Virus record (IMG/VR): IMGVR_UViG_3300021513_000008
Location: 1-43,303 of that record
Origin: a virus
Direction: 5' to 3' (one strand)
DNA: 43,303 nt
Made by a program: the position numbers and the translations under genes. Shown here one piece after another: positions 1 to 43,303 of the stretch. Numbering within the stretch: position 1 is the first letter of the stretch; the number at the start of each line of letters is the position of its first letter. The notes below the pieces were generated by a model that saw nothing but the letters and a program-made list of their open reading frames with translations, was not told the origin of the DNA and made no database searches.

Positions 1-1
1 T

Positions 2-193
2 AACCATATATTTAATATTCATATATTAAAAGAACATGATACAAAAGAACATATTAAATATATTACCGATAATAAAAAAATTATTTTAAAGAGATATGAG
101 GAAATTTTTTCTATAATCCCTCATCATTTAGTTTATAATGCTGTAGCATGCACTCCGGAGTATATATTATGCCAAATAAAAATGTGTTCTTAG
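2..193 (+). CDS. Partial CDS, C-terminal end of an unidentified protein (possibly a nucleotide kinase)
   Basis: An open frame enters from the left edge and runs 63 codons to a TAG, so the N-terminus lies outside the window. The visible part is charged and ends with the stretch RYEEIFSIIPHHLVYNAV. It overlaps the start of the next gene by 25 bases, as is common in compact phage operons. The pattern of a basic helix, then IF..P.HL, then a short hydrophobic strand is reminiscent of the C-terminus of phage deoxynucleoside monophosphate kinases. That would suit the nucleotide genes downstream, but it is only a guess from a short stretch. Confidence 0.5.
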   Translation, partial: NHIFNIHILKEHDTKEHIKYITDNKKIILKRYEEIFSIIPHHLVYNAVACTPEYILCQIKMCS

Positions 194-972
194 ATATTTA
201 TCAAAAGGTTTTTAATGGGCCAGAATTAGTAATACGAGGAATGAAAGTCAAAGAATGTAGAAATATAGGATTAACTATAAATTCTATATACCCTATAACT
301 TCTTTTAAATCTAGAAATTTAAATCTCAATTATGCCAAACAAGAAGTCTTATGGTATCTTCGTGGTAATAGATTTGATACTAGTATATGTGATATAGCTG
401 GTGCGTGGAATGATACTATACAACCTGATGGAGGTATAAATTCTAATTATGGTCAAACAATATTTATGGGTCCAAAACATTTTGATTGGGTAATTAGTGA
501 ATTAGTTAGTGATATAAATTCAAGACGAGCTGTTATTATTTTAGGAGAAGCTGATAAATTAAATCCATATAATACAGACCATCGATGTACAATGTATATT
601 AATTATCACATACGACAATATTTTTTACATCAATCGGTATATATGCGTAGTAATGATGCCATATTTGGTTTGACGAATGATGTATTTTTCTTTGGATTAC
701 TTCATCAGATGATATATATAGTATTAAAACTATTTTATCCGAAATTAAAATTGGGTGATTATTATCATCACGCCAATTCATTACATGTATATGAAAAACA
801 TTATGGTATGATGGAAAGTATTATAAATAATAAAGATTGGTATAATATAAATTATCCTACTATTTATGACGAAACAGAAGTATATATGCTACGAAATAAA
901 TATTGTTACTTAAATAAATCTATATCCGATATTCCAACTTATTATAAATTTACTAAATGGTTAAGGAGTTAA
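169..972 (+). CDS. Thymidylate-synthase-fold enzyme, probable dCMP hydroxymethylase/methylase
   Basis: A 267-residue member of the thymidylate synthase superfamily, which transfers a one-carbon unit from methylene-tetrahydrofolate to C5 of a pyrimidine deoxynucleotide. Visible landmarks are NSNYG (91-95), SRR (118-120, phosphate binding), the catalytic Cys140 in HRCT, MRSND (159-163) and LHVY (205-208). The residue that is Asn177 in E. coli ThyA and selects dUMP is Asp171 here (GLTND). T4 gp42 dCMP hydroxymethylase has Asp at the same place, and NSNYG, MRSND and LHVY also resemble gp42, so a cytosine nucleotide is the likely substrate. A separate ThyX nearby can make dTMP. I chose ATG 169 because CGGAG lies 8 bases upstream; ATG 148 has no ribosome binding site. 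Hydroxymethyl versus methyl product cannot be decided by eye. Confidence 0.8.
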   Translation: MPNKNVFLDIYQKVFNGPELVIRGMKVKECRNIGLTINSIYPITSFKSRNLNLNYAKQEVLWYLRGNRFDTSICDIAGAWNDTIQPDGGINSNYGQTIFMGPKHFDWVISELVSDINSRRAVIILGEADKLNPYNTDHRCTMYINYHIRQYFLHQSVYMRSNDAIFGLTNDVFFFGLLHQMIYIVLKLFYPKLKLGDYYHHANSLHVYEKHYGMMESIINNKDWYNINYPTIYDETEVYMLRNKYCYLNKSISDIPTYYKFTKWLRS

Positions 973-973
973 T

Positions 974-2128
974 ATGTCCGTGTATGTATTTATTGAAACT
1001 TTAAAAAATACTAAAGGAACTAATTATAAAAAACAATTATTAAAACAAGGGCCAGAAATTATGGTGCCTATTTTACTTTATACGTATGATCCATTTAAAA
1101 ATTATTATATAAAAAATCTTACTACAAAAGGTAAAGGTAATAAATTTATTGATGAAGATACTTTTAAATTACTTGACAGATTAAATAATAGAGAAATTAC
1201 TGGGAATGAAGCTAGATTTATAGTTGAAAAATATATAATATCTTTAACACCCAATGATGCTAAAATTTTTCATATGATTCTAAATAGAACTTTAGATATA
1301 GGTTTAGGTAGAAAATCTATTAATAAATCTCTAGGAGGTATAATTCCTTCTTATGATGTAATGTTAGCATCAAAAATAGATTGGAACAAAGTTAGATATC
1401 CGTATATTGCATCACCAAAATTGGATGGTATTCGAGCTACATATATAGAAAATAAATTTTATACTAGGACTGGAAAAGAAATTATAGGCGTAGATCATAT
1501 TATTAAAGATTTAAGTAAAATAATTGTACATGCGCCCCTTGATGGAGAATTATTAATTCCAAATATTCCCTTTCAAGTATCATTAGGAAAAATTCGATCA
1601 AATGATCCTACACCTTCAGCTAAATTTTATGCCTTTGACATGATTGACACACATGTTAAATTTACAGAAAGATACGAAGAATTATGTAAATTTAAGGGTT
1701 TTTCTGAATATATAGAAATATTAGATCATCATATTGTTAATAGCAGACAAGAAATAATGAAATTATTTGATGAAAATTTAAATTTAGGATTAGAGGGATT
1801 AGTTCTTAAAAATCCAAATCATTTTTATAAAAGAACTAGATCTACAGATTGGATGAAATTAAAAAATGAATTAAGTGAAGATTTACCAATTATCGGATTT
1901 GAAGAAGGTCGAAATAAATATGAAAATAAATTAGGCGCACTTATAGTTCGTAGAAATAATGGCGTAGAAGTAAATGTAGGTACTGGTTTATCTGATCATG
2001 ATAGAGAAGAAATATGGAATAATAAAGAAAAATATTTAGGAAAAACTGCAGAAGTATTTTTTCATGAAGAAACATTAGATGGAAGTTTACGACATCCAAG
2101 ATTAAAAATTATCAGAGATGATAAATAA
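974..2128 (+). CDS. ATP-dependent DNA ligase
   Basis: A 384-residue polynucleotide ligase that seals nicks through an enzyme-AMP intermediate. The nucleotidyltransferase motifs are clear: motif I KLDGIR with adenylated Lys149, motif III LDGELL (189-194), motif IV EGLVLKN (274-280) and motif V DWMKLK (292-297). A C-terminal OB fold (about 305-384) follows. The length is close to that of T7 ligase (359) and shorter than T4 ligase (487). AAGGAG lies just upstream of the ATG, one base after the stop of the synthase-like gene. The stop overlaps the next start (TAATG). Its probable role is joining Okazaki fragments and repairing nicks during phage replication. Confidence 0.93.
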   Translation: MSVYVFIETLKNTKGTNYKKQLLKQGPEIMVPILLYTYDPFKNYYIKNLTTKGKGNKFIDEDTFKLLDRLNNREITGNEARFIVEKYIISLTPNDAKIFHMILNRTLDIGLGRKSINKSLGGIIPSYDVMLASKIDWNKVRYPYIASPKLDGIRATYIENKFYTRTGKEIIGVDHIIKDLSKIIVHAPLDGELLIPNIPFQVSLGKIRSNDPTPSAKFYAFDMIDTHVKFTERYEELCKFKGFSEYIEILDHHIVNSRQEIMKLFDENLNLGLEGLVLKNPNHFYKRTRSTDWMKLKNELSEDLPIIGFEEGRNKYENKLGALIVRRNNGVEVNVGTGLSDHDREEIWNNKEKYLGKTAEVFFHEETLDGSLRHPRLKIIRDDK

Positions 2129-2373
2129 TGGCTGGTATATTAAAAGAATTTCTTGAAGATGTAAAACTAAAACTAAAATCAAAATATATAAGCGCTAAAT
2201 GGATCACATCTATAGAAGCGTCTATTATTCTTAATACTACACCAGATAAAGTAAATTATTTTGGTAAAAAAGGATATATTGTTAGAAAACGAAAAGGTAA
2301 AATTTGGTTATATAATGAAAAATATATAAAAAAGATAGTTTTAAATTGGTGGATAAAATACGAAATAGGATAA
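2128..2373 (+). CDS. Small helix-turn-helix DNA-binding protein
   Basis: An 81-residue basic protein. Residues 24-70 read as a winged-helix/MerR-like helix-turn-helix: WITSIEASIILNTTPDKVNY for the two helices, then a basic wing (KKGYIVRKRKGKIWLY) ending in a short helix. This layout resembles excisionase or HTH_17-type domains. It is translationally coupled to the ligase, with a one-base overlap of stop and start, and precedes ThyX. A regulator or replication accessory role is plausible, but no specific function can be read from the sequence. Confidence 0.75.
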   Translation: MAGILKEFLEDVKLKLKSKYISAKWITSIEASIILNTTPDKVNYFGKKGYIVRKRKGKIWLYNEKYIKKIVLNWWIKYEIG

Positions 2374-2384
2374 TGGAGAGTATA

Positions 2385-3002
2385 ATGAAAATAGAATTAA
2401 TAAACTATTCAGATATGTCTTGTGATGAAGCTATTTCAGTATGTTATGATTCAATTAAAAAAGTAAATGAAGAGAAAAAACAACGAATTATTAATGTCAT
2501 AAATTCAGGACATTTTTCAATTATGGAGTTTGCTGATTTCACATTTAAAATTTCTGAGGTTAGTAGATCTTTATCTCACCAATTAGTTAGACATAGAATT
2601 GCATCTTATGCTCAACAAAGTCAAAGACATGTAATACCAAATAGTGATGTAGTTATACCTCCGTCTATAAAAGCAAATATAAATGCTTTAGTTATATATG
2701 ATAATCTTATAAATAGAGCTTCTGAAGCATATTTTAAATTGCTTAAAAGAGGTATACCAAAAGAAGATGCACGATATTTATTACCTAATGCTACATATAC
2801 GACTATCGTCGTCAAAATGAACGCCCGTACTCTGAATGAATTTTTTGATCTTAGATGTTGTAATCATGCACAATGGGAAATTAGAAAGATGGCTAATAAA
2901 ATGTTGAAGATTTGTAGAGATACTGAGCCAATATTATTTTTAAGTGATTTTCCAAAATGTAAGAAATGTGAAAATAGATGTGATAATCCTATAAATTTAT
3001 AG
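2385..3002 (+). CDS. thyX: Flavin-dependent thymidylate synthase ThyX
   Basis: A 205-residue protein that converts dUMP to dTMP using FAD, NADPH and methylene-tetrahydrofolate. The ThyX signature RHR-x7-S is present as RHRIASYAQQS (69-79), preceded by the family segment SEVSRSLSHQLV. The upstream GHFSIMEF (42-49) corresponds to the conserved His-Ser-x-x-Glu stretch. The length fits the family. I placed the start at ATG 2385 because GGAGAG sits 4-6 bases before it; ATG 2373 and TTG 2346 are in frame but lack a good ribosome binding site. It provides dTMP independently of the ThyA-like protein at 169, which frees that enzyme for another nucleotide. Confidence 0.93.
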   Translation: MKIELINYSDMSCDEAISVCYDSIKKVNEEKKQRIINVINSGHFSIMEFADFTFKISEVSRSLSHQLVRHRIASYAQQSQRHVIPNSDVVIPPSIKANINALVIYDNLINRASEAYFKLLKRGIPKEDARYLLPNATYTTIVVKMNARTLNEFFDLRCCNHAQWEIRKMANKMLKICRDTEPILFLSDFPKCKKCENRCDNPINL

Positions 3003-3011
3003 AGGTAAATT

Positions 3012-3641
3012 ATGGAAAAGGATTTACAATATTTAAATCTTGCTAAACATGTCTCTATGTGGTCTAAAGATCCCAGTACTAAATGTGGAGCTGTAATTAC
3101 AGATAAGTTTAATAGAATAATAGGTACAGGATTTAATGGATTTCCTAGAGGATATCCAGATTCACCTGAAGAATATGATAATAGAGAAAATAAATATAAT
3201 AAAATTATCCACGCTGAAGTAAATGCTATTCTTTTCTCTACAAAATCTTTAGTAGATTGTACAATGTATGTATACCCGATGTTACCTTGTTGTCGATGTG
3301 CTTCAATAATATGTAATACAGAGATTATTAAAATTGTTGCTCCGGAGTTAAATAAGGAGTTAGAAGAACGTTGGGGAGGGTCAATAGAAATTACAAAGGA
3401 TCTTTTTAATAAGTGTAAGAAAATTTATAAAGAAGTAAAAATGAGTGAATTGAGTTTTAAACCTAAGGTACAATTAATTGGTTCGGATGGTAATGCATTT
3501 TCTATAATAGGAAAAGTAGTTCAAGTTATGAAAAAACATGGATTTAACCAACAAGTAATAAATAATTATAAAAAAGATGCTTTAAAAGGAGATTATAATC
3601 ACTTATTACAAATAACATCTAAGTATGTAGAAATAATATAG
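3012..3641 (+). CDS. Deoxycytidylate deaminase with an added C-terminal domain
   Basis: A 209-residue protein. Residues 1-142 form a zinc-dependent dCMP deaminase, which makes dUMP for thymidylate synthesis. The zinc site is visible as HAE (67-69, catalytic Glu69) and PCCRC (Cys93 and Cys96), and the N-terminal DPSTKCGAVI is family typical. Residues from about 144 (MSELSFKPKV) form a second small domain with a GSDGNAF motif (157-163) and a GDYNHLL motif (193-199). That pattern also occurs as a free-standing small phage protein of unknown function. A good start (AGAGGTAAATT ATG) lies 9 bases after thyX. The second domain starts with its own Met but has no ribosome binding site, so a fusion is likely. 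Confidence 0.9.
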   Translation: MEKDLQYLNLAKHVSMWSKDPSTKCGAVITDKFNRIIGTGFNGFPRGYPDSPEEYDNRENKYNKIIHAEVNAILFSTKSLVDCTMYVYPMLPCCRCASIICNTEIIKIVAPELNKELEERWGGSIEITKDLFNKCKKIYKEVKMSELSFKPKVQLIGSDGNAFSIIGKVVQVMKKHGFNQQVINNYKKDALKGDYNHLLQITSKYVEII

Positions 3642-3789
3642 CCTCTTGTGTGTATTTTCTTTCATGAGTGACGGTCACCAAAGATAAATATTAATAATAT
3701 TATATCTAGAAGAGGCCAAACGCAACCGCAAGGTCGACACCTGGAAAAGATGAAGAGTTACAGTGTCTAGATGGAATACACTACCAAAC
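3641..3789. other. Convergent intergenic region with several self-complementary segments
   Basis: About 150 bases between the end of the rightward block and the end of the leftward block. It is richer in GC than its surroundings and contains complementary pairs: GCCTCTT 3641-3647 with AAGAGGC 3710-3716; GTGTAT 3650-3655 with ATACAC 3776-3781; ATCTAGA 3704-3710 with TCTAGAT 3766-3772; GACAC 3736-3740 with GTGTC 3763-3767. There is also the near-perfect palindrome GTGACGGTCAC (3668-3678) and a GNRA-type loop ACC-GCAA-GGT (3725-3734). There is no T-run of a classical intrinsic terminator and no open frame. It may be a bidirectional stop region or a structured RNA; the strand is not known. Confidence 0.35.
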
Positions 3790-4305
3790 TTATGATTCTA
3801 ATAATGTGGTAAATAAAGAATATATATCCCTCCAATTTTTAAGGTAGTGATATTTATTATTTTGATCTACCCACCACATTTTTATATCCTTAGTATTTCT
3901 AATATCTAAATGCAATCCACCTGATAAATGTTTATTTTTCCAACTCCAATAAGGGTATACTCCTATACCATTAAAAAGATTTGTTTTTATAGCTGTCATA
4001 AAAGCATATGCTAAGTTACAATGAGGAAATACATCGATAGCCTGTGCAAATTTATTACGATCTTTAATTCTATAATGCCATGAATGTTCGGAGTGTATAC
4101 CCCAATTACTTGGGGATATATTTATACGTTTTTTTAATTTTTCTCTGAATAACTCAAGTGCTAATACTAAAGCTCCACTTATTTCATTTGTATGGCCTTC
4201 AAATTCAGGTATAGAAAAATGTTGTATTAATAACCAAGGTAATTCATCTGACGACTTATCCCAATATTGATATATATCTTCTTTTGATAATATTTGTGTA
4301 TCCAA
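3790..4305 (-). CDS. Peptidase M15-like protein, probable endolysin
   Basis: A 171-residue protein with the layout of zinc D-Ala-D-Ala carboxypeptidases/endolysins of the M15 group. A SEHSWH segment (72-77) supplies the first His, QAIDVF (88-93) the Asp ligand (Asp91), and GLHLDI (130-135) the second His (His132). A 10-residue stretch lies between the first His and the AxD motif, longer than usual, so assignment to the exact subfamily is open. It is the last gene of the late block, beside a DUF1353 protein and downstream of the lysis cluster, which supports cell-wall cleavage. The start is a TTG preceded by GGGG; there is no nearby ATG in frame. Confidence 0.6.
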   Translation of the reverse strand: MDTQILSKEDIYQYWDKSSDELPWLLIQHFSIPEFEGHTNEISGALVLALELFREKLKKRINISPSNWGIHSEHSWHYRIKDRNKFAQAIDVFPHCNLAYAFMTAIKTNLFNGIGVYPYWSWKNKHLSGGLHLDIRNTKDIKMWWVDQNNKYHYLKNWRDIYSLFTTLLES

Positions 4306-4354
4306 TTTATAGCCCCATTTTTATTAAATTATAATTTGTCAATATGATATCTTA

Positions 4355-4783
4355 TTAACCACCAATCATTTCCAAATCTAGTTTATCATCCCAGTTTGGA
4401 GTTATAATATTTGAACCATCTGGATTCCAACGAGGACCAAATCTCCAAACCATGTTAAATTCAAGTTTAGCTCTACTTTTTTTAACTCCACAAATAAGTA
4501 TTGCTTCACCAAACATGTTATGAGTTGCTTGCCATGATTCAGTCTTTTTATTACAATAAATATCATGGAGAATGGCCCCCCATCTAGATTTTGTACTCCA
4601 AGGACCTCCAGATAAACTCCATAAAATAGATGGGTAACTAGTTCCATTTACTTGATCACTAATATTACCCCACCATTCTTTACCTTGAGAATCACAAAAC
4701 CCAAATGGTTCAGCTAATTCAATAGTACGACCATCATTAAGTAAACGAACTAAAGGAATACCTGAAAATGTATTGATATACAT
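4355..4783 (-). CDS. DUF1353-family protein
   Basis: A 142-residue protein matching the DUF1353 pattern: a short N-terminal beta region, then NGTSYPSILW (46-55) in the place of the usual DGAS.P...W, a Gly/Pro-rich turn, and AILHDIYC (70-77) containing the conserved His-Asp. The C-terminal half is helical and ends in a Trp/Arg-rich stretch (MVWRFGPRW). DUF1353 proteins are frequent in phages near lysis or tail genes, but their biochemical role is not settled. The start follows an AGGAG embedded in the end of the upstream epimerase-like gene, suggesting coupled translation. Confidence 0.75.
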   Translation of the reverse strand: MYINTFSGIPLVRLLNDGRTIELAEPFGFCDSQGKEWWGNISDQVNGTSYPSILWSLSGGPWSTKSRWGAILHDIYCNKKTESWQATHNMFGEAILICGVKKSRAKLEFNMVWRFGPRWNPDGSNIITPNWDDKLDLEMIGG

Positions 4784-4788
4784 TTTTA

Positions 4789-5724
4789 TTATACTCCTAT
4801 AGATAAAAAATAATCAATTGTTTTTTTCAAACCTTCTTCGAGATTTATTTTTGCTTCCCAATCTAATACTTTTTTAGCTAAAGTAATATCAGGTTTTCGT
4901 TGTTTTGGATCATCTCTAAGTGATGTTTTAAATATAATTTTTGACTTTGAATTTGTTAATTTAATAATTTTTTTAGCCAGATTTAAAATAGTAATTTCAG
5001 TAGAATTACCTAAATTTACTGGACCTATAAAATTATTAGGTGTAGCCATAAATCGTATAAAACTTTTAATTAAATCATCTACATAACAAAATGAACGGGT
5101 TTGTTCTCCAGATCCAAAAATTATAATCGGCTTATTTTGAAGTGCTTGAACAATAAAATTTGATATTACTCTTCCATCATTAACACACATACGTGGCCCA
5201 TACGTATTAAAAATACGCGCAACTTTAATATTTAAATTATATTGACGGTGATAATCAAAAAATAATGTTTCAGCACAACGTTTTCCTTCATTATAACAAG
5301 CACGTATTCCTATCGGATTAACATTTCCCCAATAATTTTCTACTTGAGGATGAGTTTTAGCATCCCCATATATTTCACTAGTAGAAGCTTGAAATATTTT
5401 TGCGTTATTAGTTTTAGCTAAATTGAGTATATTAATAGCGCCATAAATATTAATCTTAATAGTTTGTATAGGATCAGATTGATACTTAATTGGCGATGCG
5501 GGGCAAGCTAAATTATAAATTTCATCCACAATTAAAGATATTGGAGAAATAATATCATGCTGGATAAGTTCAAAATTTGGGTTATTTTTTAAGTGATGAA
5601 TATTGCTATCATTTCCAGTAAAAAAATTATCTATACATATGACATTACATTTATCTTTTAATAAATATTCACATAAATGTGAACCTAAAAAACCTGAGCC
5701 GCCTGTAACTAATATTCGTCTCAT
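4789..5724 (-). CDS. NAD-dependent epimerase/dehydratase, UDP-glucuronate decarboxylase-like
   Basis: A 311-residue extended short-chain dehydrogenase. The N-terminal Rossmann motif is TGGSGFLG (7-14). The catalytic triad region has STSEIYGD (114-121) and Tyr144-x3-Lys148 in RACYNEGKR. The stretches [10 protein letters not shown] (73-82) and RACYNEGKR are typical of UDP-glucuronate decarboxylases, which make UDP-xylose, and of close relatives using dTDP-glucose. It is the only sugar-nucleotide enzyme seen in the late block. Together with the glycosyltransferase at 19581 it could support modification of host surface sugars or of virion components. The exact substrate is not certain from sequence. 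Confidence 0.85.
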
Positions 5725-5841
5725 GTATATTCCAATATTTCAATATTTTAATACACAAAAATAACCTATTGAGTGGGTCTTACTCTAGTAAAGGTCTTAT
5801 ATTCAGTATACCTAGTAGCATTTTTTATCAAACATAGTAGG

Positions 5842-5994
5842 TCAGTTAAATACCCAAAAACAAAACCATACATACGCACGGCCACTACCTTTACGATCAA
5901 TAATAGCACTTCGCCAGCCGGTGATTTTAATTACTTTATCTTCACCATCACGAAGAAATCTATGCCAGATTAATGCAAATAATCTTTTCATCAT
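5842..5994 (-). CDS. Small basic/aromatic protein of 50 residues
   Basis: A short gene running from ATGATG at 5994 to a TGA, with AAAAGG directly upstream. The product starts MMKRLFALIWHRFLRDG, is rich in Lys/Arg and aromatic residues, and ends YVWFCFWVFN. The hydrophobic C-terminus and the basic amphipathic N-terminus suggest a membrane-associated peptide. It lies between the epimerase-like gene and the holin region, so a lysis-related role is possible, but no family is recognised. The open frame, start codon, ribosome binding site and non-random composition support a real gene. Confidence 0.5.
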   Translation of the reverse strand: MMKRLFALIWHRFLRDGEDKVIKITGWRSAIIDRKGSGRAYVWFCFWVFN

Positions 5995-6007
5995 TTACCT
6001 TTTAAGT

Positions 6008-6072
6008 AACCCGCCAGGTGCGCCTGGAAGTTGTTTTACGCTTAACAACCAGAGGCGTGGCGGGTGTTGTTG
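6008..6072. repeat. GC-rich palindromic element, copy 1
   Basis: A 65-base GC-rich element in an AT-rich genome. Its ends are complementary (CCCGCC 6009-6014 with GGCGGG 6059-6064). Inside are a perfect hairpin CCAGGTGCGCCTGG (6014-6027) and a GTTGTT...AACAAC stem (6031-6050). Its right end, from 6052, repeats exactly (21 bases) at 6184-6204. It falls between the small gene at 5842 and the gene at 6251. A 29-codon frame can be read through it on the minus strand, but the repeat is not kept in frame between copies. Confidence 0.55.
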
Positions 6073-6133
6073 CGCCTGCATCATCTTCAAAGTAGTTTGT
6101 TGAGCGTGCTAACGCATTCACACTCATCAATTA

Positions 6134-6204
6134 AACACCCGCCGTGGTGCGCCCGGCTCATGCAACTATCCGACCCTGTTAGTGAGGCGTGGCGGGTGTT
6201 GTTG
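6134..6204. repeat. GC-rich palindromic element, copy 2
   Basis: The second copy, 71 bases, is related to the element at 6008. The ends pair as ACACCCGCC with GGCGGGTGT (9 bp), and the right 21 bases are identical to copy 1. The left arm keeps GGTGCGCC, while the middle differs completely (compare CTCATGCAACTATCCGACCC with the copy 1 middle). Conserved arms around a variable centre suggest selection on folding or on protein binding rather than on coding. Its nature is unknown: a REP-like palindrome, a small RNA, or a recombination site. Confidence 0.55.
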
Positions 6205-6250
6205 GGGCTGTTTAAAAACGTAGTGATTAAGTATCCAGCCATAATATCAA

Positions 6251-6472
6251 TCACTGAGGCTTTACACCCCGTACGCTTTTAGTTTTAAAAATGATTTTGC
6301 TTTGTTTTGCTTTTTCATCTAAACTATCAAGATTCCTAATAAAAGTTAACAAATTTCGTGCTTCTTCAAGCCCTGGCGTTGGTGTAAAATCGGCTTTATG
6401 TTTAAGCCCTTCGGCTACTCGCTCAAAGAAATCATCTGCTTCCTTACCGGAAAGTATTGGGACAAAGTTCAT
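6251..6472 (-). CDS. Small hypothetical protein, 73 residues
   Basis: A short acidic-then-basic soluble protein (MNFVPILSGKEADDFFERVA...). It has no signal peptide or membrane segment and ends with a Lys-rich tail (KTKSVRGVKPQ). Its ATG overlaps the stop of the holin-like gene by one base (TAATG), so translation is probably coupled. Its TGA stop is one of the few in the window. No family is recognised. The position directly after a holin hints at a lysis accessory or regulator, by neighbourhood only. Confidence 0.6.
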   Translation of the reverse strand: MNFVPILSGKEADDFFERVAEGLKHKADFTPTPGLEEARNLLTFIRNLDSLDEKAKQSKIIFKTKSVRGVKPQ

Positions 6473-6876
6473 TAGTTTGTGACCGTATTAACCTCTTGGA
6501 TCTTACTTTTAATACGAGCCTCCATAGCAGCCCCAAGGTCCCCAATATGTTGCTCAGCTTGCTTAAGAATGGCCGGGGCTATCTGAGAATTTGCTTGCTT
6601 CACAACTCTATCTTGGATAGCCTTGATTTCCTCCTTAGTAAGAACACCATCAGCAACTCTCTTTTCCAAATTCTCACTAGTATCCAATAGTACAGATCTA
6701 ACAGTGTTATCAATCACCCCAAGAGTTGTCTCGTACGATGCCCGTAACTTCTCATCGTTAATCTTTCGCCCCAACTTTTTTAAGTAGGCGATTCCCAAAC
6801 CACCAATAGCAATAATCAAACCGGTAGCTGTCGTTACTAATGCCACATACAATTGTCCTAACTGTTCTGGTCCCAT
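6472..6876 (-). CDS. Holin-like membrane protein, LLH type
   Basis: A 134-residue protein with one N-terminal transmembrane helix (about 8-33, VALVTTATGLIIAIGGLGIAY), a short basic turn (KKLGRK), then a long amphipathic helical tail (RASYETTLGVIDNTVRSVLL...). This single-span-plus-long-helix layout and length fit the phage holin LLH family, whose members make membrane lesions to time lysis. GGAGGACATT precedes the ATG. The base composition is richer in GC than that of the structural genes, like the neighbouring elements, suggesting that the lysis segment has its own history. A minor tail or assembly protein cannot be fully excluded. Confidence 0.65.
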   Translation of the reverse strand: MGPEQLGQLYVALVTTATGLIIAIGGLGIAYLKKLGRKINDEKLRASYETTLGVIDNTVRSVLLDTSENLEKRVADGVLTKEEIKAIQDRVVKQANSQIAPAILKQAEQHIGDLGAAMEARIKSKIQEVNTVTN

Positions 6877-6931
6877 AATGTCCTCCTTTGTTAGTGTAAA
6901 ATTATCTTTACATGAGTTTCATTATTATAAG

Positions 6932-7300
6932 TTATTTTTCAACTCTTTCCATTACAATTTCACTCGGTACATATAACTCTAATTTATTACCTCTTAAGAT
7001 AAATGGAATGTCTTCATCAGTATCACAATTAATGTAAATAAAATTATCACCTCCACTAGTATAGTAACATTTGAGAATAGGTGCAATATAAATACCATCA
7101 TAGATTTCTAATTCACCTTGTGGGCAAGGACCTACATAAGAATCTGAAAACACTACATCAAAACTCTGATCATTAATGACCAAGACATAAGTTTGACCTG
7201 CCACATCAGTCCAAATAGGTTCACAAGCTCGATCAGTAGCAGGACAAGGTTTAGGGATTAATAAGAAAACTAATGTCAATAATAATAGTAACTTCTTCAT
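6932..7300 (-). CDS. Exported protein of unknown function, Cys-containing
   Basis: A 122-residue protein starting MKKLLLLLTLVFLLIP, a clear signal peptide with likely cleavage near PATDRA (about 20-24). The mature part contains several Cys (RACEPIW, VGPCPQGE, LKCYYTSG, INCDTDED), consistent with disulfides in the periplasm, and ends in beta-rich sequence. I chose ATG 7300 because GGAGG lies 5 bases upstream; the frame opens four codons earlier at 7312 without support. It forms a pair with the secreted protein at 7317. No family is recognised. Superinfection exclusion or host-envelope interaction would be plausible roles for an exported phage protein. Confidence 0.65.
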   Translation of the reverse strand: MKKLLLLLTLVFLLIPKPCPATDRACEPIWTDVAGQTYVLVINDQSFDVVFSDSYVGPCPQGELEIYDGIYIAPILKCYYTSGGDNFIYINCDTDEDIPFILRGNKLELYVPSEIVMERVEK

Positions 7301-7316
7301 TTGTGCCTCCATCGTT

Positions 7317-7682
7317 TTAAAAGTCTAAATGAACGTTTGAAATATCTTCGGGTACTACTTTGACGAAAGGGTAGGGCAGTGACTCCTCCAAAGACTCTTG
7401 ACCCCAAATATTTTTCATCTTACCAGTTAATATATAGCTACCATCAGGCAAATCTTTTAAATCATATTCTGCTCTATAATATTGAATATCTGTAGGATCG
7501 TTCGGATTAGGTACTTTTGTAATTTCAGCAGTGATAGGTGATTCAGGTAACCCATAAAGTATAATCCTAGTAGGGCCATTATCTTCTTGGTTGTCCCAAT
7601 TAAAATAAACAAAAGGAGCTGCATAAGCTGAAGTAGTAAGACTAAGTATAATGATGATAACTAATAACAAAACTTTTTTCAT
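7317..7682 (-). CDS. Exported beta-sandwich-like protein of unknown function
   Basis: A 121-residue protein with a strong signal peptide (MKKVLLLVIIIILSLTTSAYA, cleavage after AYA at about 21). The mature 100 residues alternate strands and turns and include YDLKDLPDGSYILTGKM, the kind of loop-strand pattern seen in fibronectin-type or Ig-like domains. AAAGGAGGG lies about 9 bases before the ATG, directly after the frameshifted small gene at 7702. Its function is unknown. Location in the lysis/export cluster suggests an action in the periplasm or at the cell surface during infection. Confidence 0.65.
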   Translation of the reverse strand: MKKVLLLVIIIILSLTTSAYAAPFVYFNWDNQEDNGPTRIILYGLPESPITAEITKVPNPNDPTDIQYYRAEYDLKDLPDGSYILTGKMKNIWGQESLEESLPYPFVKVVPEDISNVHLDF

Positions 7683-7701
7683 TTCAAATACCCTCCTTTA
7701 A

Positions 7702-7841
7702 TTATTTTTTTATTTGTGAAGCTTTTATAGCTTTTCCTTGTTTAATAGCTTTCTTTTTTGCTCCAGATCCAGTATAACATTTTCCAGACTTTCCAAATTT
7801 CCATCTTTTTTATTTTTTAATTTACATCTTTGCACTGGCAT
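7702..7841 (-). pseudogene. Small Cys-containing phage protein, reading frame broken at an A6 run
   Basis: From ATG 7841 the frame reads MPVQRCKLKNKK. After the A6 run at 7811-7806, a -1 shift continues as WKFGKSGKCYTGSGAKKKAIKQGKA...QIKK to a TAA at 7704-7702. The joined product (about 46 residues, starting MPV..C.L and with GKCYTG) resembles a very common small phage protein of unknown function. Without the shift, the first frame continues with an unrelated sequence to a stop after 37 codons. Either one A has been lost, by mutation or sequencing error, or ribosomes slip on the A-run. The ribosome binding site (GGGAGGGG, 7865-7858) is separated from the ATG by a 16-base AT dinucleotide repeat. 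Confidence 0.6.
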
Positions 7842-7874
7842 ATATATATATATATATCCCCTCCCATATTTATT

Positions 7875-8249
7875 TTAAAAAACAGTATATTTTAATATAT
7901 TTGGTGCATATCGCTTTATTGCTATTTTTACTGTATCTCTTAACATACTTATTCGTAAACCTAAAGCGTATCCTAACATTTGATCATCTAACATATCTAT
8001 CTGAGAAGCTAATTTGTCTAACTCATCCATAGCAGTAGTAACTTGTAAAGGCAAAATATTCATTTGTCCTTTTAAAGCCCCACGAATCAACCCTGAATGA
8101 AATTCCCAATTTTGAAGCATAAGAATTGTACCTTCTTTTACTTCTTTAATTGCTGTTACTTGCTGTTGTTCAACATTAACAAAAGCTTTAGTTGTATAGC
8201 AACCAGAAAAAAGAAAACAAATTAATAATAAAATTATAATTTTTTTCAT
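7875..8249 (-). CDS. Phage-encoded lipoprotein
   Basis: A 124-residue protein with a lipoprotein signal: MKKIIILLLICFLFSGC, with lipidated Cys17 in a FSGC lipobox. The mature part is helical and amphipathic (VEQQQVTAIKEVKEG, MDELDKLASQIDMLDD) and ends in a basic stretch (IKRYAPNILKY). AGGGGAG lies 6 bases before the ATG. The position among holin-like and secreted genes would suit an outer-membrane spanin component or a superinfection-exclusion lipoprotein. It is longer than typical Rz1 proteins and lacks a Pro-rich region, so neither is certain. Confidence 0.7.
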   Translation of the reverse strand: MKKIIILLLICFLFSGCYTTKAFVNVEQQQVTAIKEVKEGTILMLQNWEFHSGLIRGALKGQMNILPLQVTTAMDELDKLASQIDMLDDQMLGYALGLRISMLRDTVKIAIKRYAPNILKYTVF

Positions 8250-8259
8250 ATTTCTCCCC

Positions 8260-9123
8260 TTAAAAATAAATTAATTCCCTTTTATCGATCCAGGTATCAC
8301 AAACCTGCTTCCTCAATTCTTTGGACGGGATCATCACTCTTTTTAATTCATTATAATAGGGACCAAAGTCTACACAAGGAGCGTAATGGTAAAAATAAAT
8401 CTCTTTTACATGTTTTTTACATTGTTGATAACGCTCCCAAGCCCCCTCAGTCTCCCAGGAAAATCTGGTCTGCCTATCACACATATTTCTGTAATCCACA
8501 ACCATGATGATAGAATCTGAATCTTTTATCCTGGAAAGAGACTTTAGAATATTATCAAATAAATTCGGCTCCAGATAATACTCAGGATTAATCAATAAAG
8601 TAAAAACATTATCGATCCCATACGTTTCACAATCACTAATTCCTGTTTCTTTAAAATGAGGGCACATAGGAGCACATCCAAAAGATGTACAACTAATTCT
8701 CATCCCCTCTAGTTCGATACGAGCAATATTTAAAAGTTCGATTAACTCATTGCCGATCAATTCCAATTTTTTCGGCAATGGATGCCCATTATTTAATTCT
8801 TTATCCAAAACCTTCAAAAAAGCTGTTGCCAAGGGTGCATGGAAAGCGAAGAAAAACGCAACAAATTTATTATTGGCTAAATTATTTTCTAATAAATATT
8901 GCTTACATTTTTCATCAACATTAATTTCCCTGGAAGGGTCTTTAACACCGCAAATGAATCTTTGAGTCAAATCACTGTATACCCAGGACCAAAAAAGGAT
9001 CTGTGCCTCTAAAATATTCCTTTTACAATATGGTAAATACTGAGCTTTGTTTAAAAGAAAAGAGGTACGTAAATTTTTGGTAGCCAGTATTTTTATACTT
9101 GTCTCAAAAACTTTAGTCATCAT
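8260..9123 (-). CDS. Cys-rich protein of unknown function, 287 residues
   Basis: I do not recognise a family. The protein is soluble, without a signal peptide or membrane span. Cysteines cluster in SCTSFGCAPMCPHF (about 145-158) and are followed by SDCETYG, with further Cys in MCDRQ, QQCKKH, APCVDF and QVCDTW. This spacing could bind a metal or an iron-sulfur cluster. A central stretch (NPEYYLEPNLFDNILKSL, then DSIIMVVDYRNM) looks like an alternating alpha/beta fold. Its start overlaps the membrane protein gene at 9113 by 11 bases. It is odd in a lysis cluster and may be an accessory enzyme. Confidence 0.65.
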   Translation of the reverse strand: MMTKVFETSIKILATKNLRTSFLLNKAQYLPYCKRNILEAQILFWSWVYSDLTQRFICGVKDPSREINVDEKCKQYLLENNLANNKFVAFFFAFHAPLATAFLKVLDKELNNGHPLPKKLELIGNELIELLNIARIELEGMRISCTSFGCAPMCPHFKETGISDCETYGIDNVFTLLINPEYYLEPNLFDNILKSLSRIKDSDSIIMVVDYRNMCDRQTRFSWETEGAWERYQQCKKHVKEIYFYHYAPCVDFGPYYNELKRVMIPSKELRKQVCDTWIDKRELIYF

Positions 9124-9400
9124 CCATTCCCCGATTCCTAAAATAAACCCCTGATAAAAATCCTTTTAAAGTTAATAATGTTTGTCTACATGCGCCAACT
9201 TGTTCTGTATGATTATCTACTTTTTTCCCTAAATCTTTGATTTCTTTTGTTAGATTTTTAATCTCAGGAGTACAAGTTGTACTAGGATGTTCAATTTGTT
9301 TTGCAAAATATTTAAAGACTAAAAATATTACCAAGATCAAGACTACCATAGGGATACCATGATCAGTTATCCATTTTTCTAATATTTTAAATTCCAACAT
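9113..9400 (-). CDS. Small membrane protein with coiled-coil tail
   Basis: A 95-residue protein with one transmembrane segment (about 16-33, IPMVVLILVIFLVFKYFA) and then a charged helix with heptad character (EIKNLTKEIKDLGKKVDNHTEQ). The arrangement, with the N-terminus before the span and a periplasmic or cytoplasmic coiled coil after it, resembles inner-membrane spanins or accessory holins. It overlaps neighbours at both ends (ATG over the stop of the gene at 9400, 11 bases with the gene at 8260), so the three genes are co-translated. No specific family can be assigned. Confidence 0.65.
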   Translation of the reverse strand: MLEFKILEKWITDHGIPMVVLILVIFLVFKYFAKQIEHPSTTCTPEIKNLTKEIKDLGKKVDNHTEQVGACRQTLLTLKGFLSGVYFRNRGMDDD

Positions 9401-9789
9401 TATTTTAAATCTTCCATGTTTAATTCAGGAATCACCACAACTCCATCCTTGATAGTAATATCTTTTCTTCCTGTCCAACGTTCAACTTTGTCTTTTGCTT
9501 CCTCTACGGTTTCTTTCACATGAGGAAAAAGAGAAAGTATCATTGCCATAACACCTTTAGCAGGGTAAACACCCGCTGGATAGCTTGGGGTAGGAACATT
9601 ACCTTCATCATCTACGGTTAATTCAATATATCCAAGAATACGAGCATCACCAATGGAACTACCTTGGGCAACACAAAAATTTTTCTTAATTGTAGGCCAA
9701 ACAGAACCACAAGCTTTTTCAACATTATATTCAATGGGATGCCAAGCACCGTCAAAATAAGGGTTTACGTAAGTGAAATATTGTCGCAT
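9400..9789 (-). CDS. Hypothetical protein, 129 residues
   Basis: A soluble, slightly acidic protein (MRQYFTYVNPYFDGAWHPIEYN...). It has a mixed alpha/beta appearance, a Gly/Pro-rich middle (TPSYPAGVYPAKG) and a C-terminal charged helix (EAKDKVERW) followed by a short strand pair (DITIKDGVVVIPEL). GGAGG lies 7 bases before the ATG, which lies inside the last 25 bases of the preceding coiled-coil gene. It is situated between the fibre genes and the lysis genes. I do not recognise it; a fibre-assembly or tail accessory role is possible by position only. Confidence 0.6.
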   Translation of the reverse strand: MRQYFTYVNPYFDGAWHPIEYNVEKACGSVWPTIKKNFCVAQGSSIGDARILGYIELTVDDEGNVPTPSYPAGVYPAKGVMAMILSLFPHVKETVEEAKDKVERWTGRKDITIKDGVVVIPELNMEDLK

Positions 9790-10454
9790 GATAACGCCTC
9801 CAACTGTTTAAAATTCGGTACAGGAATAGCTGTTAAATCTTTTGGTATGATTGTTTCTTCTTTATTTTCATACCATGAAACTAATTTGTTATGGTCTTTT
9901 ATTTCTGGTAATACTTTAAGTTTCAATTCTTTCGGTAAAGAATGTAAAAATTCAAATGTACTATTTCGTAGCCTACCAGATGTAACAAAATCAATACAAG
10001 CCATTTCTTTAATCTTAAACAGCCACATTTCCATATCAAGCTGCTCACGTTTTTCATCAGTTAAATCACCAATTTTTTCTTTTAAATAAACAACTTGACG
10101 ATAAAAATTAATAAATTCACGTTTTGTATCAGCAATTGCGCGTTCTGATTCTTCAGTAAGCATAGTTTTTTCTTGTAAATCAATTTCTTTTTTACGCCAC
10201 TGAAATTCTGCTTTCTTTGTTATTTTTTGTTTCAGTTCTTTAATATCAAATTCAAGTTCTTCAATATCAATTTTTAATCTTTTATTATCAGCTATTTGTT
10301 GTCTGAGTCCACGAAATCGTTTATAAACTTCACGCAATGCTTGTTTATATTGACCATATAAAGTTCCACCTGCTCTTGTTGTAACAAAATAATCATCCTG
10401 AAATTTACTCATACCAGTCTGATGATCATCTAATAATTGTATTAACTTTTCCAT
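9765..10454 (-). CDS. Coiled-coil protein of unknown function, 229 residues
   Basis: A highly charged helical protein. Residues about 40-150 form a long coiled coil (RFRGLRQQIADNKRLKID, FDIKELKQKITKKAEFQ, ESERAIADTKREFINFYRQ). The C-terminal 70 residues look globular (MACIDFVTSGRLRNSTFEFL). AAAGGAAAG precedes the ATG. It follows the last kelch fibre gene. Placement directly after the fibres suggests a fibre chaperone or an assembly/attachment protein, similar in position to small chaperones in other phages, but there is no motif to confirm that. Confidence 0.6.
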   Translation of the reverse strand: MEKLIQLLDDHQTGMSKFQDDYFVTTRAGGTLYGQYKQALREVYKRFRGLRQQIADNKRLKIDIEELEFDIKELKQKITKKAEFQWRKKEIDLQEKTMLTEESERAIADTKREFINFYRQVVYLKEKIGDLTDEKREQLDMEMWLFKIKEMACIDFVTSGRLRNSTFEFLHSLPKELKLKVLPEIKDHNKLVSWYENKEETIIPKDLTAIPVPNFKQLEALSCDNISLT

Positions 10455-10477
10455 ACTCTTTCCTTTTTAGTTAAAGG

Positions 10478-11632
10478 TTAAATTGAGAAAGTAGCTAGTT
10501 TTGACCTTGCTGGAGTAGGCATATCTGTTTTTGATGTCCAAGTATCAGGATCATATTCATCTGTATCTTGAAGATCATTAGAATTATCATTCCCACCATA
10601 TATATAACATTTACTATCTACTGTAGATGCTGCTAAATAGGCCCTTGCTGGAGTAGGCATATCTGTTTTTGATGTCCAAGTATCAGGATCATATTCATCT
10701 GTATCTTGTAGCATAGAACTCAGTTCTCCAGCATAAACATAACATTTGTCAGATAGTGTAGCTGCCGCTAAATACTGCCTTGCTGGAGTAGGCATATCTG
10801 TTTTTGATGTCCAAGTATCAGGATCATATTCATCTGTATCTTGTAATTTACTAGAACCATCACTACCACCAAGAATATAACCTTTGTCCAATATTGTTAC
10901 TGCTGCTATACCACGTCGTACAGGAGATGGACAATTCGTTTTACTTGTCCAAGAATCTGGATTATATTCATCTGTATCTTGAAGATTATTAGAACCATCA
11001 TATCCACAATAAATGTAACCTTTATCATTTATTGTTGAAGAAGCTAATTTATCTCTTGCTGGTGTTGGGGTATTAGTTTTACTTACCCAAGTATCAGGAT
11101 CATATTCATCTGTATCTTGAACTCTAACAGAACCATCATATCCACAATAAATGTAACTTTTCTCAGAAATAGTAGATGCTGCTAAATAGGCCCTTCCCGG
11201 TGAAGGCATATCTGTTTTTGATGTCCAAGTATCAGGATCATATTCATCTGTATCTTGAAGATAACCATCACCATAGCCGCCAACAATATACCCTTTACTT
11301 GCACCTGTAGCAACTTCTTCAACCTCTTCTTCATCACCTACCTGAGCAACAATAACCCATTTATTAGTATCATGCCAGACCAACATTCTGGAATCATATT
11401 GAGTAAGTTCAATAGTTTGCTCACCATTAATAGTGTCACTGGTTCCAGCATCTATTGTAATCGTAATATCTGATAAATTAGTAAATATAATCCTATCACC
11501 GATAGTCCTATTAGAAGTAGGTAAAGAAATTGTATAGTCAGCAGAACCAGAACAAACTAGATGAGCATTATTAAAACCTGCTGGTAATGAAGTTGTACTA
11601 GTAATATAAATTATCCTTTTAAAAATATTCAT
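10478..11632 (-). CDS. Kelch-repeat tail fibre protein (third of three)
   Basis: A 384-residue protein. Residues 1-110 form a beta-rich fibre domain shared with the gene at 11774 (CSGSADYTISLPTS, then ITITIDAGTSDTINGEQTI). After a short acidic hinge (DEEEVEEVA), residues 112-384 hold six kelch-type units of about 45 residues: hydrophobic strand KGYIYCGYDGS, then LQDTDEYDPDTWTSKT, then MPTPARAYLAASTI. Six or seven such units close into a beta-propeller, a common carbohydrate- or protein-binding platform, so this is a likely receptor-binding tip. AGGA lies 7 bases before the ATG and overlaps the old end of the upstream kelch gene. Confidence 0.85.
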   Translation of the reverse strand: MNIFKRIIYITSTTSLPAGFNNAHLVCSGSADYTISLPTSNRTIGDRIIFTNLSDITITIDAGTSDTINGEQTIELTQYDSRMLVWHDTNKWVIVAQVGDEEEVEEVATGASKGYIVGGYGDGYLQDTDEYDPDTWTSKTDMPSPGRAYLAASTISEKSYIYCGYDGSVRVQDTDEYDPDTWVSKTNTPTPARDKLASSTINDKGYIYCGYDGSNNLQDTDEYNPDSWTSKTNCPSPVRRGIAAVTILDKGYILGGSDGSSKLQDTDEYDPDTWTSKTDMPTPARQYLAAATLSDKCYVYAGELSSMLQDTDEYDPDTWTSKTDMPTPARAYLAASTVDSKCYIYGGNDNSNDLQDTDEYDPDTWTSKTDMPTPARSKLATFSI

Positions 11633-11641
11633 ACTAATATC

Positions 11642-11773
11642 CTATAATCCGAAAGAACCCATTGAATATCTTCCCGGTGCAGGAGCATCTGTTTTGCTAG
11701 TCCATGTATCAGGGTCATATTCATCAGTGTCTTGAAATAATTAAAACTTATATAACCAACAATAATATAACCT
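11642..11773 (-). pseudogene. Detached last kelch repeat of the middle fibre gene
   Basis: Downstream of the TAA that ends the gene at 11774, the sequence still encodes kelch-like sequence in the original frame: QDTDEYDPDTWTSKTD then APAPGRYSMGSFGL and a TAG at 11644-11642, matching the style of the natural end of the gene at 12947 (YAEASFGV). Two small lesions separate it. An extra A turns the expected TCT GAT AAA GGT into TCT GAA TAA near 11778, and one base is missing near 11737-11750. Between them, the shifted frame reads KGYIIVGYI. The lesions look recent, or may be sequencing errors in a repeat region. Confidence 0.7.
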
Positions 11774-12937
11774 TTATTCAGAAACAGTAGAAGCAGCTAA
11801 TAAACATCTAGCAGGACTAGGGCAATCAGATTTAGATGTCCAAGTATCAGGGTCGTATTCATCAGTATCCTGAAAAGAATCACCATTATTATAACCACAA
11901 TAAATATACCCCTTATCATTTATTGTTGATGCTGCTAAATTACTTCTCCCTGGACTAGGGCAATTCGTCTTTGACGTCCAAGTATCAGGGTCGTATTCAT
12001 CAGTGTCTTGTAAGTAACTACTACCATCATAACCCCCATAAATATAACCTTTATCTAATATTGTTGAAGCAGCTAATCTATGTCTTCCTGGACTAGGACA
12101 ATTAGTTTTTGATGCCCATGTATCAAGAGTAGGGTCGTATTCATCAGTGTCTTGTAAGTAACCACCACTATCACCACAATAAATATAGCCTTTATCTAAT
12201 ATTGTTGAAGCAGCTAAATATATTCTCCCTGGACTAGGACAGTCAGCTTTAGATGTCCAAGTGTCAGGGTCGTATTCATCACAGTCTTGTAAATAACCAC
12301 TATAACCACAATAAATATAGCCTTTATCTAATATTGTTGAAGCAGCTAAATATCTTCTAGCAGGGCTGGGGCAATCAGATTTTGAAGTCCATGTATCAGG
12401 ATCGTATTCATCAGTGTCTTGGAGATTATTAGAACCATTATAATTATTATAACCACAATAAATATAACCTTTATCCAATATTGTTGATGCTGCTAAATGA
12501 GCCCTAGCAGGACTTGGGCAATTAGTTTTTGATGCCCATGTATCAAGGGTAGGGTTGTATTCATCAGTGTCTTGTAAGTAACTACTACCATCATAACCCC
12601 CATAAATATAGCCCTTACTTGCACTGGGAACAGCGACAACTTGAACACCAACATCAGCTATCTTTTCCCACCCTTCTAAAGTATAAACAAGAAGAGTAGA
12701 ATTATACTGTCCTAATGAAATTGTTTGATCCCCACCAATAGTATTACCTGTTCCAGCATCTACTGTTACTGTAATATCATCAAGACAAACAATTAAAATC
12801 TGAACACCTAAAATTAACATAGATGTTGGTAAAGAAACAGTGTAGTCAACAGAACCAGAACAAAGAATAGTTTTATTAAAATCATCAGTTGTTAATGTAG
12901 TTGCTGCTGAAATGGATTTTACGTCTGAGTATATCAT
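11774..12937 (-). CDS. Kelch-repeat tail fibre protein (second of three), truncated
   Basis: A 387-residue protein paralogous to the one at 10478. It has an N-terminal fibre domain (CSGSVDYTVSLPTS, then ITVTVDAGTGNTIGGDQTI, 1-105) and six kelch units (105-387) with LQDTDEYDPDTW or LQDTDEYNPTLDTW cores; two units carry the two-residue insertion TL. It ends abruptly in the middle of a repeat (LAASTVSE) because of a one-base insertion; the remains of unit seven follow at 11642. The loss may leave an incomplete propeller. A GGAATAAATT ATG start overlaps the region just after the first kelch gene. It probably binds a host surface structure. Confidence 0.85.
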   Translation of the reverse strand: MIYSDVKSISAATTLTTDDFNKTILCSGSVDYTVSLPTSMLILGVQILIVCLDDITVTVDAGTGNTIGGDQTISLGQYNSTLLVYTLEGWEKIADVGVQVVAVPSASKGYIYGGYDGSSYLQDTDEYNPTLDTWASKTNCPSPARAHLAASTILDKGYIYCGYNNYNGSNNLQDTDEYDPDTWTSKSDCPSPARRYLAASTILDKGYIYCGYSGYLQDCDEYDPDTWTSKADCPSPGRIYLAASTILDKGYIYCGDSGGYLQDTDEYDPTLDTWASKTNCPSPGRHRLAASTILDKGYIYGGYDGSSYLQDTDEYDPDTWTSKTNCPSPGRSNLAASTINDKGYIYCGYNNGDSFQDTDEYDPDTWTSKSDCPSPARCLLAASTVSE

Positions 12938-12946
12938 AATTTATTC

Positions 12947-15511
12947 CTATACTCCAAAAGAAGCCTCTGCGTATCTTGCTGGCGTAGGTGTATCTGTTTT
13001 TGAAGTCCACGTATCAGGGTCATATTCATCACAATCTTGTATTGCACCACCACTATCACCACAAAAAATATACCCCTTATCATTTATTGTTGTAGCTGCT
13101 AAAAACGCTCTTCCCGGTGTTGGCATATCTGTTTTTGATACCCAAGTATCGGGGTCATATTCGTCAGTGTCTTGTAAATTACTCATACCCCCATAAATAT
13201 AGCCTTTATCTAATATTGTTGATGCCGCTAAATATTGTCTTGCCGGTGTAGGAGCATTAGTTTTTGAAGTCCATGTATTAGGATCGTATTCATCACAATC
13301 TTGAAGAGCAGCACTACCATATCCACAATAAATATATCCTTTATCAGAGATAGTTGATGCCGCTAATCTACTTCTTGCTGGCGTAGGTGCATCTATTTTT
13401 GATGTCCAAGTGTCAGGATTATACTCGTCTGTATCTTGAAGAGCAGCACTACCATATCCACAATAAATATATCCTTTATCAGAGATAGTTGATGCCGCTA
13501 ATCTACTTCTTGCTGGCGTAGGTGCATCTGTTTTTGATGTCCAAGTGTCAGGATTATACTCGTCTGTGTCTTGTAATGATGCAGTACCATAACCACAATA
13601 AATATAACCTTTATTACTTATTGTAGAAGCCGCTAAATACTGCCTTCCCGGTGTTGGCATGTCAGTTTTATTAGTCCAAGTATCCGGGGCATATTCGTCT
13701 GTATCTTGAAGAACATCAGTATCATAACCACCAGCAATATATCCTATTGTTGCACAAGTAGCTATTTCGGCAATAACAGAACTAAATACTTTTACCCATT
13801 TACCACTAACCCAAATCAGTATCATAAATTCATATTGACTAAACTGTAATGGGGTATCAGTGTATAAATCATCAGAAGCAACATATGCACCATCAGCATG
13901 TGTACTAATAATCCCAACCCTACTACCTTCTGGAACAGCAGTAGAAGGTAATGTAAGAGTATTTGCAGTTGTCATTAAGTATAATTTCTCAAGACCAGAA
14001 ACAGGAACAGTAAAATCAGCATCTAATTCTGTTTGGTTTTGAAATAGCTGAAATTCAGTATCATCTTCATTACCAGAACTTCCAGATGAAGCGTGACTAT
14101 GTAAAGTGGTTTCACCGCCATCTGTTAAACCATCATGCTGTGCTTCTGTTAAATGATGATATTCTCCAGCCTGTCCACCTTGTAAATTAGTTAATGCATT
14201 ATGATCAGAAGTGGTTAATGACTTTCTACTAAAAACTTCATCACGCCAATCAATATAATCATCACCTTCATCAGTGGTAACAATTCTAGCTTTTACTGTA
14301 TTTGTCCAATCTTTATCAGTTTGGAAAATAACGGTAGCAATCGGTCTTAATTCGGGTAATAATGTTTCGTTTGTTACTAAAGAATGAATTTCTGTTTTTG
14401 CACCAGTTCTAGCTTTTGCTTTTGTCCCATAAGAATTTTGACCAACAAATACTATTGCTGGTTTATTTTTTTCAGTAGATGCAAAAACATGATATAATAC
14501 AAAATCATGTTCGGGAACTTCTGTTAGTTGCCAAACAGTACCAGTCCATTCATTATAATACAATCTACCTGTAGCACTAGAAGAATTTAAAACTGAATAT
14601 CCAGCCCGAATTGTTTTCTCTAAATCACCAGCACTTCCAATTAAATTATAAATTGGTAAACCAACTGTAGAAGCTACTGCTGCGATATCAATGACAAGAT
14701 CTTCATCTTTAACCACACCACTACTAACACCAAATTGTGCATGTGTATTACTACTTGCATCACCATCAGCAGAAATATCGGCCAATCCTAATCCAGAATC
14801 ATAGAATAAACCAACTTCATAATGCAAATATTCATGAACTGCTCCAGGCATACTTAATCCATGTCGTTCTTCCCCAACATAGATTGCTTTTGCTTCACTT
14901 TTATCCCAATAAATAATAGAAACAAGTGCTTTATTTTTAATAATATCACTAATATCAGCACCAGCGACATGCGTAGCAATAAGAGTAGCATCAAGAAAAT
15001 AAATAAGATGTAAACCTTCAGTATCGGCAATAACCACAGTACTTGCGGCTGTTTTGTTAAATTCTTTACCTTGATACCAATAGGAAAATGAAGAAGCTAC
15101 AGGGGAAATAGAAAGGGTTCTGGTTGCATCAGTAAAAGAAAATGTAGAATCTGTTAAATTTGGAAAACCTGTTGGCTCACCTTCAATATCAAATCTTTTC
15201 CCTATTTCTGCTAAAATTGTTTCTACATTTGTACCATTATAATAATCATCTGAATCATCTACTGATATTTCATCTGCATCCGGTACTGTAGAAGTTCCAC
15301 CAGTTTGTGTAAAAGTTAAAGGAGAAGTATCAGTTACAGTCCATAATGAACCATCATCTATTTGAAAACATAAACAATATAATCCATCATCATCTGTAAT
15401 AGAAGAACCGTCAGGGTTAGTTGTTATTGCATTACGAGCGGTGGCATCAGCAACAACCCATCTTGCTATTCTATGTATATCAGTATCTTTTAACTTCCCA
15501 TGCCAAGGCAT
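12947..15511 (-). CDS. Large tail fibre protein with C-terminal kelch propeller (first of three)
   Basis: An 854-residue fibre. The N-terminal part (1-550) begins MPWHGKLKDTDIHRIARWVV and contains fibre-typical beta sequence, including a YHHLTEAQHDGLTDGG segment (about 450-465) of the sort that recurs in phage fibres, and a Gly/Ser linker. A beta domain (about 480-590) resembles the head domain of the two smaller kelch fibres. Residues about 595-850 contain six kelch units (LQDTDEYAPDTW to IQDCDEYDPDTW). Two neighbouring units are nearly identical at DNA level. It probably attaches to the baseplate by its N-terminus and carries the propeller at its tip. Confidence 0.88.
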   Translation of the reverse strand: MPWHGKLKDTDIHRIARWVVADATARNAITTNPDGSSITDDDGLYCLCFQIDDGSLWTVTDTSPLTFTQTGGTSTVPDADEISVDDSDDYYNGTNVETILAEIGKRFDIEGEPTGFPNLTDSTFSFTDATRTLSISPVASSFSYWYQGKEFNKTAASTVVIADTEGLHLIYFLDATLIATHVAGADISDIIKNKALVSIIYWDKSEAKAIYVGEERHGLSMPGAVHEYLHYEVGLFYDSGLGLADISADGDASSNTHAQFGVSSGVVKDEDLVIDIAAVASTVGLPIYNLIGSAGDLEKTIRAGYSVLNSSSATGRLYYNEWTGTVWQLTEVPEHDFVLYHVFASTEKNKPAIVFVGQNSYGTKAKARTGAKTEIHSLVTNETLLPELRPIATVIFQTDKDWTNTVKARIVTTDEGDDYIDWRDEVFSRKSLTTSDHNALTNLQGGQAGEYHHLTEAQHDGLTDGGETTLHSHASSGSSGNEDDTEFQLFQNQTELDADFTVPVSGLEKLYLMTTANTLTLPSTAVPEGSRVGIISTHADGAYVASDDLYTDTPLQFSQYEFMILIWVSGKWVKVFSSVIAEIATCATIGYIAGGYDTDVLQDTDEYAPDTWTNKTDMPTPGRQYLAASTISNKGYIYCGYGTASLQDTDEYNPDTWTSKTDAPTPARSRLAASTISDKGYIYCGYGSAALQDTDEYNPDTWTSKIDAPTPARSRLAASTISDKGYIYCGYGSAALQDCDEYDPNTWTSKTNAPTPARQYLAASTILDKGYIYGGMSNLQDTDEYDPDTWVSKTDMPTPGRAFLAATTINDKGYIFCGDSGGAIQDCDEYDPDTWTSKTDTPTPARYAEASFGV
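13301..13570 (-). repeat. Two nearly identical 135-bp kelch units in tandem
   Basis: Positions 13301-13435 and 13436-13570 differ at only two bases over 135 bp. Each encodes one 45-residue kelch unit (RSRLAASTISDKGYIYCGYG, SAALQDTDEYNPDTW or its QDCDEY variant). Other units in the array are clearly more divergent, so this is a recent duplication or gene conversion. The unit length of exactly 45 codons means that gain or loss of a unit keeps the frame. Confidence 0.9.
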
Positions 15512-15708
15512 TATACATCATCCTCCGCCATTAAAACCATAACTGGTCCATTATCTGTATATGTATGGTGTGCTTCACCACTTACATCAGGATTAGCTAA
15601 TACTGGAATAGCATATTGAGTTTTGCTTTCACTACTTTCCAAAGAATCACCAACAGGTAATTCTTTTACTGTTCCATTTATAACTACTAATGGTCTACGT
15701 ATAGCCAT
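15511..15708 (-). CDS. Small virion-associated protein, 65 residues
   Basis: A short protein starting MAIRRPLVVINGTVKELPVGD, a strand-turn-strand pattern often found at the beginning of phage fibre or baseplate accessory proteins, and ending in an acidic tail (LMAEDDV). It overlaps its neighbours by single bases (TAATG type junctions) on both sides, so it belongs to the fibre operon. It may be a separate peptide that caps or links fibres. No family is recognised; the coding call rests on tight coupling and composition. Confidence 0.65.
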   Translation of the reverse strand: MAIRRPLVVINGTVKELPVGDSLESSESKTQYAIPVLANPDVSGEAHHTYTDNGPVMVLMAEDDV

Positions 15709-16217
15709 TATGCCAACTCAATCGGTTGTCCAATTTCAGTATTAATTGTAGTAGCATTATTAGCTATACCAACTCTTTGTACAATATTTCCCGATGAACT
15801 AGGTGCAGTAGCAACAACACCACCAGCAGTAGTAGTATCCAAGAAATATAATCCTGCAGTTAATCCAGATAATTGATTATTACTTCCTTCAAAATAAATA
15901 GTAGCATTACTTCCAGAAGTCACAGTATCAAGTACAAAACCATGTGCTGGTTTTCCATTAGTTGTAGCATCTGCTTTACGACACTTAAAAGAACCACTAT
16001 CATCATAAATATTTACATAATCACCAGCAGCTAAATTTTCACTTGCTTCAACTAAAGCAGTATCAGCACCAATACCTGTTGGCAATAGTGAATTATCTAT
16101 TTTACCACCAGAATCCAGTGCTATAATATCACCGGCATTTGCAGCTCCAGCGCTAGAACTTGTTGCTTCTACTTCTTTTAATAACCCACTATCTTGTTTA
16201 ATATATTTATCAGACAT
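15708..16217 (-). CDS. Beta-rich tail accessory protein, paralogue of the next gene
   Basis: A 169-residue protein. The N-terminus (GDIIALDSGGKIDNSLLP) is a motif common in phage fibre proteins. Residues 55-169 form a beta domain (NLAAGDYVNIYDDSGSF, KPAHGFVLD, LSGLTAGLYFLDTT, VQRVGIANNA...IEL). The last part matches the end of the protein at 16230 (VQQIGIAYSSDQLLIDIAQ), so the two share a fold, probably a trimeric or decoration-type beta domain. It is co-translated with the fibre genes. The role is likely structural at the fibre base or tail tip. Confidence 0.7.
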   Translation of the reverse strand: MSDKYIKQDSGLLKEVEATSSSAGAANAGDIIALDSGGKIDNSLLPTGIGADTALVEASENLAAGDYVNIYDDSGSFKCRKADATTNGKPAHGFVLDTVTSGSNATIYFEGSNNQLSGLTAGLYFLDTTTAGGVVATAPSSSGNIVQRVGIANNATTINTEIGQPIELA

Positions 16218-16229
16218 TAGAATCCTCCA

Positions 16230-16718
16230 TTAAGTTAGAATAATTCTCTGTGCTATATCAATTAATAATTGATCACTTGAATAAGCTATACCAATTTGTT
16301 GTACATATCCTGAATTTGGTGCAATTTGTGTGAATAAACCATTTGTACTAATATAAACCGGTAAACCAGAAGTCCAAACTACCCCAGAAATAGATATTAT
16401 TCCCGTTCGTTGCACTGGTACATTTACTCCGGCAACAACAGCTTGCATACTTATCCCTAATCCAATAGTATCTAAATCAGTATGATCTGCATATACTGCA
16501 TAGTTATTTTTTATTGCAATTATACGTGTACCACCAATATTACTATTAGTAGAAATTAAAACTATTGATTTTGTGGGATATCCAGTAATAACAGATAAAC
16601 CAATACCAGTAGTAAGAAGTAATAAACCCTCTGGTAAATTACCAGTGCCACCGCCATCTTCTAATGTAGATATGCGTAATGGAAGTTCTTTATTTACAAA
16701 ATCTTCAAACGCACCCAT
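16230..16718 (-). CDS. Beta-rich tail accessory protein, paralogue of the previous gene
   Basis: A 162-residue protein with a short N-terminal helical part (MGAFEDFVNKELPLRISTLE) and a beta domain that includes GLPVYISTNGLFTQIAPNSG and VQQIGIAYSSDQLLIDIAQ, equivalent to segments of the protein at 15708. Despite low identity, the ordered motifs (YVQQIGIA, then D..IGQ or DIAQ, then I.L at the end) point to duplication. The start overlaps the stop of the 585-residue gene by one base. It is probably a structural tail component; the exact location on the virion is unknown. Confidence 0.65.
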   Translation of the reverse strand: MGAFEDFVNKELPLRISTLEDGGGTGNLPEGLLLLTTGIGLSVITGYPTKSIVLISTNSNIGGTRIIAIKNNYAVYADHTDLDTIGLGISMQAVVAGVNVPVQRTGIISISGVVWTSGLPVYISTNGLFTQIAPNSGYVQQIGIAYSSDQLLIDIAQRIILT

Positions 16719-18475
16719 TATGCAATTTCCTCAATAATAATTTGTGCTGTTCCTGATGTATTTGATACAGCATTTGCCTGATCTTTGTTATACCAAAGAT
16801 TTCCATTAATATTTACTATACCAGATGGTGAAGTGATTGTGAACTCATTTTCTTCATTTGTTATAGTTGAATCATAAGTATATATTGTTCCACCATTAGG
16901 AGCAGAACCTCCTTTTGATAGATTTTCACAAGTCAATTTATTTACATCTGCAACATTTGTACCTAAATCAACTTCTCTATTAGGCCAAGCAGCGATAGTA
17001 AGAGTTCTGGAAGTAAAACCACCAACAACTTCATTCCCAGTAATTGTTGCGGACAAACCAGCATTATTTTTTGGTGCGACGCCAACAAAACCCCAAGCAG
17101 CAGAACCTTTTGCATCTGAATCAATAATAGATATTTGACGAGTAAAAATTTTTAAACCGCCAGTAAAACCAGAACCTAACCATGTACCAGATACAGGGAT
17201 ATCTAAATCTGGGACATCAGCTAGTTTCTGATTGCTTGTTGCGGTAATTGTATGGGTAACACCACTTGGTGAAGAAACAAGCCGTGTAGAACTCTGTGAA
17301 ACGCTCACAATCGGAGCAATATCTGCAACTTCGATTACTTTAGAGAACGTTGCTTGTGTATCATTAGATTGTTTATATGCTATAATTCTAAAATTAATTG
17401 TACTATCATTATAACTTCCAGGGTGTGTACAAGTTATTTCTTTATTTTGTGTATATGTTGTTGTATCCACAAACGAAAAATCATCATTTGGACTTGAATA
17501 AACAAGAGAAGTGAAATCAGATACCTCTGTATCTTGATAACCAATTTCATTATTTTTAAATGCGGCTTGTCCAGAAGGATAAGTAGCCCCATTATCAACA
17601 AATTGCGGAGTTAACTGATCTAATATAATTGTATTTGATGATTGAAATTCATTACCAATAGTTCCTAATGAATTTTTAGCTTCAACAACGGCATAATATC
17701 CACTACCTTGACCGCCACCAACATAGGCAGCAATATCAAAAATCCCACCAGAAATAGCTATCCATGTATATGCCTGAAATGCAGAATTACCAACAACACG
17801 AACATGCGTTGCCCCTGCTTCTACAGTTCCCGTAATATGTACGATATCATTGAATTTCACAGCAGTTTGTGAACCAGGATACTCACCTATCAAGCAAGAT
17901 AATACTTCTGGCCCAGCTACAGCACGATTAATAATAACAGAAGTAGTGCTACCTGTACTACTTTCTACTAAAATAGTACGAGTCGTTGAAACAACAATAT
18001 CAACAGAACCATAAAATAAACGACGATCATTTACATATTGTTGTAAATTTGTACAGACTATTCCATCAACAGTGATAATAGGTGAATAATTCAATCCTCC
18101 TTCAACCATAAAATTAATTGTTACAGTATCATCATCTGTTGTTGCCTCTTTTATAACTGCATTAACTGGAACCGTATTAGGTTCATATATCTTATTACCT
18201 ACAATACCCGTATTAGAAACTACATCCGTTACAAATATCTGACCTAATTGACTTTCACTATTTAAAGAACTACAAGTGACTACATTTGCTTGGATTATTT
18301 CTTCTACTATTTCTACATTAATTATTTCTTCTACTATAGCTGCTTCGATAATTTCTTCTACTAAAGCTACCTCAATAGTTTCTTCTGCTAAAGTTACGTC
18401 AATAACTTCTTCAGTTAATATGGCATTGATAGTTTCTTCTACCAATTCTACTTGAATACACTCACACTCAGCCAT
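16718..18475 (-). CDS. Tail protein with N-terminal 9-residue repeats and Ig-like domains
   Basis: A 585-residue protein. After MAECECIQ, residues 9-62 are six consecutive 9-residue repeats (VELVEETIN, AILTEEVID, VTLAEETIE and so on). The rest is beta-rich with Ig-like character (KFNDIVHITGTVEAGATHVR, VVEAKNSLG, APIVSVSQSSTRLV). Sequences such as TLTIAAWPNREVDLGTNVAD near the C-terminus resemble bacterial Ig-type domains in fibres. It overlaps both neighbours by a few bases. It is probably a baseplate or fibre shaft component; the repeats could form a stacked beta-strand spine or a multimerisation segment. Confidence 0.7.
   Translation of the reverse strand: MAECECIQVELVEETINAILTEEVIDVTLAEETIEVALVEEIIEAAIVEEIINVEIVEEIIQANVVTCSSLNSESQLGQIFVTDVVSNTGIVGNKIYEPNTVPVNAVIKEATTDDDTVTINFMVEGGLNYSPIITVDGIVCTNLQQYVNDRRLFYGSVDIVVSTTRTILVESSTGSTTSVIINRAVAGPEVLSCLIGEYPGSQTAVKFNDIVHITGTVEAGATHVRVVGNSAFQAYTWIAISGGIFDIAAYVGGGQGSGYYAVVEAKNSLGTIGNEFQSSNTIILDQLTPQFVDNGATYPSGQAAFKNNEIGYQDTEVSDFTSLVYSSPNDDFSFVDTTTYTQNKEITCTHPGSYNDSTINFRIIAYKQSNDTQATFSKVIEVADIAPIVSVSQSSTRLVSSPSGVTHTITATSNQKLADVPDLDIPVSGTWLGSGFTGGLKIFTRQISIIDSDAKGSAAWGFVGVAPKNNAGLSATITGNEVVGGFTSRTLTIAAWPNREVDLGTNVADVNKLTCENLSKGGSAPNGGTIYTYDSTITNEENEFTITSPSGIVNINGNLWYNKDQANAVSNTSGTAQIIIEEIA
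18290..18451 (-). repeat. Six tandem 27-bp coding repeats (9-residue units)
   Basis: Codons 9-62 of the 585-residue tail gene. Each unit follows the pattern V/A-x-L/I-V/A/T-E-E-T/V/I-I-N/D/E. The third position and the two Glu are constant or nearly so. The DNA copies are diverged (TTCTTCTACTATTTCTAC-like on the plus strand), so selection acts on the protein pattern. Confidence 0.85.
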
Positions 18476-18846
18476 TAAGAAGTCCTAGTCATATCTTTTT
18501 TGATTGTCACTTTTCCATCATCATCATCTGTAGGTAAAATAGTTGTAACTTCACCAATAGAAGAAACAAATTGAAAATCATAATAATATTTACCTGGATC
18601 TATATTAGTATCAGTACTAAGTAATATGGCTATAATTTCACCTGTCGGATGTGCCGGATCTGCTTCCATACAATTAATTATTTTTTGTAAAACTGCATCC
18701 GCATCAATATCATCTTTTGATTTTTTAAAGGTAATATATAATGTTCCCCCATCTACAGAAATAGGATTACCCGTTACTTTGTCAGAAAGAACTACTTTAT
18801 ACTTTCGTGTATCCCCCCTATAAAAATCACGTATTCCTGCAGACAT
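18475..18846 (-). CDS. Baseplate upper-protein (BppU N-terminal)-like domain
   Basis: A 123-residue single-domain protein. The sequence DFYRGDTRKYKVVLSDKVTG, then GGTLYITFKKSKDD, and PGKYYYDFQFVSS follow the strand order of the Ig-like N-terminal domain of upper baseplate proteins (BppU type) and related fibre-binding domains. In siphophages these anchor receptor-binding proteins to the baseplate. Here the domain is free-standing, just upstream of the repeat-containing tail gene with a one-base overlap, so it may act as an adaptor for the kelch fibres. Confidence 0.65.
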   Translation of the reverse strand: MSAGIRDFYRGDTRKYKVVLSDKVTGNPISVDGGTLYITFKKSKDDIDADAVLQKIINCMEADPAHPTGEIIAILLSTDTNIDPGKYYYDFQFVSSIGEVTTILPTDDDDGKVTIKKDMTRTS

Positions 18847-18925
18847 AATATCCTCACAATACTCTATCTATAAATTTCTAACTATTTTATATTTAAAAAC
18901 TATACAGTTAAAACATCAATTTAAA

Positions 18926-19558
18926 TCAACTACCACCTGTTTCAAACATACAACCCCAACCCCCAGTATTAACATAAGTGGGATCTGTAAGAGCCTTATG
19001 ACCAGCCACTTGTCCAGATATAACTTCAAACCAAATATCTACTGAACTTACATGACTATTTTTATTCAAGAAAGGTATTATTTTACCTCCCCCAAGTAAG
19101 GGCCATGTTTGTAACATAGTTAGATTTGTATATGGATGACCAGTTCCAAAATAAAAAGGATTACCACCATTACCAGGTACATAATTCCTAAATACTTTCG
19201 GCTGTAAAAATCCTATGGGGACATCGGCTGAATCAAAAATTAAAGGTATAATAGACACTGCGGCTTCACTACCGTTCATATAAGCTTTGAACTGAATTCC
19301 TACAACTAATGCAGAACCGTCACCAATTATTTTACTCTCTGCTATTAAATTAGCTAGACTAGTTGATGTTAATTGGGTCTCATCATCAACAGTCTTTGTT
19401 CGATCGGGTGCAGATTGAAGAAAAGAAAAATGACGATTAGCTTGATCCATTAATTGAATTACCCGTGCGTTACTTTCTGTATCTTGTTCGTATGCATCAC
19501 GAATAGCAATAGCTTCTCCACCAGCTTGATCATTAATTAATATACTTTTTTCAGCCAT
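18926..19558 (-). CDS. Virion protein with shared N-terminal anchor, copy B
   Basis: A 210-residue protein starting MAEKSILINDQAGGEAIA, identical to the beginning of the protein at 20377. Homology continues through RVIQLMD (residues 33-39) and then fades into a divergent beta-rich C-terminal region (VSIIPLIFDSADVPIGFL). Over 70 bases at the 5' end (19494-19563) there is only one mismatch to copy A (20990-21059). The pattern, a constant N-terminus with a variable C-terminus, is typical of exchangeable receptor-binding or decoration proteins. The glycosyltransferase gene lies between the two copies. Confidence 0.7.
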   Translation of the reverse strand: MAEKSILINDQAGGEAIAIRDAYEQDTESNARVIQLMDQANRHFSFLQSAPDRTKTVDDETQLTSTSLANLIAESKIIGDGSALVVGIQFKAYMNGSEAAVSIIPLIFDSADVPIGFLQPKVFRNYVPGNGGNPFYFGTGHPYTNLTMLQTWPLLGGGKIIPFLNKNSHVSSVDIWFEVISGQVAGHKALTDPTYVNTGGWGCMFETGGS

Positions 19559-19580
19559 AATAATTCCCCAAAAAAAAAAA

Positions 19581-20375
19581 TTAAATTTTACTTTGTTGAT
19601 AAACTTTCACCATATCTGGTAACAAGTAAGTTTTTATTTCTCTTCCTTCTACAAAAACTTTTTGTAAACGATTATATGAACCTAATAAATTATGAATGAT
19701 AGATATATATTTATTATTTACATAAAATCCATCTATTTTTAATTCTATAATATCATCTTTGTTCCAACCAGTTAAATAATTATATTCTTGGGGTAAATTA
19801 TTTTTATCTAACCCTAAATAAAAACTTGCAAATTCAAAACAAAGTTGTTCAACAAAAGGAGAAAATACTTTTTTTGTTTTATAATATTCTCTGGTTTTAT
19901 TAAATAACTCCATTTGATTATTAAAAACCATTACACCTGTATTTAAACTTTTTGTATACGCTTCATATGGAATTTCACAGCTTAAATGTTGAAAATTAAC
20001 CACTCTATTTCCTAATGGGAGAAAAGATGCACCAAAACCATAAATATCTGCAAATTCTGATAATTGTGTAAAACAGTGTGGATTTTGTACCCAAACATCT
20101 GAATCAATATAAATAAATTTATCTTGTTTTACAATTTGATCTAAATTAATTTTTAAATCATGCGCATATTTAAGATATGATGCTTTTTCAAATTTATAAA
20201 AAGTAGTATCAACTGATATACTTAATTTTTGTAAGTAATTAATTTGATATGGATGTAAATCATATCCTAATACAGTTAAATTTTTTAATATTTTTTCTTC
20301 TTTTTTCAAAGAAGTAATTAAATACATTAATAGAGGAAAATATGTAGATGTAGTTATTGTATATATAGGATACAT
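19581..20375 (-). CDS. Glycosyltransferase, GT8-like
   Basis: A 264-residue protein with hallmarks of a GT-A fold retaining transferase: N-terminal strands (YTITTSTYFPLLMYLITSL), a DxD motif in FIYIDSDVWVQNP (about 97-109), and SLNTGVMVFNNQ, the typical GT8 segment after it. A later His (IIHNLLG) may complete metal binding. It would transfer a sugar from a nucleotide-sugar donor to host surface, phage protein or phage DNA. I placed the start at ATG 20375, two bases after the upstream stop. An earlier in-frame start (20420) would overlap the preceding gene by 44 bases. It lies between duplicated virion proteins, which makes virion glycosylation a real possibility. Confidence 0.75.
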   Translation of the reverse strand: MYPIYTITTSTYFPLLMYLITSLKKEEKILKNLTVLGYDLHPYQINYLQKLSISVDTTFYKFEKASYLKYAHDLKINLDQIVKQDKFIYIDSDVWVQNPHCFTQLSEFADIYGFGASFLPLGNRVVNFQHLSCEIPYEAYTKSLNTGVMVFNNQMELFNKTREYYKTKKVFSPFVEQLCFEFASFYLGLDKNNLPQEYNYLTGWNKDDIIELKIDGFYVNNKYISIIHNLLGSYNRLQKVFVEGREIKTYLLPDMVKVYQQSKI

Positions 20376-20376
20376 A

Positions 20377-21054
20377 TTAATATCCAAACCCTTGATCTTT
20401 TGGGCTACAATTAAAAGCAAAATCAGGTTCTACACGTCTAGCATGACCGGATAAAATCCAAGCATAGAATCGAATATCCGGGTAAGCATTATAGGTATCA
20501 TCCCCGTCAAAACGAAAAAGAAAATTTAAAAAATTAGCACCACATAAATCCCAAGAAAACATTGACGTGTAATTCCAATAAGTCCCAGACATATCAATAT
20601 ATAAAGAATCTTGGGGAGTGCCCATACCATCAAGAGCAGGGTTAATAGGAAAGAAAGGATGAAAAGGTAGAGCACCAATTATTTCTGGTGTAGCAGAAAA
20701 ATTATCCATAACAATATGAGGAATTACTTTAATTGAAAAAGAACCCCCATAATCTCTAATATATGATTGATAAGTATCATCAAACTTAAATTTAACACAA
20801 CCTACTAATGTTTCACCATCACCTACAGACATAACACCATTAATTAAATCACTACCATAAGAATAAGTAGTATTATCTACTAATCTTACTTGGAAATCAT
20901 CGTGACCTATGCCTGTTAAAGGTAATTTTCTTGTGGCTTTGTCCATTAATTGAATAACACGATTATTAGTATCAGCATCTACTTCTGCTGCATCACGAGT
21001 AGCAATAGCTTCTCCACCAGCTTGATCATTAATTAATATACTTTTTTCAGCCAT
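20377..21054 (-). CDS. Virion protein with shared N-terminal anchor, copy A
   Basis: A 225-residue protein whose first residues MAEKSILINDQAGGEAIA equal those of the protein at 18926, followed by a related RVIQLMDKA segment and a different beta-rich C-terminal part (SIKVIPHIVMDNF, IRFYAWILSGHAR). Both copies end with a similar W-x-x-S/V-G strand region (FYAWILSGHA versus IWFEVISGQV), so they are true paralogues. GGAG lies 7 bases before ATG 21054, which I prefer to an ATG four codons earlier. It is the first gene after the late promoter at 21099-21138, so it heads a fibre/lysis transcript. Probably a tail-tip or decoration protein. Confidence 0.7.
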   Translation of the reverse strand: MAEKSILINDQAGGEAIATRDAAEVDADTNNRVIQLMDKATRKLPLTGIGHDDFQVRLVDNTTYSYGSDLINGVMSVGDGETLVGCVKFKFDDTYQSYIRDYGGSFSIKVIPHIVMDNFSATPEIIGALPFHPFFPINPALDGMGTPQDSLYIDMSGTYWNYTSMFSWDLCGANFLNFLFRFDGDDTYNAYPDIRFYAWILSGHARRVEPDFAFNCSPKDQGFGY

Positions 21055-21098
21055 AATAAGCTCCAAAAATTAAATTTTATGTTATATTATTTTATAAT

Positions 21099-21138
21099 AT
21101 AATACATTATTTATAAAAAATAAACAAGATTTTTGCAG
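21099..21138 (-). promoter_or_regulatory. Late promoter with conserved upstream block
   Basis: On the minus strand a -35 TTGTTT (21127-21122) and a -10 TATTAT (21104-21099) are separated by 17 bases. The 13 bases directly upstream (CTGCAAAAATCTT, partly overlapping the -35) are identical to those before the coat-gene promoter at 40754-40793, which also has a 17-base spacer and the same -10. It would drive the genes from 21054 leftwards. Confidence 0.65.
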
Positions 21139-21151
21139 AGGAAATCATTTT

Positions 21152-21234
21152 AACCAGATCAGTTACTTATTTTATTAATAGTAGCTATCGTACATAGTTA
21201 ATCTGCGCTGATCTGATTAATTCTGAAGCTACTA
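21152..21234 (-). other. Interlocked complementary segments, possible pseudoknot RNA
   Basis: Between the stop at 21268 and the late promoter, four segments pair in an interlocked order: 21152-21162 with 21208-21218 (11 positions) and 21179-21186 (TAGTAGCT) with 21227-21234 (AGCTACTA, 8 bp). In the minus-strand RNA the first helix has a G-U pair where the plus-strand version has a C-A mismatch, which favours the minus-strand transcript. The two helices form an H-type pseudoknot topology or are mutually exclusive. Function is unknown: a 3' end stabiliser, a terminator or a processing site. Confidence 0.4.
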
Positions 21235-21267
21235 GATACAGTTGTTTTAACTATTATTTATTATATT

Positions 21268-21735
21268 TTAAATTCCAGCTAAATATAGAGCAACTGTTCC
21301 TGTTGAAATAGATGTAACAATAGCTTTAACAGATTTTGCACCATAAGTTTCTACAACTATATGTTCACCAATATACAAAGAACCATTTTGAATAGAGGTT
21401 GCTATTAAGTCTAATTCTGGCGTGATAAAAATACGATCACTATTATCTTTAAATTTTAACCTTATTTTTGCAGTCGCACCGCTTGTTGAAAATTCAGGCG
21501 AAATATTAATTTTAGAGAGTCGTCGACAATAATATTCAGATGTTTCTTCACTAACAACTAATCCTATACCTGGTCCTAATAAATTACAGGGTGCATTGCA
21601 TAACGCTACAACTTGAATATAATCATCATCCCAACCCTCTATTCCAGCTACTGGAATATTAGTATTATCTTCAGAATCTTTGACATGTAAATCGGGCATA
21701 TCTAAAGTTTCAACTGTTGAAAATAAAATAAGCAT
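21268..21735 (-). CDS. Hypothetical structural protein, 155 residues
   Basis: A beta-rich protein (MLILFSTVETLDMPDLHVKD...). It alternates hydrophobic strands and acidic loops (AKIRLKFKDNSDRIFITPEL, GEHIVVETYGAKSVKAIVTS) and ends LYLAGI. AAGGAG precedes the ATG. The last gene before the intergenic segment and the second late promoter, it closes the distal-tail operon. No domain is recognised; the fold pattern and place suggest a small virion protein. Confidence 0.6.
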   Translation of the reverse strand: MLILFSTVETLDMPDLHVKDSEDNTNIPVAGIEGWDDDYIQVVALCNAPCNLLGPGIGLVVSEETSEYYCRRLSKINISPEFSTSGATAKIRLKFKDNSDRIFITPELDLIATSIQNGSLYIGEHIVVETYGAKSVKAIVTSISTGTVALYLAGI

Positions 21736-21745
21736 AATTTACTCC

Positions 21746-22270
21746 TTAATAATCTCCAAATTCACTTATTGTTAAACTAGGTAACTCAATAGATGATTTA
21801 AATTTAGAGCTAAATTGAATTGGTAAATCCATAAATTCATCATTAGATTGTAATATTATATCTTCATTTATAAATAAATATGTTTTAGGACTTATAAACT
21901 CTATCTTTGTTCCAATTTCTGGAATACTTTCAAAGCTAAGATTATATAAAAAAGGTTGATTTAAATCTAATTCTGCAAATAAATTTTTTGTATTACCACT
22001 AATAGTATTAAAACCTGAATGTGCAAAAATACCGAATAACATTTTAGCTGAAATAGATTCACATACAAATGAACCTGTTACAGAAATTTCTTCGATCACA
22101 CCTTCTGTCGAAATATTTGAAACTAAAATATGCTTATTAGATTGTGTAGATAATAATACATCATCAAATAACCACTTAATATTAGGATATAACTTAAATT
22201 CTCTACAAAATCCTATATCTATACCATCTATTTTTACTATACCCCCTGCTACGGTTAATTTTTCAATCAT
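21746..22270 (-). CDS. Hypothetical tail-associated protein, 174 residues
   Basis: Starts MIEKLTVAGGIVKIDGIDIGFCREFKL, an opening typical of phage tail-tube-like or tail-associated beta barrels, in which a signature such as G..V.IDG.DIG is followed by alternating strands. The rest is beta-rich and ends in a Ser-rich tail (IELPSLTISEFGDY). It may be a second tube- or tip-like protein near the distal tail. The main tail tube is the protein at 36719, so the role here is uncertain. GGTGGAGATATATT precedes the ATG. Confidence 0.6.
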   Translation of the reverse strand: MIEKLTVAGGIVKIDGIDIGFCREFKLYPNIKWLFDDVLLSTQSNKHILVSNISTEGVIEEISVTGSFVCESISAKMLFGIFAHSGFNTISGNTKNLFAELDLNQPFLYNLSFESIPEIGTKIEFISPKTYLFINEDIILQSNDEFMDLPIQFSSKFKSSIELPSLTISEFGDY

Positions 22271-22284
22271 AATATATCTCCACC

Positions 22285-22653
22285 TTAAATTTCTTTAAGT
22301 AAAGAAAAACGTAGTTTTAAAATATTAGTTTCATACGTAATATTACAACAAATAGCCACAGGTTTAGAATTTTCTCCATAAATTGCAATCGCTTCACGAC
22401 AAAAAGAAATTGATTTAAAAGGAGGTATGATAATAATACCCATAATATTAATTTGTTTTACTTTTTTCCAATCTATATTATCCCACCAAATTGAATTATC
22501 AGCACTTTCAACTAAAATACTATCATCTTCATACAAAACAGACCATGCTTTATCTTTTGGGATTGTATGCAATGGGATTATTATGTTGTGTGTGACTAAC
22601 TCTGGAATTTCCTGAACATTTTCCAAGTTGACTAATGTTTGAATTTGATCCAC
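22285..22653 (-). CDS. Hypothetical protein, 122 residues, GTG start
   Basis: I set the start at GTG 22653 because AAAGGAGG lies 6 bases upstream; an earlier TTG (22671) sits inside that ribosome binding site. The product (VDQIQTLVNLENVQEIPEL...) is beta-rich and contains WWDNIDWKKVKQINIMG and SFCREAIAIYGENS. It overlaps the preceding gene (22550-22855) by about 104 bases in another frame. No family is recognised. Its place among distal-tail genes suggests a small virion protein. Confidence 0.6.
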   Translation of the reverse strand: MDQIQTLVNLENVQEIPELVTHNIIIPLHTIPKDKAWSVLYEDDSILVESADNSIWWDNIDWKKVKQINIMGIIIIPPFKSISFCREAIAIYGENSKPVAICCNITYETNILKLRFSLLKEI

Positions 22654-22855
22654 GATAATCCTCCTTTTCAAAGTGTTGTAATAATTCTAAGGATTGTTCT
22701 ATTTTAATTAGTAGTTGTTTTGTATCTCCTAAACCTCCAATAAGATATGTTTTTATTTCATTTAATACGGATACCAAGCTTTTTCTACCTTGTGAAGGTA
22801 TGGGCTCTAATTCTTTTTTCAATAACTCAGAAAGTTCACCTTTAATTTTAATCAT
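22550..22855 (-). CDS. Small helical protein, 101 residues, overlapping the next gene
   Basis: Its ATG overlaps the stop of the 937-residue gene (TAATG), supporting translation. Residues 1-66 (MIKIKGELSELLKKELEPIP... IKIEQSLELLQHFEKEDY) are a coherent charged helical region. From residue 67 on, the frame runs through the coding region of the next gene, and the amino acids (Ser/Asn/His-rich, GSNSNISQLGKCSGNS) look unselected. The natural end may lie near residue 66, with the original stop lost, or the overlap is real. No function is recognised. Confidence 0.5.
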   Translation of the reverse strand: MIKIKGELSELLKKELEPIPSQGRKSLVSVLNEIKTYLIGGLGDTKQLLIKIEQSLELLQHFEKEDYRGSNSNISQLGKCSGNSRVSHTQHNNPIAYNPKR

Positions 22856-25668
22856 TAGTTTAATACCACCGAATTTGAATAAGATATATTATTTGGAACA
22901 AAAAATGGACCTGCTACTATTTTACCTGTTCTATCATAAACTATATACTGAATTTTTCCACATTGAGCAAATATACGTGATGTAGATGGAACATCATGTA
23001 TCGTATTATGAGGAGTTAATCTATCACTTGTATCTATTATATTATCCCCAGAATACATACCAAATGTTCCAACAATATAATTACCATCTTGGGTTATAGT
23101 ATAACTGGGACAATAAGGAAACGATCCTTTTATTTCAAAAGTGGCTGGCTGATAAAATTCTTTATCTTCATAATAAGCAAGATTTCCTGTCTGTACAAAC
23201 ATTTCAAAACGATCTTCAATTATTCCTACTAAAGCAGTTATTACAACATTACTATTATTATCAGGTTGAGGAGAGCCAAATGTTAAAGAAATACTGCCAG
23301 AATTATAATCTATTACAGAAGTAGCTAAATGTGAAGACGTATCTATAATCATGCCCTCACCATCATCTATAACCCGATAATTTTGTCCTTCAACCATATA
23401 TTTTACTTCAACACTAAAAGGTTTAATAGGACCATCCATTTGGAATATAAAATTTTCTTGTATACCATTTGCTGCTTGTTCATGATAATCATAATTATAC
23501 TCAATTTCTGTCACATCTATATCAGGTATTCCACCTAGTTGAAATTTAGAAACAACATCCCCATTTACATTTATTAAAACACACCAATAAGTCATTTCTA
23601 ATTCATAATAATATTCTTTCATATAATTATCTATAGATGGGTTATCCCAACTGTTTTCTTCATATTTAGTTACTCGCGATATTCCATATGTAATTACAGT
23701 TTCCCCTTTACTAAAACTAGCAGGTTCATTATAATTATATTCTGGGGATGAGTGAAAAATAGACCCAACAAAAATACCACTAAACATTACTTCCCCAGAA
23801 GTACTATTATCCTGCATAGAAAATTCAATTGTTATCCCATCTACAACTAATGAGCAACTATTATAATCTATATCTAGATATATTGAACGTCCATCTGGAT
23901 CATATTCTATATATTTTCTACCTGAAACATAATTTATAACCGCAGGTACATATAAAGTGCTTTGTATATTATGATAATGTCCTCCGCCTGTTAAAAATTG
24001 TGTAGCATTAAACCCATATTCTTCTGTATGAGTACTATTTGTAATTCGTCCCAAACCCCATCGATCCCAAGATATTGCTCGATATGTTATACAATGAGGC
24101 CTAAATTTAGTTCTAGGTGCAGAAGAAAAAGCCCGTAAACAAGGCATATTTTGGTATATAGTTTGTTTATCACTACCTAAATGTGTAATACTATCATCCA
24201 TATTAAGAATACATCGATCAAATGAATATTCAGAAGTACTTTGTTCTCCAGGTAAGGTAAAAACACCTACAAAATACCACCTAATTTCTTCTCCTATTAT
24301 ATGATAATCACATCCAAACCCAACGTTAGTAAAATTTGCATCTATCATTAAAGCAAAATGGGATTCACTGTTACACCAACTTGTAAATGCATTATCTAGT
24401 AATTCATTAGTTAAATCAGTATTAATATATACAATTTCATTAAAATTTAAAATTTCTCCTACACTCTGATATTTAATATTTGCTTGATTTACTCTATCTA
24501 CAACTGTTTTTCCTGTTGGATCAACATGCCCAAAAAAATCCTCCGTAGCCATTTTAGTTGCGTAATCTTTTGCTACTATCGCTAATTCACTATCCCAATT
24601 TAATACTGATTCACCATATTCACAAGTTCTAATAATATTGGTTTGTTCTAATAAACGTTTTATTGAATTATCTGTAAGACTAATATTTTCACAATCTTCA
24701 TCTAATACTATATTAGCTACTGAAAAACCTTTTGTATAACTAACTGTTGAACTACCCTCCCATTCAGTGATAGCCCAATAATAATCTCTATCATATAAGA
24801 AAATCAATGCTTCTGATAATCCAAAACGAACTACATCTGGAATAGATAAAGTTCCACCAAATGATGGATGATTATATGTCCATCGTATATCTGATCCGCC
24901 CCCATATGCAGGCCAACTAAATCCTAATCCCCACATTATATCCGGAAGACCTAATCCAAGTGTAGGTGCAGAAGGAATATTATTATTATCTTTATAAGAA
25001 ACATCTAACCAAAATAAACGTTTTCTTGGTTCAAAAGCCCAACGAGATGTTACACCTCTAGGTGTACCTGTAGTTAATAAGTATCTTCTAACAAAACCTA
25101 TATTTCTAATAATACAAGGATGTTTTGGATTATTACCTAACCAACGAATAGTTCTATTAGAATACCAATTCTCAAAGACTTTGATTAGTACATAGCCATC
25201 ATGTGTTGCTACAATTAAACCATCATCTTCACATGTTCTAGAATCAATTTTATTATCTTTTATTTTTTTTGTTACTCTTTCTGATAAAAATACTCCTTTG
25301 TGTGTTTTATTAAAATAATCAGATTTAGAGTCATCTCGTACTAATTTCCCACTTCCATCCGCGGAACCACATGCATTTGATAAATCAAGTAATAATTCTG
25401 ACTTGGTTCCATCGTCTACATCAGCATTTTCAGATTCATTTATTTCACCTTTTTTATTTCTTATAAGACTTGTGCCTATAATATTTTGTTGGGCTATATT
25501 TTCACTCGTTGATATATTATTTGGCGAATTATTAGAAAATTGTAACTTTGTATTTTTTTGCTCGATTTGTGGAGATACTACAACATTACTACTACCTATA
25601 GATTTAGCTATAGATATAGAAAGTATTTCTTGATTTACAATAGTTTTCGCTGTTTCTTGTTTTGCCAT
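22855..25668 (-). CDS. Large tail protein with an internal CAP/SCP domain
   Basis: A 937-residue virion protein. The first 120 residues are Ser/Asn/Lys-rich and low in complexity. At about 333-472 there is a CAP (SCP/PR-1) domain: helix RLLEQTNIIR, LNWDSELAIVAKDYA, then FFGHVDPTG (His381), VGEILNF (Glu405 at the GEN position), AFTSWCNSESHFALMI (His437), and FTNVGFGCDY, WYFVGVF. Flanking regions are beta-rich (IRWTYNHPSFGG; later IEYDPDGRSIYLDIDYNS). The C-terminus carries another beta domain (YYELEMTYWCVLINVNG). CAP domains occur in secreted proteins that bind lipids or polysaccharides and sometimes act as proteases, so this may help adsorption or wall passage. Confidence 0.7.
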   Translation of the reverse strand: MAKQETAKTIVNQEILSISIAKSIGSSNVVVSPQIEQKNTKLQFSNNSPNNISTSENIAQQNIIGTSLIRNKKGEINESENADVDDGTKSELLLDLSNACGSADGSGKLVRDDSKSDYFNKTHKGVFLSERVTKKIKDNKIDSRTCEDDGLIVATHDGYVLIKVFENWYSNRTIRWLGNNPKHPCIIRNIGFVRRYLLTTGTPRGVTSRWAFEPRKRLFWLDVSYKDNNNIPSAPTLGLGLPDIMWGLGFSWPAYGGGSDIRWTYNHPSFGGTLSIPDVVRFGLSEALIFLYDRDYYWAITEWEGSSTVSYTKGFSVANIVLDEDCENISLTDNSIKRLLEQTNIIRTCEYGESVLNWDSELAIVAKDYATKMATEDFFGHVDPTGKTVVDRVNQANIKYQSVGEILNFNEIVYINTDLTNELLDNAFTSWCNSESHFALMIDANFTNVGFGCDYHIIGEEIRWYFVGVFTLPGEQSTSEYSFDRCILNMDDSITHLGSDKQTIYQNMPCLRAFSSAPRTKFRPHCITYRAISWDRWGLGRITNSTHTEEYGFNATQFLTGGGHYHNIQSTLYVPAVINYVSGRKYIEYDPDGRSIYLDIDYNSCSLVVDGITIEFSMQDNSTSGEVMFSGIFVGSIFHSSPEYNYNEPASFSKGETVITYGISRVTKYEENSWDNPSIDNYMKEYYYELEMTYWCVLINVNGDVVSKFQLGGIPDIDVTEIEYNYDYHEQAANGIQENFIFQMDGPIKPFSVEVKYMVEGQNYRVIDDGEGMIIDTSSHLATSVIDYNSGSISLTFGSPQPDNNSNVVITALVGIIEDRFEMFVQTGNLAYYEDKEFYQPATFEIKGSFPYCPSYTITQDGNYIVGTFGMYSGDNIIDTSDRLTPHNTIHDVPSTSRIFAQCGKIQYIVYDRTGKIVAGPFFVPNNISYSNSVVLN

Positions 25669-25793
25669 TTTATATATTTTTTAGTAAATATAATAGTATC
25701 TTGTTTTTTAATAGCTTGAATAATACCTTTACCACACAAACCTATACATACACCTGTATTTTTATTTATAGTAATTACTTTATTGTAATTCAT
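25635..25793 (-). CDS. Possible small protein of 52 residues
   Basis: A short frame from ATG 25793 (overlapping the end of the 685-residue gene by 14 bases) to a TAA at 25637-25635, running 34 bases into the next gene. The product MNYNKVITINKNTGVCIGLC then GKGIIQAIKKQDTIIF is well balanced and includes a CIGLCGKG segment. It fills the otherwise empty gap of 111 bases. There is no clear ribosome binding site, so expression would depend on re-initiation. A tentative call. Confidence 0.35.
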   Translation of the reverse strand: MNYNKVITINKNTGVCIGLCGKGIIQAIKKQDTIIFTKKYIKWQNKKQRKLL

Positions 25794-27837
25794 TGGCTAA
25801 TGCACATGTACTAATAGTTATTAAAACTACATTATTACTATCAACACTTAAAACTAAACCTGTAACTATACGTTCTATAGTTTGTGAAATATTATAAGTT
25901 TGTTTAATAGAGGTATGAACTGAATCTTTATATTTAATATCATAAGGGATTTTAATACCTTCACTTTTAAAATTTACATTCATTCCTATCAAATCTATAG
26001 GATCTAAAAAATAAGTTGAAAAAGCAATTTGTTCAGATATTTTTGCATCTGTTACAAAATTAGTATCCAAATACTCACTCATTTCATCAATCAATAAACA
26101 AGGTAAAGATATATAAATAGAACCTTGTGTCTCAATATCATTATTAATTGAATATAATTTTTTAAATAGTATCGGACCTTCTACTTCAATATTATCTAAA
26201 GCTGCTCCAAAAGAAGATTTAGTATTTACAGTATTAGACCCATCACCTGAAGATACATTTACTGAAATATCAGGAACTGTCTCAGACACTTGTAATCCAT
26301 TTTCATCATAACTTGTAGTTCGTGAGCAAGTAAAAGATGCCATTAAATCCTCAGTAACTACCTTATAAAAATTAATAGTATTTTCTATAGTATAAGTATC
26401 ATCACTACTTATTTTTTTTGTTTTGATTCGATCAATTACTAATTTTCCAGTTTCTTTATTATACGCAAAAGTTTCTTCTGTCTCTGTAATTGTAGGTTTA
26501 ACTTCGTCCCCAACAACAGGTTCATTTCCTTCTTCATCTAAATAACCTGCTAATATAGATTCAACTTCTTCTGTTTTAGTTTTTCTTTGTAATAATAAAG
26601 CACCATCACTGCTACATAATTCATCTACTAATATTTCACCTGAATAATCCATCGCTAATGAACGATGTGAACCACGACCTGATAAGTTAAAATATTTAGT
26701 TTTAAAATCTTCACTTGAAACATGTGTAGGATTATTTAATAATTCATCACTTCCTATAATCACATCATAAGGTGGACCTATTAAATAGGAATTATGCACT
26801 TCTGTTTTTACTTGTGTCATTGATCCAGTTAAAATAGTTTTTGTAGTAAATACAGGATCAGTTGTTTCTCCATAAGGAGTAGGATATTCAACAATTACTT
26901 CTTTTACAGTTTTCGTAGTAGCAATCCAATTTTCATCAAAAACTAAACCTCCTTGAGAAGTTTTATATCCATCTAAAGTAGCTTTTATATAATCTGATGT
27001 ATTCGCAAATTGATGTTCAGTTTGATATGAAAAAGGCTCTCTTTTTAATCGACCATCTACAATATGTGATTCTGTACGAAATGCAGCTGTGACATCCTCT
27101 TGTAAAAATATTTGTTCAGGTCTAGAAATTAAAGCAAGTTGTCTTCTCCAATCTATAGGTTTTATTAAATCTAAATAAATTGTTTTTGCATTATTACTTA
27201 TAGGAAAAGAAATATAAATTGATTTCCCAATATTTGATCTTTCAAAAGGAATAATCCACCAGGAAGGTTTTTGTCCCCATAATGTAGTAGGTGAAAATCT
27301 CTGTAATAATGAAGATAATTGTTCAGCATAAGATCCATTTAAAATTACTATAGGATCAGCTTCAGATATTACTGGAAATTTTAAACAAGGTGAATCTGAT
27401 ATTTTTATAGGTATTTTTATTAAGGATGAGAATAAAACTAAAATATCTTCTAATGTTTCTCCATATATTATTTTCGCTGAATCTGCTATTTTTACAATAT
27501 CATCATTTTTTAAAAAATCAGGATGTATTGTAATAATAGTTGTACATGTTGGAGTAAATAATTTATAAAAATCATAGAGAACTCCTGAGATATTTGTAGT
27601 TGACCCATTATCATTTAAATTTGTAATTAGTAAATTTAATGATATTTCTTGTTTATAATCTTCTGTTATAATAATACCAGATTCATTTTCTGATGATCTT
27701 TTAGAAGATATAGGAAAAGAAATATTTACTATTTCTCCAATTGAATAATTAGAAATAACCTGAGTATCAACTTTCCATGTTGGTTCAGACTCTGGTAACA
27801 TTGATAATTCAAAATTATTGAAAAATAAATCTGTCAT
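25780..27837 (-). CDS. Large distal-tail protein, possible hub-like component
   Basis: A 685-residue protein without signal peptide. It is rich in beta strands with repeated polar loops (FNNFELSMLPESEPTWKVD, QEISLNLLITNLNDNG). There is an acidic insertion (about 430-470) and a C-terminal region with IPYDIKYKDSVHTSIKQTYN and IERIVTGLVLSVDSNNVVLI. The placement after the tape measure and before the CAP protein matches a distal-tail or hub protein in siphophages. There is no specific motif, so hub is an inference from gene order. Confidence 0.6.
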   Translation of the reverse strand: MTDLFFNNFELSMLPESEPTWKVDTQVISNYSIGEIVNISFPISSKRSSENESGIIITEDYKQEISLNLLITNLNDNGSTTNISGVLYDFYKLFTPTCTTIITIHPDFLKNDDIVKIADSAKIIYGETLEDILVLFSSLIKIPIKISDSPCLKFPVISEADPIVILNGSYAEQLSSLLQRFSPTTLWGQKPSWWIIPFERSNIGKSIYISFPISNNAKTIYLDLIKPIDWRRQLALISRPEQIFLQEDVTAAFRTESHIVDGRLKREPFSYQTEHQFANTSDYIKATLDGYKTSQGGLVFDENWIATTKTVKEVIVEYPTPYGETTDPVFTTKTILTGSMTQVKTEVHNSYLIGPPYDVIIGSDELLNNPTHVSSEDFKTKYFNLSGRGSHRSLAMDYSGEILVDELCSSDGALLLQRKTKTEEVESILAGYLDEEGNEPVVGDEVKPTITETEETFAYNKETGKLVIDRIKTKKISSDDTYTIENTINFYKVVTEDLMASFTCSRTTSYDENGLQVSETVPDISVNVSSGDGSNTVNTKSSFGAALDNIEVEGPILFKKLYSINNDIETQGSIYISLPCLLIDEMSEYLDTNFVTDAKISEQIAFSTYFLDPIDLIGMNVNFKSEGIKIPYDIKYKDSVHTSIKQTYNISQTIERIVTGLVLSVDSNNVVLITISTCALANELQ

Positions 27838-27843
27838 TATAAA

Positions 27844-30800
27844 TCATCCATTATAAATCATCTCGTTATTATTATCAATATAATAAATACTTCTATTTTC
27901 TTGTAAAGCAATTGACGTATTATCTGTAAGTGTAGTGGATAATTTAACCCAATCATAAACCTGTTTTTTGTATGATAATGTAAATTTACACTCAAATTTA
28001 GATATAAAAGAATACCAAAACGCATTATTTTGAAAATTTGGTGTACATATTGGATCTAAAGTTTCATCATTTAAAATCTCAATTGCTGCTATTTGTGCTG
28101 CGGTTGTTAATTTATTTTCTGAATGTGTTCTCTTAATAACAACTAAACTATATTTATTTTCTTCATATATATCATAAACAAAACCAAATAGACCATTTAT
28201 AATATCATGTCCGGACCCGTCTAAACGTATTCCTACATTATTTGCTAATCCAATATTAACTTTTTCTACAGTAACTCCTCCAGATATCCAAATATGATGA
28301 TTTGTAATTTGTATAATATTTAAAAAAGTATATTCATCGTCATTTACTGAATAAAAACTATTCCAATTTAAACTATATAGTAGGGTCCAATCACTAAAAA
28401 TATCTGTAGAAGTATATATATTTAATTTATCTGAATCTAATAATGGATAATAAGACGATTTTTGCACAGGGCTAATATTTCGTGTAAGTAAATAAAAAAT
28501 ACCGTCTTTTTCATGTAAAGATATAGCAGTATCTAAAATATCTGTATTTTTAAATTGCTTTATAGTTGTTATAGGTTCTAAATTACTATTTAATATTAAT
28601 ATATCTATATATTGAAATTCATAATCCCAAGTTTGAGGGTATGTAGGATTTGGTATTTCTCGTTTAAAACAATGCCTTGTAACAAAACACCATTGAAGTG
28701 ATTTAGAAAAACTTATATTTTCTAATCGATATCCATAAATTTCATTGTTTCTAACAATAAAAGTATTTTCATATGTGCATTCTAATTTATTTGTTTCTAA
28801 ATTTAATTTGGTGAGAAAAGATCTTTCTTCAGAAAAATACCACCAACCTGGTCTTTTATTTACAATATTAAATAAATATTTATCTTCTGAAATATAAGCA
28901 CCTTCTTCAAGATACGTTGTAAAAGGAGAATTACAAGGTCCCACCCATACACTTTGTCTATTTGTATTAATACTATGTGATAATCTCATAGTACTATCTA
29001 GAGGTCCAATAGGTAGAATATAATTTATTTCACGATAAGGTAAATCAGTGAGTGTTATTTTTAAATTAATACCTAAATCTGTAAATAAATCAATTCCAGT
29101 TTTAATACAAGAATCAATATCAATATTGGAAGAAGTTGAAATACCTGATATTAAAGATGCATATAAATTTGTAGTGGTTTTAACTCCTTGTTTAAAATCA
29201 CTTTGTCCTAAGTTTACTTTTAAAGAAATCGCATCTACTAAATCAATAAAACCTAAACCACCTATATAATAATTATAAGTTGGTTGAAAAAAATTATTTA
29301 TGATTTTATTATAAGAAGTATCATATAATATATAATAAGGATAATGACGTATAAGTGTGCCTGATCCATATGAGTATAATTTATAGAATATTATAAAACC
29401 AAAATTAGAAGCAGCTAAAAGTACATTGTATTGAAATACAGTGTGAGAAAGTGGTTGTCCCGAATAGCTTTCATATTCTATTACATTGTCTTCATCATAT
29501 AAAATAGTTCCATCAAAATCAAAAACAACTACATCTATATCCATATGAGTTGTATCATTATTATAATCAATACTAAGAAATACTAATTTCATAGTATCAG
29601 AAGCATCTACTTGTTTACTTACTCTATTAGGTATATAAATTGGAGGTATAGAAAACCATTTAGTTATTGAATCCACAAAATAAATATGAGAACGATAACA
29701 TCTTTTCAAAAAAGGATCTGTTTCAGAAGGATGTTTTCGATAGTAATCACCAAAATTATCTACTTTATCAGTTTCTGCGATTATTATTACTTTGGTTTCT
29801 GTACAAACTAAATGTAGTAGATCATTACCTATTTTTTTCGTTTCTACTGAAAGATTAACTGCTGAGCATGCGAATAATTCAGGCGAAACTAATGTCACAC
29901 TATCATGTCGACGAAGGAATATATCTAATCTTGGACCTTCACTTTTAAGTTCCCATACAAGGGTTACATTAGAACGTATAGTATTTTCATCATATAAATA
30001 TACTTCTGAATTAATAGCAACAAAAGATTCATCAATTGAAAATAAATTAAATGTAGGATTAGCGGGTGAAATTAAACAGGCTAAACTATCTAATTTAGGG
30101 TCATTTGTATTTAAATCAGAATCTATATCATATACTAAAAGAGCAGGATTTGCAGGAGTATCTTCTGGAACATAGTTAGTATCCGGTGAAACTAAATTAT
30201 CACCACTATTAACACAAGAAGTCCAACATCGTGATTCTACTCCATAACAGACACTTAATAAAGTGTAAAAATTATTAAAAAGATCAATTTGACCCGCTTC
30301 TTCACGAATATATTTTAATATACCATATTGATTAGCTCCTGCCAAATAAAATTCGATTCGTAAATAATGTTCAATTTGTGAATCTGTCCAAACATATATA
30401 CGTTGAACTAATGTATTATATTCTCCTATATAATCAGTATAAGATTTTAAATCAGAATAACTTTGTTGAATATCACAATCTACATCTGTTATTAATCTAA
30501 CAGCATGTATCCAATCTTCAATATGTTCATCCGTTTCAAATAAAGGATCTCCTCCTGAGGTTGATTTTAAACTAAAAGAAGGACTTTCTCCATATATACT
30601 ATGGGATCTTATAACACTAGAAATACCGTATAAATTAGGATGTATTGAATCACTTCCGGAAATATTATTCCAATAAACATAAAAATCTAAATCATATGAT
30701 TGTCCTTTTTCAATTGTATCTAATCTTATAACAATATAACCTGTTTCAGTTTCAATATTACCTACTAAAATAGATGGTAATAATCCCATATTATTTATAT

Positions 30801-31848
30801 AAACAGAAAAATCTTCTGCATTATTTAATTTATCCCACCAATTTGTCCCCCAACTAGTAACATCGATTAAAATATTTGTATGTGATAATGTGTGTTTCGC
30901 AGTCCAAGTAATATTGACTTTTCGTCGATAACTACCTGAACGCCATTGTCCAGTCCAAAATTCTACTGTACTTTGTAAAGCATATAAATCGTCTATTATT
31001 ACTGTTGTAGCAATTTCTCTATCGTCTGTAAATTTACAAGTAGTTTTTATAAAATCTGCAAGAACTATGTTTCCTGACATTTTTAAAAAATGCCATTTGT
31101 ATACAATTGGTTTTAATTGTAAATGAGATAAATGTTTAAGATCTATAGTAAGTGGAATAAAATTAGATATTCTTTGAATATCAATTAATACGCCTGTCTG
31201 TAAATTAAATGCCTTTAAATTATATCGATCTTCACCATTTAAATCTTCTTCTGTATCAAATAATATCCATAAAGCTGTATTTGATGCTGCTGCACTAATA
31301 AATGTGCCATGACTAAGTGAGTATTTAAAAATAGAGTAATTCGTACCATTTTGATTCTGTACTGTTACATCACAAAGAAGTTTATCTATAGTAATTACTC
31401 GCCCATTAGGAGTATTTACGACTATAAGATATCTATAAAAAGAAGGTTGTACATTATTATGATAAGTACGCTGTTGTGAATCGATAGGAAATAAAGTACG
31501 ATCATATTGAGAACCATTAATATCAATATAATTATTACTTATTCCATTTCTACCAACAGTGGCTAAAGTTAATAATCTTCTAGTTGTATCATTTCCATAA
31601 AAATTTATTGATTCTGCTTTTAAAATTAAACTATTATTACTATCTATAAAAACAGACGTTTCTAATACTCGATTATCATCAATCTCGGTATTTAAACATA
31701 CTAATGCACTTTCACCAGCTATAAAAATAGTGGTAGAAGTTTGAGGGCCATTAGCTTCTCCTGCTATACAAATAAAAGAAGAAAGTAATGGCCCTTCTGA
31801 ATTTACAGTAATAGGCTCACTAAGGCCTCCAAATATAGCTATCGGCAT
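27844..31848 (-). CDS. Very large tail protein with a DUF2341-like domain
   Basis: A 1334-residue protein, the longest product here. It begins with a beta-rich domain (MPIAIFGGLSEPITVNSEG). Around 302-400 lies a DUF2341-like domain (WRSGSYRRKVNITWTAKHTL, NILIDVTSW, NAEDFSVYINNMG, DFYVYWNN), a jelly-roll-like module found in surface and fibre proteins. The rest alternates strands and WD-like loops (YNLKAFNLQTGVLIDI, LWILFDTE), perhaps propeller-like. It lies 4 bases after the 208-residue gene at 31853. A central tip or side-fibre role is likely; a receptor or polysaccharide contact is possible. Confidence 0.65.
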   Translation of the reverse strand: MPIAIFGGLSEPITVNSEGPLLSSFICIAGEANGPQTSTTIFIAGESALVCLNTEIDDNRVLETSVFIDSNNSLILKAESINFYGNDTTRRLLTLATVGRNGISNNYIDINGSQYDRTLFPIDSQQRTYHNNVQPSFYRYLIVVNTPNGRVITIDKLLCDVTVQNQNGTNYSIFKYSLSHGTFISAAASNTALWILFDTEEDLNGEDRYNLKAFNLQTGVLIDIQRISNFIPLTIDLKHLSHLQLKPIVYKWHFLKMSGNIVLADFIKTTCKFTDDREIATTVIIDDLYALQSTVEFWTGQWRSGSYRRKVNITWTAKHTLSHTNILIDVTSWGTNWWDKLNNAEDFSVYINNMGLLPSILVGNIETETGYIVIRLDTIEKGQSYDLDFYVYWNNISGSDSIHPNLYGISSVIRSHSIYGESPSFSLKSTSGGDPLFETDEHIEDWIHAVRLITDVDCDIQQSYSDLKSYTDYIGEYNTLVQRIYVWTDSQIEHYLRIEFYLAGANQYGILKYIREEAGQIDLFNNFYTLLSVCYGVESRCWTSCVNSGDNLVSPDTNYVPEDTPANPALLVYDIDSDLNTNDPKLDSLACLISPANPTFNLFSIDESFVAINSEVYLYDENTIRSNVTLVWELKSEGPRLDIFLRRHDSVTLVSPELFACSAVNLSVETKKIGNDLLHLVCTETKVIIIAETDKVDNFGDYYRKHPSETDPFLKRCYRSHIYFVDSITKWFSIPPIYIPNRVSKQVDASDTMKLVFLSIDYNNDTTHMDIDVVVFDFDGTILYDEDNVIEYESYSGQPLSHTVFQYNVLLAASNFGFIIFYKLYSYGSGTLIRHYPYYILYDTSYNKIINNFFQPTYNYYIGGLGFIDLVDAISLKVNLGQSDFKQGVKTTTNLYASLISGISTSSNIDIDSCIKTGIDLFTDLGINLKITLTDLPYREINYILPIGPLDSTMRLSHSINTNRQSVWVGPCNSPFTTYLEEGAYISEDKYLFNIVNKRPGWWYFSEERSFLTKLNLETNKLECTYENTFIVRNNEIYGYRLENISFSKSLQWCFVTRHCFKREIPNPTYPQTWDYEFQYIDILILNSNLEPITTIKQFKNTDILDTAISLHEKDGIFYLLTRNISPVQKSSYYPLLDSDKLNIYTSTDIFSDWTLLYSLNWNSFYSVNDDEYTFLNIIQITNHHIWISGGVTVEKVNIGLANNVGIRLDGSGHDIINGLFGFVYDIYEENKYSLVVIKRTHSENKLTTAAQIAAIEILNDETLDPICTPNFQNNAFWYSFISKFECKFTLSYKKQVYDWVKLSTTLTDNTSIALQENRSIYYIDNNNEMIYNG

Positions 31849-31852
31849 TTAT

Positions 31853-32479
31853 TTAACCCGTTACTACCCAAATTTCAGCCGAATCAATAACACCTGATAC
31901 AGGTCTATGTATTACTAAATTAGAAGCTGTTGAACCTGAATCTCCAGGTTTTACAACATGGCCCGTTGCACCGGGAGTAATTGTGGTCCAAATTGGAGAA
32001 GCTTCCGTTCCTCCCGCTACCGCATCGTTAAATTCCCAAGTAAGAATAGGTGCTGCACCTGTATATGAAAAACGACAAACTAAAACTGCATCCATATCGG
32101 CAGGTATTGAAGCATCATATGGAATTTCCCAATTCAAATTAAATCGTACAGTTCCAGCAGCAGCTATCGCAGCAGCAGCTAAATTGATAAAATTTGCTGT
32201 ACCTTTCATTCTATTAATTGTTGCGCCTCCGGATGTTCCACTTACAGGCATCCAAGCCGATATTGGCGCAGCATCAGTAGTTGCTACAGCACCTATCATT
32301 GGTTTACTACCATTACCTGATGTACCTGTAAAAACTTCATGTAACACTGTTGAAAAAGCATAATCATCCCAAGCTTCTAATTTAGGAATATCACTGGTAG
32401 CTTCAGAAAAAGTTATTCTTACTACATTCTGAGCAGTAGAATTATTCCCCGCACCTACAATTTTTGACGGAATAGACAT
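31853..32479 (-). CDS. Hypothetical virion protein, 208 residues
   Basis: Beta-rich and Ala/Gly/Thr-rich (TGTSGNGSKPMIGAVATTDA, ISAWMPVSGTSGGATINRM). Central AAAAIAAAGTVRFNLNWEIPYD and a C-terminal VIHRPVSGVIDSAEIWVVTG give an Ig-like or jelly-roll appearance. The higher GC content compared with neighbours is visible in Ala-rich codons. It lies between the 128-residue tail gene and the 1334-residue protein. No family recognised; likely a structural tail or decoration protein. Confidence 0.6.
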   Translation of the reverse strand: MSIPSKIVGAGNNSTAQNVVRITFSEATSDIPKLEAWDDYAFSTVLHEVFTGTSGNGSKPMIGAVATTDAAPISAWMPVSGTSGGATINRMKGTANFINLAAAAIAAAGTVRFNLNWEIPYDASIPADMDAVLVCRFSYTGAAPILTWEFNDAVAGGTEASPIWTTITPGATGHVVKPGDSGSTASNLVIHRPVSGVIDSAEIWVVTG

Positions 32480-32495
32480 ATCAACCCTCCAATAA

Positions 32496-32882
32496 TTAAA
32501 TTAAAAATCCATCCAAATTAACTTTTACTTTATCTTCACCATAATATAAAGTTCTCTCATAAGAGAATTTTGATATTAATATATCATAAGATTTATTTTG
32601 TATTTCTAACGTCCATACACTCATTGGTTCATCATTTAAACCCAATAAAATATTTTTTGCTGTATCCTCAGTAGAAAAAGCGCTAAAAGAAAAACCATTT
32701 TTATTACGAGATACTTCATTTTCTTCTGCTACAAATATAACACCTCCAAATAAAGCAGGTACTTTCTTTATATTTTGAGAAAAATCTAATTTATTTAGAA
32801 TTTCATTTTTTATAGGCCATAAATAAAATTTAGAGCCTTGTATATTAATAGATATAATATCAGTATCAAAAATTAAAGACAT
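32496..32882 (-). CDS. Hypothetical protein after the tape measure, possible distal-tail component
   Basis: A 128-residue protein (MSLIFDTDIISINIQGSKFYLWPIKNEI...). It is composed of short strands with a middle helix and ends in YYGEDKVKVNLDGFLI. Its ATG overlaps the last base of the tape-measure stop. In siphophages the gene after the tape measure often encodes the distal tail protein; this one is short for that role. The call is by position, with no motif. Confidence 0.6.
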   Translation of the reverse strand: MSLIFDTDIISINIQGSKFYLWPIKNEILNKLDFSQNIKKVPALFGGVIFVAEENEVSRNKNGFSFSAFSTEDTAKNILLGLNDEPMSVWTLEIQNKSYDILISKFSYERTLYYGEDKVKVNLDGFLI

Positions 32883-35800
32883 TAATAATTCCTTTGTACA
32901 TCATCTATTAATGTTTGTGCCTTAGATGCTACAGATCCTCTAGGAGATAATGCTCCATTACCAAAATTTATAGCTACATTATTTACATTACTATTGTTTA
33001 CTGATGTTGCGGGTACAAGATTATTAGTATTGGTATAACTTATCCCAGATACGGCTTCATTCACTGATTTACTATAATCTGATATAGTATCCTTAATTTT
33101 TTTTATCGTTATAATATGTGTTGAATGTGTTATAGTTTCATTTAATTCTTTTAATTTTTTATCTACTTCCACAGAATCTACTATTATTTCGTCTGTGGAT
33201 TTAATGTCAATATTTTGTAATCGATTTATTTCTTTTTGTAAAGATTCCTTATCAATTTTTACTATACCTTTTACAGATATAGACTTTTCATTGAAACGCT
33301 CCATTGCTTTATTAAATTCGGTCTCATCTATTAAAACAGCTATTTTTGGGGATATCTCAATAGTATTTAAATCTTTAATTTGTAATTCAATATCCGCGAA
33401 TTGTTGTTTAATTGTATCAGCAGCATTTACCCATTTATCTTTAGTTTCTTCAGCGATATCTTTTTGCTTAGACAGAGCTTCATTTAATAAATTCCCAGCA
33501 TCTTTTATACCTGATATAGCAGTAGCTGTAGATTGACTTTTAGAAATTAATGTTTTATCACCAGACTTAATTTCTTTTGCTAAACTTGAAAATACTTTTT
33601 GTGCTTCTTTTGCATATTCAGCAGATTTTTTATAACTTTCATTTGTTCCTTCGGCAAGAGCTTCTCTAGATTGTTCTAATAATTTATTGGCGTCTGATCT
33701 CTTAGCATACCATTGTTGCTCATCCGTTAATAAACTGCGTTGTAGATCTTTTATCTTTTCATCTGTAGTTTTTCGTGCTTCTTGTATTTCATCTTCAATT
33801 TCTTTAACTTTATCAGAATAAGATTTTACATAACCTAATGCTTCATCATAAGATGATTTTACAAAACTTTTCCATTCTGATAAAGTCTGTTTTTTTAAGT
33901 CTAATAAATTTTTATCTATAATACTAACAGCATCAACATAATCAGTTTCAGATACTTTTATTTTATCAAGATACTTTAATTTTGCATTATATTCAGATTC
34001 ACCGAGAGCTATTATAGTTTTTGATTTTTCTTCTGCTAATTTTAAAGATTCACTAAATAAAACTTTCTCATTTGTTATTATAGATGATAATTTTGAAGAT
34101 TCCATATCATAATAATCACTTATTTGATTTCGTAATACGGAATATCCAGAACTTATATTTTTAAAGACATCTTTAACTTTATCTAATTTTTCAAATGCCT
34201 CTACTACCTTCTCAATTTTTTTAGAATCACCTTCTTCAAAAAATGTAAGATCTGGATGAAGACGTTGTAAATCTTTCATCGTGCCTACAATTTCTTGCAA
34301 TTTTTCATTATACTCATCAGTAGGTTTATTAGCAGCTTCAGCTGAAGCTATCATAACTCTATAATAATTAAAAGCTACCTCTAAATTTTTTTCATAGGCT
34401 TGAGCACTCTTCTTAGTCATTTTAGTTAAATCTAAATATGATTTTATTTCAAGATCTCGTCCTTTTATATATTTTTTAGATGATTTTAACCACTTTTCTT
34501 CTTCTTCTCGTCTTAATTTTTTTAATTTTATTTGATCCTTTATAACTACAGTCAAAGCAATAGCAGCCGCAGTGATAGCAGCAAGTATACCTAACTGCGA
34601 AACTGCCCCTAACGCTGCAAAAGATTCCCATAAACTTACAGTTAAACCCTTAACACCTAATATTAAAGTATCTATTACGCCATCTGCTTTTATTAAAAAA
34701 GCTAAAAATTTAGGCTGTAATCGTATTATATTAACTATTATTGTAGTAATAGGAGTAAAAACATTAACTAATAAAGCAAAAGATGTAGCTAATCCTACTA
34801 TTGCCAATGAAACTTTTGGATATTCAGTAACAAATTTTACAAATGCGCCAGATAATTTAATAAATCCAGTGATCCAAGCCTTTATTAAATCTATAACTTC
34901 TTTATTTTTTAAAGATTTAGTTAAAGATACAAAAGCATCTGAAATTATATTTAAAAATTCACCTTTACCTAATTCTACTTTAAATATATACCATGCTTTT
35001 TTTAATCGCTCTATTCCACCAATTATAGTTTTAGAATTTATTTTTGCTGTTTCGGCAAACTCTTTATGTAAAAATGGAGCAAATGCTTTTAAAAATACAT
35101 CTGCGGAAACTTCTCCTGCTTTGACCGCCTTCATAAAAGCTTCCCTGGTCATGCCCATAGATTCAGCCGCTTTTTCCATGGCTCCAGGTAACTGATCTCC
35201 TAATTGTCGTTTTAACTCCTCTGTTTGCACTGTACCCTTAGAAATCATCTGGGTAATAGCGTAAAAAATAGATTCTAATTTATATTGTGATAATCCTAAT
35301 GCTGACGACGTTTCAACTAATGATTGGTAAATATCTAATACAGGTTGACCCTCTAAAGCTGTACCTTTTGCAGCAGCAGCCAACTGTGAAAATCCACTTA
35401 TTGATTTTTCAAAACTAACACCTAATTTTTCGGATGTATCAGATAAAAATCCTAGTATTTCCTCAGATTTCTCTGCAGAACCATAAACATATTTTAAAGT
35501 ATTACCAAATCTTATCCAATTTATAGACGTATCTAAAATACCTTTACTAAGATCTGTCAAACCTTTCGTTAATAAAGAAAATCTTATAGCACTACCAAGA
35601 TCTTGAAAAGCTCTTGAAACAGAACGAAGAGATTGATTTGCTTTTACTAATTTATTAACAGATTGAGCTGTTTCTTTTGCCGCTGTAGATTGTTTTTTAA
35701 GTGCTGCAGTATGTTTATTAGCCCAACCTACAGTCATAGCAGAAGATCTGATCATTTCTTGTCTACTCATATTTGACTTATTAGTAGACGCAGTTATATT

Positions 35801-35989
35801 ATCAAAGCTTTTAGCTACTTGACTTGCACCTGATGCTAATTTTGAAAATAGTGGGGATAAAGATTTAATGGAGTTTTTATAAAGATTTGAAGAAGTTTGT
35901 AATTTTATAAACTGTTTTGATAAATCTTCAATAGTTTTCTTTTGCTTTAAAACTATATCTATTATAATCTTTATACTTTCAGTATTCAT
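32882..35989 (-). CDS. Tape measure protein
   Basis: A 1035-residue protein that sets tail length and probably passes into the host envelope during DNA injection. The N-terminus is coiled coil (1-130). Residues about 145-340 form the typical tape-measure domain (INWIRFGNTLKYVYGSAEKS, GTALEGQPVLDIYQSL, KGTVQTEELKRQLGDQLPGA, GEVSADVFLKAF). Two hydrophobic segments lie at 393-423 and 466-484. Long coiled coil and helical repeats follow to the C-terminus. By the usual rule of about 1.5 angstrom per residue, the tail would be around 150 nm; that is an inference. It follows the frameshifted chaperone gene, as expected. Confidence 0.92.
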   Translation of the reverse strand: MNTESIKIIIDIVLKQKKTIEDLSKQFIKLQTSSNLYKNSIKSLSPLFSKLASGASQVAKSFDNITASTNKSNMSRQEMIRSSAMTVGWANKHTAALKKQSTAAKETAQSVNKLVKANQSLRSVSRAFQDLGSAIRFSLLTKGLTDLSKGILDTSINWIRFGNTLKYVYGSAEKSEEILGFLSDTSEKLGVSFEKSISGFSQLAAAAKGTALEGQPVLDIYQSLVETSSALGLSQYKLESIFYAITQMISKGTVQTEELKRQLGDQLPGAMEKAAESMGMTREAFMKAVKAGEVSADVFLKAFAPFLHKEFAETAKINSKTIIGGIERLKKAWYIFKVELGKGEFLNIISDAFVSLTKSLKNKEVIDLIKAWITGFIKLSGAFVKFVTEYPKVSLAIVGLATSFALLVNVFTPITTIIVNIIRLQPKFLAFLIKADGVIDTLILGVKGLTVSLWESFAALGAVSQLGILAAITAAAIALTVVIKDQIKLKKLRREEEEKWLKSSKKYIKGRDLEIKSYLDLTKMTKKSAQAYEKNLEVAFNYYRVMIASAEAANKPTDEYNEKLQEIVGTMKDLQRLHPDLTFFEEGDSKKIEKVVEAFEKLDKVKDVFKNISSGYSVLRNQISDYYDMESSKLSSIITNEKVLFSESLKLAEEKSKTIIALGESEYNAKLKYLDKIKVSETDYVDAVSIIDKNLLDLKKQTLSEWKSFVKSSYDEALGYVKSYSDKVKEIEDEIQEARKTTDEKIKDLQRSLLTDEQQWYAKRSDANKLLEQSREALAEGTNESYKKSAEYAKEAQKVFSSLAKEIKSGDKTLISKSQSTATAISGIKDAGNLLNEALSKQKDIAEETKDKWVNAADTIKQQFADIELQIKDLNTIEISPKIAVLIDETEFNKAMERFNEKSISVKGIVKIDKESLQKEINRLQNIDIKSTDEIIVDSVEVDKKLKELNETITHSTHIITIKKIKDTISDYSKSVNEAVSGISYTNTNNLVPATSVNNSNVNNVAINFGNGALSPRGSVASKAQTLIDDVQRNY

Positions 35990-36000
35990 AAAATATACTC

Positions 36001-36710
36001 TTATTTTGGATTATAATTTAACAATTTTAAGCAATTATTCCGTATTTCTTCATTTTTATCTGATAAAGATTGTATTTTTATACTATCTATATATTTATCT
36101 AATCCTTCTTTATTAGAATGATGAGCTACCCACATATTAGTTAAATTACTAATTTCAGAAATATTCGTTCGTACTTTTATTGTATTAAAAAATACACCTA
36201 TTTCACCAAGTGTATAATGTTTTATGTCTGACCAACGATGTCCATTATTTATTAAATATTGAACTAAATTTATAATAATTCCATCAGTACTAACTTTTTT
36301 CTTTACTTTATTAGTCCTGTGGTGATGTTGGCCAGACTTGACAAGTTTTTTATTAGTGTATCCTTAGACTCAAGATTTAATTCTATTACAGCTGTTAAAA
36401 TTTCAACAGATTTATCAAAAGGAAGTTTTTCAAATAATTTTATATCTAATCCAGATAAATCAGATAAAAGATCCGGACATTTAGAAATAAGATATAATAA
36501 TAATTTTCCAATAACCTCTTGATTATCTTCAGAAGATAATTTTTCTAAAGTAATCCCTTCTTTTTGTAATATTTTACTATGAAGGGTTAATTTAGAAATT
36601 ATACTACTTATTTGAGAAAGAGTAAGAGGGTGTATGGCCACATTATGACCATACACCTTTACTGATCTGCAAGGAATTAAATTGTCCAATTCTTTTAATA
36701 AAGTTTTCAT
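36001..36710 (-). CDS. Frameshift product of the tail assembly chaperone (GT-type fusion)
   Basis: A longer form of the product of the gene at 36303. At the slippery heptamer A AAA AAC (36351-36345) a -1 shift would join residues 1-122 to 114 more residues encoded at 36345-36004 (starting LVKSGQHHHR, with HRWSDIKHYTLGEIGVFF and ending LLNYNPK), ending at a TAA at 36003-36001. The total is about 236 residues. The extension has no start codon of its own near its beginning and no ribosome binding site, so translation needs the shift. This matches the G/GT chaperone pair of lambda-like tails, which binds tape measure protein and recruits tail tube subunits. Confidence 0.8.
36303..36710 (-). CDS. 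Tail assembly chaperone, short form (G-type)
   Basis: A 135-residue helical protein (MKTLLKELDNLIPCRSVKVY...). It lies between the tail tube gene and the tape measure gene, the fixed place for tail chaperones. A predominantly helical body with acidic segments (EKLSSEDNQEVIGKL, FEKLPFDKSVEIL) fits the group. Near the end, codons ATA AAA AAC contain the A AAA AAC slippery site; most ribosomes would stop at 36303 and a fraction would make the longer fusion. GAGG lies before the ATG. Confidence 0.82.
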   Translation of the reverse strand: MKTLLKELDNLIPCRSVKVYGHNVAIHPLTLSQISSIISKLTLHSKILQKEGITLEKLSSEDNQEVIGKLLLYLISKCPDLLSDLSGLDIKLFEKLPFDKSVEILTAVIELNLESKDTLIKNLSSLANITTGLIK

Positions 36711-36718
36711 TAGCTCCT

Positions 36719-37486
36719 CTAATTACTTATCCGGATAGTCTCAAAATATGGGTTAGATGGATGGTTATCTTCATCCTTTAAAATTTCAGCTGTAAAACTG
36801 ATTGTGGCCCAATCATCGCCAATAAATGCCGTATCACCATCAGGATTAATAGATGTTTTCCATGCGGTTAATTCTACTTGAGGTCCGACAGGATTATCAG
36901 ATACAAATCTAAATTGTGCTTCAAATGAAGTATTTGATAAACCTTTAATAGTGGTATACGTAACATTTCCACAATCATACGTAACATGTAATTCTTCATC
37001 ATCAGCAATACTACCACCATCGATAAAATAAATACGACCTATGACATCATCTTTCTTAGAAGTGTCCACCAAATAATCTACACCTGATACATATGTGATA
37101 GTATCTGTAGAATCTTTAATCACTACATTCGAAATACTGCGTTTAGCTAAATTGACCCGTAAACCTAGTTTAGCATAGATAGTTTCAACTTCCCCAGTGG
37201 CAGCAGATTGTGTTGTACTGGATGAAGTTCCTAAAGCCATCATATTATAATTTTCAATAGTTAATTCATCTAAAGTAAATTTCAGAGTAGGAGTTAATTG
37301 TGTTACTACTTCTTTATCTTTAGCTTTTAATCCACTCCTAGAACTAAAATGTTCTAATTTCGTAATATTATTTGAAAAAACTAATTCTGGACAATTTCCA
37401 ATATCTCTTTCACCTGTTAAATTACCATTGACATCATACTCATCCAAATATACAATTCCACGACCTAAAACTAAATTATCACTCAT
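36719..37486 (-). CDS. Major tail tube protein
   Basis: A 255-residue protein starting MSDNLVLGRGIVYLDEYD with a typical opening for major tail proteins (short strand, G-R-G, then acidic loop) and the segment NCPELVFSNNITKLEHFSSR, resembling tail-tube loops. A C-terminal FETIRISN closes the fold. Between about 100 and 200 an inserted beta segment (GVDYLVDTSKKDDVIGRIYF) may be an Ig-like decoration. Located between the tail terminator-like gene and the chaperone gene, as in lambda-like tails. GGAGG precedes the ATG. Confidence 0.85.
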   Translation of the reverse strand: MSDNLVLGRGIVYLDEYDVNGNLTGERDIGNCPELVFSNNITKLEHFSSRSGLKAKDKEVVTQLTPTLKFTLDELTIENYNMMALGTSSSTTQSAATGEVETIYAKLGLRVNLAKRSISNVVIKDSTDTITYVSGVDYLVDTSKKDDVIGRIYFIDGGSIADDEELHVTYDCGNVTYTTIKGLSNTSFEAQFRFVSDNPVGPQVELTAWKTSINPDGDTAFIGDDWATISFTAEILKDEDNHPSNPYFETIRISN

Positions 37487-37497
37487 AACATCCTCCG

Positions 37498-37917
37498 TTA
37501 AATAAAATTATTATCTTTATATGTTATCGTAAAAATTATACGACAAACAACAACATCATCAATACCATAACCTATAGGGCCTTCTATATAGGATTCTTCA
37601 ATAAAACTATTTTCTACTAATCTTGTATCTGATCCTATTATACAATCTCTTACTTTTATTATCTTTGTAAAAATATCATCTTTAAAATCTATTAACTCTA
37701 CTATAGATTCTAAATTTCTTCGTTTTGGATATCCTAAAATATTATTAGATGACTTTTTAATAATTTTATCAGGACCTTCAAACATAAATAAACAAGGTAA
37801 CTCACTTTCTTGAGCAAGTCTATTAGGATATCGTCTAAAAGCTGTAAGACCAATATCGTCTTTATTTGCTATTATTCTAGATTCTATCTCATTTAATGAA
37901 CTTATTCTATTTATCAT
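37498..37917 (-). CDS. Tail terminator-like protein
   Basis: A 139-residue alpha/beta protein (SLNEIESRIIANKDDIG, then LPCLFMFEGPDKI, LIDFKDDIFTKIIKVRD, and DDVVVCRIIFTITYKD). The pattern helix-strand-helix-strand pair resembles tail terminator/minor tail U-like proteins, which cap the tail tube and bind to the head connector. It overlaps the gp10-like gene by four bases and precedes the tube gene. Assignment is by fold pattern and gene order. Confidence 0.65.
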   Translation of the reverse strand: MINRISSLNEIESRIIANKDDIGLTAFRRYPNRLAQESELPCLFMFEGPDKIIKKSSNNILGYPKRRNLESIVELIDFKDDIFTKIIKVRDCIIGSDTRLVENSFIEESYIEGPIGYGIDDVVVCRIIFTITYKDNNFI

Positions 37918-38303
37918 ATCTCGAACCTAAAATGTCGCTCTATAATACGAGTAATATTATTACTTTGTAATGTTTTTCTTAATACACCTCCAGGAGCTTG
38001 AGATGAATAAATTCTTCCTTCATACATCATTGTTCTTTTTCCAACAGATGGCCAAGGATATTCACCCGGAATACTACCATACTCTATATATTTAGCATAA
38101 TCTGATATATTAGATATTGTTACTCTATTACCAGATATATCACTATGCCAATTAGATTTAAATCGTCCCGTATATACTGGTGAATTATTTTTTAGTTGAT
38201 CAATAATATCTTTTGTAAAATTATTTATTTTCTTACTAAATATTTTATATGATAAAGAATCATATAAACCAGTTAATTTACGTATTATTGATGAAAATTC
38301 CAT
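37914..38303 (-). CDS. HK97 gp10-like head-tail joining protein
   Basis: A 129-residue protein with the typical gp10-family features: a helical N-terminus, then NSPVYTGRFKSNWHSDI (about 40-56), ISDYAKYIEYGSIPGEYPWP (about 67-85) and a C-terminal helix (GGVLRKTLQSNN). This family sits at the head-tail junction or is a minor tail component. It overlaps the preceding gene by one base and the next by four. Confidence 0.8.
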   Translation of the reverse strand: MEFSSIIRKLTGLYDSLSYKIFSKKINNFTKDIIDQLKNNSPVYTGRFKSNWHSDISGNRVTISNISDYAKYIEYGSIPGEYPWPSVGKRTMMYEGRIYSSQAPGGVLRKTLQSNNITRIIERHFRFEI

Positions 38304-38671
38304 TATGACATCTTTTTTAAAGTTAATGTATATGTTAAATCTACGGGGTCGATTGAAATCGGAACAGAAACCTTATATTTTATAGAATCAAGTATAAATT
38401 CATCCCCATCTTTTGGTATTATTGATAAATACTCCGATTTAAATATTATATCGATCAAACTAGATCTATATTTGACATCTAAACCACCTCGTTGTATCTC
38501 TTTTGAATCATAATCTAATATTAAAACTAAAGGAATTATAAATTCTTCATTAGGTGTATTACCTCCAAATCCTTTATCAAGTATTTGTATATAAGTCCCA
38601 GTATAAGATATAGATTTAAATGTTTTAAATATCGTATCTACACCCAACTTTAACGCTGACTTTATACTCAT
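38303..38671 (-). CDS. Head closure-like connector protein
   Basis: A 122-residue beta-barrel-like protein (SISYTGTYIQILDKGFGG, FIIPLVLILDYDSKEIQRGG, KYRSSLIDIIFKSEYLSIIPKDGDEF...). The final PKDGDEFILDSIKYKVSV is close to the pattern of head-closure/stopper proteins (a P-x-x-G-D followed by a strand). It lies in the right place between the adaptor and gp10-like genes. The exact family is not certain by eye. Confidence 0.65.
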   Translation of the reverse strand: MSIKSALKLGVDTIFKTFKSISYTGTYIQILDKGFGGNTPNEEFIIPLVLILDYDSKEIQRGGLDVKYRSSLIDIIFKSEYLSIIPKDGDEFILDSIKYKVSVPISIDPVDLTYTLTLKKMS

Positions 38672-38673
38672 AT

Positions 38674-39144
38674 TTATACTCTTATAATAGTTTTATTTAA
38701 ACCAGAATTTATATTACCATATTTTGATATCAATACCAATATATGTTCAGGAATTAAGTTGGGTGAGATGTTATTACTTATTTTTAATTGTATCGATGAT
38801 ACTTTTAAACTTTCAAAATCTGCTAAACCTGTTGACTGCAAAACATTATCGTCTAATAAAACCAACGCTAATTCACAAGTAGCAGTTAATATATCTCTTG
38901 GTATAGTATCTTCATCTACACCATAAAGATTCTTTCTCGGCCATTCTAATGCTTGTTCAGTTGTAGTTTTATCACCTAACCAATCTATATAACTATCAAG
39001 AATTAGCGTAGAATGCATTAAAAATTTCTCAAAATCATCATTTTCCTCAATATATTGAGAATGTGGACGATTTAAAAAATATTGTGTCGCATCTACAACT
39101 GAAATATAAGAATTAGCTGATGATCCTTTAAGAGTAGCATCCAT
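38674..39144 (-). CDS. Head-tail adaptor (DnaT-like/gp6-like) protein
   Basis: A 156-residue protein. SANSYISVVDATQYFLNRP (9-27), STLILDSYIDWLGDKT (45-60) and ALEWPRKNLYG (65-75) are the conserved pieces of a widespread phage adaptor often annotated as DnaT-like ssDNA-binding or head-tail connector. Helices follow (RDILTATCELALVLLDD). It lies two genes after the coat gene. The adaptor role is supported by the neighbours; the DnaT name is historic. Confidence 0.78.
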   Translation of the reverse strand: MDATLKGSSANSYISVVDATQYFLNRPHSQYIEENDDFEKFLMHSTLILDSYIDWLGDKTTTEQALEWPRKNLYGVDEDTIPRDILTATCELALVLLDDNVLQSTGLADFESLKVSSIQLKISNNISPNLIPEHILVLISKYGNINSGLNKTIIRV

Positions 39145-39392
39145 TATTTACCTTTAACAGATGATTTTACAGAATCAGACGTTTTCGTCGTCGTAGATAC
39201 CTTATCTTCTGTCTCATCTTTTGTAACCGTTTTACTCTCTTTAATCGTTTCATCCTTTTCACCTATTTTACTTTCTACTTTTGTAAAATCTATAATTTTT
39301 ACAGGTTTCAAAGAATATCCATGTTTAATAAGAATTTCTACCTGGTGTTGATCGCAAGTAATTTTTTTACCCTTTTTACTGTACAGTATCAT
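39144..39392 (-). CDS. Small Lys/Thr/Ser-rich protein after the coat gene
   Basis: An 82-residue protein: the first 35 residues (MILYSKKGKKITCDQHQVEI) are ordered and the rest is low-complexity charged sequence (KESKTVTKDETEDKVSTTTK). The start at ATG 39392 has GGAGAAAAATC upstream; earlier in-frame codons lie in the hairpin region without support. The N-terminal piece resembles short proteins encoded beside phage coat genes. Possibly a head fibre or connector-associated protein; the function is not known. Confidence 0.6.
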   Translation of the reverse strand: MILYSKKGKKITCDQHQVEILIKHGYSLKPVKIIDFTKVESKIGEKDETIKESKTVTKDETEDKVSTTTKTSDSVKSSVKGK

Positions 39393-39416
39393 GATTTTTC
39401 TCCATATATAAATATT

Positions 39417-39457
39417 AAAAAAATAGGGGCTTACCACTAAGTAATAAGCCCCTATTT
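39417..39457 (-). terminator. Strong intrinsic terminator after the coat gene
   Basis: On the minus strand a 17-bp stem (39457-39441 with 39437-39421, two G-U pairs, 3-base loop) with core AGGGGCTTA / TAAGCCCCT is followed by a run of T (39423-39417). It lies 36 bases after the coat stop and 29 bases before the start of the next gene. Confidence 0.85.
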
Positions 39458-39492
39458 AACTATATAACCAGAGGGCTACATATACTTACAAA

Positions 39493-40632
39493 TTAAGCAG
39501 CATCTCCAATGAGAGTAATTCGACGAGGATCAATAGCTGCAGCTGCACAAAGAACATCCAAGGACATAAGAGTTTTCTTAGTATCCATGTTATATCCTTT
39601 AACTACACGAATAGATACGCCATTATCCGAAATAGTACTTGCAATTTTATCTTCAGGTTTATCTAACATCGGAAAAGCTACACCTAAAGAACGGTCGTCA
39701 AAGAGTGCACCATGCATTGTCACAGTATTATTATCTTGAACAACTGTGACAGCAACTCCATCTTCAATATACTCATCAATAGGATCAACCAACGAAATAG
39801 AAGTAGCCGCAGCTGCAGCCGTAGTTTTAACAACTAATCGACGACGACAACCTGCAACAGCAAGAAAATTACCAGCGGTGATTTCATTGGTAAGAGCATC
39901 AACTTTAAGAGTAGTGTCTCCAATCTGATTAGCACCAGCTGCATTATCAGTGGCAGTAGTTTCACTACTAGCTGATAAAGTACTTTCTGGGAAATTCATA
40001 CTAGCAAACCAATTAAAATTCATCATAGTACCCATCGTACCAAAAGTTAAGGTTTTCTCACCTTGTGCACCACGATAATTACTACGATTAAAATACTCAG
40101 CTCCTAACATACGAGCTTCAAGGGTAGAATCTACAAGACCAAACCGACCAATTGGATTTAATTGCTGATAATTAGCGCTGCTTCGTGCAGAAGCCATAGA
40201 TGCAGCAGTACTAAGAACAGAAGAATCTGCATAAAGACCTCGAGCATCCAGAACTTTTGTACCAACATAAATATCAATTTTTTCAGCTAAAGCATATGCA
40301 GCAGGAATAATCACTTGTTCTGAAAAACTTTCAAAATCTAGTGCTAATTCTTTAGCTGTTAACTCAACAGAAACATCAAGATGTTTATCGATAGTCATCG
40401 TACGAGAAACTTCTTTTACTTCTTGTTTATCCAAAGATCCAGTAAATTCTTTAGCAACATAAGACGGACGAGTTTTAAATCGAATAGATTCACCGACAGC
40501 ATACCCATTTGGGGTTACAGAAAAATCAGATGAAACATCCTTCGCACAAAGACCAGCAATAACAAGAGAATCCTCCATATGTACCAGTGCTTCGGCGGCA
40601 ATCATGTCAACATTCTCAAAAACATTAGCCAT
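39493..40632 (-). CDS. Major capsid protein, P22 coat (gp5)-like
   Basis: A 379-residue coat protein. The N-terminus MANVFENVDMIAAEALVHME and the following FSVTPNGYAVGESIRFKTRP and TMTIDKHLDVSVELTAKEL are hallmarks of the P22 gene 5 coat family. An inserted beta region (about 225-290, GDTTLKVDALTNEITAGNFL) is like the coat insertion domain. The codon use is richer in GC and more uniform than in neighbouring genes, typical of highly expressed coat genes. It stands alone between a promoter/leader (40633-40798) and a strong terminator, so its expression is regulated on its own. GGAGGATAATT precedes the ATG. Confidence 0.92.
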   Translation of the reverse strand: MANVFENVDMIAAEALVHMEDSLVIAGLCAKDVSSDFSVTPNGYAVGESIRFKTRPSYVAKEFTGSLDKQEVKEVSRTMTIDKHLDVSVELTAKELALDFESFSEQVIIPAAYALAEKIDIYVGTKVLDARGLYADSSVLSTAASMASARSSANYQQLNPIGRFGLVDSTLEARMLGAEYFNRSNYRGAQGEKTLTFGTMGTMMNFNWFASMNFPESTLSASSETTATDNAAGANQIGDTTLKVDALTNEITAGNFLAVAGCRRRLVVKTTAAAAATSISLVDPIDEYIEDGVAVTVVQDNNTVTMHGALFDDRSLGVAFPMLDKPEDKIASTISDNGVSIRVVKGYNMDTKKTLMSLDVLCAAAAIDPRRITLIGDAA

Positions 40633-40656
40633 AATTATCCTCCATTAGTTTAATTT

Positions 40657-40697
40657 AAAAAAAAGGGCTTAATGATTATAATAAATCACCAAGCCCT
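40657..40697 (-). terminator. Terminator-like hairpin in the coat leader (possible attenuator)
   Basis: On the minus strand, AGGGCTTGGTGATT (40697-40684) pairs with AATCATTAAGCCCT (40677-40664), including two G-U pairs, with a 6-base loop, and is followed by T8 (40664-40657). It lies downstream of the coat promoter and 25 bases before the coat ATG, so it would interrupt transcripts from both the promoter and upstream read-through unless relieved. Confidence 0.75.
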
Positions 40698-40710
40698 CAG
40701 GTACTTGACC

Positions 40711-40729
40711 GTGTTATCTCAGATAACAC
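40711..40729 (-). promoter_or_regulatory. Perfect hairpin in the coat leader
   Basis: GTGTTATCTGAGATAACAC on the minus strand: 8-bp perfect stem, 3-base loop, between the promoter and the terminator-like hairpin. It may stabilise the 5' end of the mRNA, or be a protein-binding operator, since a perfect palindrome also reads as a DNA site. Confidence 0.6.
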
Positions 40730-40753
40730 TCTTATTCAATTATTAATAATATT

Positions 40754-40793
40754 ATAATATACTTAATTTAAAATGTACACAAGATTTTTGCAG
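40754..40793 (-). promoter_or_regulatory. Late promoter of the coat gene with conserved upstream block
   Basis: On the minus strand -35 TTGTGT (40782-40777) and -10 TATTAT (40759-40754) with a 17-base spacer. The 13 bases before it (CTGCAAAAATCTT) equal those of the promoter at 21099-21138. It starts right after the stop of the scaffold gene at 40799. Confidence 0.65.
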
Positions 40794-40798
40794 GGAAA

Positions 40799-41539
40799 CT
40801 ATTTCTTCTTTTTAGCTCTTAATTTCCTATATGCTGCAATATTACCAGATTTAGCCGCTGCTACAAGTTTCTCATCTACATCACCCCCTGCACCACCTCC
40901 TACTCCACCTATACCATCTGATAATGGCCAATAGTGTTGGGGTAATCCTGCGATCCAACTACCCGGTGTTAAAATTTTCCCATCAACTTTAACAAATTCA
41001 CCGTGTTTATCTCTAGCCTCTAAATTACCATCTTCACCGACAGAAAACACCATTTGTCCACGAAGAAGAACATCATCCATTGCATCTGCTAAAATACCTG
41101 CTTTTGCTGCAACTTTACGTAAATGCGTTTCAATAGTAATTTTATCAATATTACTTTTTAAATTAGAAACTTCTAATTCAGCTGCATTTTTAGCCTCTGT
41201 AATCTCCTGAATCTTACTATCATAATCATCTTTTATTTTTGCAGTTCTTGATTCAATAACTTCATCAAATTTACCTTCGGCTAATAATTTAGCTGTTTCA
41301 TCTTTATCAACAAAATCCATAGCTTTTTTAGCTTTTTCAAAATCAAAATCTTTAATAGACTCTAATTTCTCAGCGAGTTTTCTTTTCTCGCCAATTAATT
41401 CAGAATTTTTTGATTTTAAATCTGCCACTGCTTCATCAATCTTTGTTGCGACTAAATTATTTGCTATTTCTTCTGCCGAAGATTTAACAATTTCCTTAAA
41501 CTTATCTTCTTCTTTTACGGCATCCCAATCAATTTCCAT
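40799..41539 (-). CDS. Scaffold protein
   Basis: A 246-residue, highly charged helical protein (EEDKFKEIVKSSAEEIANN..., ELIGEKRKLAEKLESIKDFD, DSKIQEITEAKNAAELE), with a Gly-rich turn (GGVGGGAGGD, about 214-223) and a strongly basic C-terminal helix (AYRKLRAKKKK). This matches capsid scaffolds, whose basic C-terminus binds the coat. It lies between portal and coat, the standard place. No protease motif is seen. Confidence 0.8.
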   Translation of the reverse strand: MEIDWDAVKEEDKFKEIVKSSAEEIANNLVATKIDEAVADLKSKNSELIGEKRKLAEKLESIKDFDFEKAKKAMDFVDKDETAKLLAEGKFDEVIESRTAKIKDDYDSKIQEITEAKNAAELEVSNLKSNIDKITIETHLRKVAAKAGILADAMDDVLLRGQMVFSVGEDGNLEARDKHGEFVKVDGKILTPGSWIAGLPQHYWPLSDGIGGVGGGAGGDVDEKLVAAAKSGNIAAYRKLRAKKKK

Positions 41540-41597
41540 TAGTTTCCTCCTTCATATGATTGTTTTCCAATAATAATACCATTATCATTATTGATTT

Positions 41598-42890
41598 TTA
41601 GTCATTATCAACTATAGATTTTAAATTTATTTTCATATCATAATCAGATGCTATCATCTTACCTTTTTTCAAGTTATAAATAAAAGTTTCATTATCTATC
41701 GCACCACTAAGCAACGCATTTGTTAAACTCGTTAATTCATTAGCTGATAATTTAGATTCGATAAAATCTTTATCTAATGTTATATCAGATACTATATCAA
41801 TATCCATCCAATAACCAATAGTATTACACATTGAATTTAAAATCAATTCGGTCATTATAGCAATATCAAATAAAGTCGCATTATCTGAACTATATCTTAA
41901 TTTTACAATACCCTCAGCTTCTGATCCTTTAGTTGAGGTATCTTGAATTCTTGCTGAAAAAGTAGACATTTGTGCTTGTTTTTTATCTAATGCTTTTTCT
42001 AATGCATTAATACCTTGACCAACAAATTCTAAATAATAAGCTTTCGCATTTTCATTAGGTATAACAATTGCAGTAGCACCTATTTTTACATCCGCAGATG
42101 TTGATGCACCTGTAATTACTGGTGTCGGCATAGCTACGAAATGTAACGCATGTTCATAGTCTGCAGATGTCCTATAGTGGGATAAATTTAAATCTATGAT
42201 ATCAAGAATTGGGGATTTAAAAATATTAAAAGAAAGCCCTTTAATAGTACCACAAATAAATGGAATTTTGGTTAATACTGCACCTTTATAATTTGGTGTG
42301 ATAGTTTTATCATATGCATCATCAATAAACTTATCAACAGTATAAATATTTCCTTCATTTAAATACAATTTATATGTTATCTTAATCTCTTCAAATTCAT
42401 CATTATAATTATATTCTTGAAGAATAACCTCTACAAGATTACCATTACTATCATACTTCCAATTTAATATATTCTCACTTTTATATATTACAGGTATAAC
42501 GAATTCATTTTGAATATCAATTAAAACCCCGACTCGTCCTATTACTAATAATTCTTCAGTAATTTCTGAAAATGCTTCATATAAAGATGTATAATTTTCA
42601 TCATCTACATTTAAATGCTCTAATCCTTTTGGTGCTTCTATTTTTGCATTTCTATTAAAAATCAATCCAGTATTTGCACTAACAATTCTCGATGCTAAAT
42701 TAAAGAATGTGGCTCGTAATAAGTATGCATCATATTCTATTGGGGTTTGACCTGATAATTTAGGCAAATACGTTTCACCTTTTAATTTAACTTTATCTTG
42801 CCCTTCTAGGCAATCTCTTATTCTTGACCATTGAGAAGAATAATTTGCATAACTTGGGTGTTCTAATACATCTATTGCTGTTATAGACAT
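41598..42890 (-). CDS. Portal protein, DUF4055 type
   Basis: A 430-residue portal protein that forms the DNA entry ring. The start ITAIDVLEHPSYANYSSQWS, the LPKLSGQTPIEYDAYLLRA segment (43-61) and FFNLASRIVSANTGLIF follow the DUF4055/portal pattern; later VGRVGVLIDIQNE, NLSHYRTSADYEHALHFVAM and GQGINALEKALDKKQAQMS are typical. Helical C-terminus. It is located between the terminase and scaffold genes. GGAGATATC lies before the ATG. Confidence 0.88.
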   Translation of the reverse strand: MSITAIDVLEHPSYANYSSQWSRIRDCLEGQDKVKLKGETYLPKLSGQTPIEYDAYLLRATFFNLASRIVSANTGLIFNRNAKIEAPKGLEHLNVDDENYTSLYEAFSEITEELLVIGRVGVLIDIQNEFVIPVIYKSENILNWKYDSNGNLVEVILQEYNYNDEFEEIKITYKLYLNEGNIYTVDKFIDDAYDKTITPNYKGAVLTKIPFICGTIKGLSFNIFKSPILDIIDLNLSHYRTSADYEHALHFVAMPTPVITGASTSADVKIGATAIVIPNENAKAYYLEFVGQGINALEKALDKKQAQMSTFSARIQDTSTKGSEAEGIVKLRYSSDNATLFDIAIMTELILNSMCNTIGYWMDIDIVSDITLDKDFIESKLSANELTSLTNALLSGAIDNETFIYNLKKGKMIASDYDMKINLKSIVDND

Positions 42891-42900
42891 GATATCTCCT

Positions 42901-43303
42901 TTAGAGTCCTTTAACTTTTACTAACTTTAATACATTCATTTGATGTAATATAATATATCTTAATACATCCCAATCATGATCTGGTTGTGTAGTATCTACA
43001 TCTTCACCTGTTTTATTATCTAGTGATAGTGCTGATAAATGTTGAATTAATCTTACACATCTATCAAATATATAAAGTCCAGGTTTATCCTCTTTATGAA
43101 TTATACTATTTAATAATAACTCCCTTATAATTGACAAACCACGTATTCTTGATCCAGGTGATTTATTACTCTCTTCAAATCGTATACCTTTACTTAAAAA
43201 AATACTCGCAATAGATGGACCTTGCTCTTTAGCAAAAATAGATTTATCTGCAGGACCCGGTAAAAGATTTACCCATTTTCTCACAAACTGTCGTTCTAAT
43301 ATT
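42901..43303 (-). CDS. Terminase large subunit, C-terminal part (partial)
   Basis: The open frame continues to the right edge of the window (residues ILERQF precede the GTG at 43284), so this is the 3' end of a longer gene. The stretch KSPGSRIRGLSIIRELLLNS, then GLYIFDRCVRLIQHLSALSL and PDHDWDVLRYIIL, is the normal ending of large terminases, belonging to the nuclease domain with the conserved Asp in the DH.WD.LRY motif. The gene order (terminase, then portal) supports this. The ATPase part is outside the window. Confidence 0.82.
   Translation of the reverse strand, partial: ILERQFVRKWVNLLPGPADKSIFAKEQGPSIASIFLSKGIRFEESNKSPGSRIRGLSIIRELLLNSIIHKEDKPGLYIFDRCVRLIQHLSALSLDNKTGEDVDTTQPDHDWDVLRYIILHQMNVLKLVKVKGL

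Follow-up and report, generated by a model that had tools for sequence, protein, structure and literature searches.

A predicted phage dCMP 5-hydroxymethylase whose gene neighbourhood points to modified, probably carbamoylated, cytosine in the DNA of a divergent AT-rich phage

The stretch of DNA analysed here (the window) is 43,303 nucleotides long and covers positions 1-43,303 of the IMG/VR virus record IMGVR_UViG_3300021513_000008. It is AT-rich (31% GC), encodes a sheath-like tail protein and gave no match to known phages at the DNA level. Its left end holds a series of plus-strand genes, the first of which is cut by the contig edge, leaving the 63 C-terminal residues and the stop codon (2..193) of a short P-loop kinase of thymidylate-kinase fold (phrog_761 type). 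Next comes a ThyA-fold protein (169..972), here predicted to be a dCMP 5-hydroxymethylase, whose open reading frame spans 148-972 with the ATG at 169 as likely start (267 amino acids; all residue numbers count from this start). The same operon continues with an ATP-dependent DNA ligase (974..2128; PF01068, PF14743), an 81-residue frame from the ORF list that overlaps the ligase end (2128..2373), the FAD-dependent thymidylate synthase ThyX (2346..3002, likely starting at ATG 2373 or 2385) and a dCMP deaminase with a phrog_1933 C-terminal extension (3012..3641). ThyX matches PF02511 at 2e-61, scores above the TIGR02170 cut-off and carries the motif RHRIASYAQQS (RHR-x7-S), while the deaminase matches PF00383 at 3e-17 as well as PF14437 and shows HAE...PCCRC (HAE/PCxxC). 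An earlier note, made from the sequence alone, had placed ThyX and a dCMP deaminase in one operon with the ThyA homologue, as these matches bear out. No match to a DHFR gene was obtained in the window.

The 169-972 protein belongs to the ThyA superfamily (PF00303, E 2e-15; phrog_160, 1.6e-32). The catalytic Cys140 and Glu59 (T4 Cys148 and Glu60) are present, and Cys140, Asp171 and the motifs NSNYG, MRSND and LHVY, which the earlier note had reported, all recur in the numbering used here, together with Trp80, Thr141, Asp163, His206 and Tyr208. In a sequence search of the PDB, the top matches were T4 dCMP hydroxymethylase (4e-15) and the CMP hydroxymethylase MilA (2e-14), with true ThyAs ranking lower, from 2e-8. 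As regards the C-terminal closing tail of thymidylate synthases, which T4-type hydroxymethylases lack, the Pfam ThyA match ends at profile position 225 of 266, but the structural alignment of the AF2 model with ThyA extends as far as residue 265.

Where ThyA-type enzymes have Asn177 and, around the catalytic Cys, Leu143 and His147, this protein has Asp, Asp and Thr. The first of these, Asp171, occupies the position of EcTS 177 and T4 Asp179 and is invariant in 46 aligned relatives. Asn stands at position 177 in 80/80 E. coli-like phage ThyAs from IMG/VR and Asp in 156 of 157 family matches among the relatives and in all 81 gp42-like matches, so the alignment of Asp171 is not due to chance. Asp at this selecting position has been tied to cytosine (PMC6400193, PMC5175136). 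The published signature for hydroxymethylation, namely Asp three residues before the Cys (Cys-3), a Ser, and a Tyr two residues after that Ser, was described together with a T4 D145N mutant that is dead for this reaction (PMC6400193). It is complete here as Asp137, Ser92 and Tyr94 (T4 Asp145, Ser94 and Tyr96). In the MilA alignment, Arg119 and Ser161 replace Lys133 and Ala176 and are of the dCMP type, following the dCMP- and CMP-type residues defined for MilA (PMC5175136). The residue pair at Cys-3 and 177 is Leu/Asn in E. coli ThyA, Asn/Asp in the enzyme of DLP4, a relative of Xp12, and Asp/Asn in the SPO1 dUMP hydroxymethylase, while the RB69 FAD-dependent dCMP hydroxylase has Glu at Cys-3 and has lost the folate Asp, unlike the protein studied here. 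Because it joins Asp171 to Asp137, Ser92 and Tyr94, unlike the ThyA, DLP4, SPO1 and RB69 enzymes, its sequence identifies it with high confidence as a predicted dCMP 5-hydroxymethylase and most likely not a methylase. Neither the Asp at Cys-3 nor the kinase C-terminus at 2-190 featured in the earlier note.

In a maximum-likelihood tree (IQ-TREE), the protein is sister to the viral protein L008 (100/99), and both lie within a 27-row clade (100/99) from which nine ThyAs are set apart (100/100). Together with L008 it is placed, at a support of only 86/75, at the base of a carbamoyltransferase group and its sister clade. Members of the sister clade (L009, L010, L012, L014-L017, L028, L029, L031 and L062) have a near-identical signature, with Glu at Cys-3 in L010, and no carbamoyltransferase was detected among them. 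The AF2 model (pLDDT 94) was matched by Foldseek to MilA (4e-19) and T4 dCH (7e-16) above every thymidylate synthase. VIA-align superposed it on MilA with Z 27.6 and rmsd 2.4 over 255 aligned residues, although Z in this program does not tell T4 dCH (22.4) from ThyA (22.8). A scan of viral contigs with the single sequence gave no matches, and alignment queries recovered the relatives. Bacterial and archaeal genomes held only two relatives, so the family looks mainly viral. Active-site residues, phylogeny and gene neighbourhood thus back the earlier suggestion of a dCMP-type rather than dUMP-type enzyme and of modified cytosine; of the two products then named, 5-hydroxymethyl-dCMP is favoured and 5-methyl-dCMP disfavoured by the Asp at Cys-3.

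The gene neighbourhood resembles the operon of L008, in which a carbamoyltransferase is followed in turn by nucleotide pyrophosphohydrolase, kinase, hydroxymethylase and ligase. Of 26 carbamoyltransferase loci, 25 (21 of 22 distinct records) show precisely this order from the carbamoyltransferase through pyrophosphohydrolase and kinase to the ThyA-like gene, and the full hydroxymethylase signature is present in 26/26 of the ThyA-like proteins there. As at 25 of these 26 loci, the ThyA-like gene of the window is immediately preceded by a short kinase, and a ligase downstream is also present in most cassettes of this type. The kinase fragment matched only kinases of this cassette in phmmer (best L008, 1.3e-8), matched Xp15 gp37 in blastp (8e-7), and was found at 1.1e-9 among 10,627 ORFs by a profile built from the kinases of four relatives, the window excluded. 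The AF2 model of the L008 kinase resembles YorR and dTMP kinases. As the cassette kinase falls under all Pfam gathering cut-offs, a search that relies on Pfam, like that of MetaGPA, would probably have missed it. There is about an even chance that this short TMK-fold kinase preceding the hydroxymethylase is a dedicated 5-hydroxymethyl-dCMP kinase which, with the PF01503-family pyrophosphohydrolase and the hydroxymethylase, forms a portable module for hmdCTP supply, to which a carbamoyltransferase was added in one lineage and other decorators in the sister lineage.

MetaGPA linked modification of phage DNA to Asp177-type ThyA, carbamoyltransferase, PF01503, dCMP deaminase and DNA ligase, and the same study demonstrated that one carbamoyltransferase acts on 5hmC (PMC8670742; Yang et al., eLife 2021). 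Of these features the window has the Asp177-type ThyA-like gene, the dCMP deaminase and the ligase. It has no NodU-family carbamoyltransferase and stops about 0.8 kb before the position of that gene in L008; the pyrophosphohydrolase, also absent from the window, would lie left of the contig edge. Exact-pattern scans gave no overlapping or close contig extending this edge. On these sequence comparisons it is highly likely that the DNA of this phage contains modified cytosine, and likely that its 5-hydroxymethylcytosine carries a carbamoyl group (5-carbamoyloxymethylcytosine). As decorator, a NodU-family carbamoyltransferase encoded just off the contig is more likely than the GT8-like gene at 19581, which the earlier note had raised as a distant candidate and which is not upheld: its Glyco_transf_8 match (E 0.012) is below the Pfam cut-off, it has no PDB or phage homologue, and it is missing from 17 related phage records.

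Alternatively, the hydroxymethylcytosine could receive a pentose by way of UDP-xylose from a UDP-glucuronate decarboxylase (4789-5724), possibly through the GT8-like protein. The decarboxylase is firmly assigned (human UXS1, 3e-108), and RB69 and Thanatos have cytosines decorated with a pentose, but both genes sit in an opposite-strand structural block and both are missing from the 17 related records, while epimerase-family genes beside other hydroxymethylases are of a different type, only 23-25% identical to the decarboxylase, which makes this route unlikely and led to the rejection of the decarboxylase as sugar supplier.

Other activities of the ThyA-like protein itself appear less probable still. 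Reduction of the methylene intermediate would give 5-methyl-dCMP, as in phages like Xp12, an example of a phage with full 5-methylcytosine. Replacing Asn by Asp at this position is by itself enough to shift ThyA towards methylating dCMP (work reviewed in PMC8670742), and DLP4 combines an Asp177-type enzyme with restriction-resistant DNA. However, the DLP4 enzyme has Asn at Cys-3 and an adjoining DHFR gene, whereas here Cys-3 is Asp and the window gave no DHFR match, and T4 D145N is inactive for hydroxymethylation. The methylase-type pattern of Asp177 with a non-acidic Cys-3, which is based on DLP4 and T4 mutagenesis rather than on an assayed phage methylase, is not seen here, and a methylase is very unlikely. 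Even more improbable is an FAD-dependent 5-hydroxy-dCMP synthase of the RB69/Mosigvirus type, leading to glycosylated 5-hydroxycytosine, an activity known for RB69ORF048c (PMC13390438 and the title of PDB 9iqc). Superfamily and dCMP specificity are shared, and 9iqc, a RB69ORF048c homologue, aligns with the model at VIA Z 22.6; yet RB69ORF048c is only 19.7% identical and carries Glu at Cys-3, with Ser94 replaced by Thr, Trp80 by Ala, the folate-binding Asp171 by Asn and Tyr218 by Phe; none of these changes occurs in the 169-972 protein, where RSND (RSQN in the RB69 type) and the Asp at Cys-3 are kept. It is comparably improbable that the unusual Asp sits in a true thymidylate synthase or in a dUMP hydroxymethylase. 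The fold and catalytic Cys are common to both and the dCMP deaminase in the operon makes dUMP, but ThyX is already encoded there, the ThyAs form a separate clade (100/100), the SPO1 dUMP hydroxymethylase keeps Asn, and the Asp171 found here is of the kind tied to cytosine (PMC6400193, PMC5175136).

From the computed residues, fold, phylogeny and synteny we infer the activity, the presence of the carbamoyltransferase and the virion DNA chemistry as follows. Cys140 would attack C6 of dCMP, with Asp171 recognising the cytosine (N3/N4) and methylene-tetrahydrofolate supplying the one-carbon unit. Water placed by Asp137 and Ser92/Tyr94 would add to the exocyclic methylene, replacing the hydride transfer of thymidylate synthase and giving 5-hydroxymethyl-dCMP, which the upstream kinase probably lifts towards the triphosphate. 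A pyrophosphohydrolase removing dCTP is expected just past the left contig edge, as is a NodU-family carbamoyltransferase that would convert 5-hydroxymethylcytosine in DNA to 5-carbamoyloxymethylcytosine. Supply of dTMP would be separate, the dCMP deaminase making dUMP and ThyX converting it independently of the ThyA-like protein. Taken as a whole, synthesis of hmdCMP for the phage's own DNA followed by probable carbamoylation is the best explanation, with a probability of roughly 0.85.

The phage would add a clear example to a recently described DNA disguise, the kind itself being already known. It would represent a new, divergent, AT-rich lineage with a tail-sheath gene among the phages known to hide DNA from restriction by the hydroxymethylcytosine/carbamoyl route. 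The comparison also suggests a residue rule for the product of ThyA-like phage proteins, in which Asn or Asp at 177 indicates uracil or cytosine, and Cys-3 together with the folate Asp indicates methyl, hydroxymethyl or hydroxyl. As many such proteins are annotated just as 'thymidylate synthase', the rule could be useful for predicting modified genomes, for work on defence and for phage engineering.

Among known systems, RB69ORF048c (PDB 9iqc) has the ThyA fold and the dCMP-type Asp in common with the 169-972 protein but is without the folate-type residues kept by the latter. MilA (PDB 5b6d, 5jp9) is the top structural match and has the identical Asp pair, but differs by its Lys133/Ala176, where the 169-972 protein has the Arg/Ser of deoxyribonucleotide enzymes. 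T4 gp42 (PDB 1b49, 6a9a), the top PDB sequence match, shares all catalytic, cytosine-selecting and water-activating residues, yet is only about 25% identical and falls in a separate clade; at the position of EcTS Trp83 and T4 Val85 the window protein has Thr83, and its operon partners are kinase, ligase and ThyX, whereas gp42 is instead partnered by a glucosyltransferase. The closest likeness is to the carbamoyltransferase cassettes of Xanthomonas phage Xp15, of the Acinetobacter phages Effie, HHU4 and MD-2021a and of the IMG/VR record of L008. They differ from the window in the order of ThyX and deaminase, and the window encodes a sheath-like tail protein, unlike these phages, and would have its carbamoyltransferase and pyrophosphohydrolase part off the contig. 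As in the window, however, a kinase with a short C-terminus lies directly upstream of an enzyme with the full signature, ligase and dCMP deaminase lie downstream, and ThyX is common to the window, Xp15 and L008.

The ThyA-like frame at 148-972 is a real ORF, and ATG 169 is its likely start because the upstream frame (base 2 to 190) overlaps it. From sequence, residues, fold, tree and synteny, all computed directly, we infer that this window enzyme is a dCMP hydroxymethylase. The window spans an entire linear virus record of 43,303 bases, for which no DNA-level relative was found among known phages. The protein belongs to the ThyA superfamily (PF00303, 2e-15; phrog_160, 1.6e-32), and its best sequence matches in the PDB are T4 dCMP hydroxymethylase (dCH) and MilA, not thymidylate synthases. 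Cys140 and Asp171, from which the earlier note had argued for cytosine modification, are both present. Downstream in the operon come genes for an ATP-dependent ligase and a small ORF, then the ThyX, which is intact, and the dCMP deaminase that the note had named.

An AlphaFold2 model of the enzyme was built from 46 locus sequences (pLDDT 94). Foldseek ranks MilA and T4 dCH above every thymidylate synthase, and VIA-align places MilA first (Z 27.6), with T4 dCH, ThyA and the RB69-type enzyme tied near 22.5. Phylogenetic placement, proposed earlier as a check, sets the enzyme apart from the ThyAs, which form a single clade in IQ-TREE (100/100), and makes it sister to its homologue in the IMG/VR record L008 (100/99), inside a 27-row clade (100/99). 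FastTree on a larger set recovers this sisterhood (0.999), both falling within the carbamoyltransferase-linked group.

T4 dCH depends on Asp145, which lies three positions ahead of its catalytic Cys, to activate the added water together with Ser94 and Tyr96; the D145N mutant is inactive, and Leu occupies this position in thymidylate synthases (PMC6400193). The window enzyme has the counterparts Asp137, Ser92 and Tyr94, and retains the folate Asp, Trp80 and Tyr208. Among fetched natural comparators, the residues at Cys minus 3 and at the E. coli ThyA 177 position are consistent: Leu/Asn in E. coli ThyA (product dTMP), Asp/Asn in the dUMP hydroxymethylase SPO1 gp29, and Asp/Asp in T4 gp42 and the window enzyme. 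RB69ORF048c has Glu/Asp, with Asn in place of the folate-binding Asp; its PDB homologue is a riboflavin-dependent dCMP monooxygenase. DLP4, which is related to the 5-methylcytosine phage Xp12, has Asn/Asp and an adjoining DHFR gene; its product would be 5-methyl-dCMP, judging from this kinship and its restriction-resistant DNA. The choice between hydroxymethyl and methyl, previously left open, thus most likely falls to hydroxymethyl and against methyl, given Asp137, Ser92 and Tyr94 as opposed to the Asn at Cys minus 3 in DLP4. By the published MilA criteria for deoxyribonucleotide versus ribonucleotide substrates (PMC5175136), the Arg/Ser pair of the window enzyme marks a predicted deoxyribonucleotide substrate. 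One phage (L071, 13527-14708) encodes a canonical ThyA (Leu/Asn) alongside a copy of the hydroxymethylase type (Asp/Asp), which gives this residue rule an internal control.

As the earlier note had said, no T4-type glycosyltransferase was found in the window search. Its distant candidate decorator, a possible GT8-family glycosyltransferase at 19581-20420 (-), did not hold up: its Pfam match falls below threshold and it has no relatives. It may instead target the surface of the virion or host. Two paralogous proteins, each starting MAEKSILINDQAGGEAIA, flank this gene (18926-19558 and 20377-21066). Pentose decoration of cytosine is retained at low probability because pentose-decorated cytosines are known elsewhere. 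The window does encode a true, full UDP-glucuronate decarboxylase (UDP-xylose synthase; 4789-5724 (-); human UXS1, 3e-108), with 66% identity to genes on human-faecal phage contigs, but it lies on the other strand amid structural genes, at the block end and adjoining a DUF1353 protein, and was not found in 17 cassette-bearing records. Elsewhere, three consecutive ORFs with kelch/galactose-oxidase-like repeats (YDPDTWTSK..., GYIYCGYDGS...; 10478-15511 (-)) probably encode internally repetitive tail or receptor-binding proteins, and a 937-aa structural-block protein (22855-25668 (-)) carries a CAP (cysteine-rich secretory protein) domain (PF00188, 1e-11), unusual in a phage tail region.

Carbamoyl decoration encoded off the contig is the probable reading; the missing genes and the DNA chemistry are predicted. 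Upstream of the ThyA-like ORF, bases 2-190 encode the C-terminal end of a cassette kinase, found at 1.1e-9 by a profile made without the window. Among 10,627 ORFs it matches cassette kinases only; the sister clade, where the P-loop protein encoded upstream usually has some 300 to 380 residues, contributes no match. Judged from the layout of L008, the carbamoyltransferase gene would end about 0.8 kb past the contig edge. The cassette kinase gives nothing above cut-off in Pfam; its model (pLDDT 94) matches Bacillus prophage YorR (Z 16.7) and dTMP kinases (Z about 13-14), and it is a natural candidate for hmdCMP phosphorylation. No carbamoyltransferase was detected in the sister clade, and weak glycosyltransferase-like genes lie near its hydroxymethylase (L062, 3908-4981; L029, 6868-8139; PF13439, PF13524); together these suggest a swapped decorator.

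Across all fetched loci, the exact order carbamoyltransferase, pyrophosphohydrolase, kinase, ThyA-like gene recurs in 25 of 26 carbamoyltransferase loci; the 26 come from 22 distinct records. The complete hydroxymethylase signature is present in the ThyA-like protein of all 26. The kinase lies directly upstream in 25 loci, 22 of which have the carbamoyltransferase; the other three comprise the copy in the window itself, a locus whose upstream sequence covers just 782 bases, and L031, a true exception. A divergent ThyA-like family adjoins the same kinase and pyrophosphohydrolase (L320, 8284-9132; L321, 8690-9577; L322, 8272-9141; L323), with Asp at 177, Arg at Cys minus 3 and Asn aligned to the catalytic Glu58 position; judged by these residues it matches no known product class and could represent a further dCMP-modifying activity. 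Two loci hold a second, strongly altered ThyA paralogue beside their normal hydroxymethylase (L086, 8259-9167; L087, 8262-9167), with Cys retained, the folate Asp changed to Glu and Tyr96 lost.

The ThyA-like protein of L008, a 41-kb IMG/VR record, is about 57-60% identical to the window enzyme, and its genes run carbamoyltransferase, PF01503 pyrophosphohydrolase, short P-loop kinase, ThyA-like gene and ligase, then dCMP deaminase and ThyX. Modification of phage DNA has been associated with Asp177-type ThyA homologues and with domains of carbamoyltransferase, PF01503, dCMP deaminase and DNA ligase; a carbamoyltransferase encoded on one of these contigs was shown to convert 5hmC to 5-carbamoyloxymethylcytosine (PMC8670742). 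Xp15, MD-2021a and Effie share the cassette core of L008, and the cassette of the window enzyme is most likely of this known, cytosine-modifying kind.
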